64,000 nt of DNA. It comes from Nitrospirota bacterium. GTDB lineage: Bacteria > Nitrospirota > Nitrospiria > Nitrospirales > Nitrospiraceae. Position numbers and translations under genes: made by a program. Positions 1-64,000 of this stretch are shown here, in pieces. How positions within the stretch are numbered: the first letter of the stretch is position 1; each line of letters opens with the position of its first letter. The notes under the pieces are model-generated. The model was not told the origin of the DNA. It searched no databases and saw nothing but the letters and a program-made list of their open reading frames with translations. The stretch covers positions 124,001 through 188,000 of the forward strand of contig SCVN01000015.1 in the NCBI GenBank assembly GCA_004296885.1, read 5' to 3'.

Positions 1-2400
1 CCCTTCGTGTTGCTGCGCGAGACGGACGGCTTCGTTGCCTCCGCGAGCTTCCAAGACCCGATATCCGTTCTGGTCGAGAACGGATCGGACCATATTGCGA
101 ACGATGTCTTCGTCTTCCACCAACAACACCGTCCCTGTCCCTGCGGTGACCTCCGGCGCCTGTATGCCCTGAACGTCTCCGGCCGCCTCTTCCACGAAGG
201 GCAGGTAGATCGTGAACTTCGTGCCGCGGCGAGGTTCGCTCTGCACCTCAAGACACCCGCCGCTCTGGATGACGATTCCGTACACGGTAGAGAGTCCCAG
301 ACCCGTTCCCTTCCCGGTCTCCTTGGTCGTAAAGAACGGCTCGAAGATCCGCTCCAAGGTCCCCGCATCCATCCCGCAACCGGTGTCGGCAACCTCGACC
401 ATCACGTACGGGCCAGGCTGCACGGAGCCATGCCGATTCGGTCCGATCCGACCGGCCTGGACGTTGGCCGTTTCGATCGTCAAGCGTCCGCCCTGGGGCA
501 TGGCGTCCCGCGCGTTGAGCACCACGTTCATGAGAACCTGTTGCACCTGTCCCGGATCGGCCTTGACTTGTCCCAAGGCAGGAGCCAGCCGCGTGCCCAA
601 TTCGATGTGCTCGCCGATCAGACGACGGAGCAGCCGCTCAAGATCGGCCACCACCAGGTTCAAATCCAGCACTTTGGGTTGCAGGACCTGGCGACGACCG
701 AAGGCCAGCAACTGACGGGTCAAGGCCGCGGCCCGGTCCCCGGCTTTTTTGATCTCCCCCATGTCGGATCGCAGCGGATCCTGTTCGCCGATCCGTTCCA
801 GGGCCAGGTCGCAATATCCGAGAATACCGGTCAGCAGGTTATTGAAGTCGTGGGCGACGCCCCCGGCAAGCTGCCCGACCGCCTCCATTTTTTGCGACTG
901 ACGGAGCTGCTCTTCCAAATGCTTGCGGTCGGTGATGTCTTCCGAGAGGCCCAACAAATACCTGGGGCGCCCCTCCTGATCCAGGATCGGAACTTTCAGC
1001 GTGCGCAGATACCGCAGCCCCTTGTGCCGGGTCTGGATCGGCTCCTCCGGTATTTCGAGCAACCGTCCGCTGGCCAACACTTCCCGATCCTTGGCGGTAA
1101 AGAAATCGGCTTCGTCTTTGGGAAAGAAGTCATAGTCGTTCTTGCCGATCATCTCCTCCCGCTTGTACCCCACCAGTTCCTCGCCGGCTTTGTTGAACAG
1201 CACGAAGCGGAGATCCTGGGCATCCTTGACGAAGAACATGTTGGGGCTGTGTTCGACGATGGAGCCGAGCAGCGCCTGCACACGCCCCGCCTCCGCTTCA
1301 GCTTTTTTACGGGCGGTAATATCGCGGATGGCGGCCAGGCGGGCCTTTCGTCCCTGATATTCGTAGGTCCGGCTAATGACCTCGCAAAACAAAAGGGTGC
1401 CGTCTTTACGGACTTTCACCGCCTCATACGGGGCTTCCAGCGCTTCGCGGACGCTCTCACTAACCAGTGTCCTCGATTCGGGCGCCACAAAGTCGAGCAC
1501 ATGCTTCCCGATGACTTCGGGAACCGTATAGCCGAACATCTTGGCGTAGGCTTCGTTGGCTTCAAGTATCACTCCGTTCTCATGGATCGCGATCGCATCG
1601 AAGGTCGCTTCGATGATATTCCGGTAGCGGCTTTGAGTTTCCCGCAACCTGTCTTCCGCCAGCTTGCGTCCGGTGATATCTTGGATCTGGCCAATAAAAT
1701 GGACGGGCTGCCCCTGCGCATCCTGCACCAGCGACACGCTCAGGAGAATCCAGACGATGTGCCCTCCCTTATGGAAATACCGTTTCTCCATCTGATACGA
1801 ACGAATCTCCCCGGCCAACATCTGACGCACATGCGCAAGGTCGCGCTCGAGGTCCTCGGGGTGCGTAATGTCCTGGAACGTCGTCTGCGTCAATTCTTCC
1901 GCCGAGTACCCCGTGATCTCGCACAGGGATCGGTTCACTTTGAGAAAGCGGCCGGTCGGCGACACGAGCGCCATGCCGATCGCGGCATGCTCGAAGGCGC
2001 TCGTAAATTGCTGTATGCTGAAACGCAACGCCTCTTCGGCCCGTTTACGCTCGGTGACGTCCTGGATCGAGGCGACAGTGACCCGCCTGCCTTGCAGTTG
2101 CAGCCGAGTCGCAGTGATCGCGACATCGATGATCGTGCCATCCTTTTTTCGATGCCGCCATTCCCCCGCTTCGACCAACCCGACCGGAGTTTTCGAGAAG
2201 TATGCCAACAAGGCGGGAACATCCTCAGGCGGACGAATGTCCAGGACCGTCATGCCGAGAAATTCCTCTCTAGAGTAGCCATAATGGGCCACCGCGGCAT
2301 CGTTCACGGCAAGGAATGCGAGGGTCTCCATGTCGAAGACACACATGGGTTGGGGATTCTGGTCGAAGAGGAGTTGATACTGCCGCTCAAGTTCTGGCAT
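1..2400 (-). CDS. multi-PAS hybrid sensor histidine kinase with C-terminal receiver domain (3' end outside window)
   Basis: Reading leftward from the ATG at 2400, 800 codons are open to the window edge. The protein starts with about four successive PAS domains (roughly residues 1-560), each closing on a D[IV]T[ED]RK- or DITARK-type linker. A HisKA domain follows with the phospho-acceptor box GGVAHDFNNLL, then a HATPase domain (N box LNARDAMP, G boxes DTGCGMD and GKGTGLGLS). A receiver domain begins (VLLVEDE) and is cut by the window edge. No transmembrane segment is visible, so it is probably a cytoplasmic sensor. The start is supported by CGGAGGGGGC just before the ATG and an in-frame stop at 2434-2436. 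A long open frame lies antisense to it on the plus strand and is a shadow. The ligand cannot be inferred. The domain assignment is secure. Confidence 0.9.
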   Translation of the reverse strand, partial: MPELERQYQLLFDQNPQPMCVFDMETLAFLAVNDAAVAHYGYSREEFLGMTVLDIRPPEDVPALLAYFSKTPVGLVEAGEWRHRKKDGTIIDVAITATRLQLQGRRVTVASIQDVTERKRAEEALRFSIQQFTSAFEHAAIGMALVSPTGRFLKVNRSLCEITGYSAEELTQTTFQDITHPEDLERDLAHVRQMLAGEIRSYQMEKRYFHKGGHIVWILLSVSLVQDAQGQPVHFIGQIQDITGRKLAEDRLRETQSRYRNIIEATFDAIAIHENGVILEANEAYAKMFGYTVPEVIGKHVLDFVAPESRTLVSESVREALEAPYEAVKVRKDGTLLFCEVISRTYEYQGRKARLAAIRDITARKKAEAEAGRVQALLGSIVEHSPNMFFVKDAQDLRFVLFNKAGEELVGYKREEMIGKNDYDFFPKDEADFFTAKDREVLASGRLLEIPEEPIQTRHKGLRYLRTLKVPILDQEGRPRYLLGLSEDITDRKHLEEQLRQSQKMEAVGQLAGGVAHDFNNLLTGILGYCDLALERIGEQDPLRSDMGEIKKAGDRAAALTRQLLAFGRRQVLQPKVLDLNLVVADLERLLRRLIGEHIELGTRLAPALGQVKADPGQVQQVLMNVVLNARDAMPQGGRLTIETANVQAGRIGPNRHGSVQPGPYVMVEVADTGCGMDAGTLERIFEPFFTTKETGKGTGLGLSTVYGIVIQSGGCLEVQSEPRRGTKFTIYLPFVEEAAGDVQGIQAPEVTAGTGTVLLVEDEDIVRNMVRSVLDQNGYRVLEARGGNEAVRLAQQHEG

Positions 2401-2476
2401 GCCCCCTCCGGGACGAACCGCACGATAGGCGAATCATGATAGCCGCGCATGCACACCGCGTCAAAACCCTGTCGGT

Positions 2477-3346
2477 TCAGTAACGGCGCAGCTCCAGCAT
2501 GGGGCGATTCCACAAGCACAACCGCGCCGCAGCCCAGAGGGCGGTGAACGTCCGGGCCAGGGCCGGAGCCGAGCAGGCCAGCAGCTTGACGGCCAGGCCC
2601 GGCACGGCCGGTTCTGAGACGCCGCCCAAGACCTCCTCCGGATGCTCATCCAGGATCAGCGCCAGTTCCTCCTCCAATCTCTTCCAGCGCTCGGCGTCGA
2701 CCGAATCGCCGACCAGATAGAGCGACGCGACATAGTCCCAACTCCGAGCGAGTCCCGTTCGATATGGCCCTCTGACACCGTCGAGATCGTACCGCTCGAC
2801 CAACGAGCGGCCATCGGCCATGGCAATGCGAATCTCATTCTCCAGCCTGGTGAAGGCCCAGCGCTCGCCCCTGGCGATGCGGCCGCAGGCCAAGGCATCC
2901 CAGAGCAGCAGCGTCGCGCCCGGCTCCAGCCGGACATGAATGGCCTGCCGGTAGCGGGCCCCGGCGAAAGGAATCGTGAGGTCCGGAACCCATTCGAGAA
3001 TGGCCCGCTCCCCGACGGACAGGTCGACGAGTTGCGCCGAAGGCTCCGACAGGGACCGGTAGACGCGGTTCGCGGAGGGAGTCGAAAAGATTACGTGGGT
3101 ATCCGGGCCCAGTCCGGCGTCGAGCGAGAGCCGGTCTCCCCCGACCAGCCCGCCGGAGGGGTTCAACAACGGCTGGTAAGCGCAGCCTGTGTCGTCAAGT
3201 CGAATGGGCGGCGACAAGTGCCACGGAGTGTGGCAGCGGGAATGGGTCAGGACGGTCGTCCGATCACGCTGCTCATAGCGGAGGGTCAGTGCGCCGATCC
3301 GGCCGACCGAGCGCAAGGAGTCGGCATGAACGGCCTGGCGCCCCAT
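2477..3346 (-). CDS. ureD: urease accessory protein UreD (UreH)
   Basis: UreD is the scaffold that, with UreF and UreG, delivers nickel to the urease active site. The protein shows the family pattern: an opening GxLxLRYEQRDRTTVL strand, the LLNPSGGLVGGDRL motif, a STPSANRVYRS stretch, and an acidic middle ending in a helical tail. I prefer the ATG at 3346, giving 289 aa, because it leaves 14 bp after ureG and still precedes the conserved start. An upstream start at 3394 would overlap ureG by 34 bp. It is the last gene of the minus-strand urease operon ureABCFGD. Identification is firm from both sequence and context. Confidence 0.92.
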   Translation of the reverse strand: MGRQAVHADSLRSVGRIGALTLRYEQRDRTTVLTHSRCHTPWHLSPPIRLDDTGCAYQPLLNPSGGLVGGDRLSLDAGLGPDTHVIFSTPSANRVYRSLSEPSAQLVDLSVGERAILEWVPDLTIPFAGARYRQAIHVRLEPGATLLLWDALACGRIARGERWAFTRLENEIRIAMADGRSLVERYDLDGVRGPYRTGLARSWDYVASLYLVGDSVDAERWKRLEEELALILDEHPEEVLGGVSEPAVPGLAVKLLACSAPALARTFTALWAAARLCLWNRPMLELRRY

Positions 3347-3360
3347 GTATCGCGGCCCTT

Positions 3361-4029
3361 TCAGCGATTCGCTGGAATACGCGCCCGCACCCATTCCACC
3401 ACCTGGTCCAATCCCTGACCGGTCGGCAGGTTGGTGAAGATAAAGGGCAGGCTCTCGCGCATCTTCTTGCTGTCACGGTCCATCACGGAGAGGTCGGCCC
3501 GTACGTGCGGGGCCAGATCGATCTTGTTGATCACGAGCAGGTCCGATCTGGTGATCCCGGGTCCGCCCTTGCGCGGAATCTTGTCGCCCGCCGCCACGTC
3601 GATCACATAGATGGTATAGTCCACGAGCTCGGGGCTGAACGTCGCGGCCAGGTTGTCGCCGCCGCTTTCGATGAACAATACGCGGACATCCGGGAACCGC
3701 CTCACCAGATCGTCCAACGCTTCCTGATTGTGCGAGGCATCCTCGCGGATCGCCGTATGAGGACAGCCGCCTGTTTCCACGCCCAGGATGCGCTCCGGAG
3801 GAAGGACGCCGCGCCGCGTGAGGAATTCCGCGTCTTCCTTGGTGAAAATATCGTTCGTGACCACGCCGATACTGTGGCTGTCCCGCAGCTTGCGGCAGAG
3901 CGCCTCGACAAGGGCCGTCTTGCCGGAACCGACCGGGCCGCCGATCCCGAACGTAGGGATCTTGTTGGCACGGGCCAGCGTGGGTTTGCCGTTGCCCTCA
4001 TGATGGTGGTCGTGATGATGTCCGCTCAT
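3361..4029 (-). CDS. ureG: urease accessory GTPase UreG
   Basis: UreG is a SIMIBI-class GTPase that powers nickel insertion into apo-urease with UreD and UreF. The P-loop [11 protein letters not shown] lies near residue 30, followed by the [13 protein letters not shown] metal/switch segment, the [15 protein letters not shown] nickel-binding CPH motif, and the NKIDLAP guanine-specificity motif. The N-terminus is unusually histidine-rich ([12 protein letters not shown]). This type of tail binds Ni2+ in other organisms. No ureE nickel metallochaperone is present in the cluster, so the tail may partly take over nickel storage, which is an inference. The length of 222 aa is close to the family norm plus this tail. 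Confidence 0.97.
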
Positions 4030-4064
4030 AGGATTGTGATTGGTGAATAGTGAAATGTGATCGG

Positions 4065-4748
4065 TTAAGAACGGAACAATCGCGACGCAAGGCGACTGTG
4101 CCTCATGGCATGGATGTCCTGTACCGGTGTCCAGGCGGTCATGGTCGCGTCAACGACGGCGCGACGGCTCAGACGGCTGATCATCGGAGCCCAGGCGGTC
4201 AGCAACCGCTGGCCTTCGCGTTGGCCGATCGGAAGCAGCTTGAGCGACGCGGACACGAACCCGACCGCCTGCTGGTACAGGAACGCCGTCACCGTCTGCT
4301 CCCTCGTCCATCCTGTTTCGCCCAACACCAACCCAAGCGCGACCGCCAGGTGTCCGGGCGCGCGACCGGCCTCAACTTCCCGGAGATACGTTCGAATGAC
4401 CGGAGACGCGCCGTCTTCCACCACCGCTCCCCTGAGCACTTGGCGTCCCATCTGCCGGCTGGCAATCCGACTTTCCCTCCCGGTCATCATCGCGTCCAAT
4501 GCCTGATCGGCCTCCCACGCCCCTTGTCCCTTGCCTCTTGCCCCTTGCCACGCCTTCGCAACCGCGACCGCTTCGCGGGTCCCCATCCCAGTGGTAAAAA
4601 GTTCCTCAACATAGCGCGAAAGGCCTTCGGAATCCTTCACCGCCCCGCCTTGCACCGCCGCCTCCAGGCCTGACGAGTAGGCAAACCCGCCGGCCGGGAA
4701 AAAACTATCCACGAACCGGATGCCGCGCAGGAGTGAAAGGGTGTTCAT
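4065..4748 (-). CDS. ureF: urease accessory protein UreF
   Basis: UreF bridges UreG and UreD in the urease activation complex. The conserved N-terminal segment [19 protein letters not shown] sits right after the chosen ATG at 4748, giving 227 aa. The frame stays open upstream to a TTG at 4856, but those extra codons are encoded by an intergenic palindromic repeat, so I do not count them as protein. No clear Shine-Dalgarno sequence precedes 4748. Translation may rely on coupling or be weak, since the repeat occupies the usual position. The gene lies between ureC and ureG on the same strand. Confidence 0.93.
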
Positions 4749-4758
4749 TTTTTTCAAA

Positions 4759-4880
4759 GGATGCTCAAAAAGGTCATCCACCGAGGCCGCAGGGAGTTCG
4801 GCGACTGAGACGTACGTTTTGCAATACGTCGCAGGGAGACGAGCGACCGAGAACAAAGTTGGAGGCCTTTTTCAGCATCC
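4759..4880. repeat. GC-rich palindromic intergenic repeat between ureC and ureF
   Basis: The outer arms GGATGCTCAAAAAGG (4759-4773) and CCTTTTTCAGCATCC (4866-4880) are complementary except for one base. An inner hairpin GACGTA/TACGTC flanks a TTTTGCAA loop. The element fills nearly the whole spacer, ending 1 nt before the ureC stop codon and about 10 nt from the ureF start. The architecture (REP/MITE-like, about 120 bp, imperfect internal symmetry) suggests a dispersed repeat. I believe similar elements occur in other Nitrospira genomes, but this window holds only one clear copy. Confidence 0.8.
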
Positions 4881-4881
4881 G

Positions 4882-6606
4882 TCAAAAGAGGAAGTAACGT
4901 TGTGCCATCGGAAGCAATGCCAGCGGCTCGCAGGACAGCTTCTGCCCGTCGGCACGAACCACGTAGGTCTCCGGGTCCACTTCGATCCTGGGCAGCGCGT
5001 CGTTCAATTTCAGATCGCGCTTGCCGATTCCTCGGCATTTCTTGATGACGGCCAGCCGTTTCTGGAGGCCCAAGGTCTTGGGCACTTCCCGGTCCAACGC
5101 CGCCTGCGACATGAACGTCAGGCTGGTGCTGTACAGCGCCCGCCCAAAGCTCCCGAACATGGGCCTGGTGAGCACCGGCTGCGGCGTCGGGATCGAGGCA
5201 TTGGGGTCGCCCATCGCCGCGGACATGGGGAATCCGCCCTTCACCACGATCTCCGGCTTGACCCCGAAGAAGGCCGGTTTCCAGAGGACCAGATCGGCTA
5301 GCTTGCCCACTTCGACCGAGCCGACTTCGTGGGCGACGCCATGGGTAATCGCAGGATTGATCGTATATTTGGCCACATACCGCCTGGCGCGAAAATTATC
5401 GTGCGTGACGCCGGCCCCTTCGCCTGGGCCCTTGAGGTGCCCGCGTTGCAGCTTCATCTTGTGTGCCGTCTGCCAGGTGCGGATGATCACCTCTCCGACC
5501 CGCCCCATCGCCTGCGAATCAGACGACATGATGCTGATGGCGCCCATGTCGTGCAGGATGTCCTCGGCGGCGATCGTCTCCCGCCGGATGCGGGACTCGG
5601 CAAAGGCGATGTCTTCCGGCACACGGGGGTGGAGATGGTGGCAGACCATGAGCATGTCCAGGTGCTCGTCCATCGTGTTGACGGTAAAGGGCATGGTGGG
5701 GTTCGTGGACGAGGGCAGCACGTTCGGTTCGCCGCAAACCTTGATGATGTCCGGCGCGTGGCCGCCGCCCGCCCCCTCCGTGTGGAACGAGTGGATCGTC
5801 CGGCCGGCGAAGGCCTTGATCGTATCCTCGACGAACCCGGCTTCGTTCAGCGTGTCCGTGTGAATCGCCACTTGCACGTCATACTGCTCGGCCACGTCCA
5901 GACAGGTGGAGATGGCCGCGGGCGTCGTCCCCCAATCCTCGTGGAGCTTGAGTCCGATCGCGCCTGCCTCGATCTGTTCGTTGAGCCCTTCGGGAAGCGA
6001 CGAGTTCCCCTTGCCCAGAAATCCCAGGTTGATGGGGAATCCGTCGGCCGCCTCCAGCATCCGGTGGAGGTTCCAGGCGCCTGGCGTGCAAGTCGTGGCG
6101 TTCGTCCCCGTGGCCGGCCCGGTCCCTCCGCCAATCAGCGACGTGAGGCCGTTGGCCAGCCCTTCCATGATGATCTGCGGACAGATGAAATGGATGTGGG
6201 TATCCATGCCACCGGCCGTCACGATCTTGCCTTCGGCCGAAAGGACTTCCGTGGCGGCGCCGACTTCCATCCCCGGCGTCACTCCATCCATCAAGTCCGG
6301 ATTGCCCGCCTTGCCGATGGCGGAAATGCGCCCGTGCTTGATGCCAATGTCCGCCTTCACGATGCCCCAATGGTCCAGGATCACCGCGTTCGTGATCACG
6401 AGGTCCAACGCGCCGGCGGCGCGGGTGGCCGCAGGTGATTGCCCCATCCCGTCCCGAATGACTTTACCGCCCCCGAACTTGGCCTCTTCGCCAGGTGTCG
6501 TGAGATCCTTCTCGATTTCGACGATCAGCTCCGTGTCGGCCAGGCGAATCCGGTCCCCGGCGGTCGGCCCGTAGAGGTCTGCATATTGGCGGCGAGGAAT
6601 CTTCAT
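4882..6606 (-). CDS. ureC: urease subunit alpha
   Basis: This is the catalytic subunit of nickel urease, which hydrolyses urea to ammonia and carbamate/CO2 in the cytoplasm. At 574 aa it has the standard length. Visible signatures are [20 protein letters not shown] at the start, the metal-binding THIHFICPQ, the carbamylated lysine in [23 protein letters not shown], the substrate/flap segment VCHHLHP and the C-terminal MAQRYFLF. It overlaps ureB by 4 nt, which implies translational coupling. In a nitrifier the released ammonia can supply nitrogen, or energy in comammox strains. Identification is certain. Confidence 0.99.
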
Positions 6607-7085
6607 GGGCGCGCTCCCTTCACGAGAAAGCCCCGTTCAGCCGCGCGGGCCATGGCCTGGGCCTTCACCTGCGGATCGTCCAGACGGCCATGGGTCAGCC
6701 CGTTGATGCCATAGGCCACCCGATTGCCGCCGAGGGCTATAAGCGTCACCTGCTTCTCCTCTCCCGGCTCGAACCTCACCGCCGTCCCGGCCGGAACCAA
6801 GAGCCGGAAGCCGTAGGTCTTCTCTCGGTCAAACCTGAGCGATCGGTTGACCTCGAAAAAGTGACAGTGCGACCCGACCTGAATCGGCCGGTCCCCCACA
6901 TTCGCCACCGTGACCTCCACCGTGCGACGCCCTTGCAGGGCGACGATGTCGCCCGTTCCCAGGATGATCTCCCCCGGAATCACATCGGCCGGTTGCGGGG
7001 CTTTGTGAGAGGGAGCCGGCCGGGAAGCCTTGGCCTGAACCTTGGCCGACGGCTTGGCTTTCATTTTCTTCACCGGTTTCTTCAT
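6603..7085 (-). CDS. ureB: urease subunit beta with basic N-terminal extension
   Basis: The urease beta subunit is structural in the (alpha beta gamma)3 holoenzyme. The family core begins at [13 protein letters not shown] (near residue 36) and includes [11 protein letters not shown] and [16 protein letters not shown]. The first 35 residues are a Lys/Ala/Pro-rich low-complexity extension that is not part of the usual 100-110 aa subunit, and there is also a short C-terminal extension, giving 160 aa. The start at 7085 has a GAGG-type ribosome site. The ureA stop lies 54 bp upstream. The extension resembles a flexible nucleic-acid-like tail, but its role is unknown. Confidence 0.97.
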
Positions 7086-7139
7086 CGCCAGACCTCGCCT
7101 CGCAAGGACATAACTAGCTCAACCGTTACATTCTATTTA

Positions 7140-7442
7140 TCATCTAATTGGTTCATGAACTGTGACTAACTTCGTTCCGTCTGGAAAGGTCCCTTCGACC
7201 TGGATATCATGAATCATCTCCGGCACTCCCGGCATGACATCGGCCCTGGCCAGGAGCGTGGCCCCATAACTCATCAGGTCGGACACGGTCCGCCCATCCC
7301 TGATCCCCTCCAGCAGAGCCGCCGTAATATAGGCCACTGCCTCCGGGTGGTTGAGCTTCAATCCGCGGGCTTTGCGCTCTTTGGCCAGTTGCGCCGCCAC
7401 ATAGATCAAGAGCTTTTCTTGTTCTCGCGGTGTCAAATGCAT
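7140..7442 (-). CDS. ureA: urease subunit gamma
   Basis: The 100-aa urease gamma subunit matches the family along its whole length: [20 protein letters not shown] at the start, [22 protein letters not shown] and [22 protein letters not shown] near the end. It is the first gene of the minus-strand operon ureA-B-C-F-G-D, and a sigma70-like promoter lies just upstream at 7494-7522. A GGGGAAGAAAG stretch precedes the ATG. The opposite strand carries the urea channel gene, so the two share a 170-bp divergent control region. Confidence 0.98.
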
Positions 7443-7493
7443 AGGCTTTCTTCCCCAAAAACTGGCAGTTGGATGATCGCGGGCGGCGTGCGA

Positions 7494-7522
7494 AAACTAT
7501 CACTTCTACCCACCTCAGTCAA
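7494..7522 (-). promoter_or_regulatory. ureAp: sigma70-type promoter of the urease operon
   Basis: On the minus strand TTGACT (7517-7522) and TAGTTT (7494-7499) are separated by exactly 17 bp. The predicted transcript would start about 45 nt before the ureA ATG. The -35 matches consensus in 5 of 6 positions and the -10 is weaker. It lies in the divergent spacer shared with the urea channel gene. Confidence 0.6.
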
Positions 7523-7613
7523 CTTGCCAACCCCATAGTTCTTGACCCCTCCCCGCCGATTACCTAGAGTGGGAGCCCTTGGCGCAGCAGGACCGCCAAC
7601 CGCAGGAGCAGCG

Positions 7614-8654
7614 ATGACGCAGGGACCGTTCCAAGACCGATTCCGAGACCATCCGAACTTTGGAATCGCGGATTGGGTGCTGCGCGGGATCGGCCAAGTC
7701 GTGTTCCAGAACAATCCGCTCTCCGGCGCAGTGATTCTCGCGGCGATCTTCTACAACTCCTGGATCTACGGGGTGGTCTGCCTGCTCGGCACGATCGTCG
7801 GCACCCTGACCGCCCTTGGCTTCAAAGCCGATAAGGGGCTGATCAAGGATGGCCTGTTCGGGTTCAACGGCGCCTTGATCGCCCTGGCCCTGGTTGCCTA
7901 TACCAGCCAGGACTTCGCCCACGGCAACCTGCCCAACTGGTATCTCTGGTCCTATATCGTCGTCAGTGCGGCGTTCACCTCCGCGCTCGTCCCAGCGTTC
8001 GGCTCCCTGCTGGGACAACACAGGGTTCCAGGCCTTACCATGCCCTTCGTCCTGTCAGGCTGGTGGTTCCTGGGCGCCCTCCTGCAGTTCAGCACCATCG
8101 ATGTGTCCTCCGCACTCAAACCCACTTCCCCCGCGGACTTTACCGGCCCCAGGCCGGACTATACCTGGGGGACCTGGTTCTATGGGATCACCAACGGCAT
8201 CGCGGAAATCTTTTTCCAGGACGATTGGGTGTCAGGCGTGATCATCCTGGCTGGCATTGCGATCAATAGCAGGATCGGCGCCGGCATGGCCCTCCTGGGC
8301 TCGACCCTCGCCGTCGGGGTCGCCGTGGTCTACGGAGCGCACGACAACGCGATCCGCGACGGGCTGTTCGGCTACAACGCCTCGCTCACCGCCATGGCCC
8401 TCGGCGGCCTCTTCCTGGTTTTGAACTGGTCCGGGTTCCTCTACACGGTCCTGGGCATTCTGGTCACGGCCCGGGTCTGGGCCTCGATGGGCATCTTTCT
8501 GGAACCGACGGGCATGCCGGTGCTCACCTCCGCCTTCGTGTTCGTCACCTGGCTGATGCTCCTGGCCGCACCGAGCTTCACGGCGCTTAGGCCGATCGTG
8601 CCGGCCGAGGCCACGAGGCCCGAAGACCATCTCGCGCGCCGCCAGAACGGCTAG
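7614..8654 (+). CDS. UT-family urea channel/transporter
   Basis: This 346-aa inner-membrane protein has about ten hydrophobic segments and the internal two-fold repeat of the urea transporter (UT/Yut) family. Each half carries the hallmark loop: KDGLFGFNGALIALAL near residue 85 and RDGLFGYNASLTAMALGG near residue 245. The family forms trimeric channels for facilitated urea diffusion. The ATG at 7614 is chosen because GCAGGAGCAGC sits just upstream; the open frame extends 24 codons further without a ribosome site. It is divergent from ureA, so it probably supplies urease when urea is plentiful, alongside the energy-driven Urt system. The gene ends convergently on the porin gene, sharing CTAG as both stop codons. 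Confidence 0.93.
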   Translation: MTQGPFQDRFRDHPNFGIADWVLRGIGQVVFQNNPLSGAVILAAIFYNSWIYGVVCLLGTIVGTLTALGFKADKGLIKDGLFGFNGALIALALVAYTSQDFAHGNLPNWYLWSYIVVSAAFTSALVPAFGSLLGQHRVPGLTMPFVLSGWWFLGALLQFSTIDVSSALKPTSPADFTGPRPDYTWGTWFYGITNGIAEIFFQDDWVSGVIILAGIAINSRIGAGMALLGSTLAVGVAVVYGAHDNAIRDGLFGYNASLTAMALGGLFLVLNWSGFLYTVLGILVTARVWASMGIFLEPTGMPVLTSAFVFVTWLMLLAAPSFTALRPIVPAEATRPEDHLARRQNG

Positions 8655-9919
8655 AAAAAATAGACGACGTCCAGCGTCAGCGTCGGCTGGTAATTGGTTG
8701 CACGATTGCCTTGCTGAAAGACATTCCGGTCGGACTTGTCGTACCGGTACTCCAGGCGGGTGAGGAGCGACGCGAAGGGGCGGTACTGGAGGGTGCCGGT
8801 GGTTTCCCAGAGGGTCTGAGCCACGTCACGGGACGTTCGATTCTGCGTCGCGCCGAAACAGACGTTGGCTTTGGGGAAGGATTCGGTTCCGTTGCAGGAG
8901 ACGAATCCGCCTGCGTCCTCGAAGACCTCGGACCGGAATCTGAATCCCCACTGCTTCGTCACATCATAAATGAAATAGCCGGCCACCCCGTCCCAGCGCG
9001 CATTCCCTCCCCGACTGAGATCGCTGGCCCGCTCCTGGTTGGCGTAATAGGCTTCCAGAACCATCGACGCCTTCTCCGTGAGCTGGTAACTCAAGAACCC
9101 TCCGCCAAGAACACGATTCCCCTCCGACCTCGGACGCTGCCCCGGTCTCGGCCCGAAGAGTCCATAGAAGGTCGCCTTGAATCGTTCGGTCGGCGTCAGC
9201 ACGAGGGCGGACTCCACCATCGGCTTGTTCGTGGAGTCCCCGGTCGCCGAGGTGATCGAATTGATCCCGCCGATCGAAAAAGAAACCTGCTTGCTGAACT
9301 CATAGGAAGCCCGCAGCCCGAACGTCGTGAAGGGCTGGCCCAGCCCGAACAGCCAGGACCGTGAATAGTTCGGGTTTTCCGGACTCTCCAGGCCCTCGAA
9401 GCCGATCAGGGTATTGATGCGACCGGCCTTGATATCCAGGCCCTTCCCGATCGGCAGCACGTACTGGGCATAGAACTCCTGGAAATCCGCATAGGGACTG
9501 AGGTTGGTGCCCCCGATAAATTGGGAGTCCTTGCCCGCGTTGAACTTGACGTGGAACCCGGCCCGATCCCAGCCGGTTCCATCCGCATGGGCTTCACGAT
9601 CGAGCACGAACTTGGCGACGTTCGGCCGGAACTCGTTGGCATTGACGTCGAAGATGCGCAGTTGGTTGATGCCGTTGGAAGGGTTGTTGAAGTTCTGGGT
9701 GTAGGAACCTTCGAGATAGCCGGAGACGGATATGCCGAGAGTCTTGGAAACGATCTGTCGCCCCTGATCATCCCGCCTCCCGTCCTCAACCTTGGCCGGC
9801 TCGTCCAAAGCCAGAACGAAACCAGCTTGCCCCTGAAAGCACAAGGCAAAGAGGATCGTCCAAACACAGAAACAACTCAGACGAGACAGGATGATTCGAC
9901 GCAGGTGGGCCTCCACGCA
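8651..9919 (-). CDS. outer-membrane beta-barrel protein (porin-2/OmpL-like)
   Basis: The protein has an N-terminal hydrophobic signal, then alternating amphipathic strands rich in Tyr, Phe and Gly, and it ends in the typical C-terminal outer-membrane signature LTLDVVYFF. It resembles the BBP2-type putative porins that are common in Nitrospira. The start is uncertain. The frame is open to an ATG at 10030, but that puts the signal sequence about 70 residues in, so I use the GTG at 9919, just ahead of the LRRIILSRLSCF signal core. Neither start has a good ribosome site. Its position beside urea transport genes suggests, but does not prove, a solute uptake role. The stop codon overlaps that of the urea channel gene. 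Confidence 0.8.
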   Translation of the reverse strand, partial: CVEAHLRRIILSRLSCFCVWTILFALCFQGQAGFVLALDEPAKVEDGRRDDQGRQIVSKTLGISVSGYLEGSYTQNFNNPSNGINQLRIFDVNANEFRPNVAKFVLDREAHADGTGWDRAGFHVKFNAGKDSQFIGGTNLSPYADFQEFYAQYVLPIGKGLDIKAGRINTLIGFEGLESPENPNYSRSWLFGLGQPFTTFGLRASYEFSKQVSFSIGGINSITSATGDSTNKPMVESALVLTPTERFKATFYGLFGPRPGQRPRSEGNRVLGGGFLSYQLTEKASMVLEAYYANQERASDLSRGGNARWDGVAGYFIYDVTKQWGFRFRSEVFEDAGGFVSCNGTESFPKANVCFGATQNRTSRDVAQTLWETTGTLQYRPFASLLTRLEYRYDKSDRNVFQQGNRATNYQPTLTLDVVYFF

Positions 9920-10114
9920 ATGCGCGAATCTTGCCTGAAGCCGGATAGAAATGGAAGGGATCGGAGGACCCGGGTTGGGGCGAGAGACTAGGACGCTAGA
10001 CAGGGCGACGGTGACCGAGGTTGCGCACATCGAACGAGCACCGCTTCATCGTGCGTGTTCTGCGAGCAACCCTCTTCTCTTACCTCTCACATCACGTCGG
10101 GGTGGTGCTTCTAA

Positions 10115-10202
10115 GGCTGGCTGGGATGCCCTCGACTGCGCGCGTCGAGCGACCACTTTCTGAAGTGGGGGCTTCGCGAGCAAGGAGGGCGCCCAGCCAG
10201 CC
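10115..10202. repeat. multi-hairpin palindromic element downstream of urtE
   Basis: Outer arms GGCTGGCTGGG (10115-10125) and CCCAGCCAGCC (10192-10202) are perfectly complementary and are extended by GCCCTC/GAGGGC. Inside are three further small hairpins: CTCGAC/GTCGAG, CACTT/AAGTG and GCT/AGC. The 88-bp element can fold into a cloverleaf-like structure. It lies 8 bp past the urtE stop, where it could stabilise the 3' end or terminate the urt transcript. Confidence 0.75.
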
Positions 10203-10210
10203 CCATCCTC

Positions 10211-10921
10211 TCACACGATCAAATGCTGCTTCACCTGCTCTTCGCTCAATTCGGCCGCCCGCCCCGACGCCACCACCGCCCCTTTGGCCATGATCACGTA
10301 GGTGTCGGCCAGCCGCGCCGCAAACTCCATGTACTGCTCCACGAGCAGGATCGCGAAGCGCCGTTCGGCCTTGAAGCTTTCAATGACGCTTTCGATCTGC
10401 TCGACGATGGAGGGCTGAATCCCTTCCGTCGGCTCGTCCAGGAGCAGCAGCTTGGGCTTGGACAACAAGGCCCGGCCGATCGCCAGTTGCTGCTGCTGCC
10501 CTCCGCTCAAGACCCCGCCAGCCCGTTCCAGCATCTGCGCGAGAACCGGGAACAGTGAAAAAACCTCGTCGTAGGCGGCTTTCTCCGAACCGCCGTTCTG
10601 GGCCAAGGGCCCCGCTTCATAGCCTAATCGGAGATTCTCCCGGACCGTCAGGTGCGGAAAAATCTCGCGCCCTTGCGGCACATAGGCGATGCCACGCCGC
10701 ACGCGCCGATCCGGGGATTCGTGCGCAATATCGTCGCCGCCGAACTGCATTTTTCCGGTCCGCGACTTCAGGAGCCCCATGATGGTCTTGAGCAGAGTCG
10801 TTTTGCCGACGCCGTTCCGGCCCATCAAACAGACGACCTGGCCCGGGCCCACCTCCAACGACACATTGCGCAGGATATGGCTCTCGCCGTAATAGACGTT
10901 CTGGTTATCGAGCCGCAGCAT
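10211..10921 (-). CDS. urtE: urea ABC transporter ATP-binding protein UrtE
   Basis: This is one of the two ATPases of the high-affinity urea importer UrtABCDE. The 236-aa protein belongs to the LivF-like branch. It shows Walker A GRNGVGKTTL, Q loop YVPQGREIFP, signature LSGGQQQQLAIGRALL, Walker B LLLLDEPTEGIQP and the H-loop region LLVEQY. Its start overlaps the urtD end by 17 nt on the same strand. It is the last gene of the fmdC-urtA-ridA-urtB-urtC-urtD-urtE series. Confidence 0.95.
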   Translation of the reverse strand: MLRLDNQNVYYGESHILRNVSLEVGPGQVVCLMGRNGVGKTTLLKTIMGLLKSRTGKMQFGGDDIAHESPDRRVRRGIAYVPQGREIFPHLTVRENLRLGYEAGPLAQNGGSEKAAYDEVFSLFPVLAQMLERAGGVLSGGQQQQLAIGRALLSKPKLLLLDEPTEGIQPSIVEQIESVIESFKAERRFAILLVEQYMEFAARLADTYVIMAKGAVVASGRAAELSEEQVKQHLIV

Positions 10922-11726
10922 CGTCTTTCTTCTCTTTTTTCCGGCCCAAGTAGATCTCCATCACACGCGGGTCGGATTGGATTTTCTCCACCGGCCCTTC
11001 GCAGAGCACCGTCCCTTCGTGCAACACCGTGACAGTCCGGGCGATCTGTCGCACAAATTCCATGTCGTGCTCAATGACGATGATGGAATGTTTTTCCGCG
11101 AGCGAGAGCAATAGCTGCCCTGTCTGTTCTGTCTCCTGATCCGTCATGCCGGCCACCGGTTCGTCCACCAGCAGGAGCGCCGGGTCCTGCAGCAACACCA
11201 TCCCGATCTCCAGCCACTGCTTTTCGCCGTGGGAAAGGGCGCCGGCCCTGCTCCCCCGTTTGTCCTTCAGCCCGATCGTGGCCAGCCCCGACTCGATCCT
11301 CTCGGTCTCCTGTCTCGTAGCCTTGGCCCAAAGGGTGGCAAAGACTCCCTTGCTGGCCCGCTTGACCGACAACTCCAGGTTTTCCCAGACCGTCAGGTTG
11401 CCGAAGACCGACGGCGTCTGAAACTTGCGGCCGATGCCCAGCGCGGCGATCTGGTTCTCGCGCAGGGGCAGCAAGTCCTGGTCCCTGCCGAAAATCACGC
11501 GCCCGGACTGGGGCTTGGCCTTGCCGGAGATCACGTCCAGCAACGTGGTCTTGCCGGCCCCGTTGGGCCCGATCACCACACGCAGCTCGTGATAATTGAC
11601 GATGAAGTTGAGATCGCGGAGGGCCTTGAACCCGTCGAAGTCGACCGTGACGCCTTCGAGGTAAATGATGGAGCCCCGCTCGGCTGCGACGTGCACTGTC
11701 TCTTCGTCCTGCATGGTTCCGTTCAT
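10905..11726 (-). CDS. urtD: urea ABC transporter ATP-binding protein UrtD
   Basis: This is the LivG-like ATPase partner of UrtE in the urea importer. In 273 aa it has Walker A GPNGAGKTTLLD, the FQTPSVFGNLTV segment, signature LSHGEKQWLEIGM, Walker B LLLVDEPVAGM and the H-loop IIVIEHDMEFV. The LSHGEKQWLEI form of the signature and the VDFDGFKAL N-terminus are characteristic of UrtD rather than of branched-chain amino-acid ATPases. It lies 12 bp downstream of urtC, so translation is probably coupled. Confidence 0.95.
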   Translation of the reverse strand: MNGTMQDEETVHVAAERGSIIYLEGVTVDFDGFKALRDLNFIVNYHELRVVIGPNGAGKTTLLDVISGKAKPQSGRVIFGRDQDLLPLRENQIAALGIGRKFQTPSVFGNLTVWENLELSVKRASKGVFATLWAKATRQETERIESGLATIGLKDKRGSRAGALSHGEKQWLEIGMVLLQDPALLLVDEPVAGMTDQETEQTGQLLLSLAEKHSIIVIEHDMEFVRQIARTVTVLHEGTVLCEGPVEKIQSDPRVMEIYLGRKKEKKDDAAAR

Positions 11727-11738
11727 CGCATGCCCACG

Positions 11739-12896
11739 TTAACGGGGGCCCGGCTCGGAGGTCGCGAGCGGTTTGTCCAAACCGTTGCCGGCTCGCCGCG
11801 ACGACCAGCTGCCACCCAGTTTCCGCAAGAGGCCGACGCAGCCATCGGGAAAGAACAAGACGACGGCGATAAAGAGCCCGCCCAGGAAAAACGGCCAGAG
11901 CTCGGGGAAATGATTGGTCAGGATGCTCCGTCCCAGGTTGACGCCGACCGCACCCAGCACCGCGCCTACCAACGTCCCACGCCCGCCGACCGCCACCCAG
12001 ATGACCATCTCGATGGAAGGCAACACGCCGATTTGCGCCGGGGTAATGATGCCCACTTGCGGTACGTAGAGAGCCCCGGCCAGGCCGGCCAGGGCGGCCG
12101 ACACGACGAACACGAACAGCTTGTAGTTGGCCGGGGAATAGCCGGAAAAGAGCACCCGTTGCTCGCTGTCACGGATCGCCACCAGCACCTTGCCCGTGCG
12201 GGACTTGATGATCCGGCGACAAAGAAGGTAGGCGGCCCCCAGGAAAAAGACCGTCACGACATAGAGGGCCCGCTGCGTGCCCGGTTCGCTCAGGCGGAAC
12301 CCGAAGAGGGTTTTGAAGTCGGTCAACCCGTTGGTGCCACCCAGGTTGGTTTCGTTCCGGTTGAAAACCAGCCAGGCCGACAGGGCCAAGGCCTGCGTGA
12401 TGATCGAGAAGTACACGCCCTTGATCCGGCTGCGGAAGGCGAGAAATCCGAAGATCGCGGCGAAGATCGTCGGGACCAGGATCGCCGCGGCCACCGACAG
12501 CCAGGCGCTGGAGAACGGCCTCCAAAACAGCGGCAGCTCCTTGACTTGGTTCCAGACCATGAAATCCGGCAGCGCGCTGCCGTAGACGCTCTCGGTCCCG
12601 ATCGAGAGCATCATATGCATCCCGATCGCATAGGCCCCCAAACCGAAAAACACCCCGTGGCCGAGGCTCAGAATGCCCGTGTAGCCCCAAATCAAATCCA
12701 ACCCGAGCGCCAGGATGGCGAAGGCTAGGAACTTGCCGAAGAGATTCAGGGTGAAGTCGGACACGTGCAGCGGAGAATCCGTTCCGGGCAGCACGTTCAA
12801 CAGAGGCAGGACGATCAACAGGACAAAGCCGACCAGCCAGAAGGAAAGCCCTTCGCCCCGCTGGGTGGTGTGGTCGCCATTCTGTTCTTCACTCAT
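11739..12896 (-). CDS. urtC: urea ABC transporter permease UrtC
   Basis: This LivM-type inner-membrane permease of the urea importer has 385 aa with about ten hydrophobic helices. Conserved permease segments include DLIWGYTGILSLGHGVFFGLGAYA near residue 65 and the EAA-like region around GYSPANYKLFVFVVSAALAGLAGALYVPQVG. It pairs with UrtB to form the translocation pathway. It is separated from urtB by about 95 bp that hold an AT-rich repeat-like spacer. Confidence 0.94.
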   Translation of the reverse strand: MSEEQNGDHTTQRGEGLSFWLVGFVLLIVLPLLNVLPGTDSPLHVSDFTLNLFGKFLAFAILALGLDLIWGYTGILSLGHGVFFGLGAYAIGMHMMLSIGTESVYGSALPDFMVWNQVKELPLFWRPFSSAWLSVAAAILVPTIFAAIFGFLAFRSRIKGVYFSIITQALALSAWLVFNRNETNLGGTNGLTDFKTLFGFRLSEPGTQRALYVVTVFFLGAAYLLCRRIIKSRTGKVLVAIRDSEQRVLFSGYSPANYKLFVFVVSAALAGLAGALYVPQVGIITPAQIGVLPSIEMVIWVAVGGRGTLVGAVLGAVGVNLGRSILTNHFPELWPFFLGGLFIAVVLFFPDGCVGLLRKLGGSWSSRRAGNGLDKPLATSEPGPR

Positions 12897-12990
12897 CTTG
12901 GTCTAGGGTCATGTTGCGGTGAAGTGTTCATTGTGAGTGATGAGGTATCAACTCGCAACTCAAAATTCAACACGCAGCACTGATTCTGAT

Positions 12991-14592
12991 TTATGATTCG
13001 ACGTGCCGCCCCTTGATCGTAAAGAGCCCCGAGGGCCGCCACTGCAAGAACAGGATCACGAGGACCAGAATGAACACCTTGCCGTAGACCGCGCCGAAAC
13101 TCGGCTCCAACAGCTTGTTCAAGCCCCCGATCCCCAGCGACGCCACGATCGTGCCCGCCAACTTCCCCACCCCGCCCGTTACCACGACCATGAACGAATC
13201 CACGATGTAGTTCTGCCCCAAGCCCGGCTCGACGTTGCCGATGAGCGTGAGCGCGCACCCGGCCAGCCCGGCAAGGCCGGACCCGAAGGCGAAGGTGTAG
13301 GCATCCACCTTGCGGGTCGGAATCGCCAGGCAAGCGCTCATGTTCCGGTTCTGCATGACGGCCCGGACCTTCAAGCCCACGCCGGTGCGGAACAACAGGA
13401 AGTAGATGCCCAGCACGCAGACGGAGGCCAGCCCGATGATGAACATGCGATTGTACGGGAGCTGCACGCCGACCATCAACTGCATCCCTCCGCTGAGCCA
13501 GCTCGGCGCCACAACCGACGTCAGATCCCCGAACACCACACGCGCCCCTTGGATCAAGATCAAACTGACGCCCCAGGTGGCCAGCAGGGTTTCCAGCGGA
13601 CGTCCGTACAGGAACCGGATCAGCGACGCCTCCAGCAACAAGCCGAACAGGCCGGCCGCCAGGAACGAACAGGGCATGGCCAGCAGAAAATAATAGTCGA
13701 AGAGGCCCGGAGGCAGCCACGCTTTAAATCCCTCCTGCGTCAGAAACGTCGCATAGGCTCCCAGCATCATGAACTCGCCGTGGGCCATGTTGATCACGCC
13801 CATCAGCCCGAAAATAATCGCCAGGCCCAGGGCCATCAGCAACAGAACCGAACTCAAACTGATGCCGCGAAAGAGGGTCTCGATGGCGCTGGTCCAGCTG
13901 CTCCATGTTTCGATGCGCTCGATCGCCTCCGCGGCCGCCTTGGCGACCAGGGCCTGCCCCGGTGCCTGATCTCCCGATCCGGAACCGGCCGCCTGCTCCT
14001 GCCCGGGAATCGCCGAAGGAGCCTGGCCTGATCCAGTCGAAGAACCGGCCAGCTCTTTCAAGGCCGGAACGGCATTCTGACTATGCAACTCGCCCAGTTT
14101 GGTTGCGGCCGCCGCCTTGAGGGCCGGGTCGGCGTCGGCCAGCTTGATCAGGCCGATCGACTCTTCGATCTGGTAGCGGACCCACCGGTCCTGCTCGGCC
14201 GGGAGCGCCGCCTCCAGCCAGACCAGGGCCATCGGATTACCGGTCGTGGCCAAATCGGCTGCCGCCGAACGCCGATCCTCCTGCTTCTGACTCGTCAGTT
14301 TCGTCTTGTTCTTGAGCAGATCCAGGACCGGCTTGATCGCCATCCGCAAGCTGCGATCTCCCTCCGCCCGCATCGCCTCCAACTTCGGCAAAAGGCCGGC
14401 GTCGCCCCGGGTAATCAACGTCTGGACCGCCGCTTCTTGAACCGCCGCATCTTCGCTGGCCAGGCCCTTGAGCGCCTCATCAATCATAGCCGACACAGTC
14501 GATGGAGCGGTTTGGGCCGGTTCCTCAGCCCAAACGCCAACGACACTGCCGCACAAGACGGCCAGCACCACTATCCACCACACCTTCTTCAT
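12991..14592 (-). CDS. urtB: urea ABC transporter permease UrtB with long N-terminal periplasmic domain
   Basis: This LivH-type permease is 533 aa long from the ATG at 14592. It begins with a signal-like helix ([13 protein letters not shown]). About 220 residues of alpha-helical, HEAT-like sequence follow (repeats such as [17 protein letters not shown]), and then the permease core with [23 protein letters not shown] and [19 protein letters not shown]. The long N-terminal region is usual for UrtB and distinguishes it from LivH. The ATG overlaps the ridA stop by 4 nt. The frame is open further upstream but that part lies inside ridA. Confidence 0.95.
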
Positions 14593-15005
14593 GCGGGCTT
14601 GCCCGATCCCGACTGCGATGCAACCATCACCGCATCCGCTTCGATTTCCACGAGCATCTCCGGGGCGATCAGGCGGCTGACCTCCAGCACCGTCGCAGCC
14701 GGGCGAATCTCGCTGAAGAATTCCCCGTGCGCCTGGCCGACTCTTTCCCAATCCGCCATCCGCGTCAGGTAGACCCGCGTGCGCACGACATCCTGCAACC
14801 GGGCGCCGGCCGCCTGAAGCGCCTTGTCGATTTTCTTGAGGATCTGGACGGTTTGCGCATAGGCGTCGTTCTGGCCGACGATGTGGCCCGCGTCGTCAGT
14901 CCCCGTGGTTCCCGACACGAACACCTGCGCGCCGATCCGGACCGCACGCGAATAGCCTATTTTCGATTCCCACGGGCTTCCCGTTCCGATATTTTGCCGC
15001 GTCAT
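14589..15005 (-). CDS. RidA/YjgF/YER057c family protein
   Basis: This 138-aa protein of the RidA fold has the family features: [20 protein letters not shown] near the start, a [17 protein letters not shown] helix, a conserved arginine in VVRTRVYLT, and [25 protein letters not shown] at the end. Classical RidA enzymes hydrolyse reactive 2-aminoacrylate-type imines to ketoacids and ammonia. Some relatives act on amides or other nitrogen compounds. Its position between urtA and urtB is unusual and suggests a task in urea or amide metabolism, but the substrate is unknown. It overlaps urtB by 4 nt, so it is co-translated. Confidence 0.9.
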
Positions 15006-15033
15006 GTCCCCCCCACGCCGGCCTCACAACATA

Positions 15034-15067
15034 GGTGTGGCGCGACAAGATACTGCCGCGCCACACC
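15034..15067. other. perfect 11-bp stem-loop after urtA
   Basis: GGTGTGGCGCG (15034-15044) and CGCGCCACACC (15057-15067) form a perfect stem with a 12-nt loop. No T-tract follows on the minus strand. It lies between urtA and ridA. Stem-loops placed after the binding-protein gene in ABC operons often protect the upstream mRNA from 3' decay, which raises binding-protein output. That role is inferred here. Confidence 0.7.
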
Positions 15068-15086
15068 CGGATGCCCTCAGACCTGC

Positions 15087-16454
15087 TTAGGCCTTTTTCT
15101 GATAGGTGCCCTGGTGGCTAATCCAGTCGCAGCCCTTGTCGGGATTCGTGTATTCGCTCCAGGGCTCAGGCTTCACCAATCCCTTGGACCGCCAGACCGT
15201 CTTGAACTGCCCGTCCTTCAAGATCTCGCCGATCAGGACCGGCTTGTTCGTATGGTGATTGGCCTCGTCCATCTTGATCTCGCCGCCCGGCGCCAGGAAC
15301 TTCTGTCCGTACACGGCCTTCCGCACCGAATCCACGTCGGTCTTGCCGGCCTTCTCGACCGCCTGCTTCCAGACATGGACGCCGAAGTAGGCCGCCTCGA
15401 TTGGGTCGTCCGTAACCCGCTTGTCTCCGTCCGGCAGATTGTTCTTCTTGCAATAAGCCTTGAAGTTGGCCACGAACTGTTTGTTCTGCGGCGTATCCAC
15501 GCTCTGGTAATAGTTCCAGGCCGCCAGGTGCCCGACCAGCGCGGTCGTGTCCATTCCGCGCAGTTCGTCCTCCGCCACGCTGAAGGCCATGATCGGGGCA
15601 TCCTCGGCCCGCAATCCCTGATTGGCGAATTCCTTGTAGAAGGGCACGTTGCTGTCGCCGTTGATCGTGCTGATCACGGCCGCCCCGCCCCCCGCGGCGA
15701 ACTTCTTGATCTTGCCGACGATGGTCTGATAGTCCTGATGGTGGAACGGCGTATACTCTTCCGCGATGTTGGCCGCCGGCACTTTCTTGGCCAGCAACAT
15801 GGCCCGCAAAATCTTGTTCGTCGTGCGGGGGTACACGTAGTCGGTGCCGAGCAGGTAGAACTTCTTGAACCCGCCCCCTTCCTTGCTCATCAGGTATTCC
15901 ACGGCCGGCACCGCCTGCTGGTTGACCGCCGCGCCCGTATAGAACACGTTGTGGGAGCACTCCTCCCCTTCATACTGCACCGGGTAGAAGAGCAGCCCGT
16001 TGTTCTTCTCGAAGACCGGCAGCACGGACTTGCGGCTTACCGACGTCCAACAGCCGAAGGTCACCGCCACCTTGTCCACCAGCAGGAGTTGTTTGGCCTT
16101 CTCCGCAAAGAGGTCCCAATTGGACGCCGGATCCACCACCACCGGCTGGATCTTGCGGCCCAGCACACCGCCCTTGGCGTTGATCTCCTCCACCGCCATC
16201 AAGACCACATCGCGCAAGGACACTTCGCTGATCGCCATCGTGCCGCTCAAGGAATGGAGCACGCCGATCTTGATGGGCTCCTTGTCCGCCGCATAGGAGA
16301 GGGCCCAGTTGCCCAAATCTCCCAGCAGGGCCGCAACGCCAAGGCCCGCGGCCACCCTCGTGCCTTTTACCAGAAAATCGCGCCGGGACTCCCCGACCCC
16401 GGTCATGTCCCCGCCCTCGACTTGCTGATCGTTCTTCTTGGAAATCGGTGCCAT
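15087..16454 (-). CDS. urtA: urea ABC transporter substrate-binding protein UrtA
   Basis: This is the periplasmic urea-binding protein of the UrtABCDE importer, 455 aa. A twin-arginine signal is visible (SRRDFLVKGTRVAAGLG, about residues 23-39), so it is probably exported folded through Tat. The mature part has the UrtA pattern IKIGVLHSLSGTMAISE, NAKGGVLGRKIQPVVVDPASNW and DDPIEAAYFGVHVWKQAVEKAG. It is followed by a strong stem-loop and then ridA. It sits second in the fmdC-led operon, 46 bp after fmdC. Confidence 0.97.
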   Translation of the reverse strand: MAPISKKNDQQVEGGDMTGVGESRRDFLVKGTRVAAGLGVAALLGDLGNWALSYAADKEPIKIGVLHSLSGTMAISEVSLRDVVLMAVEEINAKGGVLGRKIQPVVVDPASNWDLFAEKAKQLLLVDKVAVTFGCWTSVSRKSVLPVFEKNNGLLFYPVQYEGEECSHNVFYTGAAVNQQAVPAVEYLMSKEGGGFKKFYLLGTDYVYPRTTNKILRAMLLAKKVPAANIAEEYTPFHHQDYQTIVGKIKKFAAGGGAAVISTINGDSNVPFYKEFANQGLRAEDAPIMAFSVAEDELRGMDTTALVGHLAAWNYYQSVDTPQNKQFVANFKAYCKKNNLPDGDKRVTDDPIEAAYFGVHVWKQAVEKAGKTDVDSVRKAVYGQKFLAPGGEIKMDEANHHTNKPVLIGEILKDGQFKTVWRSKGLVKPEPWSEYTNPDKGCDWISHQGTYQKKA

Positions 16455-16473
16455 GGTTGTCGCTCCTTTCAGA

Positions 16474-16490
16474 TGAGTCCGAAGGACTCA
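16474..16490. other. 7-bp stem-loop between fmdC and urtA
   Basis: TGAGTCC-GAA-GGACTCA is a perfect stem with a GAA triloop in the 46-bp spacer between the fmdC stop and the urtA start. It may be a processing or stability element. The structure is short, so the functional claim is weak. Confidence 0.45.
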
Positions 16491-16500
16491 CGTACCGCTC

Positions 16501-17904
16501 TCAAAAGTTGTACCACACGGACATGTTGTACTGCTGGCCCGAGAACCGTTCCATGGTGGTCCATTGGGTCCAGAGGTTCTGGAACTCCGCCCCGAAGTAG
16601 AAGTCGGCCCAGATCGGCCGGACGTAGGTCGCATACATCCGTTGGTTGGAGAGGTACTGGATGTTCGCTGCCGTCGTGCTGCCGCTCAGGTCGTTCTTGT
16701 TGGGATTGTCGAAGCCATAGCCGACCAGGATCGTGCTGGGCGAGTGCGACGGAGCATAAGACAATTGGCCCCAACCGACCAGGGCCCGGACCGGCTTGCC
16801 GGTCGTCAGGTTCAACTCCTGGTTGAAGCGGAAGAACTCCACCCCCATGGCCTGGCCATAGGCAATTTCGCCGGAGAATTTCAGGTTCTTCGTGAGCGGA
16901 TGCACCGCTTCGACGCCGAACAGATACGAATTGATGTCTCGCCCGGCTTGAAACGTCGTATTGCCTGTAATCGGCGCGGAGCGGTAGTACCGATAGCCGA
17001 CGCTGGCCGCCAACATCGAACCTTGCAGGTTCCCGGTCCCGCTGTAGGCCAGTCTGCCTCCATAGTAGGGATTCTGCACCGGGTCGTTGAACGGCGCGAC
17101 GTTGGTCGGACCGCCGCCGACCTGGGCCGACGGGATCGTCGTAGGCCTGGTTTGCGTATTGCCGCAGCAGGCCGACAGACCACGCTCGAAGCGCATGACC
17201 GTCACCAGGCCCTCGAGGTTTTGATTGAATTGGTGCCGCACCGTGACTTGCGGCAGACGTTGCCAGAGGTTTCCGCCGTAGCCCATGATCGAGAAGTCGA
17301 TCAGGTCCGGGTGCAAGGACATGATCGGCGTCCAGTCCATGCCGGCCGTCAGGCTGGTCTTGTCGTTCGTATACTTCACGAAAGCCAGGCGGAGACGGGG
17401 CGAGATGTTGCCCGCGTTGTCCGTCTGTGAGTAGAAATCCGCCTCGACCACACCGGTCAGAGAATGCTTTCCATCGGTCCGGTCAGCCCGGAGGCCAAAT
17501 ACGCTGTAGCGCGGGTTCAGCGTCGAGGTGGCGTTGTTGCCCTTGCCGGCCGCCGTGGCATATCCGTTGAACTGTCCCGGGTCCAAGGGGTTGTTGTTGC
17601 GGCTGCTATAGATCGCATCCAACTCGATGCGTCCATAGGGGGTGATGCTCCCCTTGCTGCCTTCCGTGTAGATGGCCGAGAGGCAGCCGGCGCAGAGGTG
17701 CGTCGCTGGTTCTTCCTTGCGAATCAACTGCCCGGCTCCTTCTTCTTGCTGCGGCGCCACCTCCTGCTTGTGCAACTCCTCGAGCATGGGCTTCGGACCG
17801 CCATCCTTCTGTTCCTGCGCAAATGCCGGCGCCGCGCCGACCATGAGCACTGCGGCCAACAGCGTCAGGCTGATGCCGCCCCACATACCAAATCTCTTCA
17901 ACAT
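16501..17904 (-). CDS. fmdC: FmdC-type outer-membrane porin for urea/short-chain amides
   Basis: This 467-aa precursor has a clear signal peptide ending in AAPAFA, then a charged linker, then beta-barrel strands, and it ends in SGQQYNMSVWYNF with the terminal phenylalanine of outer-membrane proteins. FmdC-like porins are reported with urea and amide gene sets in Nitrospira. Position directly ahead of urtA and on the same strand supports that call. The ATG at 17904 follows a strong GGAGGAGG site. Two cysteines within LCAGC near the mature N-terminus are unusual for a porin. Transcription should start near 18080, giving a leader of about 175 nt with marked secondary structure. Confidence 0.85.
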   Translation of the reverse strand: MLKRFGMWGGISLTLLAAVLMVGAAPAFAQEQKDGGPKPMLEELHKQEVAPQQEEGAGQLIRKEEPATHLCAGCLSAIYTEGSKGSITPYGRIELDAIYSSRNNNPLDPGQFNGYATAAGKGNNATSTLNPRYSVFGLRADRTDGKHSLTGVVEADFYSQTDNAGNISPRLRLAFVKYTNDKTSLTAGMDWTPIMSLHPDLIDFSIMGYGGNLWQRLPQVTVRHQFNQNLEGLVTVMRFERGLSACCGNTQTRPTTIPSAQVGGGPTNVAPFNDPVQNPYYGGRLAYSGTGNLQGSMLAASVGYRYYRSAPITGNTTFQAGRDINSYLFGVEAVHPLTKNLKFSGEIAYGQAMGVEFFRFNQELNLTTGKPVRALVGWGQLSYAPSHSPSTILVGYGFDNPNKNDLSGSTTAANIQYLSNQRMYATYVRPIWADFYFGAEFQNLWTQWTTMERFSGQQYNMSVWYNF

Positions 17905-17944
17905 GACCTCCTCCGTATCCCCAAATCGTTCAATGTGAAAATGA

Positions 17945-17996
17945 GACCGGAGGGCTTCAAGGCAAAAAAAAACGCCCTTCCGGTCCGCCGTGGACC
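17945..17996 (-). promoter_or_regulatory. competing hairpins in the fmdC mRNA leader
   Basis: In the fmdC transcript a first hairpin GGTCC-ACGGC-GGACC (17982-17996) shares its 3' arm with a second, longer hairpin. The second pairs GACCGGAAGGGC with GCCCTCCGGTC across 17945-17985 and has a U9 run inside its loop. The two cannot form at once because both use the GGACC segment. This arrangement is what one expects of an attenuator or RNA switch upstream of a ribosome site, here about 40 nt before the fmdC start. No known riboswitch class was recognised. Confidence 0.5.
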
Positions 17997-18000
17997 AAAA

Positions 18001-18054
18001 GGACGCCATTGTCCTTCACCGTTGTCGACGCCGAAAGCGTGGACGACATTGTCC
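18001..18054. promoter_or_regulatory. two copies of GGACGNCATTGTCC, 40 bp apart
   Basis: GGACGCCATTGTCC (18001-18014) and GGACGACATTGTCC (18041-18054) differ at one base. Each has GGAC/GTCC dyad ends, and their starts are exactly 40 bp apart, close to four helical turns. They lie just downstream of the predicted fmdC start site, inside the leader. They could be a repressor's paired operators or tandem RNA stem-loops. No regulator is known. Confidence 0.5.
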
Positions 18055-18086
18055 GCCGCGCTCGCGCCTACGTGTATTGGGCGCCA

Positions 18087-18115
18087 CTTATACCAATCCA
18101 CCCGATTCCTGTCAA
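18087..18115 (-). promoter_or_regulatory. sigma70 promoter of the fmdC-urt operon
   Basis: On the minus strand a perfect TTGACA (18110-18115) and TATAAG (18087-18092) are separated by 17 bp. This is one of the strongest consensus promoters in the window. Transcription would begin near 18080. No -24/-12 (sigma54) promoter was seen in this spacer, so control may act in the leader instead. Confidence 0.75.
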
Positions 18116-18208
18116 CCATTTGTTTCCCGATTCTTTCTTTCTGCCCGGCCCGGTCTTTGTGGTACACTGCGGCGCACTGAATCGGAACCCAACCCAAGCC
18201 CTGCTCAC

Positions 18209-19258
18209 ATGATGCCACCTCCTTCGCATCGGTCTCCACGGCCCTTCGCGTCTCTGCTGGCCGCTGTGCTGACCGGCTTGTTTTCGGCCGGCTGTGTGTC
18301 GGCCGCAGGCCCGGAGATCATCGTCTACGACAGCCAGCATGGACGCGTCTACTTGGAGGCCCTGCCGGACAAGGCCCTTCAGGCCGCCCATCCCATCACC
18401 CTCCCGGCAAGCACGATCACGCAGACGCTGCGCGGGATCCAGGTCGTGGGGGACAAGAGTACGGTCCAAGGCCTGTTCGACGGCAAGCCCAAGCCGACCC
18501 GGGTGTTCACGGACGAAGAAGTCGCATTCCTCACCCCGCCTCTGATCAAAGCTCTGGCCCAAGCCAGCGCATCACAGCAAGTGGGGTTTCGGGTCTCCCA
18601 TCTGGTCAGCCCCATCGCCTACCAGGAGCGAGAGGGCGCCGCTGTGGGCTCTTCCGAGTCGCCGCCTTACGGTCCGGAGCCGGAAACGACTTCCGGAAGT
18701 CTCTATGTCCACGGCCTGTCCTTGCACCTCACGCTGGCGGAATACCATCATCGGCCGACGCGGCCCGATGCGATCAACATGCCGAACCGTCAGACTCCCG
18801 ACCGGACTGGATTAGACCGGCTCCAGGTCCTGTTTACGCCGGAGGCGGCCAAGCGGCCTGATTCGTTCAAGCAGTCCGGCTTTTTCGGCGACTCCGACGC
18901 CACGACCCTGGTGATCGACTACCAGCTTTTGGCCAAACTGCCGGTCGCAGCGCCCGCCCAACCGGCCGCGCCTTCGTCCCGGCCCCTGCCGGCGAAAGAT
19001 ACAAGCGCGGCGAAGGGAGCAACCGTACCGGCGCCGGCCAAAGCCCTGGCCCAGCCTCAGCCGGCCCAGGCGGAAGGCTCGGCCTCGGAGATGCAGTCCG
19101 TCAAGGACCTCTTGATCAAGAAGGATCTGGAGATGCAGGAGCTGAAGGAGGAACTCCGCGCAATCAGGAAGCAACTGGCCGAGCAGGATGCAGAGAAACA
19201 GAAGCTGAAGAAGAAAAAGAAGCCGACTCCTGCGCCGACTACGCCACCGATCCCCTGA
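18209..19258 (+). CDS. hypothetical lipoprotein with Pro/Ala-rich linker and C-terminal coiled coil
   Basis: I do not recognise a family. The protein starts with two ATG codons at 18209, giving 349 aa. It has a signal peptide ending in a lipobox-like FSAGC near residue 30, so it is likely a lipoprotein. A globular region of about 200 residues follows, then an Ala/Pro-rich linker (about residues 250-290) and a charged coiled coil (EMQSVKDLLIKKDLEMQELK onward) ending in a Lys run and PTPAPTTPPIP. It is divergent from fmdC. Envelope location is an inference from the signal. The -10-like TACACT at 18163 has no good -35. Confidence 0.8.
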   Translation: MMPPPSHRSPRPFASLLAAVLTGLFSAGCVSAAGPEIIVYDSQHGRVYLEALPDKALQAAHPITLPASTITQTLRGIQVVGDKSTVQGLFDGKPKPTRVFTDEEVAFLTPPLIKALAQASASQQVGFRVSHLVSPIAYQEREGAAVGSSESPPYGPEPETTSGSLYVHGLSLHLTLAEYHHRPTRPDAINMPNRQTPDRTGLDRLQVLFTPEAAKRPDSFKQSGFFGDSDATTLVIDYQLLAKLPVAAPAQPAAPSSRPLPAKDTSAAKGATVPAPAKALAQPQPAQAEGSASEMQSVKDLLIKKDLEMQELKEELRAIRKQLAEQDAEKQKLKKKKKPTPAPTTPPIP

Positions 19259-19279
19259 GCGCCGCTGGACGCACGGACC

Positions 19280-19990
19280 TCACCGCACCTCGATCAATTC
19301 TTTCATCGCCAGCACCTGGTCGCGCGGCAGGAGCGGCCGGTAGTTCATCCGGCAGTAGCAGGCATAGGTCACGTAGGTGTCCTGCAAGCAATACTCAGCG
19401 ATCTCCCTGCCCTGACCCTTGGCCCACATCTCCGCCACCTGCTTGCCGCTGCCCGACTTGCTCTCGACGTTCAGCGCCCGCGCCAGCACATCCAGCTTGA
19501 CCCAGCCCCGATTGTCCCAGTTGCTCCAGACGGCCATCGTATCGTAGACCGGCTCGGTCCTGAACTTGGCGAGGTTGATCTCCAGACTGGGCTTCACCTG
19601 ATGAATGACGGATCGCTTTTTGATAAACGGCAGGTCGAACCCCAGGCCGTTGTGGGTGATGAATGAGGAGGGGCGCAGTTGGCCCAGCTTGGCCCAGAAT
19701 TGCCGCAGCAACTCCTGCTCGTTCGCGCCATACCAGGACACGGCCCCCAGCGGGTCCAGCTGGTCGGACAGTTGAATGAGGCCGATGCAGACGATCCGGC
19801 TGAAGGTCCCGTCGAACGAGGCCCGTTCGTACTGCTCGTCCTCGTTGCGCTTTTGCGCGTCCGCTTCGGCGGACGCGAACAAGTCGTCGGCCGGCTCCCC
19901 GTCCCCGGCCGGAGGGCCGGCGAGCCCCACCAATCGCGCCCATTCTTCGCGGGGCGGCTGCACAGTCTCGATATCGAGCACGACTTTCAT
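19280..19990 (-). CDS. predicted 3'-5' exonuclease (DEDD, PolB-exonuclease-like)
   Basis: This 236-aa RNase H-fold nuclease shows the DEDD motifs: LDIETVQ (Exo I, residues 5-11), THNGLGFDLPFIKKR (Exo II, around residue 115) and YCLQDTYVTYACY (Exo III, around residue 205). It matches the stand-alone family related to the DNA polymerase B exonuclease domain. The substrate is probably 3' ends in DNA or RNA, and metal-dependent catalysis is expected. It lies 17 bp upstream of mutT on the same strand. Confidence 0.85.
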   Translation of the reverse strand: MKVVLDIETVQPPREEWARLVGLAGPPAGDGEPADDLFASAEADAQKRNEDEQYERASFDGTFSRIVCIGLIQLSDQLDPLGAVSWYGANEQELLRQFWAKLGQLRPSSFITHNGLGFDLPFIKKRSVIHQVKPSLEINLAKFRTEPVYDTMAVWSNWDNRGWVKLDVLARALNVESKSGSGKQVAEMWAKGQGREIAEYCLQDTYVTYACYCRMNYRPLLPRDQVLAMKELIEVR

Positions 19991-20007
19991 GGAATAGCCT
20001 TCGGCAA

Positions 20008-20427
20008 TCAGCTCTCAGCCATCAGCTCTTCGAGCAGCGCTCGATCGGCTGCGGGGAATTCGAACCGGCGCAACTCCTCCGGCGCCACCCAGCGGAGTTC
20101 TTCGCAGTCCAATGCCCGCGCCTGTCCGGCTCGAATCGAACAGCGGAAGAAATGCAGCTCGACCGACTTCTCCGGATACTCATGGCGGAGGACCCGATAG
20201 AAGACCGGCTGTGCAACCTCGATCCCCAGTTCCTCGCGCAGCTCCCGGCGCAAGCAGTCCTCCAACGATTCCTCCGCTTCCCGCTTGCCGCCCGGAAACT
20301 CCCAGAGGCCGCCCAGATGGACGCCGGGTTTGCGACGTGCGATCAAATACCGGCCCTCCTGCACGATCAAGCCGGCCGCAACTTGAACGACTGTCGTTCG
20401 TTTCTCGTCGCTTGCGTCACGCTTCAC
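20008..20427 (-). CDS. mutT: MutT-like NUDIX hydrolase ((deoxy)nucleoside triphosphate pyrophosphohydrolase)
   Basis: The 139-aa protein has a complete NUDIX box: the conserved G, E, REL and EELGI elements between about residues 46 and 70 (GGKREAEESLEDCLRREL then REELGIEV). The GGLWEFPGGK approach is typical of 8-oxo-dGTP hydrolases. The ATG overlaps the mutY stop by 4 nt. In most bacteria MutY carries a C-terminal domain of this same fold. Here the glycosylase lacks it and this NUDIX protein follows in the operon. It could be a genuine MutT sanitising the nucleotide pool or, less likely, a detached recognition domain. Confidence 0.87.
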   Translation of the reverse strand: MKRDASDEKRTTVVQVAAGLIVQEGRYLIARRKPGVHLGGLWEFPGGKREAEESLEDCLRRELREELGIEVAQPVFYRVLRHEYPEKSVELHFFRCSIRAGQARALDCEELRWVAPEELRRFEFPAADRALLEELMAES

Positions 20428-21158
20428 GTTTTTCGTCCGACGGGTCCGTCAAAGGGGTAACTTTTGCAGAACGACTTCATCGGACAGAGCAAGCAGTAGG
20501 GATCGCGGGCCGTGCACAGGAGGGCGCCGAAGTCCATCAAGGCTTGATTGAAGTCATAGCCTTTGCCCTTGGGAATCAACGCCTCGGACAAGGCCCAGAG
20601 CCGGGCCTTTTGCGCCTTGGGATCGCCCTGGCCGACAAAGACCCGGTGCAACACCCGCATCACATTCGTGTCCAGGATCGGCGCGTCTTCGTTGAAGGCA
20701 AAGGACCGGACGGCTCCGGCCGTATACCGGCCGATCCCCTTGAACGAGAGCAGCTCCTCCGGATCGTTGGGCAGCGTCCCCCCATAGCGGGCCACCGTTT
20801 CGCAGGCGATGCTGTGTAAGCGGTGGGGACGGATATTGTAGCCCAGCGGGTACCAGGTCTTCCGCACTTCTTCCACGGGCGTCTGGGCCAGATGCCGAAA
20901 CGACGGGTACCGCTCCAGAAACTCATGGTACTTGGGAATGACGCGATCCACCTGGGTCTGCTGCAGCATCACTTCGGAGACCAGAATCCTATAGGGATCG
21001 GAGGTTTTCCGCCAAGGCAGGTCCCGCCCGTGCTCCCGATACCATTTGAGCAGCCGCGCCTGAAACCGCCGCTTGGCCCCCGGTTCGACCTGCACGGACG
21101 GGGCGACGCTCTTGGCCCGTTTGCGCTTTTTCTTTTGCTTGAGTTTGGCTGACTTCAT
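20424..21158 (-). CDS. mutY: A/G-specific adenine DNA glycosylase (MutY/Nth superfamily) lacking the C-terminal domain
   Basis: This is a base-excision repair glycosylase of the HhH-GPD family. It has SEVMLQQTQVDRVIPKY with the catalytic glutamate, the helix-hairpin-helix FKGIGRYTAGAVRSFAF, the LDTNVMRVL aspartate and a [4Fe-4S] ligand set CX6CX2CX5C near the C-terminus. That layout fits MutY. The protein ends about 12 residues after the Fe-S loop, so it lacks the NUDIX-like domain that recognises 8-oxoguanine. It starts with a basic tail (Lys-rich, about 15 residues) from the ATG at 21158; a start at 21251 is possible but adds an unconserved leader. It is coupled to mutT. Confidence 0.85.
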   Translation of the reverse strand: MKSAKLKQKKKRKRAKSVAPSVQVEPGAKRRFQARLLKWYREHGRDLPWRKTSDPYRILVSEVMLQQTQVDRVIPKYHEFLERYPSFRHLAQTPVEEVRKTWYPLGYNIRPHRLHSIACETVARYGGTLPNDPEELLSFKGIGRYTAGAVRSFAFNEDAPILDTNVMRVLHRVFVGQGDPKAQKARLWALSEALIPKGKGYDFNQALMDFGALLCTARDPYCLLCPMKSFCKSYPFDGPVGRKT

Positions 21159-21312
21159 GCGGGTCACCGACCAGCCCAAACCATACTCCGCCGGTACCGC
21201 CAAATCAACGGGCGAGCCTGCCACAGGAGAGCTCTCAAGAATCCGGCCCAACCTGCCGACAAGGGGGTGAAGCGTTGATCAGGCCGCCGCTGCCTGCTGA
21301 AGGGAGACCCCC

Positions 21313-21672
21313 ATGCCCCCGACGATAACCAGAGGCGGACTCAGGTGCCCGCCTGACCGGATGTATCAACTCCTGCGCGAGGGCAACATCAAGGAGTTCA
21401 ACGCCATCAAGGCGGGGGGCGATAAGGCCGATCTGACCGGCTGCGATTTCCGAAACGTGGACCTGCGTGGGCTCGACGCTCAGGGGCTTGATTTCAGCGA
21501 CTGTTATTTCCGGCAGGCAGACTTGCGCGGCGTCGACTTCCGCCACTGTCGCTTGGAGGGAGCCAGCATCAACGCCTCCAAGGTTTCCGGCGCCTATTTC
21601 CCGGCTGAACTCTCGGCTGAAGAAATCACCATGTCTCTGGTCTATGGAACCCGCCTGCGGTGCGGACGCTGA
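21313..21672 (+). CDS. pentapeptide-repeat protein
   Basis: The 119-aa protein contains consecutive A(D/N)LXX-type repeats: ADLTG, CDFRN, VDLRG, LDAQG, LDFSD, CYFRQ, ADLRG, VDFRH, CRLEG and ASINA. These would form a short right-handed quadrilateral beta-helix of about 2.5 coils. An N-terminal helix (MYQLLREGNIKEFNAIK) may cap it. GGGAG precedes the ATG. Function is unknown; some family members mimic DNA, but nothing here shows that. Confidence 0.85.
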   Translation: MPPTITRGGLRCPPDRMYQLLREGNIKEFNAIKAGGDKADLTGCDFRNVDLRGLDAQGLDFSDCYFRQADLRGVDFRHCRLEGASINASKVSGAYFPAELSAEEITMSLVYGTRLRCGR

Positions 21673-21776
21673 TCCGTTTGTGGACAGCCCGGCCCATCGA
21701 CTCCATCGAAGCCTTGGGGTGAACGCCCCGCCATTCTGCCGGTACCCGCCCCCCATGCCACCGGCATAACGGACCG

Positions 21777-22169
21777 TTAGTCCCGGCTCTGCAGCGCATC
21801 CTGGACTTTTTTGAGTAAATCTTCCGCGTCGAACGGTTTTTGAAGAAACGCCGCGCGCGCGTTCAGACCGAAGTTCTGCTTGAGCAAATCAGTGTCAAAG
21901 GCAGAGATGTAGAGGAGGTGGATCTGAGGGTGAAACGCCTGGATGTTGGCGGCCAGCTCCGGGCCGCTCGTGTCGGGGATGACGACATCCGTGAGCAACA
22001 AGTGGATGGGGCCCGGGTGCTGTCGGCACAGCGCAAGGGCCTGTGTCCCATCGTGGGCCTCTAGGACCTGGTATCCTTGTACGGCAAGGACCCTGACGAT
22101 GAACCGTCGGATTTCAGGTTCATCCTCGACTAGGAGCACAGTAATTGCCGCCGACGGTTCTGCCATCAT
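21777..22169 (-). CDS. single-domain response regulator (CheY-like receiver)
   Basis: The 130-aa protein is a stand-alone receiver domain: acidic pair in VLLVEDEPE, phospho-acceptor Asp in LLLTDVVIPD, a switch position near YISAFD and the conserved Lys in FLQKPFD. No output domain is present. Its sequence resembles receivers at the ends of the hybrid kinases in this window, so it may act in a phosphorelay with one of them. The start is taken at the ATG at 22169; 22193 is also open. Confidence 0.88.
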   Translation of the reverse strand: MMAEPSAAITVLLVEDEPEIRRFIVRVLAVQGYQVLEAHDGTQALALCRQHPGPIHLLLTDVVIPDTSGPELAANIQAFHPQIHLLYISAFDTDLLKQNFGLNARAAFLQKPFDAEDLLKKVQDALQSRD

Positions 22170-22240
22170 TTTTGCCCTACATCCGCATCTCACCCATCCT
22201 TACATGTCCGATATCGGACGCCGGTTGCCAAACTTGAGGG

Positions 22241-22317
22241 TGGCGCGCCCGGCAGGAATCGAACCTGCGACCCCGAGCTTAGAAGGCTCGTGCTCTATCC
22301 GACTGAGCTACGGGCGC
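22241..22317 (-). tRNA. tRNA-Arg (anticodon TCT)
   Basis: The minus strand folds into a cloverleaf with acceptor stem GCGCCCG/CGGGCGC, D-arm GCTC/GAGC, anticodon loop CTTCTAA between CGAGC and GCTCG, and T-arm GCAGG TTCGAAT CCTGC. The discriminator is G and the CCA end is encoded (22241-22243). The anticodon TCT reads AGA/AGG. Confidence 0.97.
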
Positions 22318-22740
<423 letters not shown>

Positions 22741-22842
22741 AACCTTAGCTCGTATACAGGCAACGGCGATCTCGGCACCGACGCTCGCTAACCCTTAGGT
22801 CATGCATCTATGATTTCATCTCGGAAAGGGTTGAAGCCCATT

Positions 22843-23460
22843 TCATTTAATCCTTGGAAGCTTTCCTCCCAAGAGTTCTTTGACTTTGGCAAAGGCCCTG
22901 GCCCGGTGACTCACGCGGTTCTTTTCTTCCGGGGTGAGTTGCGCAAGCGTCTTGCCGAGCTCCGGCACGAAAAACACCGGATCGTATCCGAATCCTTGGC
23001 TGCCGGCCGGCGCTTCGGCGATCACCCCTTCGAGCGTTCCCTCCACGACATCCACAGGCTCCAGCCCCGGCCAGGCCACGGCTGCCGCCGTGACGAACCG
23101 CGCCCGACGCTGCGTCCGAGGCACGCCCGTCAGTTCCCGGAGCAACTTCCGCCAGTTATCTTCATACGTGGCGTGCTCCCCGGCATAGCGCGCCGCATAG
23201 ATGCCGGGCCGTCCCCCCAGCGCATCCACCATCAACCCCGTGTCGTCGGCCACCGCAGGCAATCCCGTATGGCGCGCAATGGTCTTGGCCTTCTTGATCG
23301 CATTGGCCTGGCAGGTCTCCCCATCTTCAACCACTTCCGGCGCATCCGGAAATTCGGTCAACGTCCTGGTCCTCACCCCCAGATCGCCCAGGAGTGCGGC
23401 CAGCTCCGCGCCTTTGTCCCGATTCCTCGTCGCCAGCACCAGTTCCGTGACCAGGCGCAT
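22843..23460 (-). CDS. rdgB: XTP/dITP diphosphatase (RdgB/HAM1)
   Basis: This house-cleaning enzyme hydrolyses dITP, dXTP and ITP to monophosphates, keeping deaminated purines out of DNA. The 205-aa protein has the family motifs: LVLATRNRDKGAEL at the start, ANAIKKAKTIA, ADDTGLMVDALGGRPGIYAARYAG, GFGYDPVFFVPELGKTLAQL and SHRARAF. It follows rph with a 3-bp gap on the same strand, a common pairing in bacteria. Confidence 0.96.
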   Translation of the reverse strand: MRLVTELVLATRNRDKGAELAALLGDLGVRTRTLTEFPDAPEVVEDGETCQANAIKKAKTIARHTGLPAVADDTGLMVDALGGRPGIYAARYAGEHATYEDNWRKLLRELTGVPRTQRRARFVTAAAVAWPGLEPVDVVEGTLEGVIAEAPAGSQGFGYDPVFFVPELGKTLAQLTPEEKNRVSHRARAFAKVKELLGGKLPRIK

Positions 23461-23463
23461 CCT

Positions 23464-24207
23464 TTACGCCAGGCTCCCCACCAGTTCTTTTTGCAGCGCC
23501 ACCAATTCCTGGATCGCATGCCCGCCCATCGTCAGAAATTCGTCCAGGTCCTTCTTGGCAAACGGCAGGCGCTCGGCGGTTCCTTGAACCTCCACGAACC
23601 GGCCGTTGCCCGTCATCACCAGATTCATATCCACTTCGGCCCGCGAGTCCTCTTCGTAGGCCAAGTCCACGAAGACCTCGCCGCCCACGCGGCCGATGCT
23701 CACTGCGGCCAGGTAGTCCGTCAACGGGCGGGCTTTGATGAGCCCCTTGGTCTTGAGGACCGCCAAGGCGTCCGCCAGCGCGATGAACGAGCCGGTGATG
23801 GACGCGGTTCGCGTCCCCCCGTCCGCCTGAATCACGTCGCAGTCGATCCAAATGCTTCGTTCGCCCATCTGCTCCATATCGGTGACCGCCCGTAGCGCGC
23901 GCCCGACGAGGCGCTGAATCTCCAGGGTCCGGCCCCCTTGCTTGCCTTTGGCGGCCTCGCGCTGAGTCCGCTCATGCGTGGCCCGCGGAATCATGGCATA
24001 CTCGGCCGTCACCCACCCTCGCCCCTTGTCCCTGAGAAAGGGCGGCACCCGTTCCTCGATGGAGGCCGTGCAGATGACCTTGGTGGCGCCCATTTCGATC
24101 AGCACCGAGCCTTCGGCCCACTTGATGAAATCCCTCGTGATCTTGACGGGCCTGAGTTGATCCTTCCGGCGCCCGTCCTGGCGCAAAAGCCGTGCGGCCT
24201 GATTCAT
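23464..24207 (-). CDS. rph: ribonuclease PH
   Basis: RNase PH is a phosphorolytic 3'-5' exoribonuclease that trims tRNA 3' ends. The 247-aa protein shows [31 protein letters not shown] at its start, [57 protein letters not shown] and [19 protein letters not shown], all diagnostic. It is the first gene of the rph-rdgB pair. Confidence 0.97.
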
Positions 24208-24274
24208 GCGTGCCTCCCCTTAACCTTAAGCCCAGGCTCCGGAATTATAAAGGAAACGACGAGAGGAACAAAGC

Positions 24275-24428
24275 TCAATCACCGGGACGCGCCGATGCCG
24301 TTTCGTCCGGCTTCCCTCCACGCACGGACACAGCTCGAGCCACCCCTCGCCGCCTAGCCAGCCATACACGAACGACCAACAGCCCCAGGATCAGGACGCC
24401 GACGCCCAGGACAAACAGTTTTTCATGA
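24275..24428 (-). pseudogene. possible small single-span membrane protein frame broken at an A7 run
   Basis: A minus-strand frame encodes a hydrophobic helix (KLFVLGVGVLILGLLVVRVW) followed by a basic and polar tail of about 28 residues, ending at 24275. The natural start, ATG at 24428, is out of frame by one base because seven A residues follow it. Six would give MKKLFVLG in frame. Either the gene is frameshifted, the base count is wrong, or it is chance. No good ribosome site is present. It lies in the 377-bp spacer between rph and the HD-GYP gene, which otherwise holds only the promoter listed next. Confidence 0.3.
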
Positions 24429-24530
24429 GGGAAGACATAGGGCACGACACCAGCCTAACCGGTTCCCTCTCTGCTGGCAACCCTTTTGGACACCGCTCGC
24501 ATCCCAGTGCCTTTACCGCGCACTTACCGG

Positions 24531-24558
24531 TTGACTGGGGTTATCCCTGATCTATAAT
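24531..24558 (+). promoter_or_regulatory. sigma70 promoter of the HD-GYP regulator gene
   Basis: TTGACT (24531-24536) and a perfect TATAAT (24553-24558) are 16 bp apart. Transcription would begin near 24565, which rules out the in-frame ATG at 24561 and supports translation from 24585. Confidence 0.75.
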
Positions 24559-24584
24559 GCATGCAGCGGGAGGCCGGACCACCC

Positions 24585-25718
24585 ATGGCACAATTCGAAT
24601 CCGAACAAGCCGCCAGCATTCTCATCGTCGAAGACGAAGATGCGACCCGGCGCCTGCTGGGCCGACTGCTCGAAGGATACGGCTATGCCTGCACCCTCGC
24701 CGGAGACGCGCAGGAGGCCCGCCGCCGGCTGAGCGAACGGGAGTTCGCCCTGATCCTCTGCGACGTCAACATGCCGGGCGAATCAGGCCTGGACTTGGTC
24801 CGGCAGGTCCTGAAGGACTATCCGCAGACCGCGGCCGTAATGGTGACGGGGCTGGACGATCCCCAATTGGCCAACGTCGCGCTGGAGTCGGGAGCCTACG
24901 GCTACATCCTCAAGCCCTTCGAGACCAACGAAATCCTCATTAATATCGCCAACGCCCTGCGCCGGCGGCGTCTGGAGATCGAGAACCACGCCCATCGGGA
25001 ACATCTTGAGCAAATGGTGCGGGAACGGACGGCCGAATTGAGTCTGGCCGTCACGCGCCTCGAAGAGGCGGAACAAAGCCTCCGGCTCTCCCAGGAAGAG
25101 ACCGTCCAGCGCCTGGCCATTGCCGCAGAGTTTCGGGACAAAGGCACGGCCCAGCACATCAAGCGCATGAGCCACTACTCGGCCCTGCTTGCGCGGCGTT
25201 ATGGATTGGACGCGGACCACTGCGAGCTGATTCGCATCGCCAGTCCCATGCACGACATCGGGAAAATCGGGACCCCCGACCATATTCTGCTCAAACCCGG
25301 CGGATTTGGACCCGACGAGTTCGCGGTCATGACGCGCCATACGGAAATCGGCTACCAGATCCTGGCCGGGTCGGATTCCGCACTGCTGCAGCTGGCCGCC
25401 ACCATCGCTCTGACCCATCATGAAAAGGTCGACGGCAGCGGGTACCCGAAGGGCTTGGTGGGCGAGGCGATCCCGCTCGAAGGCCGGATCGTGGCCATCG
25501 CCGATGCGTTCGATGCCCTAACCACCAAACGCGTATACAAGCCGGCCTTCTCGGTGGAACAGACGACCGATATCATGAGCCAGCAGCGCGGTACGCATTT
25601 CGACGCGGCCTTGCTGGACCTGTTCTTCGGCTCGAGGGCTGAGGTCTTGCTGATCAAGAACCGGTACGGAGACCGAGAAGGAGAGAGCGCCACGCCAGGA
25701 GAGACCGTTCCCCGTTGA
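24585..25718 (+). CDS. response regulator with HD-GYP domain (probable c-di-GMP phosphodiesterase)
   Basis: The 377-aa protein has a receiver domain (residues 12-125; ILIVEDEDATRR, Asp in LILCDVNMPGE, Lys in ILKPFE). A coiled linker (about 130-180) leads to an HD-GYP domain: MHDIGKIGTPDHILLKPG, then HTEIGYQIL, HHEKVDGSGYPKGL and AIADAFDALTTKRVYKPAF. The HHExxDGSGYP signature is complete, so c-di-GMP hydrolysis is likely. This RpfG-like layout implies control by a histidine kinase, and the hybrid kinase on the opposite strand ends 5 bp away. GGGAGG lies upstream of the chosen ATG. Confidence 0.93.
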   Translation: MAQFESEQAASILIVEDEDATRRLLGRLLEGYGYACTLAGDAQEARRRLSEREFALILCDVNMPGESGLDLVRQVLKDYPQTAAVMVTGLDDPQLANVALESGAYGYILKPFETNEILINIANALRRRRLEIENHAHREHLEQMVRERTAELSLAVTRLEEAEQSLRLSQEETVQRLAIAAEFRDKGTAQHIKRMSHYSALLARRYGLDADHCELIRIASPMHDIGKIGTPDHILLKPGGFGPDEFAVMTRHTEIGYQILAGSDSALLQLAATIALTHHEKVDGSGYPKGLVGEAIPLEGRIVAIADAFDALTTKRVYKPAFSVEQTTDIMSQQRGTHFDAALLDLFFGSRAEVLLIKNRYGDREGESATPGETVPR

Positions 25719-25723
25719 TCCGC

Positions 25724-28621
25724 TCAGCGAGCAGACGCCGGATTCTGCATGCGGGCATCCAGCGCCGTCCGGATGGCTTCCGCCAGCGCGGCAGCCGAAA
25801 AAGGCTTGGACAGGAAGGCATCGCCCAAGTTTTGGACGCCCTGCTGAAGATCCTGATCTTCGGTATATCCGGACATATAGAGCAGGCCGGCGCCGGGCCG
25901 CAAGACGGCAAACCGCTCGGCAAGCCCGCGCCCGTTCATGCCCGGCATCACGACGTCGGTCAGCAAGAGATCGATGGGCGCCGGATCGCGGCCACATAGC
26001 GCTAGGGCTGCCTCGCCATCGGCGGCTTCGAGCACCCGATATCCATGAGACCGCAATACGGCCCCCACAAAATTTCTGACCGCTTCTTCGTCTTCCACCA
26101 CCAGGACCGTCTCCGTGCCGCCAAGAGCCTGGGCTGGCGCGGCCGGAGCCGAACCCGTTTCGATCGCATCTCCGGCGGCGGGGAATTCAATCGTGAAGGT
26201 GCTGCCCAGCCCCGGCTTGCTCTCCGCTGCGATCGTGCCGCCGCTTTTCGTCACAATGCCATATACCATGGCCAGCCCCAATCCCGTTCCCTTCCCCGGA
26301 GCTTTTGTCGTAAAGAAGGGCTCGAAGATATGGGCGAGCGTGTTCTCATCCATCCCCTGTCCCGTATCGGACACCGAGAGCCGAACGAGCGACGACCCCG
26401 GCGCCTGGCCGGGCTTCGCCACGGACTCGGCCGGAACGTTGACCGTCTCGAGCACGAGGCTGCCCCCCTGTGGCATGGCATCGCGGGCGTTGATGGCCAG
26501 ATTCATCAGGACCTGCTCCAACTGCCCCATGTCGGCCTTGATCGGGAACAGCTTCGGTGCCAGGCGTGTCTCCAGCTCAATATGCTCGCCGATCAGACGT
26601 CGGAGCAGCCCCGCGGTATTGCCGACCACCCGATTCACATCCAATGCCCGCGGCTGCACCACCTGCCCCCGGCTGAAGGCCAGAAGCTGGGCGGTCAGCG
26701 CGGCGGCCCGTTCGCTGGCTTTCAATATCTCCTCGGCATGGTCGCGGAGCGGACTGCCGGGGGCCAGCTTCTGGAACAGCATCTCGCCGTATCCGGTGAT
26801 CGCCGTCAGGAGGTTGTTGAAGTCATGAGCGACGCCGCCGGCCAGGCGGCCGATGGCTTCCATCTTCGCCGCCCGCTGGAGCTGTTCCTCCAGATGTTTA
26901 CGCTCGGTGATGTCGCGCATGAAGCAGTGATGCCCGGATTCTGACGGCGATCCGGCCACACTTTTGACCATCATGATGTGCTTATAAAAGACCGTGCCGT
27001 CCTTGCGAACCGCGCGCACTTCGGATTCGGCTTTCCCTTCCCGCAGCATGCGGTCGTAGGTTTCACGGACGATCCGGTGATCGTCAGGATGAACCGTCTG
27101 CGTCCGGGGCATCCCCACCATCTCCTCGGGGGTATAGCCCAGCAAACCGGCATAGATGGGATTGACTTTCACATAGCGTCCCTGCGCATCGATTTCAGAA
27201 ATGCCCGGCATCGCCTGTGCCAACGCCACGTTCTGCTCCCGGAGGATGGCCTCGGCGCGCTGCCGTTCGAGTTCGGCCCCGGCTCTGGTCGCAAAGATGG
27301 CCAGCACCTGTCGGATTTTTTGCTCATCATCCAGCGGCCGATCATGCAGGACGACCAGCAGCCCCAAGACTTTTCCCTGGCGGTCGACTAGCGGCATCCC
27401 GCAATAACCTTCGGCCTGCAACTCGGCCAGAAAGGGATAGTTGGGAAAGTGCCGCTGGACTCCCTGCCCGAAATATTGGGGGTCCTCGGCCACCACACGC
27501 TCACAGGGCGAATCCGCCAGCGCGTACTCGAAGTTCGGCCTAAAGTCTTTCCCCGCCCAGACCGCGATTGTGCGGATGTGCGTCTTGTCCCGCACCACTT
27601 CCCCGACCAGCGCATACCGCACCTTCAGCGCGATGGCCAGGTGGGAAACCAGCGAGTGAAAGAAATCATCCCCCGCCGCCCGGGCCGTCCCCTTCTCGAT
27701 CGCGCCGAGGGCTTCGGCCTGGTCTCGAATTTTCTCCATCGCCGCTTCGATGCGATTCGCCTGATCGATGACGGCTTGATCGTGGGCCTGGATCAGTTGC
27801 TCCTGCACGGCCATCCGTGCCTGCAACCAATTCACCACGTTGATCGCCCGCTCGCCCTTCGCGAGGGCGGCTTCACGGGGCTCCTCCCGCTCGGTAAAAT
27901 CCGCCCGACCGTCGAACGGCAGGAGCGCGATTTTGACGCTCAGCGTCAACGTCCGGAACAGCTCGGCGGTGTCCCGTGGAATGGGCACCCTAGAGAAGAG
28001 GATCACGGTAAAGAGCGAGCCGGACGGCAGCAGACCGCCGAAGCCCAGCACCGACCGCACGCCGTACGGCACCACGAACTGCGCCTGGCCCGGCACGTAG
28101 GGACTACCCAGTGCCTCGGAAACGTGGAAGACGTTGTAACTGGTCTCGTGCCGATCCAGGAGCAATTCCGTGTGCGACTCCAAAATCGTCCCGAGCTCCA
28201 CGCCGAACTGGGTCATGAGTTGGGAAAACATGGGGAACTGGGAAACGAACTGATGGTCGGCGATCGGGATGGCTTTGAAGCGCTTGGATTGATGCCGGTC
28301 GTTCCATTCCGGCAAGAGCCCGGCCGTGGCCATCAAGGTGAAGCAGGGTATACTCGGCGCCGCAGGCCTCGTCCCCAGCAGACCCCTGGCGTAGCGTTGG
28401 AGCTCCTGATCCAGCCCGCCGAACGGATGGGTCTTGAACAGCCGGACGAGGACACAGTCTTTCTTTCCCGTCTCCGAATCGCCAAGGTGTCCATAGAGGT
28501 GGCGGACGATCCGGCCGGCCGCCTCTTCCAGGCTCTGCGCTTCAGCGCCCAGCTTGCGAAGCTCTGCGCCGCATTCGGCCATCTCCTTAAGGGAGAAACG
28601 CGCCAAGTGATACATTGACAT
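25724..28621 (-). CDS. GAF-PAS hybrid sensor histidine kinase with receiver domain
   Basis: The 965-aa cytoplasmic-looking kinase has an N-terminal region of about 250 residues that I cannot assign, then a coiled linker (about 255-305), a GAF domain (about 310-450), a PAS domain (about 460-575), HisKA with phospho-acceptor in GGVAHDFNNLL (His near 598), HATPase (LAINARDAMP, DTGQGMD, GKGTGLGLA) and a receiver with Asp in LLLTDVVMPGMNG near 888. No membrane segment is visible. It could phosphorylate the convergent HD-GYP regulator, but that pairing is inferred only from position. Two nearby ATGs (28621, 28615) are equally possible starts. Confidence 0.92.
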   Translation of the reverse strand: MSMYHLARFSLKEMAECGAELRKLGAEAQSLEEAAGRIVRHLYGHLGDSETGKKDCVLVRLFKTHPFGGLDQELQRYARGLLGTRPAAPSIPCFTLMATAGLLPEWNDRHQSKRFKAIPIADHQFVSQFPMFSQLMTQFGVELGTILESHTELLLDRHETSYNVFHVSEALGSPYVPGQAQFVVPYGVRSVLGFGGLLPSGSLFTVILFSRVPIPRDTAELFRTLTLSVKIALLPFDGRADFTEREEPREAALAKGERAINVVNWLQARMAVQEQLIQAHDQAVIDQANRIEAAMEKIRDQAEALGAIEKGTARAAGDDFFHSLVSHLAIALKVRYALVGEVVRDKTHIRTIAVWAGKDFRPNFEYALADSPCERVVAEDPQYFGQGVQRHFPNYPFLAELQAEGYCGMPLVDRQGKVLGLLVVLHDRPLDDEQKIRQVLAIFATRAGAELERQRAEAILREQNVALAQAMPGISEIDAQGRYVKVNPIYAGLLGYTPEEMVGMPRTQTVHPDDHRIVRETYDRMLREGKAESEVRAVRKDGTVFYKHIMMVKSVAGSPSESGHHCFMRDITERKHLEEQLQRAAKMEAIGRLAGGVAHDFNNLLTAITGYGEMLFQKLAPGSPLRDHAEEILKASERAAALTAQLLAFSRGQVVQPRALDVNRVVGNTAGLLRRLIGEHIELETRLAPKLFPIKADMGQLEQVLMNLAINARDAMPQGGSLVLETVNVPAESVAKPGQAPGSSLVRLSVSDTGQGMDENTLAHIFEPFFTTKAPGKGTGLGLAMVYGIVTKSGGTIAAESKPGLGSTFTIEFPAAGDAIETGSAPAAPAQALGGTETVLVVEDEEAVRNFVGAVLRSHGYRVLEAADGEAALALCGRDPAPIDLLLTDVVMPGMNGRGLAERFAVLRPGAGLLYMSGYTEDQDLQQGVQNLGDAFLSKPFSAAALAEAIRTALDARMQNPASAR

Positions 28622-28754
28622 CCGGCCCCCATTGGCCTTATATTCTACGTCGTTTACGCCGGTGAGTCCTCAGGGTTCGTCCTGCCAGGCACTGAATCCG
28701 GTCAATTCAAATCCACGTCAACCAAACGCTCTCCATCGAGCGGAGGAGTGTGTC

Positions 28755-29261
28755 ATGCCAACGTGCGTTGCCCCCCAATCGTCCCGCAACTGGCTCGGGT
28801 ATCTCTGCGAATCGCAAATGTCCAACGGCTCGATGCCTTCCTGGGAAGCCGCCGCCTATTTTACCGACAACCTGTTTGGAGAGGCCCCGAATCCCCGGCT
28901 GCATGAATCGAAATCCCCGTATGAGTCCATTTCGCTGTTCTTGCAGCGGGTCTACAACCCGATCGTGGAAGCCGCGACCAGGGCGGTGGACCTGCCAGCC
29001 TCCTCGATGATCCACGTTTTCACCGACATCAGCCTGATCGGCAATTCCGCCGTGCTGGTGGTCTATTTCCCCGGCGAGAACCGACCCCATCAGTTGTTGC
29101 TCCTGGACGCCGCTCGGGCCTGGGACCTTGTGTTTCCCGATGCCGATGCGTTCAACGCCTGGGCCGAAGAGCGGTACAACTGGATCATCTCGGCCCTCCA
29201 ATCTGCCGTGGCCAGACAGATGGCCGAGCCCGAGATCGAAGCCGCGACGGCCTCCGTCTAA
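28755..29261 (+). CDS. hypothetical protein
   Basis: I do not recognise this 168-aa protein. It has no signal peptide or membrane segment. It contains an aromatic-rich N-terminal half (SWEAAAYFTDNLFG, YESISLFLQRVYNPIVEAA) and a beta-rich middle (MIHVFTDISLIGNSAVLVVYFPGENR). GGAGGAG lies 8 nt before the ATG at 28755, which decides the start over an open frame from 28632. It is followed by a perfect stem-loop that probably terminates it and metH on the other strand. Confidence 0.75.
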   Translation: MPTCVAPQSSRNWLGYLCESQMSNGSMPSWEAAAYFTDNLFGEAPNPRLHESKSPYESISLFLQRVYNPIVEAATRAVDLPASSMIHVFTDISLIGNSAVLVVYFPGENRPHQLLLLDAARAWDLVFPDADAFNAWAEERYNWIISALQSAVARQMAEPEIEAATASV

Positions 29262-29278
29262 CCGATAACCTCCTGAGC

Positions 29279-29309
29279 CTCTGCGGAGCGCACCCCCGTC
29301 TCCGCAGAG
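29279..29309. terminator. bidirectional stem-loop terminator candidate
   Basis: CTCTGCGGAG (29279-29288) and CTCCGCAGAG (29300-29309) form a perfect 10-bp stem with an 11-nt loop, between the convergent ends of the 168-aa gene and metH. There is no long T-run on either side. Confidence 0.6.
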
Positions 29310-29310
29310 C

Positions 29311-32300
29311 TCATGATCCCGCCCCCCCCGCCGGATCGTAATTCAAGTTGGGCGCCAACCAGCGTTCCATCTCCCGCAGATCCATCCGCTTGCGCCGGGC
29401 GTAGTCCGCAACCTGATCGCGGCCGAGCTTCCCGACGGCGAAGTACGTGGATTCGGGATGGGCGAAATAGAGCCCGCTGACCGAACTGGCCGGACACATC
29501 GCAAAACTTTCCGTGAGCGTGATCCCCGCCTGTTTCTCCGCCTGCAACAGATCGAACAGCAGCCGCTTCTCCGTATGGTCCGGACAGGCAGGATACCCGG
29601 GAGCGGGACGGATGCCCCGATACTTCTCCTTGATCAACTCCTCGTTCGAGAGCCGCTCGATTTTGCCGTAGCCCCACTCCTCCCGAACCTGCTGGTGCAG
29701 ACACTCCGCAAAGGCTTCCGCCAGCCGGTCGGCCAACGCCTTGGCCATGATCGAGTTATAGTCGTCATGGTCTTTCTCGAACCTGGCGCAGAGGCGGTCC
29801 AGGCCGACGCCCGTAGTCACGGCAAAGACGCCCAGGTAATCCGCGAGCCCGGTGAATTTGGGCGCGATATAATCGGCGAGAGCCAGATTGTGCTGATCCG
29901 CCGGCTTCTCGCTCTGCTGGCGGAGCGTGTGAAAGACCGTCCGTACGACCCGGCGGGTGTCATCCTCATAGACCTCGATGTCGTCCCCGACCGAATTGGC
30001 CGGGAAGAACCCATAGACCCCGCGGGCGGTGAGCAGTTTGCCGGCCACAATCTCCTTGAGCAACTGTTGCGCCTCCGCAAACAATTCCTTGGCCTTGGCG
30101 CCGACCGTCGCGTCCTCCAGAATCTGGGGGTAATGTCCGCGCAACTCCCAGGCATGGAAAAACGGCGACCAGTCGATGAACGGCACGAGCCGCTCCAGAG
30201 GAAACGCCTCCAGCACTTTGGGGCCGAGGAACGAAGGCTGGGGCCGGTCCACGGCCGGCCAGTCGAACGAAGGCTGGCCCTGCCGCGCCTGCTCCAGCGT
30301 CAACAGCGGCTTCGCCGTTTTGGTTTGATGCGCGTGACGGATCTGCTCCTGATCCGTTCGGGTCTTTTCGAGAAAAGCCGCTCGTTGGTCCTGACTGATC
30401 AACTGACTGACCACCCCGACCGCGCGGGACGCATCCAGCACATGCACCACGGGCGATGCGTAGGCCGGCGCGATCTTGACCGCCGTATGGGCTTTGCTGG
30501 TGGTCGCCCCGCCGATGAGCAGGGGCACATGAAACCCCTCGCGCGCCATCTCGCCCGCAACGTGGACCATCTCATCCAGCGAGGGGGTGATCAGGCCGCT
30601 GAGGCCGATCATATCCACCTTCAGGTCGCGCGCGGTCTGGAGGATCTTCTCGCAGGGCACCATGACCCCGAGGTCGGTGATCTCATAGCCGTTGCAGCCC
30701 AGCACTACGCCGACGATGTTTTTCCCGATGTCGTGGACATCGCCCTTCACCGTGGCCAGGAGCACCTTGCCCTGGGCCTGGTAACTACCCAGCTTCTGCT
30801 TCTCGGCTTCCATGAAGGGCAGGAGATAGGCCACGGCCTTTTTCATGACCCGCGCGCTCTTCACCACCTGGGGCAGAAACATCTTGCCGGCCCCGAAGAG
30901 ATCGCCGACGATGTTCATGCCGGCCATCAACGGACCTTCGATGACGTGCAGCGGCCGATCGTATTTCTGCCGCGCCTCCTCCACGTCAGCTTCGATGTGC
31001 TCCACGATCCCCTTTACCAACGCGTGCGAGAGCCGTTCTTCGACCGTGCCCTTCCGCCAGACATCCTCCTCCACCACTGCCTTGCCCCGTTGCTTGACCG
31101 ACTCCGCGAAGGTCACCAACCGCTCGGTGGCGTCGGGGCGCCGGTTCAGCAGCACGTCCTCCACCAGCTCCAGCAGGTCCTTGGGAATCTCCTCGTACAC
31201 GGCCAGCTGTCCCGCGTTGACGATGCCCATGTCCAGCCCGGCCTTGATCGCGTGGTAGAGAAAAGCCGAATGCATGGCTTCCCGCACGACGTTGTTGCCG
31301 CGGAACGAGAAGGAAATGTTGCTCACCCCCCCGCTCACCTTGCACAGGGGGAGCGTCGCCTTGATCCGCCTGGTCGCTTCGATGAAGTTCACCGCATAGT
31401 TGTTGTGTTCCTCGATGCCGGTGGCGACGGTCAGGATGTTCGGGTCGAAGATGATGTCTTGCGGCGGAAATCCGACCTTCTCGGTCAGCAACTTGTAGGC
31501 GCGGGTGCAAATTTCAACCTTGCGCTCCAGCGTATCCGCCTGACCGACTTCGTCGAAAGCCATCACGACGACCGCCGCCCCGTACCGCCGAACCAGGCGC
31601 GCCTGGCGGAGAAACGCCTCTTCCCCCTCCTTCAGGCTGATCGAGTTCACCACCGCCTTGCCCTGCACGCACTTGAGGCCCGCCTCGATGACCGACCATT
31701 TGGAGCTGTCGATCATGATCGGCACGCGGGCGATGTCCGGCTCGGAGGCGACCAGGTGGAGAAATTTCTCCATCACCGCCTTCGAATCCAGCATGCCCTC
31801 GTCCACGTTCACGTCGACGATTTGCGCGCCGCCCTCCACCTGCTGCCGGGCGACGCTCAACGCCTCTTCGTACTGGCCGCCCAGGATCAGCTTGGAGAAC
31901 TGGGGGGAGCCAGTCACATTGGTCCGCTCGCCGATGTTGATGAAGTTCATGTCCGGCCTGATCGTCAGCGGCTCCAGCCCGCTCAGGCGGGTATAGGGCT
32001 CCGGCTTGGCCGGCACATGGGGCGGACAATCCCGGACCGATTCGGCGATGGCCCGGATATGAGCCGGGGTCGTCCCGCAGCAGCCGCCCACGATGTTCAC
32101 CCAGCCCTGCGAGGCGAAGTCCCGCAAATCGGCGCCCATAATCTGCGGCGTCTCGTCGAACCCGCCGAAGGCGTTGGGCAGGCCGGCATTGGGATAACAG
32201 CTGATGGGGACCGGCGCGATCCGGGCCAGTTCTTCGATGTAGGGACGCATCTCCTTGGCGCCGAGCGCGCAGTTGATCCCCACGCTGAGCAGCGGCATGT

Positions 32301-33018
32301 GGGAGATGGAGTTCCAGAAGGCCTCCACCGTCTGCCCGGAGAGCGTGCGCCCGCTCCGGTCCGTGATCGTCACCGAGACCATCACCGGCACGCGCCGGCC
32401 CGCCTCCTCGAAATACTGATCGATCGCGAACAGGGCGGCTTTGAGATTCAGCGTATCGAAGACCGTTTCGCACAGGAGCAGATCCACGCCTCCGTCCATC
32501 AGGCCGCGGACCTGCTCGGTGTAGGCCGCCACCAGTTGATCGTAGGTGACCGCCCGAAACGCGGCATTGTTCACGTCGGGGGACATGGAAGCCGTACGGT
32601 TGGTGGGCCCGACCGCCCCGGCCACAAAATGCGGGCGATCCGGCGTGGTTTCCATCACCGTGTCGACGGCCCGGCGGGCGACTCTGGCCCCGGCCAAATT
32701 CAGGTCATAGGCCAGCGACTCCAGCTTGTAGTCCGCCATTGAAATGGACGTGGAATTGAACGTGTTGGTTTCGATGATGTCGGCGCCCGCCTCCAGAAAC
32801 TGACGGTGGATGCCGGCCACGATCTCCGGCTGCGTGATGCAGAGCAAATCGTTGCAGCCCTTCAGGTCGTGGCTATGCGCGGCAAACTGCCGTCCCCGAA
32901 AGGCGGCTTCATCCAGCTTGTGCGTCTGGATCATCGTACCCATCGCCCCGTCAATGACGACGATGCGGCGCTGCATGATCCGACGGAGAGTCTCAGCCCC
33001 GTCTATTTCTCGTCCCAT
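29311..33018 (-). CDS. metH: cobalamin-dependent methionine synthase
   Basis: MetH transfers a methyl group from methyltetrahydrofolate to homocysteine through methylcobalamin. At 1235 aa all four modules are present: homocysteine-binding barrel (about 1-340; Zn cysteines in [10 protein letters not shown] and [14 protein letters not shown]), pterin-binding barrel (about 350-640; [17 protein letters not shown]), B12 cap and Rossmann domains (about 650-890; cobalamin motif [12 protein letters not shown]), and the AdoMet reactivation domain (about 910-1225; [17 protein letters not shown]). GAGAGGAAC precedes the ATG. It makes the window's organism dependent on B12 for this reaction. A 1094-codon antisense frame is a shadow. 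Confidence 0.99.
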
Positions 33019-33068
33019 TGTTCCTCTCGGAATATGACTGTAAACCGGCTCTACATCTGAGAATTCGC

Positions 33069-33097
33069 ACTATACTGGAACACCGGAAACCGCGCAA
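33069..33097 (-). promoter_or_regulatory. possible metH promoter
   Basis: On the minus strand TTGCGC (33092-33097) and TATAGT (33069-33074) are 17 bp apart, about 50 nt before the metH start. The -10 is good and the -35 only half matches consensus. Confidence 0.4.
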
Positions 33098-33173
33098 GAC
33101 GCGGCCTTCCCGCTGCCGTGATTCCCGACCGCACCAGAACATTGACAGCCGTGCGCTACCGTCATCCGTTGCC

Positions 33174-33202
33174 TTGACTTTGCACAGACCCGTGGATAGG
33201 AT
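33174..33202 (+). promoter_or_regulatory. sigma70 promoter
   Basis: TTGACT (33174-33179) and TAGGAT (33197-33202) are 17 bp apart and point to a start near 33209. The GTG start codon of the next gene follows at 33224 with GAGGG in between, so the leader is very short. Confidence 0.6.
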
Positions 33203-33223
33203 GCGCAGGGACTGAGGGTTTTC

Positions 33224-34048
33224 GTGACTGCGCACACCTTCAACGTTTCTCTCCCGTTCATTTTTCCCCCTCTACGGCTATCCTTGCGTTCGTTCGCGGC
33301 CTCTGCGCTGGGACTCTTTGTGGTGCTTCTTCTCGGTCCGAGCCGTTCCGAAGCCGCCGCCATTTTCGAGGATGGTTACCTGGGGCTCACGCAAGTTGAG
33401 CTTCGTGCCAAGCTGGGCCAGCCTCAGGCCGTCCGCGACCGGAAAGCCGCCCTGCGGGTATTCAACTACTATTCCTTTTCGGATTGGGAAAAATTCTACA
33501 AGAAATTGGTCGCCCCGCAGAACGGCGAGGATGTCTACACGTACAAGCGGGACGGCGTGGATGTCCGCTACTCCTTCGGCTACGTCACGGACCTGAGCGA
33601 CACGTCGGATGCTCCGCCGCTCTATGTCAATCTGGTGGACATCGAGTTTTCCCCCGCCGTGCCGATCGAGCGGATATCCTCACTGGTGCCTGAATTCCGC
33701 CCGCCGGTTGAACCGGCGGCGCCGGCGTTTCGCTCCAATATCTGGGTGCTGGTGTTCAAAGGCCAGCCTTCTCCTGCGGCACGCTTTATCGTGCGCGAAC
33801 AGGCCAAAGACCGGCTGGACTGGACCCTGGCATTCCAACTGTTCACGTTGCAGGGCCTGCCGGAGTTCCTGACTCTCAAGGCCCCCATCGACCGGCTGGA
33901 GATCAGCGCGCAAAGCATCCAACTGGTCAAGCAGCGCCAACGGCTCACACACGAGCCGATCCTCAACCCTTTCTCTCCGGAATTTTCCCGCCAGGCCCCT
34001 CCGCCGCCTCAGGCCAAAAAGATTCCCCTGCCCAAGTACGCCGACTAG
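33224..34048 (+). CDS. hypothetical exported protein
   Basis: This 274-aa protein starts with GTG and has a hydrophobic segment (residues about 27-42) ending at SEAAA, which looks like a signal peptide. The mature part begins with a short segment reminiscent of BamE/SmpA-type envelope proteins (GLTQVELRAKLGQPQAV) but is longer and otherwise unrecognised. It ends in a proline-rich tail (APPPPQAKKIPLPKYAD). The promoter at 33174 serves it alone. It lies convergent to a DUF2784 gene, with an inverted repeat between them. Confidence 0.75.
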   Translation: MTAHTFNVSLPFIFPPLRLSLRSFAASALGLFVVLLLGPSRSEAAAIFEDGYLGLTQVELRAKLGQPQAVRDRKAALRVFNYYSFSDWEKFYKKLVAPQNGEDVYTYKRDGVDVRYSFGYVTDLSDTSDAPPLYVNLVDIEFSPAVPIERISSLVPEFRPPVEPAAPAFRSNIWVLVFKGQPSPAARFIVREQAKDRLDWTLAFQLFTLQGLPEFLTLKAPIDRLEISAQSIQLVKQRQRLTHEPILNPFSPEFSRQAPPPPQAKKIPLPKYAD

Positions 34049-34050
34049 CT

Positions 34051-34131
34051 AAAAGTTGGAAAGTCCGTAAAGCCCATCAAGTCGTCAGGTCTGAAGTCTC
34101 ACTTTGATAACTTTACGACTTTCAGACTTTT
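34051..34131. repeat. AT-rich inverted repeat, AAGTC family, copy 1
   Basis: The left arm 34051-34082 (starting AAAAGTTGGAAAGTCCG) and the right arm 34101-34131 are largely complementary. Related elements lie at 54566-54664 and 58985-59088. The right arm overlaps the end of the DUF2784 gene and supplies its stop codon (AAA GTC TGA). Confidence 0.75.
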
Positions 34132-34469
34132 CGCCTGTAGACCCAGACTGAGAGTCCGACCACGCACATAGTGGCAACCAGCAGCATCAGCGGAGGGACC
34201 CGCAGATAAACCAACCGTTCGGCGTAATGGGCGAGGAAGTCTCCTGTGTACGTCAAGGTCGGATCGTGTTGCCGGCGGAGCCAGACCTCCAGGTAGGTCA
34301 GGGGACAGACCCAGTGGAACAGTTGCAGGCAGACACTGAACACCAGGGCTCCCACATGAAGCCATTTCCCCCAGCGACACCGTCGGACCAGCAGCGCGCC
34401 GAACAGGAGAAAGCCGATCCAGAGGAGATGGATGAGGACGACGAAGTCAGCAGCCAACTTCCAGGCCAT
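34122..34469 (-). CDS. DUF2784 family membrane protein
   Basis: The 115-aa protein has three to four hydrophobic segments and the family pattern: MAWKLAADFVVLIHLLWIGF at the start, then a CRWGKWLHVGAL segment and HWVCPLTYLEVWLRRQ. Function is unknown; the family is inner-membrane. GGGAGG precedes the ATG at 34469, which is preferred over an open frame to 34553. The last codons lie within an AAGTC-type repeat, so the C-terminus was probably altered by that element's insertion. Confidence 0.85.
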   Translation of the reverse strand: MAWKLAADFVVLIHLLWIGFLLFGALLVRRCRWGKWLHVGALVFSVCLQLFHWVCPLTYLEVWLRRQHDPTLTYTGDFLAHYAERLVYLRVPPLMLLVATMCVVGLSVWVYRRKV

Positions 34470-34492
34470 GGCCCTCCCGCAAATAGCACCGT

Positions 34493-34861
34493 CTACGCTT
34501 CTTCGAAACGAATGTCTTTGGCATCCGCCAGGGAAAGATAGGGCTCGCCCCATTGCCGGGGGCTAAGCAGGCTCCACTCTTCCGCCAAGGCAACCGGTTT
34601 CATCCTGATGCCCCAAAGCCCCCCAAAGACCAGATAGGCCAAGCCGGCCCCGGAATCCTCGACCAACTGTGCAGAGGCGGGACAGAGCGGATGCTCCTGA
34701 TCATCCGTCCAGCCGGTCACCCAGCACCACTCTCCTTGCGCACTCCGTTCGTAGCTCCGGACCTGCGTGACCCGCTTCGCCAGCCCCGCCTCCTTGAACC
34801 GGGCAAAGACCGACTGTTCGCAGTTGGGATTGCTCTCAACCTCAACGAACATGGCACTCAT
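34493..34861 (-). CDS. hypothetical protein
   Basis: This 122-aa soluble protein is not recognised. It has scattered cysteines (NPNCEQSVF, GEWCWVTGW, HPLCPAS) and tryptophans and no signal sequence. It reads into the next gene (DUF2784) with a 23-bp gap on the same strand, so the two may be co-transcribed. Codon use matches its neighbours and there is no antisense competitor, which supports it being real. Confidence 0.7.
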   Translation of the reverse strand: MSAMFVEVESNPNCEQSVFARFKEAGLAKRVTQVRSYERSAQGEWCWVTGWTDDQEHPLCPASAQLVEDSGAGLAYLVFGGLWGIRMKPVALAEEWSLLSPRQWGEPYLSLADAKDIRFEEA

Positions 34862-34916
34862 CCGTCACCGGTTGGCTTGACGGTCCTTTCATACGGCTGT
34901 TAGACTGCGCCGCGTC

Positions 34917-35357
34917 ATGACAACATCTCACGGTCACATCCAGGATACTCCCCGGCCCAACGCTTTGGCTGCGTCCGACCTGGCGCACGCGCAACCCCCT
35001 GCCGATCCGGTCCCGTCCGAGCCAACGTCATGGATGTGCCGGAAACCGGTCCGGGCCGCAATCTACACCGGCATGGCCGTGCTCTTCCTGCTCATGCTGA
35101 CCTGGCGCTACCTGCCGGGCTACCTGGACCCGACGTTCGAAAAGCACATCCAAAACAAGCAGGTCATGATCGGCATGACGAAGCAGCAGGTCCTCAAGGC
35201 CTGGGGCTCGCCCTATACGATCAACGTGAGCTATACGAAAGAGGGTATCAGGCGGGAAGAATGGATTTTCGAGGACTGGAAGGACTCGGCCACCGTCAAG
35301 CACCGCTACCTCTACTTTGAAGAGGATACCCTGGTGAGCGGCTGGTATTACCAGTAA
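34917..35357 (+). CDS. membrane-anchored BamE/SmpA-like domain protein
   Basis: The 146-aa protein has a Pro-rich N-terminal cytoplasmic part, one membrane segment (AAIYTGMAVLFLLMLTW, residues about 48-64) and a C-terminal domain with the pattern KQVMIGMTKQQVLKAWGSP typical of SmpA/OmlA (BamE-fold) domains, followed by EEWIFEDW and a beta-rich end. Envelope assembly or stability is the usual setting for this fold. The exact role is unknown. It is divergent from the 122-aa gene and convergent with the DUF2007 gene. Confidence 0.75.
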   Translation: MTTSHGHIQDTPRPNALAASDLAHAQPPADPVPSEPTSWMCRKPVRAAIYTGMAVLFLLMLTWRYLPGYLDPTFEKHIQNKQVMIGMTKQQVLKAWGSPYTINVSYTKEGIRREEWIFEDWKDSATVKHRYLYFEEDTLVSGWYYQ

Positions 35358-35360
35358 GCG

Positions 35361-35600
35361 TCACCCGGCTTCGCCGAGATCGTGCGGCAACGTCAGCCGC
35401 CCCAACAACGTGCCGGCCCGCCCCAATTCCGATTCATGCACCATCACCTCGCGCCGATTGAAGGGCAAGGACAGCCCAGGGTACAAGCCGCCGAAGTGTT
35501 CGTTCTTGACAAAATACCGGATTCCGTTGCCGTCCAACAGGCTCTTGATCAGCGCCAGCTCTCCTTCGTCCTGCGGCTCGATCAGCCTGACCATGTCCAT
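35361..35600 (-). CDS. DUF2007 domain protein
   Basis: This 79-aa protein matches the short DUF2007 family (putative signal-transducing, PII-like fold): LIEPQDEGELALIKSLLDGNGIRYFVKNE followed by REVMVHESELGRAGTLL. The ATG at 35600 has GAGGG upstream and lies 13 bp after the DUF1499 gene, so the pair is likely an operon. A longer open frame exists but overlaps that gene. Confidence 0.8.
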   Translation of the reverse strand: MDMVRLIEPQDEGELALIKSLLDGNGIRYFVKNEHFGGLYPGLSLPFNRREVMVHESELGRAGTLLGRLTLPHDLGEAG

Positions 35601-35613
35601 GCAACCCTCGTTG

Positions 35614-36075
35614 CTACCGATGTTCGTCGGGACGTTGCAGTTGGGCATCCAGCGCTTCGAAGAAGGCGCGAATGTTTCTGGCATTCTGTCCGAAGTCCCC
35701 TTTCCCGACACGCGAGGCGGACCGGACCGACACCACCGTTTTGCCCTCTTCGTCCCGCACCCGGATCGTCACATCGTCCACAAACCGGAAGAGACGGCTG
35801 GTGGCCTCGGCTCTGATCTCCCCCGACTCAGGCCGATGAGCAACCAACGACCAGCGTGGAAGACGATGGATCGCATGCAGCGCCGCGTCGAACACCAGCT
35901 CTGGCTTGGCCGCATAGGTACGTGGGACGAGATCCGGATATTCCGGCGTCTTGCCGGTTTCCACATCATTGATCACCGGCCAACAGCCAGTCAGCGAAAC
36001 GAGGAAGACGCCCAGGACAGCCAGACCGACGAGGACCGTCATCATGCCGGTGCGCAAGGCCTCTCTCCGTTCCAT
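35614..36075 (-). CDS. DUF1499 family lipoprotein
   Basis: The 153-aa protein has a signal peptide with lipobox LTGC (TVLVGLAVLGVFLVSLTGCWP). The mature domain fits DUF1499: LVFDAALHAIHRLPRWSL, a beta strand DVTIRVRDEEGKTVVSVRSASRVG and the closing DFGQNARNIRAFFEAL. Function is unknown. It is transcribed with the DUF2007 gene. The start at 36075 is chosen because it puts the signal peptide at the N-terminus. Confidence 0.8.
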   Translation of the reverse strand: MERREALRTGMMTVLVGLAVLGVFLVSLTGCWPVINDVETGKTPEYPDLVPRTYAAKPELVFDAALHAIHRLPRWSLVAHRPESGEIRAEATSRLFRFVDDVTIRVRDEEGKTVVSVRSASRVGKGDFGQNARNIRAFFEALDAQLQRPDEHR

Positions 36076-36165
36076 TGTGGCCCGATTGTCTTTTGCTTGT
36101 CGAACCCCGTACACTCAGTGTGGCCAGGGGAAAGATAGAAGACCGCCTGGGCCTGAGAGCCTCTG

Positions 36166-36450
36166 CTACGGGGTCTCGGTGATCTGGACGCGACGTTCTT
36201 TTCCGGCTCCACCCGACACGGTCAGGACCCGCTTCCACTCACGGATTTGATAGGTCGCCCAGGCGTTCGGCTGGTCTTTGAAGAACGCCTCCGGGTCCTC
36301 GCCGGCGGCGTTCAGATAGATCGGCTCGGTGAATCCCTCGTCGAGGACGTAGTCCAGCAGACAGTCCGTGGTGAAACCTTTGCCACGCAGGGAGACCTCG
36401 GCCAGGAGATTGAGGATAGCGTCCGGATTTTGAATCGTGATCGGGTTCAT
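36166..36450 (-). CDS. hypothetical protein
   Basis: This 94-aa protein is not recognised. It is soluble, with an N-terminal helix (NPDAILNLLAEVSLRGKGF), an acidic middle and a basic C-terminus (GAGKERRVQITETP). A good sigma70 promoter (36500-36528, minus) starts about 40 nt before the ATG, supporting expression. The frame is open much further upstream, but that part runs antisense to the TENA-like gene and is a shadow. Confidence 0.65.
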   Translation of the reverse strand: MNPITIQNPDAILNLLAEVSLRGKGFTTDCLLDYVLDEGFTEPIYLNAAGEDPEAFFKDQPNAWATYQIREWKRVLTVSGGAGKERRVQITETP

Positions 36451-36499
36451 GCCAACGACCCCATGGGCATCACACAGGCGTCCAATGAATGCATGCTGG

Positions 36500-36528
36500 A
36501 TTCTAGACAGAGGTCCCAACGAAAGCAA
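36500..36528 (-). promoter_or_regulatory. sigma70 promoter of the 94-aa gene
   Basis: On the minus strand TTGCTT (36523-36528) and TAGAAT (36500-36505) are 17 bp apart. The -35 lies 10 bp from the start codon of the divergent TENA-like gene, so the two genes share a very tight control region. Confidence 0.55.
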
Positions 36529-36537
36529 GGCGGACGC

Positions 36538-37296
36538 ATGGTAAAGAGCCCTCTGCCGCCCGATCAGTTCCGCGAGCGATTGCTCCGTTTCCTGGACCGC
36601 AAGGACCATTGGGCCTGGCCCCATTTCAGCGAGGGCCTGGCGACCAGAGAGCAGCTCAAGATTCACTTCCAGCAGGAATATGCCGTCTATGTCCGGGATT
36701 TTCCCGTCCTGCTCGCCCGCATCCACGGCCGGAACCCGCCCGCGCAGGTCCGGAGCATGCTGGCGAAAAACATCTACGAAGAGGACACGGGCGGCCTGTC
36801 GCTGGGCCGTTCCCACCCGGACCTGCTCCTGACGATGATGGAGGGCCTGGGCTTTCCCGCCAAGGATTTTGAGCGAGTGCGCCTGCTGCCGGCCAGCCTC
36901 GCCTATCGCCGCTGGCTGGATCGAGCAACAGACAACCGGGACTGGGTGGTCGGCGCCGCGGCGCTGACGGTCTTCGTGGAAGGCAGCCTCAACGACCGTC
37001 AGGAACTCCTCCATCCCTCCGAACCGAAAACCGAGGCGGAGATCGAAACCCATATCGCCCGACATCCGCTGGTTCGCCACTATGGCGTTCCCGCTGCGGC
37101 CATGGACCTGACCCGGGCCCATCAGCTGGTCGAGGCAGGACACAGGCACGACGCCTACGACATGGTGCTTGGCTGTGCGACGACGGCGGCGCAGCAACGG
37201 GCGGTGCTGGCCTGCCTGAAGACCACGCTGGCGCTCTGGCTCCGCTATCGCGACGGCATCGCCCGCGCGTGCGGCCTGAAGCAACCCAGATCGTGA
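36538..37296 (+). CDS. TENA/PqqC-like (haem-oxygenase-fold) putative metalloenzyme
   Basis: The 252-aa protein is all-helical with the signature of the TENA/THI-4/PqqC and CADD-like group. These include HFQQEYAVYVRDFPVLLARIH, AKNIYEEDTGGLSLGRSHPDLLLTMMEGLG and SLAYRRWLD, with candidate metal ligands Glu and His in QQEY, YEED and RSHPD. This fold covers PQQ synthase, thiaminases and di-iron oxidases that supply folate or PQQ-like products, so the reaction is open. The stop TGA and the ATG of the next gene overlap as TGATG, implying translational coupling to the SUMF1-like protein. Confidence 0.8.
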   Translation: MVKSPLPPDQFRERLLRFLDRKDHWAWPHFSEGLATREQLKIHFQQEYAVYVRDFPVLLARIHGRNPPAQVRSMLAKNIYEEDTGGLSLGRSHPDLLLTMMEGLGFPAKDFERVRLLPASLAYRRWLDRATDNRDWVVGAAALTVFVEGSLNDRQELLHPSEPKTEAEIETHIARHPLVRHYGVPAAAMDLTRAHQLVEAGHRHDAYDMVLGCATTAAQQRAVLACLKTTLALWLRYRDGIARACGLKQPRS

Positions 37297-38180
37297 TGCG
37301 ATATACCTTCCTGGCCGTCTCGGTCTGGTTGAGCCTGATCGGCTGCCAATCGCTCGCCCCTCTCCTACACGACGAACCTGACATGGTCCTGATTCCCGCC
37401 GGCCCATTTCTTATGGGCAGTCCGGAAGGAGAGGACGGGTTTTCCGACGAACGACCCCAGAGGACCGTGACCCTCCGCGCCTTCTGGATGGATCGGCATG
37501 AAGTCACCAACGACAAGTACGAGCAGTTCATCGCTGCCACAGACCACAGGCCCCCTAGTAACGTGAACCCGGATGTCACGCTCTGGTTTCACGGCAAGCC
37601 GCTCCCGGATAGCAGGCGGCATCCGGTGGTGAATGTCGCGTGGCACGATGCCGTCGCCTACTGTCAGTGGGCCGGCAAACGTCTCCCGACCGAAGCGGAA
37701 TGGGAAAAGGCGGCCAGGGGCCAGGACGGGCGCCGCTACCCCTGGGGAAACGAGTGGGCCTTGAAGCGGGCCAACAGCGCCAGCTACTGGGCCGGCCGCA
37801 CCGTCGAATTCAAAGATGGAGCTGAGTGGAAAGCCTTCTGGGTCACGGGCGAGGGGTCGCGCCTTTCGGAGGAGCGAGGCCTCAGGGGAGAAGTGCTGAC
37901 CTTGCCGGTCGGGAGCTTCCCTGAAGGAGCCAGCCCCTACGGGCTCCTCGATATGGCCGGCAACGCCTCGGAGTGGGTGCAGGACTGGTTCGAGCCCTAT
38001 TACTATCTCAAAGCGCCTCCCGCCGATCCCAAGGGACCGGACGGTGTGCTCTTGAAAGTCGTGCGCGGAGGATCCTGGTTGAAACCGGCGAAGAGTTTGC
38101 GGACGGCCGACCGGGATTACGGATTTCCGGACGACCGCCAGAGCGGGACCGGCTTCCGCTGCGCGAAGGATGTGTCGTAA
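37296..38180 (+). CDS. SUMF1/formylglycine-generating-enzyme-like lipoprotein
   Basis: The 294-aa protein has a lipoprotein signal (WLSLIGCQS) and a full SUMF1 domain: VLIPAGPFLMGSPEGEDG, FWMDRHEVTNDKYEQFI, HPVVNVAWHDAVAYCQWAGKRLPTEAEWEKAARG, YPWGNEW, YGLLDMAGNASEWVQDWF, VVRGGSW and GTGFRCA. In aerobic sulfatase maturases a Cys pair is needed. That pair is not evident here, so an enzymatic or sugar/peptide-binding role outside the inner membrane is more likely. It is coupled to the TENA-like gene. Confidence 0.87.
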   Translation: MRYTFLAVSVWLSLIGCQSLAPLLHDEPDMVLIPAGPFLMGSPEGEDGFSDERPQRTVTLRAFWMDRHEVTNDKYEQFIAATDHRPPSNVNPDVTLWFHGKPLPDSRRHPVVNVAWHDAVAYCQWAGKRLPTEAEWEKAARGQDGRRYPWGNEWALKRANSASYWAGRTVEFKDGAEWKAFWVTGEGSRLSEERGLRGEVLTLPVGSFPEGASPYGLLDMAGNASEWVQDWFEPYYYLKAPPADPKGPDGVLLKVVRGGSWLKPAKSLRTADRDYGFPDDRQSGTGFRCAKDVS

Positions 38181-38189
38181 GCCTTCCAC

Positions 38190-38858
38190 TTAGCGGAGCA
38201 ACAAACAATCCACCCGCTCGATTCGCACGACCGGCATGATCAGGCCCCGGCCTTCCTCCTCGTGCGAGAAGTCATAGACCAACGACTCCTCCGGGATCAA
38301 TCGGCCGGTCATGGCTATGTCGATCTCAATCCGCTGCCCTTTTTCGAATTTCCGGCGCAAGGTTTCCCGCAAGCTGGGGTTGGGAATCGCCGTCAGGTTG
38401 GAGGGGAGATTTTCCGGCTTGAACCTCACGACGCCCCAGCCGGTTGGGTTGAACTTCGGACCGAGCGCCACGCTGAACCCGCCGGTTTTGGGATCGTACC
38501 CGGACAAGACGCCCGACCAGAGAAACGTGACCAGCCACTGGAGCGCCGGCTTCCCGACACGCTTGGCGTCACGTTCGCGATTCAAGGCAAACAGCCGGTC
38601 GTCATGACCCGGATCGTGATGCCCCTGTCCATAGACCGGCGCCCAATCGGGCGGCATCCCGTCCAGCGCATGCAGGAACTGCTCGATCGCGGCGGTTTCG
38701 ACAAGGAGATGAGTACCGGACGGGAGAAGGGACGGTAGCTTGTCTCGTTCCACCACCAGCAGGGGGCGAACGCCGGTGACTTCCTGGCCGAAGAGGAGCG
38801 ACGGATCGGCCGTCGCGAGGCCGATAATCGCCAGCACCGCCAGGCCTCGCACGGTCAT
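38190..38858 (-). CDS. hypothetical exported protein
   Basis: This 222-aa protein has an N-terminal signal-like segment (RGLAVLAIIGLATADPSLL). The rest is a beta-rich domain with LLVVERDKLPSLLPSGTHLLVET, FALNRERDAKRVGKPALQWLVTFLWSG and LVYDFSHEEEGRGLIMPVVRIERVDCLLL. I do not recognise a family. It starts 1 bp after the end of the 107-aa gene on the same strand, so they form an operon. The frame is open upstream of 38858 but enters that gene. Confidence 0.72.
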   Translation of the reverse strand: MTVRGLAVLAIIGLATADPSLLFGQEVTGVRPLLVVERDKLPSLLPSGTHLLVETAAIEQFLHALDGMPPDWAPVYGQGHHDPGHDDRLFALNRERDAKRVGKPALQWLVTFLWSGVLSGYDPKTGGFSVALGPKFNPTGWGVVRFKPENLPSNLTAIPNPSLRETLRRKFEKGQRIEIDIAMTGRLIPEESLVYDFSHEEEGRGLIMPVVRIERVDCLLLR

Positions 38859-38859
38859 G

Positions 38860-39183
38860 CTACTTCGCGCCGGCCAGCGCCTGGTCGAACGTCTTGCGGA
38901 GCGACGCCACGGCTGCATGGTCATCCGCCAGCACCCCGGCTTCAATCAGCACCGCCAGGCGGGGCGAGGGGTCCAGCCGCCGCAAGGTCGTGGCGTCGAA
39001 CGCCAAACCCCTCTCGATGACGTGCCGGTAGGTACCCAACCAAGCCTCCGTGATAGCTCTGAGGCCCGCATCGGTCGGCTTCATTTTTCCCAGCTTCACC
39101 TGCTGGAGTAATTTCGGGATGGGATCGGCTTGCGAGAGGGTCGCAATGGCTTGCCGGACGGCTTGCTCGTCGGTCTCGCTCAT
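38860..39183 (-). CDS. hypothetical protein
   Basis: This 107-aa soluble, mostly helical protein is not recognised (SETDEQAVRQAIATLSQADPIP, LRAITEAWLGTYRHVIERGLAFD). A frame extending to 39354 would encode a very Arg-rich stretch antisense to nothing else but inside the FmdB zinc-ribbon gene, so I start at the ATG at 39183. It lies between fmdB-like and the 222-aa gene on the same strand, with gaps of 23 and 1 bp, which implies one transcript from the promoter at 39465. Confidence 0.7.
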   Translation of the reverse strand: MSETDEQAVRQAIATLSQADPIPKLLQQVKLGKMKPTDAGLRAITEAWLGTYRHVIERGLAFDATTLRRLDPSPRLAVLIEAGVLADDHAAVASLRKTFDQALAGAK

Positions 39184-39206
39184 CTGGAAGACTTTTTCAA
39201 CGGCCG

Positions 39207-39431
39207 CTAGTTCATCGAACAGGCGCCGGGACCGCGCGGATCGCCGCAAGACCCGCAGCCGCCTCCGGCGCCGCCGGAGGAAGGCACGCCGGTCGCGCCC
39301 ACGGCAAAACCGGAAATCAGTTTCTCCAGCCTCGTCGCCTTGCAGGAAGGACAAGCGGGTACGGTGGAACCCTGGACGATCATCTCGAACTTATGCTGGC
39401 ACTCCCCACACACATATTCAAAAATCGGCAT
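39207..39431 (-). CDS. FmdB-family zinc-ribbon protein
   Basis: The 74-aa protein begins with the FmdB-type zinc ribbon: MPIFEYVCGECQHKFEMI, then VPACPSCKATRLEKLIS, giving the CX2C-X(n)-CX2C metal site. The tail is Gly/Cys-rich (GGAGGGCGSCGDPRGPGACSMN) and may bind a second metal. The family was named in amide metabolism as a putative regulator, but most members are uncharacterised. A strong promoter lies at 39465-39493 and GAGAGGAACG precedes the ATG. Confidence 0.88.
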   Translation of the reverse strand: MPIFEYVCGECQHKFEMIVQGSTVPACPSCKATRLEKLISGFAVGATGVPSSGGAGGGCGSCGDPRGPGACSMN

Positions 39432-39464
39432 CGTTCCTCTCCCCTGTTAACTCATGTGGGTGCT

Positions 39465-39493
39465 ATTATAGGGCCTCGCGCCGCATACCGCAA
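39465..39493 (-). promoter_or_regulatory. sigma70 promoter of the fmdB-like operon
   Basis: On the minus strand TTGCGG (39488-39493) and a perfect TATAAT (39465-39470) are 17 bp apart. Transcription would begin near 39458, leaving a leader of about 27 nt. Confidence 0.65.
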
Positions 39494-39522
39494 CGGTGCC
39501 GGAGCGGTTCGCAGCGCTCACT

Positions 39523-39583
39523 GTCGGCAAAAAGCCTCTCCGGCCCCAGTTGATCGAAGGGGCCGGTTCAAGCGAAGCTTGGT
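39523..39583. repeat. GGCCCC hairpin repeat, copy 1
   Basis: CCGGCCCC (39540-39547) pairs with GGGGCCGG (39559-39566) around a loop containing TTGATCGAA. The flanks CTGTCGGCAAAAAGCCTCT and TCAAGCGAAGCTTGGTATGG recur in copies 2 and 3. This copy precedes the 88-aa gene. Confidence 0.8.
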
Positions 39584-39595
39584 ATGGAGGATGAC

Positions 39596-39862
39596 ATGTT
39601 TCAAGAGGAGAAGACGTTTTCGTTCCGCTTCAGCCTCGAAGCTTCCTTTCCCGACGACTATGAAGGCGAAGTGGACAACTATGCCTGGGTCCAGGAATGG
39701 GAACGGTTGGTCAAGCCCGAACTCCTCCGGGTCCTCTTCGAGTCCCTCCGGCGGCATCCGTCCTGGTCGGCTCATGTGCGGAACCGCGGGCTTTCTCCGC
39801 TGGATGAAATTGAAATTTCCCTGGTGAAGGATTTCTCGAAGCCCTCGCTCGGCTTGGGCTGA
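39596..39862 (+). CDS. hypothetical protein
   Basis: This 88-aa acidic protein is not recognised (FSFRFSLEASFPDDYEGEVD, WERLVKPELLRVLFESLRRHP). GGAGG lies 7 nt before the ATG at 39596. The first ATG in the leader at 39584 is part of the repeat and lacks a ribosome site. The gene sits between two copies of the GGCCCC hairpin repeat, ahead of hemW. Confidence 0.72.
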   Translation: MFQEEKTFSFRFSLEASFPDDYEGEVDNYAWVQEWERLVKPELLRVLFESLRRHPSWSAHVRNRGLSPLDEIEISLVKDFSKPSLGLG

Positions 39863-39873
39863 GACTTAACGTT

Positions 39874-39929
39874 CACTGTCGGCAAAGGATCTCTCCGGCC
39901 CCGGCTGATCGAAGGGGCCGGCCTAGCAA
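39874..39929. repeat. GGCCCC hairpin repeat, copy 2
   Basis: CCGGCCCC (39895-39902) and GGGGCCGG (39914-39921) flank a CTGATCGAA loop, 10 bp shorter in its 3' flank similarity than copies 1 and 3. It follows the 88-aa gene. Confidence 0.78.
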
Positions 39930-39943
39930 GCTCGATCATATTT

Positions 39944-40008
39944 CACGGGCGGCAAAAAACTTCTCCGGCCCCCTTTGATCGAAGGGGCCGGCTCAAGCGA
40001 AGCTTGGT
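39944..40008. repeat. GGCCCC hairpin repeat, copy 3
   Basis: CCGGCCCC (39965-39972) and GGGGCCGG (39984-39991) flank a TTGATCGAA loop. The stem is exactly 70 bp downstream of copy 2. Its 3' flank TCAAGCGAAGCTTGGTATGG is identical to copy 1 and runs into the hemW start codon. Confidence 0.8.
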
Positions 40009-41133
40009 ATGGCGCTTGGCATTTACATTCACGTCCCCTTCTGCCGCACCCGCTGCAGCTTCTGCGCTTTCTATCTCCGCATTCACCGGGAAGACTGGGC
40101 GCAAGCCTATGTCGAAGCACTGGCTCGCGAGATCTGTCTGCATGCGGCGCAGAATAGTTTGGGGGGCTGTCTGCCGGACAGCCTCTACTTCGGCGGCGGG
40201 ACCCCGACCACGCTCCATCCCGGGCAGCTCGTCGAAATTCTCGCCCTGGTGCGGGACAGCTTCGGGCTGGCCAGGCAAGCGGAAGTGACCGTGGAAGCGC
40301 ACCCGGACTCGGTCACCGAAGAAGGGCTGCAAACCCTCCGCGAAGCCGGGTTTAACCGGATCAGCTTCGGCATCCAGTCAGCGGACAAAGAGGAATTGCT
40401 CCAAGTCGGCCGCAAGACGGATGGGGCGTCCGTCGACCGAGCCGTCGCCCATGCCCGAGCAGTTGGTTTCGCCAACCTCAACCTGGATCTGATCTACGGG
40501 TTGCCGGGCCAAACCCTCGCCAGCTGGCATGAGACGCTGGCGCAAGCGTTGGCCTTGGCTCCCACCCACCTGTCCTGCTATGCCCTGACCGTCGAAGACA
40601 AGACCCACCTCCAAGTCTCCCTGCACCGAGGCGACCTGCCTGAGCCGGACCAGGACCGACAAAACGCCATGGAAGATGAAGCCGCGCTCCGTTTGACGGA
40701 AGCGGGATTCGACCGGTACGAGATTTCCAACTACTGCCGGCCCGGCTCTGCCTGCCGCCATAACTTACTCTACTGGCAAGGGGGAGACTACTTGGGACTT
40801 GGCCCCAGCGCCCAATCCTACCTCGACGGCTGCCGCTTCGGAAACGTGGAAGACCTGACCGCGTATCAGGACCAGCTGGCGGCCGGCCGGCTTGCCACAA
40901 TGCAGACGGAGCAATTGAGTCCCGCGCAACGTCAGCGGGAAGCCTTGGTGTTCGGGCTGCGCCTCACCGACGGAGTCCGGCTCAACGGATCATTGGCACA
41001 ATCGGCGGACCAGTGGAAGCAGAAGCTGCAACGGTTGGAAAGAGACGGGTTGATCGAGCTGGAAGCGGACCGAGTCCGGTTGACTGCGTTGGGGCGGCGA
41101 TTTGCCGACCAAGTGGCGGTAGAACTGTTGTAA
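40009..41133 (+). CDS. hemW: radical SAM haem chaperone HemW
   Basis: The 374-aa protein is a coproporphyrinogen-III-oxidase-like radical SAM protein. The 4Fe-4S/SAM motif is CRTRCSFCAF (CX3CX2C) near residue 12, preceded by IYIHVPFC. Further family marks are SLYFGGGTPTTL, RISFGIQSAD, NLDLIYGLPGQTLASW, and the winged C-terminal domain with YEISNYCRPGSACRHNLLYWQG and YLGLGPSAQSY. HemW proteins lack the CX3CX2CXC extra cysteine of HemN and act in haem delivery rather than oxidation. The ATG is embedded in the end of the third hairpin repeat and has no clear ribosome site. Confidence 0.93.
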   Translation: MALGIYIHVPFCRTRCSFCAFYLRIHREDWAQAYVEALAREICLHAAQNSLGGCLPDSLYFGGGTPTTLHPGQLVEILALVRDSFGLARQAEVTVEAHPDSVTEEGLQTLREAGFNRISFGIQSADKEELLQVGRKTDGASVDRAVAHARAVGFANLNLDLIYGLPGQTLASWHETLAQALALAPTHLSCYALTVEDKTHLQVSLHRGDLPEPDQDRQNAMEDEAALRLTEAGFDRYEISNYCRPGSACRHNLLYWQGGDYLGLGPSAQSYLDGCRFGNVEDLTAYQDQLAAGRLATMQTEQLSPAQRQREALVFGLRLTDGVRLNGSLAQSADQWKQKLQRLERDGLIELEADRVRLTALGRRFADQVAVELL

Positions 41134-41135
41134 CG

Positions 41136-41492
41136 CTAGCGTGTGAGTAAGTAATGCAGTGCCGTGTCGGCCAGAATCGCCCCCCAGGCCGTCATGTTGA
41201 GCGCGGCGAGCGTCCGATCCTTCCCCCACATGTGGAACAAGGCCAGAGCCAAGACCACCTGGGTGACCAGCGAAAAAGGCCGATGCACGTGGGCGGAGAT
41301 GGCTCCCCGTTCGCTGGCAACAGCGGCAATCGCCGCCAGCAGGTAGCCCCCCAGGGCTCCCGCCTGGAGCCAGACCGTTGTGGAACCGCTGGAACGACGC
41401 ACCACATGGACCAGGGCCCACGTCAGGCACACCACAACGATCAGGAGCAAGAGAGGAAACAGCGGCCACAGGACTTTGGCACTCAGGACCAT
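41136..41492 (-). CDS. hypothetical membrane protein
   Basis: The 118-aa protein has four hydrophobic segments (about residues 8-27, 43-60, 74-88 and 98-115). Conserved-looking spots are AHVHRPFSL and FHMWGKDRTLAALNMTAWGAI. I do not recognise the family. It is convergent with hemW, whose stop is 2 bp away. Confidence 0.7.
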   Translation of the reverse strand: MVLSAKVLWPLFPLLLLIVVVCLTWALVHVVRRSSGSTTVWLQAGALGGYLLAAIAAVASERGAISAHVHRPFSLVTQVVLALALFHMWGKDRTLAALNMTAWGAILADTALHYLLTR

Positions 41493-41621
41493 GGTGCATC
41501 TCCGAATTCAGGCCGCCCCTGACGCAAGCCGGCCAAACGGCGCCAACTCTAGCAGTCAGGTCGGAATGAGTCAATCACGTGAATGTGCACAGGGGCTTGC
41601 ACAGAGCCCGCAGCAGGGACC

Positions 41622-41650
41622 TTGACAAAAGGCCGGCGCGGCGGTAGGAA
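41622..41650 (+). promoter_or_regulatory. sigma70 promoter
   Basis: A perfect TTGACA (41622-41627) and TAGGAA (41645-41650) are 17 bp apart, about 35 nt before the next ATG. Confidence 0.6.
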
Positions 41651-41686
41651 GAGGTCTGAGCCATCCAGCAAGATACGAGGGTCATC

Positions 41687-41884
41687 ATGCCGGTGAACAT
41701 GGATCCCAAGAAGCGTAAGAAAGCGGCGGCGCAAGACGCGCAGGCCGGCGGCGATTCTGCCTCGGGGACGAAAAAAGAGAATCTCGAAGAAGTCACCGAG
41801 CGGGACAAGGAATTGGCCGCGGCGGACGCCGAGTGGAAGAACCTCTGGGACGCCACCGAAGTCATCGACATGGACCGGTGGTAA
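41687..41884 (+). CDS. small charged hypothetical protein
   Basis: This 65-aa protein is highly hydrophilic: a basic start (PKKRKKAAAQ), an acidic helix (NLEEVTERDKELAAADAEW) and the end VIDMDRW. It is not recognised. The upstream sigma70 promoter and intact frame support it. It is convergent with the cation antiporter gene, with an AT-rich repeat between. Confidence 0.65.
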   Translation: MPVNMDPKKRKKAAAQDAQAGGDSASGTKKENLEEVTERDKELAAADAEWKNLWDATEVIDMDRW

Positions 41885-41894
41885 CGAACCGAAT

Positions 41895-41987
41895 TATGAA
41901 TTTAGAATGGTGAATTCTGAATTGATAGAATCAACACGCTGAGCACAATAATTCATCATTCAACATTCATCATTCACAATTTATGAG
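41895..41987. repeat. AT-rich inverted repeat, TGAATGATGAA family
   Basis: The spacer between convergent genes is made of repeats of the type GTGAATTCTGAATT and CATCATTCAACATTCATCATTCAC, partly inverted. Similar sequence lies at 61414-61521 and, in weaker form, at 12907-12990. Confidence 0.6.
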
Positions 41988-41990
41988 AGA

Positions 41991-43064
41991 CTAGGCGGGC
42001 AGGAAATAGAACGCGAGCGCTAAGATCAGATAGACCCCGATCAACATCGCCCCTTCCATCCAGTTCGACTCCCCATCCATCGACACGAAACCGACCACCA
42101 GCACGGAGATGGTCACCGCCGCCACTTCGAAGGGCGTAAAGATCAGATCCAGCGGCATCCCCATCAGGTAGCTGGCAAACACCAGCACCGGCGCGACGAA
42201 CAAGGCAATTTGCAGACTGGACCCGATCGCGATACCCAAGGCCAGGTCCATCTTGTTCTTCATCGCCACCATGACCGCCGTCGAATGCTCCGCCGCGTTG
42301 CCGACCAGGGCCACAAGAATGACCCCGACAAACACCTGCGTCAGGCCCAAGCCCTTGGCGGCCGGCTCGATTGCGCCGACTAGGATTTCGCTCATCACCG
42401 CCACGGCAGCCGTCACGACCGCCAGCACCCACACGGACTTGCGGAGCGGCCACGCGTCCTCGCCGGTTTCTTCCGCATCAACCGCCTCCCCCACATACAG
42501 GTGCCGGTGGGTCTTGAGCGAGAACAGCAAATTCAGCAGATAGATGGCAAAGAGAATCACCGCGATACCGAGGCTCAAGGCCCGGTCCACCGCCACGCCT
42601 TGCTCCTTGGCGGTGACATCCGAGATGGCCGGCACGACCAGGCCGACCGCAGCGATCAGCAGGAGGCTGGCCCCCACCCCCGCGGCAGTGCGGTTGAACC
42701 GTTGCTGTTCGTGACGGAGCCCTCCCGCCACCATGGAAAAGCCCAGGACCAGCAGAATATTGCCGATGATCGAGCCGGTAATGGAGGCCTTAACGACGTC
42801 GTGCAACCCCTCTTTGAGCGCCACGAAGGCGATGATCAACTCCGCCGCGTTGCCGAGCGAGGCGTTCAACAATCCGCCCAGCCCGGCCCCCACGTGGCTG
42901 GTCAAATGTTCCGTGGCCTTGCCCAACAGGCCGGCCAATGGGACAATCGCCAAGGCGGAGGAAAAAAAGACCAGCATGGGATCGGCATGGAGCAGCTCCA
43001 ATGCCACAGCCAGCGGCACGAAGAGGAACAGGATATTGAGCCCGAGGGTGAACCGCTTGAACAT
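41991..43064 (-). CDS. Ca2+/H+ antiporter (CAX family)
   Basis: The 357-aa protein has about eleven hydrophobic segments and the duplicated cation-exchanger motifs: [18 protein letters not shown] (near residue 80) and [31 protein letters not shown] (near 262), each with the ion-coordinating Glu. The acidic cytoplasmic loop ([11 protein letters not shown]) between the halves fits the family. It exports Ca2+ or other divalent cations in exchange for protons. The ATG at 43064 is preferred over 43091 because the first helix then starts correctly. Confidence 0.92.
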
Positions 43065-43122
43065 CGCGGCAGAGTAGCATAACCGGCTCAAGGCGGCATA
43101 GCCCCAGAAACGGACTCGTTCT

Positions 43123-43815
43123 ATGGCTGACTCAGTCTCCCCGTCACCATCTCGCCAGGCCCTTTACTACCCGTTTCACCTGTGCCACGAGCGGACGCTC
43201 ACGCGCCTCCTGGATACATACGCCTCCGTCCATTTCAGGGACTACATGGCCTTGCAACTGACGCAGTTCAGCGGCACCACCGCCTACGCAGACCGGATGG
43301 GCGGCTATCACGAAGCCCTGTTCAAGGCGGGCCGCATCGTCCAGGGGTATAACGTCAGCGGCCCGCTCAATGAAGAAACGATCGCCGCGGTGAACCGGGA
43401 TCTGGCCGACCCGGCCTGGCGAGCGGAGTTCCATCGAGCCTTGCGGGAAGACCGGCGTTTTCAGCGGGGACTCTTCGACCTGTCCCACGGGATGCGGATC
43501 GGGAATCAACTGGTGCCCGGCCCGGCCGTCCTGCTCAGGCTCATCGAAGCAGAGCGGGTCGCGCACCCCTGGACATTCGCGGAGCTGCAGCGGTCGAGCG
43601 GATCGTCGTCGTCATTGGAGGACAGCTACGGCTACGAGTACGGGCTGGCCCTGGTCAAAACGTCCGCCGCGCTCGCCTACACGATCCGCCTCGCTCGCCA
43701 ACACGGGCTGGAGGCGGTGACCGACTCGGAATCTCACTTTCGCTTATTAACTCGGACCTGCGACAGGGACGGAATTGCACTGCCCAACCAGTGGCTCCCC
43801 AGAGAAGGCTACTGA
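43123..43815 (+). CDS. hypothetical protein
   Basis: This 230-aa soluble protein is not recognised. It is helical with [39 protein letters not shown] near the start and [33 protein letters not shown] near the end. The first half resembles nothing I can name. It is divergent from the cation antiporter with about 60 bp between starts, and the ClpS-like gene follows 52 bp later. Confidence 0.75.
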
Positions 43816-43867
43816 GAAGAGGACCGGGCTTGGCAGGCCGGCAGGCTGCTTGTTAGAATATTCGGCA

Positions 43868-44164
43868 ATGGCTGAGTCTCCAGGCACAGTTGCCGTTCCC
43901 GAGACCATCGAGGAAGAACACACAGGCGTCGGCGATGGGCTGGAAGCCCGTGTGATCGTCTACAACTGCAACTGCCACACCTATCAACAAGTCATTGCCC
44001 TCTTTTGCGAAGTCATTCCCGGCATGACCCCCGCAAAAGCATTCGAGCTCGCCTGGCGCATCGACCATGAAGGCAGCGCTACGGTCTATCAAGGTGAGTG
44101 GAAGACGGCCGAAGGCATCGCGAAGTTTCTGGCCGGCGGTGGGCTACGGGTCGCGCTCCAATAA
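43868..44164 (+). CDS. ClpS-like protein with altered N-degron pocket
   Basis: The 98-aa protein has an acidic N-terminal tail and a domain matching ClpS: ARVIVYNCNCHTYQQVIALFCEVIPGMTPAKAFELAWRIDHEGSATVYQGEW. ClpS delivers N-degron substrates to ClpAP. In the typical pocket Asn-Asp-Asp is followed by Thr, and a His lies 30 residues later. Here the Asn and the distal His (IDHEG) are kept, but the first Asp is replaced by Cys and the motif reads NCNCHT. Substrate specificity may therefore differ. Metal binding by the Cys pair is a guess. Confidence 0.75.
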   Translation: MAESPGTVAVPETIEEEHTGVGDGLEARVIVYNCNCHTYQQVIALFCEVIPGMTPAKAFELAWRIDHEGSATVYQGEWKTAEGIAKFLAGGGLRVALQ

Positions 44165-44171
44165 CAAGAAA

Positions 44172-44198
44172 GGGGCAGGCGATGCTCTCGCCTACCCC
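44172..44198. terminator. stem-loop between convergent genes
   Basis: GGGGCAGGCGA (44172-44182) and TCGCCTACCCC (44188-44198) form an 11-bp stem with one mismatch and a TGCTC loop, between the ClpS-like gene and the basic-protein gene. The following sequence is C-rich rather than T-rich. Confidence 0.5.
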
Positions 44199-44230
44199 TC
44201 CCGTTCGTCAATATTGGTGCGTTAGGACGG

Positions 44231-44548
44231 TTACCGGTGCGAAACTTTCCGGCGAGGCCGTGCTTTGCTGGTGGCAGCCCGCTGAGTGGATCGCGCCGAC
44301 CGTTGGGTGACCTTCTTCCGAACGGAGGCCTTCGGCTTCGCATGGCTCTTCCCGTCCTTCTGATGCGCGGTGGGCCAGGCCGGAATCCGGCTGGGCTTGC
44401 TCAGAAGTTCGCCGCTATACACCCGAACCTGGTACAGTTCGAAAAGCTTGGTGATCGCCTTCGGATCTCCCTTGCGGGCCGAGTTCAAGAGTCGGCGCCG
44501 CTGATTCAATTCTTCTTCTTCAGTGTGGGACGCTGCTCGTCGTTCCAT
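44231..44548 (-). CDS. small basic hypothetical protein
   Basis: The 105-aa protein has a helical N-terminal part (EEEELNQRRRLLNSARKGDPKAITKLFELYQVRVY) and a long Lys/Arg/Ser-rich disordered C-terminus (KASVRKKVTQRSARSTQRAA). Such a tail suggests nucleic-acid binding, but I do not recognise the family. AGGGGGG lies just upstream of the ATG at 44548. The N-terminal helix resembles the kind of start seen in sigma-factor-like helices, which is too weak to name. Confidence 0.7.
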   Translation of the reverse strand: MERRAASHTEEEELNQRRRLLNSARKGDPKAITKLFELYQVRVYSGELLSKPSRIPAWPTAHQKDGKSHAKPKASVRKKVTQRSARSTQRAATSKARPRRKVSHR

Positions 44549-44626
44549 ATCCCCCCTGACCTTTCTCCAGCCCACTCCTTTGGGTTGGACTTCGTAATGC
44601 TGAGATAGAATGGCAGAATATATACT

Positions 44627-44690
44627 AAGAGCCCTCATTTTTCCAGCAAAATGGGCATTTTTACTGCACAAGGCCTTAAATGGGGCTCTT
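44627..44690. repeat. inverted repeat in divergent spacer
   Basis: AAGAGCCCTCATTT (44627-44640) and AAATGGGGCTCTT (44678-44690) are complementary apart from one inserted base. They lie upstream of the basic-protein gene, about 80-140 bp before its start. The rest of the 318-bp spacer (44549-44866) holds the promoter listed next and no gene. Confidence 0.55.
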
Positions 44691-44781
44691 CAAACCTGTT
44701 GACAGTGAACGCAAGTTATTGATATTGCAACAATATGTTTGATTGCGGTGTTCCGCATACAATCGAAGCCGCGACTGTAGG

Positions 44782-44815
44782 TTGTCCCAGGCGAAAACCG
44801 GCGATATAATCGCCT
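44782..44815 (+). promoter_or_regulatory. sigma70 promoter with palindrome over the -10
   Basis: TTGTCC (44782-44787) and TATAAT (44805-44810) are 17 bp apart. The -10 lies inside GGCGAT-ATA-ATCGCC (44801-44815), a perfect 6-bp palindrome that could be an operator. Confidence 0.65.
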
Positions 44816-44866
44816 GCCCTTTCATGCGCACAAGATAACGCCCCATGACAAAAAGGAGCCTAACCG

Positions 44867-45541
44867 ATGGAAATGTATAAGCGAGAAGAAGGAAAGACCG
44901 ACGTCCAGGACGACCCCAAAGCCCGCGCCCTCTTAAAAGGGGCCTTCGAAAAGACCTCCCGCTGGCAACCGGACTTCAAAGGGTTCACCGCCGACCTGAC
45001 CGTGAACGTGAACGGCAAGGAAATCCGGGGCAGCGTCACTGTGAAAGGACCGCGCGACGTCAGCGTCAGTCTGCCAGACCCGGAAGTCCAGAAGTGGGCG
45101 GAAGGCCAGATCGGCATGATCGCCGTCCACCGAGCCCCACGCAAATTCGAGGAGGCGGACGGCAAGTACTCTCTGACTTTGGGAGAAGATCGCGACCATC
45201 CGCTCGGCCCCAAGCTGACCATCCATGGGGACGGGATGCACTCGTACTACCGGGTCAAGGGCGACCGGATCACCCAGATCAACCGCAAGATGCCGCACAC
45301 GGCCTTCACGATCAACGTGGAGGACAGCGCCCTGACCAAGGACAACAAGTTCCTCACCACCCGCTACACGGTCTATTACTACAACCCGCAGGACAGCAAG
45401 CTCACCAACGTGGAGAGCTTCATTGACACCCACACCCGCATCGGCTCGTCGGACTTGCCGGCCGGCCGACAAATTATCACCTACGAGAACGGAGAGGTGG
45501 CTGCCAGGTCTCTTACATTTAAAAACCACAAGATGCTGTGA
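44867..45541 (+). CDS. DUF3386 family protein
   Basis: The 224-aa protein matches DUF3386, known mainly from cyanobacteria and some nitrifiers: AFEKTSRWQPDFKGFTADLTVNVNGKEIRGSVTVKGPRDV near the start, HRAPRKFEEADGKYSLTLG, SYYRVKGDRITQINRKMPHTAFTINVEDS and an end of ENGEVAARSLTFKNHKML. Function is unknown. It has no signal peptide. It starts the three-gene unit DUF3386-DUF5069-haem-binding protein, with gaps of 2 bp each. Confidence 0.85.
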   Translation: MEMYKREEGKTDVQDDPKARALLKGAFEKTSRWQPDFKGFTADLTVNVNGKEIRGSVTVKGPRDVSVSLPDPEVQKWAEGQIGMIAVHRAPRKFEEADGKYSLTLGEDRDHPLGPKLTIHGDGMHSYYRVKGDRITQINRKMPHTAFTINVEDSALTKDNKFLTTRYTVYYYNPQDSKLTNVESFIDTHTRIGSSDLPAGRQIITYENGEVAARSLTFKNHKML

Positions 45542-45543
45542 GC

Positions 45544-45987
45544 ATGGATCTTCGCAAGCAGTTCCCACGCAGCCCCAAAGACAAGCTGGTCGGCTATGTG
45601 CACTTAGCCCGGATGATCGACAAGTGCCGGGCGACATTGGCCAGCACGCAGGGCGAGTACAAATACCCCTGCCCGATGGACCAACGGCTTTTGGATTTTG
45701 CCGGCATCACAGCGGAGCAGTTCACAGAAGCGGCCCGCGGCATGACGGACCCAGCCCTGGCCGAGTGGTTCAAGAAGAGCGCCACATCGCACAGTCCCGC
45801 CGAAATTGAGCAATGGAACGCACGGTTCCTGACCTGGGAGCCGGACACAGAAGAAAAGCGGGTCTACTTCAAAAAACTGCGCGATGCGGTGGACCCAAGC
45901 AGGCCCGACATCACCGCCTGGGCCGACCTGCTGGACTTGGATGAAAAACGACCTGTGCCGAAACGAACGGCGAACGTGAGGGGATAA
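45544..45987 (+). CDS. DUF5069 family protein
   Basis: The 147-aa soluble protein fits DUF5069: MDLRKQFPRSPKDKLVGYVHLARMIDKCRAT at the start, then YKYPCPMDQRLLDFAGITAEQF and ALAEWFKKSATSHSPAEIEQWN. Function is unknown. The ATG at 45544 lies 2 bp after the DUF3386 stop. A GTG at 45538 is in frame but overlaps that stop. It lies in the same unit as the GlcG/HbpS-type gene. Confidence 0.87.
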   Translation: MDLRKQFPRSPKDKLVGYVHLARMIDKCRATLASTQGEYKYPCPMDQRLLDFAGITAEQFTEAARGMTDPALAEWFKKSATSHSPAEIEQWNARFLTWEPDTEEKRVYFKKLRDAVDPSRPDITAWADLLDLDEKRPVPKRTANVRG

Positions 45988-45989
45988 GA

Positions 45990-46508
45990 ATGGAACTCGT
46001 GAAATGGATGGGTCTGCTGACTCTGGCCGTGATGATCAACGGGAACGTCCTCGCGGTCGCCGAAGACCTGCCCCGCGAAGCGGTCCTGCCTCTGGCCCTG
46101 GCCAACAAGGCCGCGGCGGCTGCGGTCGAGAAGTGCAAGCAGGACGGTTACAAAGTGAGCACCTCCGTCGTGGACAAGGCGGGCGTGCTGAGGGCCTTCC
46201 AACGGGGCGACGGAGCCGGACCACACACGGTGGATAGCAGCAGAAAGAAGGCCTACACGGCCGCGAGCCTGGGCAGGACCACGAGCGAACTGGGTGAACT
46301 CGTCGTCAAGATGCCGCACCTGCAAGCCATAGGAAAGATGAACGAGAGCATCATCATCCTGGGTGGTGGGCTCCCGATTCAGTTCGGCAATGAAGTCGTC
46401 GGCGGGATCGGCGTCGGCGGCGCCCCAGGCACCCAGCTCGACGACGCCTGCGCCCAAGCGGGTCTGGATGCGATTGGGGCGGTATCGAAAGTAGCTGGAA
46501 CGAAATAG
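45990..46508 (+). CDS. GlcG/HbpS family haem-binding-like exported protein
   Basis: The 172-aa protein has a signal peptide (MGLLTLAVMINGNVLA) and the GlcG/HbpS fold: LALANKAAAAAVEKCKQDGYKVSTSVVDKAGVLRAFQRGDGAG, KKAYTAASLGRTTSELG, LPIQFGNEVVGGIGVGGAPGTQLDDACAQAGL. Family members bind haem or act in redox sensing outside the cell. GGGGATAAGA precedes the ATG. It follows DUF5069 by 2 bp. The GC-rich block ends here, and an AT-richer unit begins 10 bp later. Confidence 0.87.
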   Translation: MELVKWMGLLTLAVMINGNVLAVAEDLPREAVLPLALANKAAAAAVEKCKQDGYKVSTSVVDKAGVLRAFQRGDGAGPHTVDSSRKKAYTAASLGRTTSELGELVVKMPHLQAIGKMNESIIILGGGLPIQFGNEVVGGIGVGGAPGTQLDDACAQAGLDAIGAVSKVAGTK

Positions 46509-46518
46509 GCGACTCTGC

Positions 46519-47241
46519 GTGAGTTCATATACAGAGCGATACGTGGCCTTTCTTGATGTTTTGGGCTTCCGTGATTTAATTCACCAGTCTGTCGGTCAGA
46601 ATGCACCAGTCACCGTGGATCAGATCTGCTCCATATTAGACATCCCGCCGCCAATTGGCGAAGACAAGATGATCCTTGGACGTATCGGAGATATATCAAG
46701 GTCTGGCCATCGATTGACCGCTTTTTCAGATAGTATTGTCCTCACGACAGATCCCACCGAACAGGGGCTAATGCACTTGCTCCATCATGCGGCAAAGATC
46801 GGCTTTAACTTGGCTCGCCTCAACGCTCTATATCGAGGGGGTGTAGTGCGAGGGCTCGTTTACCATGACGACCAACAAGTTTTCGGTCCAGCAGTGGTCA
46901 CTGCGCATGACATAGAGAAACATGGAAAATGGCCACGTGTTGTTCTGAGCGAGGAAGTCATACGAGCAGGCCGCTCGGCCGAAGAACCTGTCAGGACCGT
47001 GTTTAGCCGTCTTACCCGAGTTGACGATGATGGGAAAGTATTTGTTCACTATTTGAGAGTTCTTCGCATGGTTGCAGATATGAGTGGGCCCCTCCCCGCT
47101 GATATGCGCACCATTCATGAAGGAATTACTTCGTTCATAATGAACGAACTTTACCGACTTAAAGATAGGCCAAATGATAGGGAAAAGGTCGAGTGGTTCC
47201 GATCCTACTTCCATTGGGCTATAAATGCGCCTACGCCTTAG
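46519..47241 (+). CDS. class III nucleotidyl-cyclase-like protein (stand-alone domain)
   Basis: The 240-aa protein shows the class III cyclase pattern: AFLDVLGFRDLI with Asp13, TAFSDSIVL with Asp71 and RGGVVRGLVYHDDQQVFGPAVVTAHDIE near residues 106-133. The two aspartates are in the positions that bind the metal pair. No sensory or membrane domain is attached. It starts with GTG and has no ribosome site. The base composition is clearly more AT-rich than the genes before it. Stand-alone cyclases of this kind occur in some anti-phage systems, and others have unknown roles. The next gene is probably its partner. Fold assignment moderate, activity unproven. Confidence 0.65.
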   Translation: MSSYTERYVAFLDVLGFRDLIHQSVGQNAPVTVDQICSILDIPPPIGEDKMILGRIGDISRSGHRLTAFSDSIVLTTDPTEQGLMHLLHHAAKIGFNLARLNALYRGGVVRGLVYHDDQQVFGPAVVTAHDIEKHGKWPRVVLSEEVIRAGRSAEEPVRTVFSRLTRVDDDGKVFVHYLRVLRMVADMSGPLPADMRTIHEGITSFIMNELYRLKDRPNDREKVEWFRSYFHWAINAPTP

Positions 47242-47295
47242 ACAGATAGCTACTGGCTATCTTACTGACTAACACTAGCTTACACTTCGCATGGT

Positions 47296-48450
47296 ATGAG
47301 CGAACTAATTTACCATCCTAATCGTTACGCTTATTGCCGACCATTTATAAAAACTCTTCTCTCAATTTACAAACAAAACGCTGGAACGGGAACGCCGACA
47401 ATGGAAGCTCTCAATGCCATTGGCGATTCTTATATGCAGCTATACAACACTGCCGTCCAAAAGATGCCTTTTGAGCAACGCCCAATGAATACGGGCTTCA
47501 TGAGCAAAGAAGTATCGCTTTTTATGCACTTCGCAAGGTTCGAAGCAAATGGACGAAATATCTTTCACTTTCAACCCGCGCTTACCTCGCTTCTGCGGAA
47601 AACGGATGTGGACGATGTTCTGCTCCACACCATTAGGTTGCCATATGATTGTTTTCACATGACTTTTGAAAAGCAGCCAGACTTGAACCTTTGGGGACAA
47701 GGTTACTTCGTAGACGGGGCCTACATTTCAACAGTTTCAAGCAGGACAGCAAACATACTGCAAATTCTATTGACCACGCTTAGGACTGACCTCGATTATT
47801 CAACCAAGCCCAATTTTATATTGCATCCTGATCGTTACTATTATTTTTCTCTCGACCTTATTCCGAAAGAAACAAATGTAAAGACCGCGATTGAGAGATC
47901 TCTGAAAGAACATCAGCCCTTCAGCCCCAAGGATATTCCCGACACTACGGGCACTTATAGAGTTGAAGGTAAGACCATTTCGCTTATTGATCGAGGAAAA
48001 CTTTCGCAGATTGAGGTTGCTGAAGAGAATCGACTGGGATTCCCGATCTTCCTCGAAGCAATCAAACTCGTCATCAATGGACTTTGCTATCTGTCTTCAC
48101 AACATAAACAAGTCAACACTCGTTTTCCTGAAAGTGTACCAACGGCGCTCCTTCAGAAACTCCAAGCCACAAAAAGGCCTACTGAAATTTCAAGGACAAC
48201 TCGCAAGCTCGCCAGTATGGGATATACGAGAATTCACTTCTGTGGTGATGAAATACAACGGGAAGCCAACTGCCTGCCCACCGGGCAAGAACTTCCCACT
48301 CATTGGAGAAGGGGTCATTGGAGAAATCAAGCCTTTGGTGAGCGATTTTCCGAGCATAAACTTCTGTGGATTAAACCTACGATGGTTCGCAAGGACAAAG
48401 GTGAACCTTCACAAGGCCACATCTATGAGGTTGAAAGCGCCGACAATTGA
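47296..48450 (+). CDS. protein of unknown function with C-terminal WRRGHWRNQ motif
   Basis: The 384-aa soluble protein has no recognised N-terminal domain. Its C-terminus carries THWRRGHWRNQAFG followed by HKLLWIKPTMV (residues about 335-365). I recall this motif pair from the ends of many uncharacterised plasmid- and phage-linked proteins and, from memory, from the C-terminus of the anti-CRISPR AcrVA2; that link needs a search. The gene is AT-richer than the surroundings and lies 54 bp after the cyclase-like gene on the same strand, so the two look like one acquired unit. It ends 34 bp before a fragment of a TPM-gene tail. Confidence 0.7.
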   Translation: MSELIYHPNRYAYCRPFIKTLLSIYKQNAGTGTPTMEALNAIGDSYMQLYNTAVQKMPFEQRPMNTGFMSKEVSLFMHFARFEANGRNIFHFQPALTSLLRKTDVDDVLLHTIRLPYDCFHMTFEKQPDLNLWGQGYFVDGAYISTVSSRTANILQILLTTLRTDLDYSTKPNFILHPDRYYYFSLDLIPKETNVKTAIERSLKEHQPFSPKDIPDTTGTYRVEGKTISLIDRGKLSQIEVAEENRLGFPIFLEAIKLVINGLCYLSSQHKQVNTRFPESVPTALLQKLQATKRPTEISRTTRKLASMGYTRIHFCGDEIQREANCLPTGQELPTHWRRGHWRNQAFGERFSEHKLLWIKPTMVRKDKGEPSQGHIYEVESADN

Positions 48451-48483
48451 CCAACCTGGTGCGTCGTTCGTCACCCCAGCGCT

Positions 48484-48540
48484 TCACTTCAGTCCTTCTC
48501 CGCCCATCCCCCCGCCGAAGCCGCATTGGCCGCTGTTACT
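48484..48540 (-). pseudogene. orphan 3' end of a TPM-domain gene
   Basis: On the minus strand these codons read SNSGQCGFGGGMGGEGLK then stop. The last twelve residues match exactly the C-terminus of the intact TPM protein encoded at 49477-50205, at DNA level 33 of 36 bases. The fragment lacks any start and is the remnant of a second copy. Together the two tails flank the RHH-PIN-RHH genes. Confidence 0.8.
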
Positions 48541-48551
48541 GAGGAGATCCC

Positions 48552-48770
48552 TCAGGACACGCCCATGAGAACATCTTCGTCCGTCAGGTAACCGTGCGCC
48601 CGAGCGAAAGGCATCGCTTTGCGCCGGAGCCGCGCAAGCAGAAGCAATGAAAGCTGACGCCGCAGGGCGTCCCGCACCACCTCGCTTCGCTTGCGTTTAG
48701 AGCGGCGACAGACCCGGCCCAGCATTTGCGCCAACTCATCATCCAGCCTGACAGTCACTATGCGTTTCAT
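48552..48770 (-). CDS. ribbon-helix-helix antitoxin/regulator
   Basis: The 72-aa protein has an N-terminal ribbon-helix-helix (KRIVTVRLDDELAQMLGRVCRRSKRKRSEVVRDALRRQL) and a short C-terminal segment ending in GYLTDEDVLMGVS, a pattern common in antitoxins. Its ATG overlaps the PIN stop by 4 nt, so it is translated with the toxin. RHH proteins bind operators as dimers, and the tail would bind the toxin. It is the third gene of the locus. Confidence 0.85.
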   Translation of the reverse strand: MKRIVTVRLDDELAQMLGRVCRRSKRKRSEVVRDALRRQLSLLLLARLRRKAMPFARAHGYLTDEDVLMGVS

Positions 48771-49159
48771 GTGGTGAGATATTCTCGCAATGAGATCAGC
48801 CGAATCCCTCGATATTCCTTCAGGCCCAGCATCGCCTTATCGCCTGTGACGATGCAATCAGCCTCGCCCGCTTCGGCGCACTCCAGGATTCGGTTGTCCG
48901 GATCATCTGCGAACACCTTGACCTTGTGTTCTGGCCTTACCAACTCGCCCATTTCAGTTAATGTGACGGCCAGGTGGCTTAACGTGTCTGGATCATGACT
49001 AAATTTCCCGGCCAAGGTCGAGAGAACTTCATCAAGGATCGCTTTGGAGATCAGGAGATCGTCTGCGCCATCGAGGATTCGGAGCAAGGCTTTTTCGGCT
49101 TGGCTGCCCGGGAAGATCAACGCCGAAATGTAAATGTTGCTGTCAAACACCACCCTCAC
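48767..49159 (-). CDS. PIN-domain toxin (putative ribonuclease)
   Basis: The 130-aa protein belongs to the PIN-family toxins of the COG1569 kind: VRVVFDSNIYISALIFPGSQAEKAL at the start, ISKAILDEVLSTL with a catalytic Glu, and ADDPDNRILECAEAGEADCIVTGDKAML with three catalytic Asp. All acidic residues expected for a metal-dependent RNase are present. The GTG start at 49159 overlaps the first antitoxin stop by 4 nt (GTGA). A longer frame upstream runs into that gene and is not used. Confidence 0.87.
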   Translation of the reverse strand: MRVVFDSNIYISALIFPGSQAEKALLRILDGADDLLISKAILDEVLSTLAGKFSHDPDTLSHLAVTLTEMGELVRPEHKVKVFADDPDNRILECAEAGEADCIVTGDKAMLGLKEYRGIRLISLREYLTT

Positions 49160-49395
49160 TTTTGAGCCAAGTACTTGCGAAGGTCTCGCTCCGTGAGGAT
49201 TCCCTTCTCTCTGGCTTTCTTTGTCCAATAGCCCTGCGCAACGAAAAAACTCTGTTTGAGCCGTTCGCGCTTGGCCGCCCGCAATGCCTCCTGGATCACT
49301 GCGCTAACCGTCTTGCCTTCTTCGCGCGCCAGTTCATCCAGCTCTTTCGATAGCGCGGGAGGAAGAGAAATGGTTTTCTTGACAGCCGTGCTCAT
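49156..49395 (-). CDS. ribbon-helix-helix antitoxin
   Basis: The 79-aa protein has an RHH domain (VKKTISLPPALSKELDELAREEGKTVSAVIQEALRAAKRERL) and a toxin-binding type tail (FFVAQGYWTKKAREKGILTERDLRKYLAQK). It is the first gene of the locus, with GGAGG 6 nt before the ATG at 49395. Both RHH proteins flank the PIN toxin and could act as alternative or joint antitoxins. Confidence 0.87.
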   Translation of the reverse strand: MSTAVKKTISLPPALSKELDELAREEGKTVSAVIQEALRAAKRERLKQSFFVAQGYWTKKAREKGILTERDLRKYLAQK

Positions 49396-49476
49396 GGTGC
49401 ACCTCCGGTATGAAAAAATCATACCACAGTCGCCCGCACCACACCAGTCAGGAGGACACAATCGAGCTTGCGCCCC

Positions 49477-50205
49477 CTACTTCAGCCCCTCTCCGCCCAT
49501 CCCCCCGCCGAACCCGCCGAAGTTGCCGCCGAAGCCGCCCTGACCGCTGCCCCAATATTCGCCGCGGCGCAGACGGCCGAAGGGATGGCGTAAGTCCGGA
49601 CGGCTGATCCACCAGAGAAAGGCCAGCGCGCCGAAGCCGGTGAAGAGGGTCAGAAAGATGCCCAAGCCCTTGAGATGCGAGCGGGGCGGATCGCCGACTC
49701 GGATCTCCTGCGCGGCTGAGGCCAGGGCCACGGAGGTTCGGTAGAGCCCTTCTTCAAACTGTCCATGCCGGAACGAGGGCTCGATGTACTGTGTGCTGAC
49801 TTGTTCCAAGATCTTCGGCGTGATCACGCCCAACAGGCTCCGCCCCATCGTAATGGCCGCCTGTCTCTCCTCCACTGCCGCCAACACCAACACCCCATGG
49901 CCCCTCTGGGCGGTTCCGATCCCCCACCGTTGATAGAGAGCCTCCGCATAGTCGTTCGCGGTTTTGTACGGCTTGATCGTCTTGACCGTGACGATCACCA
50001 TCTCGACGCCGGTCTTCCGTTCCAAATCCTGGCAGACGGACCGGATATTCGCCTTCCACTCGACCCCGATCACCCCCGCATGGTCTGTGACATAGCCCAG
50101 CGGTTCCGGCAGCGGTGTCTTCTCTCCCGGCAAGGCAAGCGCCGGACCGGCAGAAGCGGCCCATGCCAATATCACCACCCATGCTGTGACAAACGCCTTC
50201 ACCAT
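49477..50205 (-). CDS. TPM-domain membrane-anchored protein
   Basis: The 242-aa protein has a signal peptide ending at GPALA, a TPM domain (PLGYVTDHAGVIGVEWKANIRSVCQDLERKTGVEMVIVTVKTI, GVLVLAAVEERQAAITMGRSL), one membrane segment (about residues 181-198) and a Gly/Phe-rich tail (SGQGGFGGNFGGFGGGM). TPM domains occur in phosphatase-like envelope proteins; some act in photosystem repair in plants, which has no counterpart here. The 5' end overlaps the nucleotidyltransferase-like gene by 7 nt. Its 3' tail exists as a duplicate at 48484. Confidence 0.85.
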   Translation of the reverse strand: MVKAFVTAWVVILAWAASAGPALALPGEKTPLPEPLGYVTDHAGVIGVEWKANIRSVCQDLERKTGVEMVIVTVKTIKPYKTANDYAEALYQRWGIGTAQRGHGVLVLAAVEERQAAITMGRSLLGVITPKILEQVSTQYIEPSFRHGQFEEGLYRTSVALASAAQEIRVGDPPRSHLKGLGIFLTLFTGFGALAFLWWISRPDLRHPFGRLRRGEYWGSGQGGFGGNFGGFGGGMGGEGLK

Positions 50206-50969
50206 TTGCCTTCCGCTTTCAATTGTTCCACCCGTTGAATCACCCCTTCCAGCGAGGCGACATACCGGTCGAAGAGCCTTGGCACTTCCAGCGGCCCAGG
50301 CGTGCTCTGACCGCGCTTAAGGCTCAGCACTTCTTGAAATCCAGCCGGGTCTATGCCCAATTGGGCTTGGAGTTGATCGAAGAACCCCTCGCTCTGGGCC
50401 GGCACGGACAGGCCCTTGATCCGCAGGAGACCCCTCAGGCAGGGCAAGAGCGATGTCAGGGACAGGGGCAGGAGGATCAGGATGGCCTCCTGCTTGCCGC
50501 CGCCTTCGACGAATCGCTGCCGCAACCGGAGGAGATTGCCCCGGATTTCCTGCTTACATTGCAGACCAAGGTTGCGCTGATCCACGTGCAGCGAAGGAAA
50601 GGGATCGCGGCCGACGAGCAGCACATGCCGTTCCTTCATTTCCAGATATTCGAGCGGAAAGAGAGCCGCCGAGGCCTGTAACTCTTGCTGCGTCAAAAAC
50701 AGCGGCACGACGATGCGCTCCTTACCCCAGCGTTTATGAATCTTCGCATACTGTTCCAGCAATGCCGTGTCCTGCTTCGCGAGTATGATGAGAACATTGA
50801 GATTGGACCGGTCCGGCAGGAACTCTCCGCCCGCAGCGCTGCCATAGAGAATGATCGCTTCCAAGGCCTGGCCGAAGAGTTTCGTCACCTCCTCAAGATA
50901 AGACCGGAGCGTTTGCCGCACCTCGGCCGGCAGGTGCTTGGGGATACCTTCTGTTGAATCCTGACTCAT
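50199..50969 (-). CDS. nucleotidyltransferase-fold protein with altered catalytic motif
   Basis: The 256-aa protein has an N-terminal Polbeta-type nucleotidyltransferase domain: ILYGSAAGGEFLPDRSNLNVLIIL. The active-site GS motif is present, but the paired aspartates that normally follow (SDxD) are replaced by SNLN, so catalysis is doubtful. The rest is helical, including LRLRQRFVEGGGK and a coiled end. Such proteins often act as regulators or binders. It overlaps the TPM gene at its 3' end and follows the monooxygenase gene by 7 bp. Confidence 0.75.
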   Translation of the reverse strand: MSQDSTEGIPKHLPAEVRQTLRSYLEEVTKLFGQALEAIILYGSAAGGEFLPDRSNLNVLIILAKQDTALLEQYAKIHKRWGKERIVVPLFLTQQELQASAALFPLEYLEMKERHVLLVGRDPFPSLHVDQRNLGLQCKQEIRGNLLRLRQRFVEGGGKQEAILILLPLSLTSLLPCLRGLLRIKGLSVPAQSEGFFDQLQAQLGIDPAGFQEVLSLKRGQSTPGPLEVPRLFDRYVASLEGVIQRVEQLKAEGKW

Positions 50970-50976
50970 CTTCTAT

Positions 50977-52302
50977 CTACGCCCCCCTTACCGTTGCGTC
51001 CGCCGGCAGCTGATCCGCATGGGGATCGGGCAGGAACCCGGCAATCATCAACCGATCCAACAGTCCAAACGGCGGCTCGGATCGAAACCCGGCCGTTGTG
51101 GCCAGCACCCGATAGCTCAGCCGCTTGTTGCGCTCCATGCCCTTGAACACCCGGTCGCGCAAATAGGCCAGCAAGGGATTGCCCGTGTTCCAGAACAGGA
51201 CTTGCTCGTCCGCCAATTTCTGGAGCATGTCCACTTGCGGCCGACGGACCCGTTCGTACTCGGCCAAGGCCGAGGCCGACCAATCGTTGCGCTCCAACCA
51301 CCGGGGGATGAGATCAGCCAGGGCCATCGCATCCACCATCGCTTGCATCCGGCCCTGCGAGGCATGGGGATTGATCGCATGGGCCGCATCGCCGATCAGC
51401 ACGGCCCCATCGGCCACCCAAGTCTTGGCTTTCACCCGGCCTGTGGGCAGGTAGGCGGTCTGCTTCCAGTCCACCAGACTCTCGGCCATCGGCGCCAAAG
51501 TCGGATCAATGGCCAGCCATCGTTTTCGCAGCGCATCGAGTCCCGCGTCCTTGATCTGCTGCATGGACCCGGCCGGAATCATATAGAACAGATAGGCCTT
51601 GTCGCCTGCCGCCGGAAAGGCCCCGAGGATCGTCTTCTTCCCCACAAAATAGCGGGCCTCTTCCATGTCCTTGGGCCGCTCCAGGATGGCAATCAGATAG
51701 CCCTCCGGGTACATGTACAGCTTGGCTGCAATGCCCAGGGCTTCTCGCACGTGCGACCGAGCCCCGTCTGCTCCCACGACCAGCTTGGCCGAGACGGTCA
51801 TGGGCCGACCGTCACATTCCACCTCCACACCGACCACGCGGCTCCCCTCGCGCAGCAGCTTCTTAAATGTCGCTCCGTAGCGAAGGCTGCCTGGGGCCCG
51901 AGTCTCCAGTTCCCTGAGAATCGCATGGTGGGCCACGTTCGGCAATGTCACCAGCGCCCGATTGTAGGGAGGGGGCAACATTCCATAGTCAATCGTACAC
52001 AATCGTTCACACCCGCCCGCCCTGGGCGCGCCAAGACACGCCCCTTCCCGTGCGCCACCCACGCGGCAGAAGTGAAAATACCGCACCGGCCTCGTGGCAT
52101 CCGCCGGGAGCTTGTCGAGCAGCCCCAGGCGATCCAAAATCTGCTGCCCGTTGGGCTGGAGAATCTCCCCCCGCAGGCCTCCGGGTGGCCCAGGCGCCTG
52201 CTCCAGGACCAGCGCCTTGATCCCCTTCTGCGCCAGCGCGAGACCCAGCACGGCCCCGCCTCCGCCTGCGCCAATCACCACCACATCCGTCCGTTCTGTC
52301 AT
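50977..52302 (-). CDS. FAD-dependent monooxygenase (PF01494 family)
   Basis: The 441-aa flavoprotein has the Rossmann dinucleotide motif VVVIGAGGGGAVLGLALAQKG at the start, the DG motif region LVVGADGARSHVREALG and the GD motif VLIGDAAHAINPHASQGRMQAMVDAMALA. It resembles aromatic-ring or ubiquinone-type hydroxylases that use NAD(P)H and O2. The substrate is unknown. The ATG at 52302 lies 19 bp after the PLD gene stop. Starts further upstream would overlap that gene. Confidence 0.88.
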   Translation of the reverse strand: MTERTDVVVIGAGGGGAVLGLALAQKGIKALVLEQAPGPPGGLRGEILQPNGQQILDRLGLLDKLPADATRPVRYFHFCRVGGAREGACLGAPRAGGCERLCTIDYGMLPPPYNRALVTLPNVAHHAILRELETRAPGSLRYGATFKKLLREGSRVVGVEVECDGRPMTVSAKLVVGADGARSHVREALGIAAKLYMYPEGYLIAILERPKDMEEARYFVGKKTILGAFPAAGDKAYLFYMIPAGSMQQIKDAGLDALRKRWLAIDPTLAPMAESLVDWKQTAYLPTGRVKAKTWVADGAVLIGDAAHAINPHASQGRMQAMVDAMALADLIPRWLERNDWSASALAEYERVRRPQVDMLQKLADEQVLFWNTGNPLLAYLRDRVFKGMERNKRLSYRVLATTAGFRSEPPFGLLDRLMIAGFLPDPHADQLPADATVRGA

Positions 52303-52321
52303 CGCAGCAGCCACGAGGTCC

Positions 52322-52882
52322 TCATCGCCAGTCCCCATACCGGACTTGGTCTTTCCACATGGACAGGAACTTCTCTCGCGCGTGCACACTGGTCGCATGG
52401 TCGGTGATCACATCCAGCCGCTCGTCGTTGTACCGGTGGCCGCTGGTGGTCTGGTTCATCGAGCCGGAGGTGTTGATCTCGTCGTCGATGACCACTTGCT
52501 TCAAATGCATGAGCCCGTCGTGCTGGTTGACCTTGATGGGAATGCCGGCCAGTCTGAGCGTTTCCAGCGCCGCCCTCTGCTTGGGGTCCTTGAGTTTCTC
52601 CCGGTCGGTGATCACGCGCACATCCACCCCCCGCTTATGAGCTGTCACCAAGGCCTGGACCACCGGCGGAAAGGTGATGCCATACACCGCCACGTAAATG
52701 TATCGCTTGGCCTTGCCATAGAGGGCCACGAGCTTGTCGCCGGGCAAGTCCTCCGGCGCATAGTAGAGGTCGATCGTCGCAGCTTCGGCGGTTGGAAGCG
52801 AAGGGACCGGCAGGGCCCAGCCGATCCCCAACAGCCCCAACAGTAGAACCGGCACCAGGCGCCAGACAGGAAGAGATGTCAT
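52322..52882 (-). CDS. exported phospholipase D-family nuclease
   Basis: The 186-aa protein has a signal peptide (VLLLGLLGIGWALPVPSLPTAEA) and a single PLD domain with one HKD motif: HLKQVVIDDEINTSGSMNQT (HxK(x)4D(x)6G). Single-HKD proteins of this size act as dimeric nucleases in the periplasm, as Nuc does. The catalytic residues are all present. It lies 3 bp after the following 123-aa gene on the same strand. Confidence 0.88.
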   Translation of the reverse strand: MTSLPVWRLVPVLLLGLLGIGWALPVPSLPTAEAATIDLYYAPEDLPGDKLVALYGKAKRYIYVAVYGITFPPVVQALVTAHKRGVDVRVITDREKLKDPKQRAALETLRLAGIPIKVNQHDGLMHLKQVVIDDEINTSGSMNQTTSGHRYNDERLDVITDHATSVHAREKFLSMWKDQVRYGDWR

Positions 52883-52885
52883 GTG

Positions 52886-53257
52886 TCAGTCTTCGAAGAG
52901 GTCGCGGAAGTGATCCTCGGACGATTCCCAGGCCTGCGGTGATGTCTTTTGAAGCCACTCTTTGAGGAACGCCTTCTGGCCGGGAGTCAGCATTTGCTTG
53001 ATCTGATGCGAGCGACCCTGCAGCGGTTGCAGGAAGCCGGCCCGCTTGTTGAAGTCCAACGTGGCGGTGCGGACATAGATGTTCGTGTAGGCCTCGGGCG
53101 ATTCGTCCCCGTCTCCCTGCACCCAGACGGAGAGAAACTTTTCCAGCTTGAGTCCGGCACTATCCAACGCCGGATCCTGGTCGTGAAACAGCTCGTTCTC
53201 GGACTCTTTCAGCGGCACCGCTTCGTTGTGTCGAAACAAGAAGTTCTGCTTCCACAT
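52886..53257 (-). CDS. hypothetical protein
   Basis: This 123-aa soluble protein is not recognised. It has a charged middle (KESENELFHDQDPALDSAGLKLEKF) and a helical C-terminus ending in SSEDHFRDLFED. The first ATG at 53257 follows a weak ribosome site; an upstream frame to 53314 is also open. It begins a minus-strand unit with the PLD nuclease and is divergent from the sulfur-carrier cluster. Confidence 0.68.
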   Translation of the reverse strand: MWKQNFLFRHNEAVPLKESENELFHDQDPALDSAGLKLEKFLSVWVQGDGDESPEAYTNIYVRTATLDFNKRAGFLQPLQGRSHQIKQMLTPGQKAFLKEWLQKTSPQAWESSEDHFRDLFED

Positions 53258-53350
53258 GCAATCAACAATCCCCTTCGTTGAATCCTTTGCCCATCTCGTG
53301 CCTCGTACGGGCACGAAAAGTGGCCATACTGTAGGGGAAACCCTTGGAAA

Positions 53351-53394
53351 GTCAAGGCGGTCTCCTTGACAAGGGCTTGCTGAGTTTGTTAGCG
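53351..53394 (+). promoter_or_regulatory. promoter and overlapping palindrome upstream of the sulfur-carrier cluster
   Basis: TTGACA (53366-53371) and TTAGCG (53389-53394) are 17 bp apart; the -10 is poor. A perfect 7-bp inverted repeat GTCAAGG-CGGTCT-CCTTGAC (53351-53370) overlaps the -35 and could be an operator controlling the cluster. Confidence 0.5.
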
Positions 53395-53436
53395 TTTGAA
53401 ACTTCTTTTCTCTCTCACGGACTCAGGAGCCGTTGC

Positions 53437-53633
53437 ATGCAGGTGAAAATCAACGGGAAATCGGAGGAAGTCCAGGGTGCGACGGTTTTGGACCTCCTCA
53501 AAGCCAAGAATATCGACCCGCACATGGTCGCCGTCGAGTTGAACAACACGATGCTGGAACGAGACCATCTGGGGACCGCCCAAGTGAAGGACGGGGACCG
53601 CCTGGAGTTTCTCTTTTATATGGGAGGTGGCCG

Positions 53634-53637
<4 letters not shown>
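53437..53637 (+). CDS. thiS: ThiS/MoaD-family sulfur carrier protein ending in Gly-Gly-Gly-Arg
   Basis: The 66-aa ubiquitin-fold protein matches ThiS: MQVKINGKSEEV, ATVLDLLKAKNIDPHMVAVELNNTML and GDRLEFLFYMGGGR. The C-terminal Gly-Gly is where a thiocarboxylate forms, but one extra Arg follows it. A protease step is therefore needed before charging, and a JAMM peptidase lies 4.4 kb downstream in the same cluster. AGGAG precedes the ATG at 53437; an open frame further upstream lacks a ribosome site. The cysteine synthase gene overlaps its stop. Confidence 0.9.
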
Positions 53638-54563
<926 letters not shown>

Positions 54564-54565
54564 GC

Positions 54566-54664
54566 CAAATGGTCAAAAAGTCGACAAGTCGGAAAGTCTT
54601 CAAGTCGCTCGGCCAAAGATTTTCTGCTTAACGACTTTCGGACTTTACAACTTTCGGACTCACA
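54566..54664. repeat. AT-rich inverted repeat, AAGTC family, copy 2
   Basis: The spacer between cysteine synthase and thiF holds a left run of AAGTC-type units (GACAAGTCGGAAAGTC) and a right run of their complements (GACTTTCGGACTTTACAAC). It fills the whole 100-bp gap within the operon. Confidence 0.7.
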
Positions 54665-54667
54665 GAT

Positions 54668-55474
54668 ATGAACTTCACCGACGAACAGATCACGAGATAC
54701 AGTCGGCATATCCTCCTGCCCGAGGTGGGCGGGAAGGGGCAGAAAAAGATCGCCCAGTCGAAGATCCTGATCGTCGGGGCCGGCGGCCTTGGCTCCCCTG
54801 CCGCCTTCTATCTGGCCGCGGCCGGCGTGGGCACCATCGGATTGATCGACAGCGACCTGGTGGACCTCTCGAACCTCCAACGGCAGGTCATTCACCAGAC
54901 CCCGGACGTCGGTCGCTCCAAAGTGATCTCGGCCAAGGAGAAGATCGAGGCGATCAACCCGGACGTGAAAGTCCTCACCTACGAGGACCGACTGGTGGCC
55001 AAGAACGCGTTGGACCTGATTCGCGCTTACGATGTCGTCATCGACGGCGTGGACAACTTCCCGGCCAAGTTCCTGATCAACGACGCCTGCTTCTTCGCCG
55101 AGAAGCCGTTGGTGCACGGCGGTATCCTGCGGTTCGACGGGCGCGTCACGACGATCATCCCGAAGAAGTCAGCCTGCTACCGGTGCGTCTTCAAGACCCC
55201 GCCGCCCCCGGGCCTGGTCGCGAGCTGCCAGGAAGCCGGCGTGATCGGCGTGTTGGCCGGGATCATCGGCACTCTCCAGGCCACGGAAGCCCTGAAGCTG
55301 GTACTGGGCATCGGCCGGCCGCTCACCGACCGGATGCTGGACTTCGACGCCCGCCGGACGACGTTCCGGGAGATCAAGACCAAACGGAACCCGAACTGCC
55401 CGCTCTGCGGTTCTCATCCGACGATCACGGAACTGTTCGACCATGAGCCGGAAGTCTGTGCCGTTCGGACCTAA
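54668..55474 (+). CDS. ThiF/MoeB-family sulfur-carrier adenylyltransferase
   Basis: The 268-aa E1-like enzyme adenylates the C-terminal glycine of a sulfur carrier. It has the nucleotide motif ILIVGAGGLGSPAAFYLAAAGVG, the Mg-binding VDLSNLQRQ, DNFPAKFLINDACF and two Cys pairs (CYRCVF, CPLCG) that bind zinc. It resembles the second enzyme at 57263 closely, showing a tandem duplication in the cluster. By position it would serve the ThiS-like carrier. A start ATG with 3 bp gap to the upstream repeat is assumed. Confidence 0.92.
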   Translation: MNFTDEQITRYSRHILLPEVGGKGQKKIAQSKILIVGAGGLGSPAAFYLAAAGVGTIGLIDSDLVDLSNLQRQVIHQTPDVGRSKVISAKEKIEAINPDVKVLTYEDRLVAKNALDLIRAYDVVIDGVDNFPAKFLINDACFFAEKPLVHGGILRFDGRVTTIIPKKSACYRCVFKTPPPPGLVASCQEAGVIGVLAGIIGTLQATEALKLVLGIGRPLTDRMLDFDARRTTFREIKTKRNPNCPLCGSHPTITELFDHEPEVCAVRT

Positions 55475-55488
55475 CTGGTGGTGATGTC

Positions 55489-56739
55489 ATGGCCAAGATG
55501 AAAGCGCTGATCTGCCGGGAATGCGGGAAGGAATACCCGACCAAGGCGATCCACGTCTGCGAGCTCTGCTTCGGCCCGCTGGAAGTGAAATACAACTACG
55601 AGGAGATCAAGCAGAACATCTCCCGCAAGAAGATCGAGTCCGGACCGCACAGCATGTGGCGGTATATCGACCTGTTGCCGGTCGAAGGCGCGCCCTCCGT
55701 CGGCCCCCATGCCGGCTTCACCCCCATGGTGCGGGCGAAGAACCTGGGCGCCTTCCTGGGCCTGGACGAGCTGTACATCAAGAACGACACGGTCAATCAC
55801 CCGACCCTCTCCTTCAAGGACCGGGTCGTGGCCGTGGCCCTGACCCGGGCGCGTGAACTGGGCTTCGAGACCGTCGCCTGCGCCTCGACCGGCAACCTGG
55901 CTAATTCCGTGGCGGCCCATGCGGCGGCCGCCGGCATGCGCTGCTACGTGTTCATCCCCGGCGATCTGGAAGCGGCCAAGGTGCTGGGCAACCTGATCTA
56001 CAAACCCAACGTGGTGGAAGTCGAGGGCAACTACGACGACGTCAACCGTCTGTGCAGCGAGATCGCCGGCGAGCACAAGTGGGCCTTCGTGAACATCAAC
56101 ATCCGGCCCTACTATGCCGAAGGGTCCAAGACCCTGGCCTTCGAAACCGTGGAGCAGCTGGGCTGGCAGGCGCCGGACCAAGTGGTGATCCCGATGGCCT
56201 CCGGTTCCCTGCTGACCAAGATCAAGAAGGGCCTTCAGGAAATGGAGACCTTGGGGCTGATCGGCAAGGTCAAGACCAAGATCAACGGAGCCCAGGCGGA
56301 AGGCTGCTCTCCGATCTCGACCGCCTTCAAGGAAGGGCGCGACTTCTTCAGGCCGGTGAAACCGAAAACCATCGCCAAGTCGCTGGCGATCGGCAACCCG
56401 GCCGACGGCTACTATGCGTTGAAGGCGACGGCCGAAACCGGCGGGGCCATGGACATGGTGTCCGACGAGGAAGTGGTCGAGGGGATCAAGCTGCTGGCGC
56501 AAACCGAAGGCATCTTTGCGGAGACTGCGGGCGGCGTGACCATCGGAGTCCTGCAGAAGCTGGTCAAGCAGGGCATCATCAAAAAAGGCGACGTGACCGT
56601 CGCCTACATCACCGGCAACGGGTTGAAGACGCAGGAAGCGGTGATCGACGCGGTCGGCCGCCCCGTCCGCATCCAGCCCAGCCTGGTGAATTTCGAACGA
56701 ACCTTTAAGATGGGGAAGAACGGAGGGGCCGACGCATGA
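55489..56739 (+). CDS. thrC: threonine synthase
   Basis: The 416-aa PLP enzyme converts O-phosphohomoserine to threonine. It starts with a zinc-ribbon-like segment ([30 protein letters not shown]) and has the PLP lysine in PTLSFKDRV, the glycine-rich [16 protein letters not shown] region (near [10 protein letters not shown]) and [14 protein letters not shown]. In this cluster a homologue acting on phosphohomoserine with a thiocarboxylate sulfur (as in carrier-dependent homocysteine synthesis) is conceivable. The 4-nt overlap with the CysO-like gene links it to sulfur carriers. Primary call: ThrC. Confidence 0.9.
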
Positions 56740-57011
56740 TCAAGGTCCGCATCCCGACCCCCTTGCGCCCGTTGACCAAGGGCCAGGGCGAAGTCGAGGC
56801 AAAAGGAGCCAACATCGAGGAGATGGTCAACCATCTGGAAGGCGCGCACCCGGGCATCAAGGGCCGGCTCTGCGACGAGAAGGGCGAGCTGCGCCGGTTC
56901 GTGAACATCTACGTCAACGAAGAAGACATCCGGTTCCTCAAGGGCAAAGACACGATCTTGAAGGACGGGGACGAAGTGTCCATCGTGCCGGCGATCGCGG
57001 GAGGCAACTAA
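56736..57011 (+). CDS. CysO-like MoaD/ThiS family sulfur carrier ending in Gly-Gly-Asn
   Basis: The 91-aa ubiquitin-fold protein resembles CysO of Mycobacterium: [31 protein letters not shown] and [13 protein letters not shown]. As in the ThiS-like protein, one residue (Asn) follows the Gly-Gly, so a maturation cut is needed. It overlaps thrC by 4 nt and abuts the NIL-domain gene directly. The pairing with a ThiF-like enzyme and JAMM peptidase in the same operon fits carrier-dependent cysteine or homocysteine synthesis. Confidence 0.92.
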
Positions 57012-57251
57012 ATGCCCAGCTTGCGCTTCCACATCCGATTCCCGGAGCAAAAGATCAAGGAGCCGATCATTTACCAGATCGGCCATGAGTACAAGGTCGT
57101 CACCAACGTCCGGCGGGCCGACGTGCGCGAGACCACCGGCTGGATGGACGTGGAGCTGACCGGCGAGACGGGCGAAATCGAACGGGCGGTCGATGGACTC
57201 AGAAAGAAAGGGGTCCTCGTGGACCCGATCGAGCTGAACGTCGTGGAGTAA
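57012..57251 (+). CDS. NIL-domain protein
   Basis: The 79-aa protein has the small NIL-type ferredoxin-like fold: LRFHIRFPEQKIKEPIIYQIGHEYKVVTNVRRADVRE, then GWMDVELTGETGEIERAVDGLRKKGVLVDPIELNV. NIL domains often bind sulfur-containing amino acids such as methionine in transporters or reside in sulfur-assimilation gene sets. As a stand-alone gene beside a sulfur carrier it may sense the product or bind an intermediate. Confidence 0.88.
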   Translation: MPSLRFHIRFPEQKIKEPIIYQIGHEYKVVTNVRRADVRETTGWMDVELTGETGEIERAVDGLRKKGVLVDPIELNVVE

Positions 57252-57262
57252 GGGCCGCACCG

Positions 57263-58066
57263 ATGGAATTCACCGACGCACAAGTCCAACGCTACAGCCG
57301 GCACATCATCCTGCAGGACGTGGGCGGCAAGGGACAGAAGAAGCTGGCGCGCGCCAAGGTCCTGGTGATCGGGGCCGGCGGGCTCGGCTCCCCTGCGGCG
57401 CTCTACCTCGCGGCGGCCGGCGTGGGCACGATCGGTCTCGTGGACGGGGACGTGGTGGACCTGTCCAATCTTCAGCGGCAGATTCTCCACACGACCGCGA
57501 CGCTCGGCCAGCCGAAGGTGGAGTCCGGACGCAAGATGCTGGCGGCGCTGAACCCGGACATCACGATCAAGACCTATCAGGAGAACGTGTCGGCCGACAA
57601 CATTATGGGGCTCCTACACGACTACGACATCATCCTGGACGGGTCCGACAACTTCTCCACCAGGTTTCTCGTGAACGACGCCTGCTTCTTCGCCAAGAAG
57701 ACGCTCGTCTCCGGCAGTATCTTCCGGTTCGAGGGTCAGCTCACGACTATCAAGCCCCATGAAGGCCACCCATGCTATCGCTGCCTCTATCCGGAACCGC
57801 CCCCGGCCGGCTTGGTCCCCAACTGCCAGGAAGCCGGCGTCCTGGGCGTGCTGGCCGGCACGATCGGCGTACTGCAGGCCTCCGAGGCCATCAAGGAAAT
57901 TCTCGGCATCGGCGAGACGCTGGCCGACCGGCTGCTGCTCTACGACGCGCTGGAAATGAAGTTCCGCAAGCTGGGACGTCCGAAGGACCCGGACTGCCGC
58001 CTCTGCGGCCCCAATCCGACTATCACCAACCTGCTCAGCGACTACACCGTCTCGTGCAGTTTGTGA
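57263..58066 (+). CDS. second ThiF/MoeB-family sulfur-carrier adenylyltransferase
   Basis: The 267-aa E1-like enzyme has VLVIGAGGLGSPAALYLAAAGVG, VDLSNLQRQILH, DNFSTRFLVNDACF and the zinc-binding pairs CYRCLY and CRLCG. It would adenylate the CysO-like carrier, from which sulfur transfer follows. It is a close paralogue of the enzyme at 54668. The JAMM peptidase gene starts 1 bp after its stop. Confidence 0.92.
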   Translation: MEFTDAQVQRYSRHIILQDVGGKGQKKLARAKVLVIGAGGLGSPAALYLAAAGVGTIGLVDGDVVDLSNLQRQILHTTATLGQPKVESGRKMLAALNPDITIKTYQENVSADNIMGLLHDYDIILDGSDNFSTRFLVNDACFFAKKTLVSGSIFRFEGQLTTIKPHEGHPCYRCLYPEPPPAGLVPNCQEAGVLGVLAGTIGVLQASEAIKEILGIGETLADRLLLYDALEMKFRKLGRPKDPDCRLCGPNPTITNLLSDYTVSCSL

Positions 58067-58067
58067 C

Positions 58068-58547
58068 GTGTCGCTTCTGAAGATTCCCCGCCAGATCCTC
58101 GACGAGATGGTGGCCCACGCCCGCGCGCTGGATCCCTACGAATGTTGCGGTCTGCTGGCCGGCACGGACGGAGCCGTGTCGAGACACTATCGCATCACCA
58201 ACACCGTGGCGAAGGACGCGCAGGCGGTGGAGGTGTTCGACGCGGCCAACGTCAAGCAGCTCGCGGACCTGTCGGAGGCCCAAAAAGCCGAAGTCGCCTA
58301 CTTCATGGACCCCAAGGAGATGCTCGCCGCCTTCAAGGACATGCGGGAACGGAGCCTCGACCTCGCGGTGATCTACCATTCCCACACCCATTCGCCCGCC
58401 TATCCTTCCATGACCGACGTGGGCCTGGCCCTCTATCCGGACGCGGCCTATCTCATTATCTCCCTTGAACTCAAGGCTGCGCCAGACTTGCGGATGTATT
58501 CCATCAAAGGCCAGCAAGTCACCCAGATCGAGTTTCAGGCGATTTGA
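58068..58547 (+). CDS. JAMM/MPN+ metallopeptidase (Mec/HcyD-like)
   Basis: The 159-aa zinc peptidase has a complete JAMM site: Glu in DPYECCGLLAG near residue 23, and HSHTHSPAYPSMTD (HxH-x7-S-x2-D) near residue 104. In Mycobacterium the related Mec cuts cysteine from CysO; in Wolinella HcyD removes the residue after Gly-Gly of its sulfur carrier. Both jobs match the two carriers with an extra terminal residue here. It begins with GTG, 1 bp after thiF. Confidence 0.93.
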   Translation: MSLLKIPRQILDEMVAHARALDPYECCGLLAGTDGAVSRHYRITNTVAKDAQAVEVFDAANVKQLADLSEAQKAEVAYFMDPKEMLAAFKDMRERSLDLAVIYHSHTHSPAYPSMTDVGLALYPDAAYLIISLELKAAPDLRMYSIKGQQVTQIEFQAI

Positions 58548-58645
58548 ACCTCGGCGCAACCCTGCCCGTTCGTCGAGCCAAAATCCAGTAGACCGTTCCC
58601 GCGAACGATGCCATAATAATTCCAAACTTCTTCAGGGAGGGTCCC

Positions 58646-58984
58646 GTGCAGATCGCTACCCACTTTTTTCGATTCTTCCTGGCCGCTATGGTACTGGCCT
58701 GCTTCTCCTGGGTCGTGCCGGCCGCCGCGGAGGACAAGAGCATTTATAGTCCGATCATCTTCGTGGACAAGGAGAAAGGCTTCATCGTGGTGTCCAACTC
58801 GGGGGCGGTCTTCGGCGTGGAGGTTCCCGAGGCGGCCAAACCACATCTCGACAAGCTGCCGGTGTCCGGTATGCTGGACATCGTGGTGGAAGTGAGGCCC
58901 GGAAACGCGCCGCTGCTCAAAACCTGGAAACTTGCAGCGGGCGACTCGGCCTGCAAGATATTCGACGGGAAGACCTGCAAGTAG
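58646..58984 (+). CDS. hypothetical exported protein
   Basis: This 112-aa protein has a signal peptide (FFRFFLAAMVLACFSWVVPAAA) and a small beta-rich domain with conserved-looking VDKEKGFIVVSNSGAVFGVEVPEA and a C-terminal Cys pair (DSACKIFDGKTCK). I do not recognise it. It starts with GTG at 58646 after GGGAGGG. A convergent repeat follows. It may be periplasmic. Confidence 0.75.
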   Translation: MQIATHFFRFFLAAMVLACFSWVVPAAAEDKSIYSPIIFVDKEKGFIVVSNSGAVFGVEVPEAAKPHLDKLPVSGMLDIVVEVRPGNAPLLKTWKLAAGDSACKIFDGKTCK

Positions 58985-59088
58985 GCAGAAGGGCGGCAAG
59001 TCGAAAAGTCTGAAAGTCATCAAGTCAGAACAATCGGCGGCAACCCAACATTCTCGATTTTCTAACTTGTGGACTTTCAGACTTCGGA
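58985..59088. repeat. AT-rich inverted repeat, AAGTC family, copy 3
   Basis: The left arm 59006-59028 (AAGTCTGAAAGTC...) and the right arm 59062-59084 are complementary at about 20 of 23 positions. It fills the gap between convergent genes, as copy 1 does. Confidence 0.78.
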
Positions 59089-59298
59089 TTATTCGGAACT
59101 GCCGAGCATATCGTCGATCAGCGGACGGTTGATGTCGGTACACCCCAGACAAATCGCGTCGAAGAGCGCTTCGTGATCGGCGACGTAGTTGCGGCCGTCC
59201 ACCAGCTTGTCGGCAAGCACGTGCTCATGGCACGTGTCGCAGAGCATCATGAAGCCCCGCATCACGGACACGGTCTTTCGCCCGGCACTCCCTTGCAT
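59089..59298 (-). CDS. small zinc-ribbon-like hypothetical protein
   Basis: The 69-aa protein has two CX2C pairs (MLCDTCHEHVLADK and AICLGCTDINRPL) that could bind zinc. A GGGAGAT stretch precedes the ATG. The rest is acidic and not recognised. It lies 30 bp downstream of another small zinc-ribbon gene on the same strand. Confidence 0.7.
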   Translation of the reverse strand: MQGSAGRKTVSVMRGFMMLCDTCHEHVLADKLVDGRNYVADHEALFDAICLGCTDINRPLIDDMLGSSE

Positions 59299-59328
59299 GT
59301 TTTTATCTCCCGGCCCGATGAGACAGAG

Positions 59329-59619
59329 CTACACGGACCCCTTCATTTGCGCATGCCAGAAATCCTCGGTCTCCAACTCGATCCCGCATCGGGGACATTC
59401 GTAGGGTTTGTCCGGCGGGGGGACTGAGAGCGACGTATTCTGAACCTGCCCCAGACAGACGTGAAAAAAATGCCCCCTGGCATGCTCGCTATCCAACGGT
59501 TCGTTTTCGTACAACAGCACCATCGCTCCGACTCCTGATTTCACCAGGCCAAAGTATACCCATCCATTGCTCGTATCCGCAACCGGATACGCCGGGGCAC
59601 GCTTGACTATGCGGGCCAT
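59329..59619 (-). CDS. small hypothetical protein with CPRCG motif
   Basis: The 96-aa protein is not recognised. A single CPRCG near its C-terminus (KPYECPRCGIELETEDFW) could bind a metal. The N-terminal part is beta-rich (GWVYFGLVKSGVGAMVLLYENEP). It precedes the 69-aa zinc-ribbon gene on the same strand and starts 63 bp after the ABC exporter gene ends. Confidence 0.68.
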   Translation of the reverse strand: MARIVKRAPAYPVADTSNGWVYFGLVKSGVGAMVLLYENEPLDSEHARGHFFHVCLGQVQNTSLSVPPPDKPYECPRCGIELETEDFWHAQMKGSV

Positions 59620-59682
59620 ACCAAGCTGCTCGCACAGATGCGATAGATAGGTGGACCGGAACGCGGGGTTGGTTGTGCGGAG

Positions 59683-61413
59683 CTAGACCTGAAACTGAGC
59701 CTCGTAGAGGCCGGTATAAAGACCGCCTCGCGCCAACAGCGCTTCATGGGGCCCCTCCTCTACAATCCGGCCCTGCTCAACCACCAGAATCCGGTCCACG
59801 TCATGCAGGGTGGACAGGCGATGGGCGATGATGAACGTGGTTCGCCCTCGGGTCAGCACGGCCAGCGCTTCCCGGATCTTCACTTCGGTCTCGGTGTCGA
59901 TATTGGAGGTCGCCTCGTCGAAGACCACGATCGGCGGATCCTTCAGCAATACCCGCGCGATGGACACCCGTTGTTTCTGGCCGACCGACAGCTTCACGCC
60001 CCGCTCTCCGATCCAGGTGTCATAGCCCTCCGGCAACGAGGCAATAAACTCATGGGCGCGGGCCGCGCGGGCCACCTCCTCAAGCCGGTCCTGGCCGGCG
60101 GCCAGGTCTCCATAGGCAATGTTCTCCCGCACCGTGCCGTTGAAGAGAAACGGCTCCTGCTGCACCAGGCCGATCTGGCCGCGCAAAAAAGCCAGGGGAA
60201 GGGTGCGGATGTCATGGCCGTCGATCACGACCGCCCCTCCCCGCACATCATAGAAGCGCATGAGCAGCTTGAGCATCGTGCTCTTGCCGGCCCCGCTGGG
60301 ACCGACCAACGCAATACGTTCCCCCGGCTTGACGGCCAGCGAGACCTCGCGGAGGATCGGCACATCCGGCCGGTAGTGAAACAACACCCGCTCGAATTGC
60401 ACCGCCCCGACCAACCGCCGGCTGGGCGAGACGGCCCCCGGCCGGTCGCCGACTTCGGGCTGTTGATCCAGAATCTCGAAGACCCGTTCGCTGGCGGCCA
60501 AGGCATGCTGCAGCATGTGATTCACCGAATGGATCTGGTTGATCGGCACGTAAAACAGCGCCAGGTAGGACAGAAACATCACCAGCTCACCGACCGTGAG
60601 GACGCCGCTCAGAACCTCGCCGGCCCCGTACCAAAGGATCAACAGACTTCCGAGACTGCCCACAAAGATCATGCCCGGTGAATACACCGACCAGAGACAC
60701 ATGGCCTGCAGGTTGCTCTCGCTATATTGACGGCTGATAGCGCCGAATCGCCGTTCTTCGTAGGCCTGCCGGTTGAATCCCATCGTCTCCCTGATGCCCG
60801 AGAGGGCATCCTGGAGATAGGCGTTCAGGTCGGCCGCGTGCTTGCGGATCTGGTGGTAATAGCCATGCACGCGCTTCGTGAAGAACATGGCGGAAAGGAT
60901 CAGCACCGGGATCGGGAGCATGGAGAGCAGTGCCAGCTTCCAGTTCAGCGCGAACAGCATGACCGTGATGCCGGTGAGGGTCAACGAAGCCGTGAGCATC
61001 CCTTCGAGGCCGTCGATGAAGATCCGTTCGACGTGCTCCGTATCGTTGGTGACCCGCGACATGATCTCGCCGGTGGAGCGGCTCTCGTAGTAGCTCACTG
61101 AGAGCCGCTGCAGGGCGGCAAACACCTGCTCGCGCAGCTCATGCACCACCCGCTGCTCCAGCGTGTTATTGAAGCGGATACGGAGGGAGGCGAACACATT
61201 TTTCAACGCATAGGCAGCCAGCAGGCCGGCGATCACCCGGGGCAGAAGATCCGGGCGGCGGGCCTGGATCACATCGTCGATGACGACCTTGATCAGCCAG
61301 GGCGGCACCAGCTCCAGCGCCGTGACCAGGCAGGCACAGAGCAGCGTGAACAGGGCCAGCGCACGATAGGGTCGGAGATAGCGAAGGACTCGCAGGAGAG
61401 ATTTCACGGGCAA
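59683..61413 (-). CDS. ABC exporter, fused permease-ATPase (MsbA-like)
   Basis: The 576-aa half-transporter has six membrane helices (residues about 15-310) and a C-terminal nucleotide-binding domain: Walker A GPSGAGKSTML, Q loop LVQQEPFLFNG, signature LSVGQKQRVSIARVLL, Walker B IVVFDEATSN and the H-loop IAHRLSTL. It would act as a homodimer exporting lipids or other compounds. It begins with TTG at 61413 or GTG at 61407; neither has a clear ribosome site. The substrate is unknown. Confidence 0.93.
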   Translation of the reverse strand: MPVKSLLRVLRYLRPYRALALFTLLCACLVTALELVPPWLIKVVIDDVIQARRPDLLPRVIAGLLAAYALKNVFASLRIRFNNTLEQRVVHELREQVFAALQRLSVSYYESRSTGEIMSRVTNDTEHVERIFIDGLEGMLTASLTLTGITVMLFALNWKLALLSMLPIPVLILSAMFFTKRVHGYYHQIRKHAADLNAYLQDALSGIRETMGFNRQAYEERRFGAISRQYSESNLQAMCLWSVYSPGMIFVGSLGSLLILWYGAGEVLSGVLTVGELVMFLSYLALFYVPINQIHSVNHMLQHALAASERVFEILDQQPEVGDRPGAVSPSRRLVGAVQFERVLFHYRPDVPILREVSLAVKPGERIALVGPSGAGKSTMLKLLMRFYDVRGGAVVIDGHDIRTLPLAFLRGQIGLVQQEPFLFNGTVRENIAYGDLAAGQDRLEEVARAARAHEFIASLPEGYDTWIGERGVKLSVGQKQRVSIARVLLKDPPIVVFDEATSNIDTETEVKIREALAVLTRGRTTFIIAHRLSTLHDVDRILVVEQGRIVEEGPHEALLARGGLYTGLYEAQFQV

Positions 61414-61521
61414 GCAGGAACGGTGAATGATGAACGATGAACGTGCGTCAGAGGCGGGATGTAACGACAGTGTCCGCGAGGCCGAACTCTACATTCCGCA
61501 TTCATCATTCACACTTCAAAT
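61414..61521. repeat. AT-rich inverted repeat, TGAATGATGAA family, copy 2
   Basis: GTGAATGATG (61423-61432) and CATCATTCAC (61503-61512) are perfectly complementary, with further GAACGATGAACG- and TTCATCATTC-type sequence around them. It fills the gap between the exporter and deformylase genes. Confidence 0.7.
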
Positions 61522-62052
61522 CTAGATGACAGAGGTCGGTTCCTTCCGCCAGTATTGATCGAATTCCTCGAGCTGGGTGAGCGTGGAGAGGTCGGCCATC
61601 CGATCCAGGAACAGCTTGCCGATGAGGTGATCCATCTCGTGCTGGATGCACACGGCGAACAGGCCGGTCGCATCGAACTCCACCGCCGCCCCCTGCCGGT
61701 CCAGCGCGCGGACCCGGACCATCGAGGGCCGCGTCACCTTTCCGCGGAGCCCGTCTACACTGAGACAGCCCTCCCACATCTCCTCCTGTTGAGGACCGTA
61801 GTAGACGATCACCGGATTGATCAGCACGGTATCCGGAAACCCGCCCTCTCCCGGGCACCCCATGACGAGGAGCTGCTGGGAACGGGAGACTTGCGGCGCC
61901 GCCAACCCGATGCCCTCCTCTTCGTGCATGGTTTCGAACATGTCCTCGATGAACTGCTGCATCGCCTTGGATCGGATCTCAGCCGGATCCACGGGGCGGG
62001 CAAGTTGCCTGAGAACCGGATTGCCGACTTTCGCAACGGGCAGGACCGCCAT
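61522..62052 (-). CDS. def: peptide deformylase
   Basis: The 176-aa metalloenzyme removes the formyl group from nascent proteins. All three motifs are present: GIGLAAPQV (near 46), EGCLSV (near 88) and QHEMDHL (near 131), whose Cys and two His bind the metal. The ATG at 62052 begins VLPVAKVGNPVLRQLARPV as usual; the frame is open six codons further. It lies about 110 bp after the ABC exporter start on the same strand. Confidence 0.96.
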   Translation of the reverse strand: MAVLPVAKVGNPVLRQLARPVDPAEIRSKAMQQFIEDMFETMHEEEGIGLAAPQVSRSQQLLVMGCPGEGGFPDTVLINPVIVYYGPQQEEMWEGCLSVDGLRGKVTRPSMVRVRALDRQGAAVEFDATGLFAVCIQHEMDHLIGKLFLDRMADLSTLTQLEEFDQYWRKEPTSVI

Positions 62053-62179
62053 CACTGCTGCTCCTTGCACAAGCTACGTCACGCAAGGTGCCACCACCTT
62101 GCGCACATTTTATAACACAGGCCCCCGCGGAGCCGCAACCAAAGGCCCGGGCAAGAATCCACGTGATAAATCAGCCGGT

Positions 62180-63031
62180 TCAGCCCTGGGGCTGCGGATT
62201 TTTCGGACGGCGCGGATCGGGCAGCTCAAAGGTATCCCGGACCGACGTCCACCAGTCCGCCCATTCCTGGGCCCATTCCTGGCGATTCTCCTTGCTGGAG
62301 GAGTCCCAGTCGTGGATCTCGCTCTCATGTCTTGTCAACAGCCAAAGCGAGTGAATGGCCGAGATCGACACGAACCGCTCCGGATCGGAGAGCAGACCGA
62401 TCAAGACTGGCACGACGGCCTTCTGCCGGACATACCGCGCTTCGAACGCCGCCACCTTCCTGACCGAAGCATTTTGGTCCTTGGCCATCGCCTCGATCGC
62501 CGGCGGCGCCAGGGCCGGGTTGAGCCGGACGGTGGCCCGCAAGGCATGCTCGCGCACACGGGGCATGTCATTCGATTCTTTGGCGGCCTCCACCAACGCC
62601 GGCGCCGCGCTGGGATCCTTGATCATCAGAAGGGTTTCGATCGCGTTGTACCGGATTCTGGGGCCCGGCATCGTCAGGGCTTTGATCAGCACCGGTACCG
62701 CGGGCGCCCCCAAGTGGACGAACTCCCCCATCGCCCAAAATTCCTGTTTCCCTTCCAACAGCGGCAGGAGCGCCTCGGCGCGCTTCAGCTCCTCCGGCCC
62801 AAGCGGCTGGTTGGACGGAGGCACCGAGGTCGCTGGCCCCGCTTCCACCTTGGGCGGCAGATCGTAAGGCATCTGCACCGGAACGGGGCGGGCCCACTCC
62901 CCTTCCTCGCCCGTCGCCCCGACAAGCCCGGGGCACAATATCACCGCGCTGCAGAGGAGAATGGTGCGCAAATCGCACCCCTCCCGCTGCTTGTGCCGGC
63001 TCCGACAAAATTTCATGAACGCCATCGCCAA
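62180..63031 (-). CDS. HEAT-repeat exported protein
   Basis: The 283-aa protein has a signal-like N-terminus (RTILLCSAVILCPGLVGA) and about five HEAT-type helical repeats (GAPAVPVLIKALTMPGPRIRYNAIETLLMIKDPSAAPALVEAA). It ends in a Trp-rich region (QEWAQEWADWWTSVRD). HEAT repeats bind proteins, and the partner is unknown. It lies between peptide deformylase and the RND pump on the same strand. Confidence 0.8.
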   Translation of the reverse strand: MAMAFMKFCRSRHKQREGCDLRTILLCSAVILCPGLVGATGEEGEWARPVPVQMPYDLPPKVEAGPATSVPPSNQPLGPEELKRAEALLPLLEGKQEFWAMGEFVHLGAPAVPVLIKALTMPGPRIRYNAIETLLMIKDPSAAPALVEAAKESNDMPRVREHALRATVRLNPALAPPAIEAMAKDQNASVRKVAAFEARYVRQKAVVPVLIGLLSDPERFVSISAIHSLWLLTRHESEIHDWDSSSKENRQEWAQEWADWWTSVRDTFELPDPRRPKNPQPQG

Positions 63032-63064
63032 AATTCCTTTCGACCGTTCGTTGTCGTTTCCAAA

Positions 63065-64000
63065 CTATTCGTCCCCTGGCTGTAGTTCCAATGGTTCGGC
63101 AACCCGCGCTTCCCGTTCTCCGCTTCGCCCACGATACACAAGCTGGTAGAGAACCGGCAAGACCATCAGGATCAGCACGGCGGAGGTGAGCATTCCGCCG
63201 ACCACCACGCGGGCCAACGGCTGCTGAGATTGCGCCCCGATCCCGGTGGCCACCGCCGCCGGGAGCAGCCCGATGGCGGCCGCCAGGGTCGTCATCAGCA
63301 CGGGACGCATCCGGACCTCCGCGCTCGTCAAGATCGCGGTCCGCAGGTCATGTCCCTCTTCCAAGAGGTCGCGAATCCGGACAATCAGAATCAGACCGCC
63401 CTGGATCGCGACCCCGAAGAGAGAGATGAACCCCACCGCGGCGGAGATGCTGAAGTCGGTGCCCGTGAGCACCAGCGAAAAGACGCCGCCGATCAGCGCG
63501 AACGGCACCGCGATGAACACCAGCACCGCATCCTTGAGCGAGTTCACCGCCAGGTATACGAGGAACAGCACGATCACCAGGCTGATCGGTACAATCGTGG
63601 CCAGCCGTCTCTTCTCGTCCTGCAGTTGATCGTACTCCCCGTGCCATTCGATCCGGTATCGCTCGGGCAGCTGCACCTGCGTGCGGATCCGGGCTTCCGC
63701 GTCCTTCACCGTGCTTTCCAGATCGCGGCCTCGGACGCTGAACTTGATCGGGATATAGCGTTCGCTGTTCTCTCGATAAATGATGAACGCCCCGGTTTGA
63801 TTGGTGATCTCGGCCAGCTGCTTGAGGGGAATCCGCGCCCCTTCCGGCGTGCTGACCTGGATATTTCCGATCGTCTCCATATCCTGGCGGAACTCCGGCA
63901 GGAACCGGACCACCAAGTCGAACCAGCGATCCCCTTCATAAACCTGTGTTACCGCCTGCCCTCCGATCGCCGCCTGCACGACGCTGTTCACATCCGCCAC
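63065..64000 (-). CDS. heavy-metal or multidrug RND efflux pump, C-terminal part (5' end outside window)
   Basis: The 312 visible codons encode the end of an inner-membrane RND protein of the CusA/CzcA type: periplasmic PKMETIG-like strand (VSTPEGARIPLKQLAEI), then five or six transmembrane helices with GGVFSLVLTGTDFSISAAVGFISLFGVAIQGG and MTTLAAAIGLLPAA. The first helix residues in the window already belong to the second half of the protein, so about two-thirds of the gene is missing. Metal specificity cannot be judged. Confidence 0.92.
   Translation of the reverse strand: MADVNSVVQAAIGGQAVTQVYEGDRWFDLVVRFLPEFRQDMETIGNIQVSTPEGARIPLKQLAEITNQTGAFIIYRENSERYIPIKFSVRGRDLESTVKDAEARIRTQVQLPERYRIEWHGEYDQLQDEKRRLATIVPISLVIVLFLVYLAVNSLKDAVLVFIAVPFALIGGVFSLVLTGTDFSISAAVGFISLFGVAIQGGLILIVRIRDLLEEGHDLRTAILTSAEVRMRPVLMTTLAAAIGLLPAAVATGIGAQSQQPLARVVVGGMLTSAVLILMVLPVLYQLVYRGRSGEREARVAEPLELQPGDE

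Follow-up and report, generated by a model that had tools for sequence, protein, structure and literature searches.

A homologue of AcrVA2 and FinQ next to a non-canonical class III cyclase-like protein: most likely independent mobile-element genes in an insertion hotspot of a Nitrospirota bacterium

Two adjacent genes of a Nitrospirota bacterium, encoding the proteins here called P0001 and P0002, are most likely independent accessory genes of mobile elements that were stranded in a chromosomal insertion hotspot. Profile comparisons relate P0002 to AcrVA2, an anti-CRISPR protein of phages, and to the plasmid protein FinQ, while P0001 is predicted to have the fold of class III nucleotidyl cyclases. 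The explanation that we favour, with moderate confidence, is that the two genes came to lie side by side by chance and that P0002 silences a competitor at the mRNA level.

Both open reading frames were reproduced at their exact positions, on the same strand and with a spacing of 54 bp (Table 1). The G+C content of the P0001 gene is 49.2% and that of the P0002 gene 44.4%, against 61.1% for the window, that is, the whole stretch of 64,000 nucleotides that was analysed; among stretches of the same size they belong to the lowest 2.2% and the lowest 0.4%, respectively. At third codon positions the values are 47% and 44%, compared with 75-81% in the flanking protein-coding genes on either side of the locus. 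The low G+C and shared orientation to which an earlier note on this DNA had drawn attention are thus confirmed, as is the RHH-PIN-RHH locus that it placed after the pair, which lies on the opposite strand. The neighbours of P0001 are HbpS-like, DUF5069, P0002 and RHH-PIN-RHH, and scans for promoters and terminators remained at chance level.

Table 1. Position of the two genes, their sequence features and the neighbouring elements in the window
Feature	Position	Strand	Remarks
P0001, stand-alone class III cyclase-like protein, 240 aa	46519-47241	+	GTG start
Metal Asp codons of P0001	D13 at 46555-46557; D71 at 46729-46731	+	Class III cyclase metal positions
K223 of P0001	47185-47187	+	Invariant in family
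P0002, AcrVA2/FinQ-superfamily protein, 384 aa	47296-48450	+	ATG start; profile-profile, PDB profile, VIA
HWRRGHWR signature of P0002	48301-48324	+	Aligned to RPHIRRGHW of AcrVA2 and FinQ
WIKPT of P0002	48367-48381	+	Opposite the W..P..VN end of AcrVA2/FinQ in the alignment
Boundary repeat, copy of the 3' end of gene 49477-50205	48484-48535		Right-hand limit of the acquired pair
Ribbon-helix-helix (RHH) protein, neighbour outside the pair	48552-48770	-	RHH_1 E 2.3e-5
PIN-domain toxin-like protein, neighbour	48767-49228	-	PIN_3 E 5.3e-17
Ribbon-helix-helix antitoxin-like protein, neighbour	49156-49461	-	RHH_1 E 1.4e-7; DNA 85% identical to G171

The set analysed included three further genomes of the genus, and the flanking genes were found in two of them, one of which has contigs that break off at the site. 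In G171, a sister genome, the left flank (43702-46482 of the window) is 86% identical and the right flank (49479-51716) 90% identical at the DNA level, but between the HbpS-like gene and gene 49477-50205 different small genes replace the pair: they encode two proteins of 188 aa and 112 aa, the latter membrane-like, an RHH protein whose gene is the counterpart marked in Table 1, and a further PIN-like/RHH pair. Since the flanks are conserved and the genes between them differ, the site is a chromosomal hotspot at which inserted genes are exchanged. The proposal that the pair had been acquired is borne out by its absence from the corresponding site of this sister genome and by its AT-richness.

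The right-hand limit of the pair is marked by a repeat of the 3' end of gene 49477-50205, which by reading of its sequence may be of the TPM type. Besides the copy listed in Table 1 the window contains one at 49479-49549, and the two are 92% identical over 39 nt and 88% over 24 nt. The core of the repeat occurs in only two places in the genome, and this genome-wide search ruled out that it belongs to a dispersed repeat. Diverged copies are found in the G171 locus (L197) at 4074-4108, 4449-4500 and 5262-5305, between its cargo genes, and no integrase was seen beside the repeat. In both the window and G171, the duplicated gene end lies at the edges of toxin-antitoxin-like modules, and this gives the impression that the end of this gene is a place of repeated integration of small modules.

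The two genes had been proposed to form a functional unit, a nucleotide-signalling system of defence or anti-defence in which the cyclase would make a signal and P0002 would respond to it. Their adjacency on one strand with short spacing, the AT-richness of both, the cyclase fold of P0001 with its metal aspartates and, on a plasmid of Agrobacterium, the location of one cyclase relative beside the defence gene dsr1 are in line with this proposal. However, when homologues of both were searched for, as the earlier note had recommended, the genes proved not to be conserved together, an outcome that the note itself had named as refuting the idea: among 132 AcrVA2-like and 44 cyclase loci only the place studied here, retrieved in three overlapping fetches, contains both. 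Among 395 genomes of the phylum the cyclase family is present in 41 and the P0002 family (at E 1e-6) in this one alone, so that none of the 40 other cyclase-bearing genomes has it; one further member of the taxonomic family, outside the 395, carries a broken relative of P0002 and no cyclase in the DNA examined. Neither family has a fixed neighbour. Moreover, the homologues of P0002 act on transcripts and are not known to be connected with cyclic nucleotides, neither a PycTIR nor a PycTM effector stands beside P0001, PADLOC returned no match to a Pycsar cyclase, and neither protein gave a convincing match in that defence library as a whole. P0001 and P0002 are best seen as cargo genes independent of each other; we consider a nucleotide-signalling system made up of the two unlikely, and its defence or anti-defence form extremely improbable.

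P0001 matches the Pfam model Guanylate_cyc below the cut-off (E 0.089), and over nearly its whole length it matches PHROG 23933 (E 1.1e-27), an uncharacterised phage family to which it belongs. A PADLOC match to Cas11e (E 0.002) was discarded as due to chance, as it involves only the C-terminal part and one of nine members. The AlphaFold model, built with 26 relatives from viral contigs and confident (pLDDT 86, pTM 0.84), supports the cyclase-like nature claimed in the earlier note: the best 31 Foldseek matches are all class III nucleotidyl cyclases, headed by Ma1120 (5d15, E 5.7e-4), and VIA aligns 137-165 residues with such cyclases at Z 10.8. Comparison with a profile of six canonical class III cyclases of the host gave a profile-profile value of 90% (E 1.4e-6); in this alignment D13 and D71 fall on the metal aspartates and the RGG...FGPAV...IE stretch on the distal motif, as had been read from the sequence, while V127 and D131 stand where the catalytic Asn and Arg are found. 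PycC, with which a structural comparison had been advised, does occur among the Foldseek matches (EaPycC 8jsf, rank 28, E 0.04) and shares with P0001 the fold and a stand-alone cyclase core. P0001 is, however, structurally no closer to PycC than to ordinary cyclases, and the 50 best VIA matches include no PycC chain.

The model thus assigns P0001 to the class III cyclase fold, in a non-canonical form. Like Ma1120, Rv1264 and soluble guanylate cyclase, it has the core fold, both metal aspartates, the R-G-G...G strand and the distal G-P-A...E motif; unlike class III cyclases, it lacks the canonical Asn and Arg, has T67 where a Lys stands four residues before the second Asp, and bears additional helices at its C-terminus, in which one Lys is invariant. 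In an alignment of 27 sequences (P0001 and 26 relatives from viral contigs) A10, F11, D13, L15, G16, F17, D71, G107 and K223 are invariant, and the transition-state Asn and Arg (the N...R of VNxAxRxE) are absent from P0001, both columns being variable across the family. From these results metal and nucleotide binding is likely, and P0001 would bind a nucleoside triphosphate through D13 and D71. The same pattern, with Asn and Arg replaced across the family while F11, D13, D71, G107 and K223 stay invariant, would also suit a cyclase fold that has lost its catalytic activity or been repurposed, for example a nucleotide sensor or a sponge for phage or host signals. Two considerations weigh against this: the preservation of both metal aspartates in 27 divergent proteins favours metal-dependent chemistry, and K223 might serve in catalysis instead. 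We consider a dead or repurposed P0001 quite conceivable, a little short of an even chance; it concerns this protein only and is compatible with two independent genes brought together by chance.

The family of P0001 is present in about 10% of the sampled genomes of the phylum and in viral contigs, and no Pfam or NCBIfam model recognises it; it is a cyclase fold of wide distribution that lacks the catalytic residues of the textbooks. Around its members only integrases, recombinases and phage genes recur, together with a ParA-type ATPase in three loci. In these viral contigs (L162, L172 and L174) the gene of a ParA/MinD-type ATPase lies just upstream of the cyclase-like gene, next to it or overlapping with it, and it is possible that this ATPase is a real partner in that subgroup. 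On the Agrobacterium plasmid mentioned above (L025, 1262-5846), the cyclase-like gene comes directly after dsr1, which encodes an anti-phage sirtuin.

For P0002, single-sequence searches of Pfam, NCBIfam, PADLOC and annotated phages returned nothing usable, and the best phmmer match in the PDB was an antibody chain (E 0.72); the C-terminus alone matched two uncharacterised phage families. The profile of the plasmid branch alone (A1) did not recover AcrVA2 from the PDB, whereas for profiles that included virus members AcrVA2 (7ci1) was the best of 177,635 PDB sequences (E 0.03 and 0.08), with its RPHIRRGHW...W..VN opposite the signature of P0002. Since AcrVA2 was found only by profiles with virus members, a profile-profile test was carried out. 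Relatives of AcrVA2 were fetched with the C-terminal part of AcrVA2 taken from the PDB alignment; they came from phages of Moraxella and Shewanella and from 542 plasmids, and several of the plasmid matches are annotated as FinQ. Against the profile of this group, hhalign gave 97.3% (E 2.3e-11) for the plasmid profile of P0002 over 251 columns, covering residues 71-369, and 98.2% (E 3.6e-14) for the P0002/virus profile over 231 columns, while an unrelated cyclase profile used as negative control gave 0.06%. These values show that the homology of P0002 with AcrVA2 and FinQ goes beyond the motif and takes in most of the protein, and the link to AcrVA2 that had been suggested tentatively in the earlier note is upheld as true homology, although only about 15% of the residues are identical in the profile alignment.

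The HWRRGHWR and WIKPT motifs reported for P0002 are both present (Table 1), the former invariant in the P0002/virus alignment, and they correspond to the C-terminal signature (H/P)H.RRGHW ... W..P..V of the superfamily. With AcrVA2 (7CI1/7CI2) P0002 shares the middle and C-terminal architecture IF.F...L..T...LP.....GA/GFW ... H.RRGHW ... W..P..V and the mobile-element setting; it differs in having HWRRGHWRNQ where AcrVA2 has PHIRRGHWHGYW, in its place in the tree and in a host without cas1. The structural comparison suggested for this protein gave a divided result: the AlphaFold model is weak (pLDDT 52.6, pTM 0.45) and found no match with Foldseek, but VIA-align placed AcrVA2 (7ci2) first (Z 6.2, 206 residues, most of both chains), a score that for a model of such low confidence is supportive only and would not count alone.

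FinQ is a fertility inhibitor of IncI plasmids, and it is homologous to AcrVA2: BLASTP aligns it with the AcrVA2 protein from a phage of Shewanella with 25% identity over 361 columns (E 3e-23). On an E. coli IncI plasmid (L184, 1164-2255) the open frame of FinQ has 363 aa; the annotation begins internally (1476-2255), and the N-terminal part upstream of the annotated start aligns with AcrVA2 too. The homology with AcrVA2 extends along the whole of FinQ, which therefore belongs to one superfamily with P0002. In a tree of these divergent sequences, which has long branches, AcrVA2 and FinQ form one clade (support 100/99), and P0002 is excluded from it and falls in a separate plasmid/virus branch. 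We found no paper that names both FinQ and AcrVA2; preprints lay outside the search, so a prior mention is possible.

A description from 1989 of the effect of FinQ on the F plasmid reportedly left the mechanism incomplete. FinQ, plasmid-borne like members of the P0002 family, targets the transcripts of a rival element: transcription of the F tra operon is terminated at multiple sites in a Rho-independent way (PMC8744291). AcrVA2 causes a translation-dependent loss of cas12a mRNA, and has been described as the first prokaryotic inhibitor using translation-coupled mRNA degradation, with the trigger of decay unknown (PMC13131331). Both proteins inhibit a rival genetic system through its transcripts, and this common property is the basis of the function proposed here for P0002: by analogy, it is probably a co-translational silencer acting on mRNA. 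P0002 would silence the gene of a competitor during its translation; the variable N-terminal and middle parts would read the target, which for AcrVA2 may be the nascent Cas12a peptide, and the conserved C-terminal domain with HWRRGHWR...WIKP would perform the common step, a contact with the ribosome, RNA or a decay factor.

A broader proposal is that AcrVA2, FinQ and the plasmid/virus branch form one superfamily that senses the nascent protein of a rival and destroys or aborts its mRNA. Since FinQ has been described as causing Rho-independent termination and not mRNA decay, we infer the shared mechanism only tentatively and doubt it somewhat more than we believe it. If true, the 'transcription termination' of FinQ would be the same translation-coupled mechanism as that of AcrVA2, and gene silencing would be the role of hundreds of HWRRGHWR proteins from phages and plasmids. 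The link of AcrVA2 to FinQ and to a wide family in plasmids and viruses opens the way to direct tests in standard laboratory strains, and it suggests that the active part common to these proteins is the conserved domain at the C-terminus.

As for the target, homology over most of AcrVA2 could suggest that P0002 is its orthologue and acts on Cas12a as well. P0002 is nevertheless outside the AcrVA2+FinQ clade and very distant in sequence, its relatives are on plasmids of several phyla, and cas1 was not found in the host genome by a search whose control was positive in 9 genomes, so that we judge an anti-Cas12a role quite improbable; for the same lack of cas1, a resident CRISPR system of the host is an unlikely target. 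A specific form of the silencing explanation would make P0002 a FinQ-like factor of fertility inhibition or plasmid competition that shuts down genes for transfer or replication on a rival plasmid, as its membership in the superfamily of FinQ and its plasmid-borne relatives, several of them near ParA/ParB, KorA, replication or mobilization genes, might indicate. Yet the family also occurs in many viral contigs, it has no conserved neighbour and the host has no known rival plasmid, and in this narrow form we consider the idea rather unlikely.

By tblastn, relatives of P0002 were found on 28 plasmids (20 covered to at least 80%, 10 typed as conjugative), from hosts of several phyla that include Pseudomonas, Denitratisoma, Methylocystis, Microscilla and Calothrix. 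In this branch no neighbour is common to more than two loci. The HWRRGHWR pattern searched for in DNA occurs in more than 110 viral contigs, near the protein end in nearly all, and these proteins constitute a large uncharacterised viral family; in the IMG/VR contigs L030-L149 they are mostly about 300-490 aa long, with a common C-terminal region, and very diverse elsewhere. Four plasmid relatives (L012 5536-7176, L013 5428-7158, L016 5407-7137 and L021 4515-6047) have an extra N-terminal part of ~150-190 aa with no Pfam match, and in L012 the gene comes after those of ParA, ParB and a KorA-like repressor. In two relatives (L011 1453-2511, on contig C200 of G155, and L015 5860-6963) a stop divides the gene into two reading frames; the former relative lies on a 4.4-kb contig, near a protein that resembles the mobilization protein NikA at a score below the cut-off.
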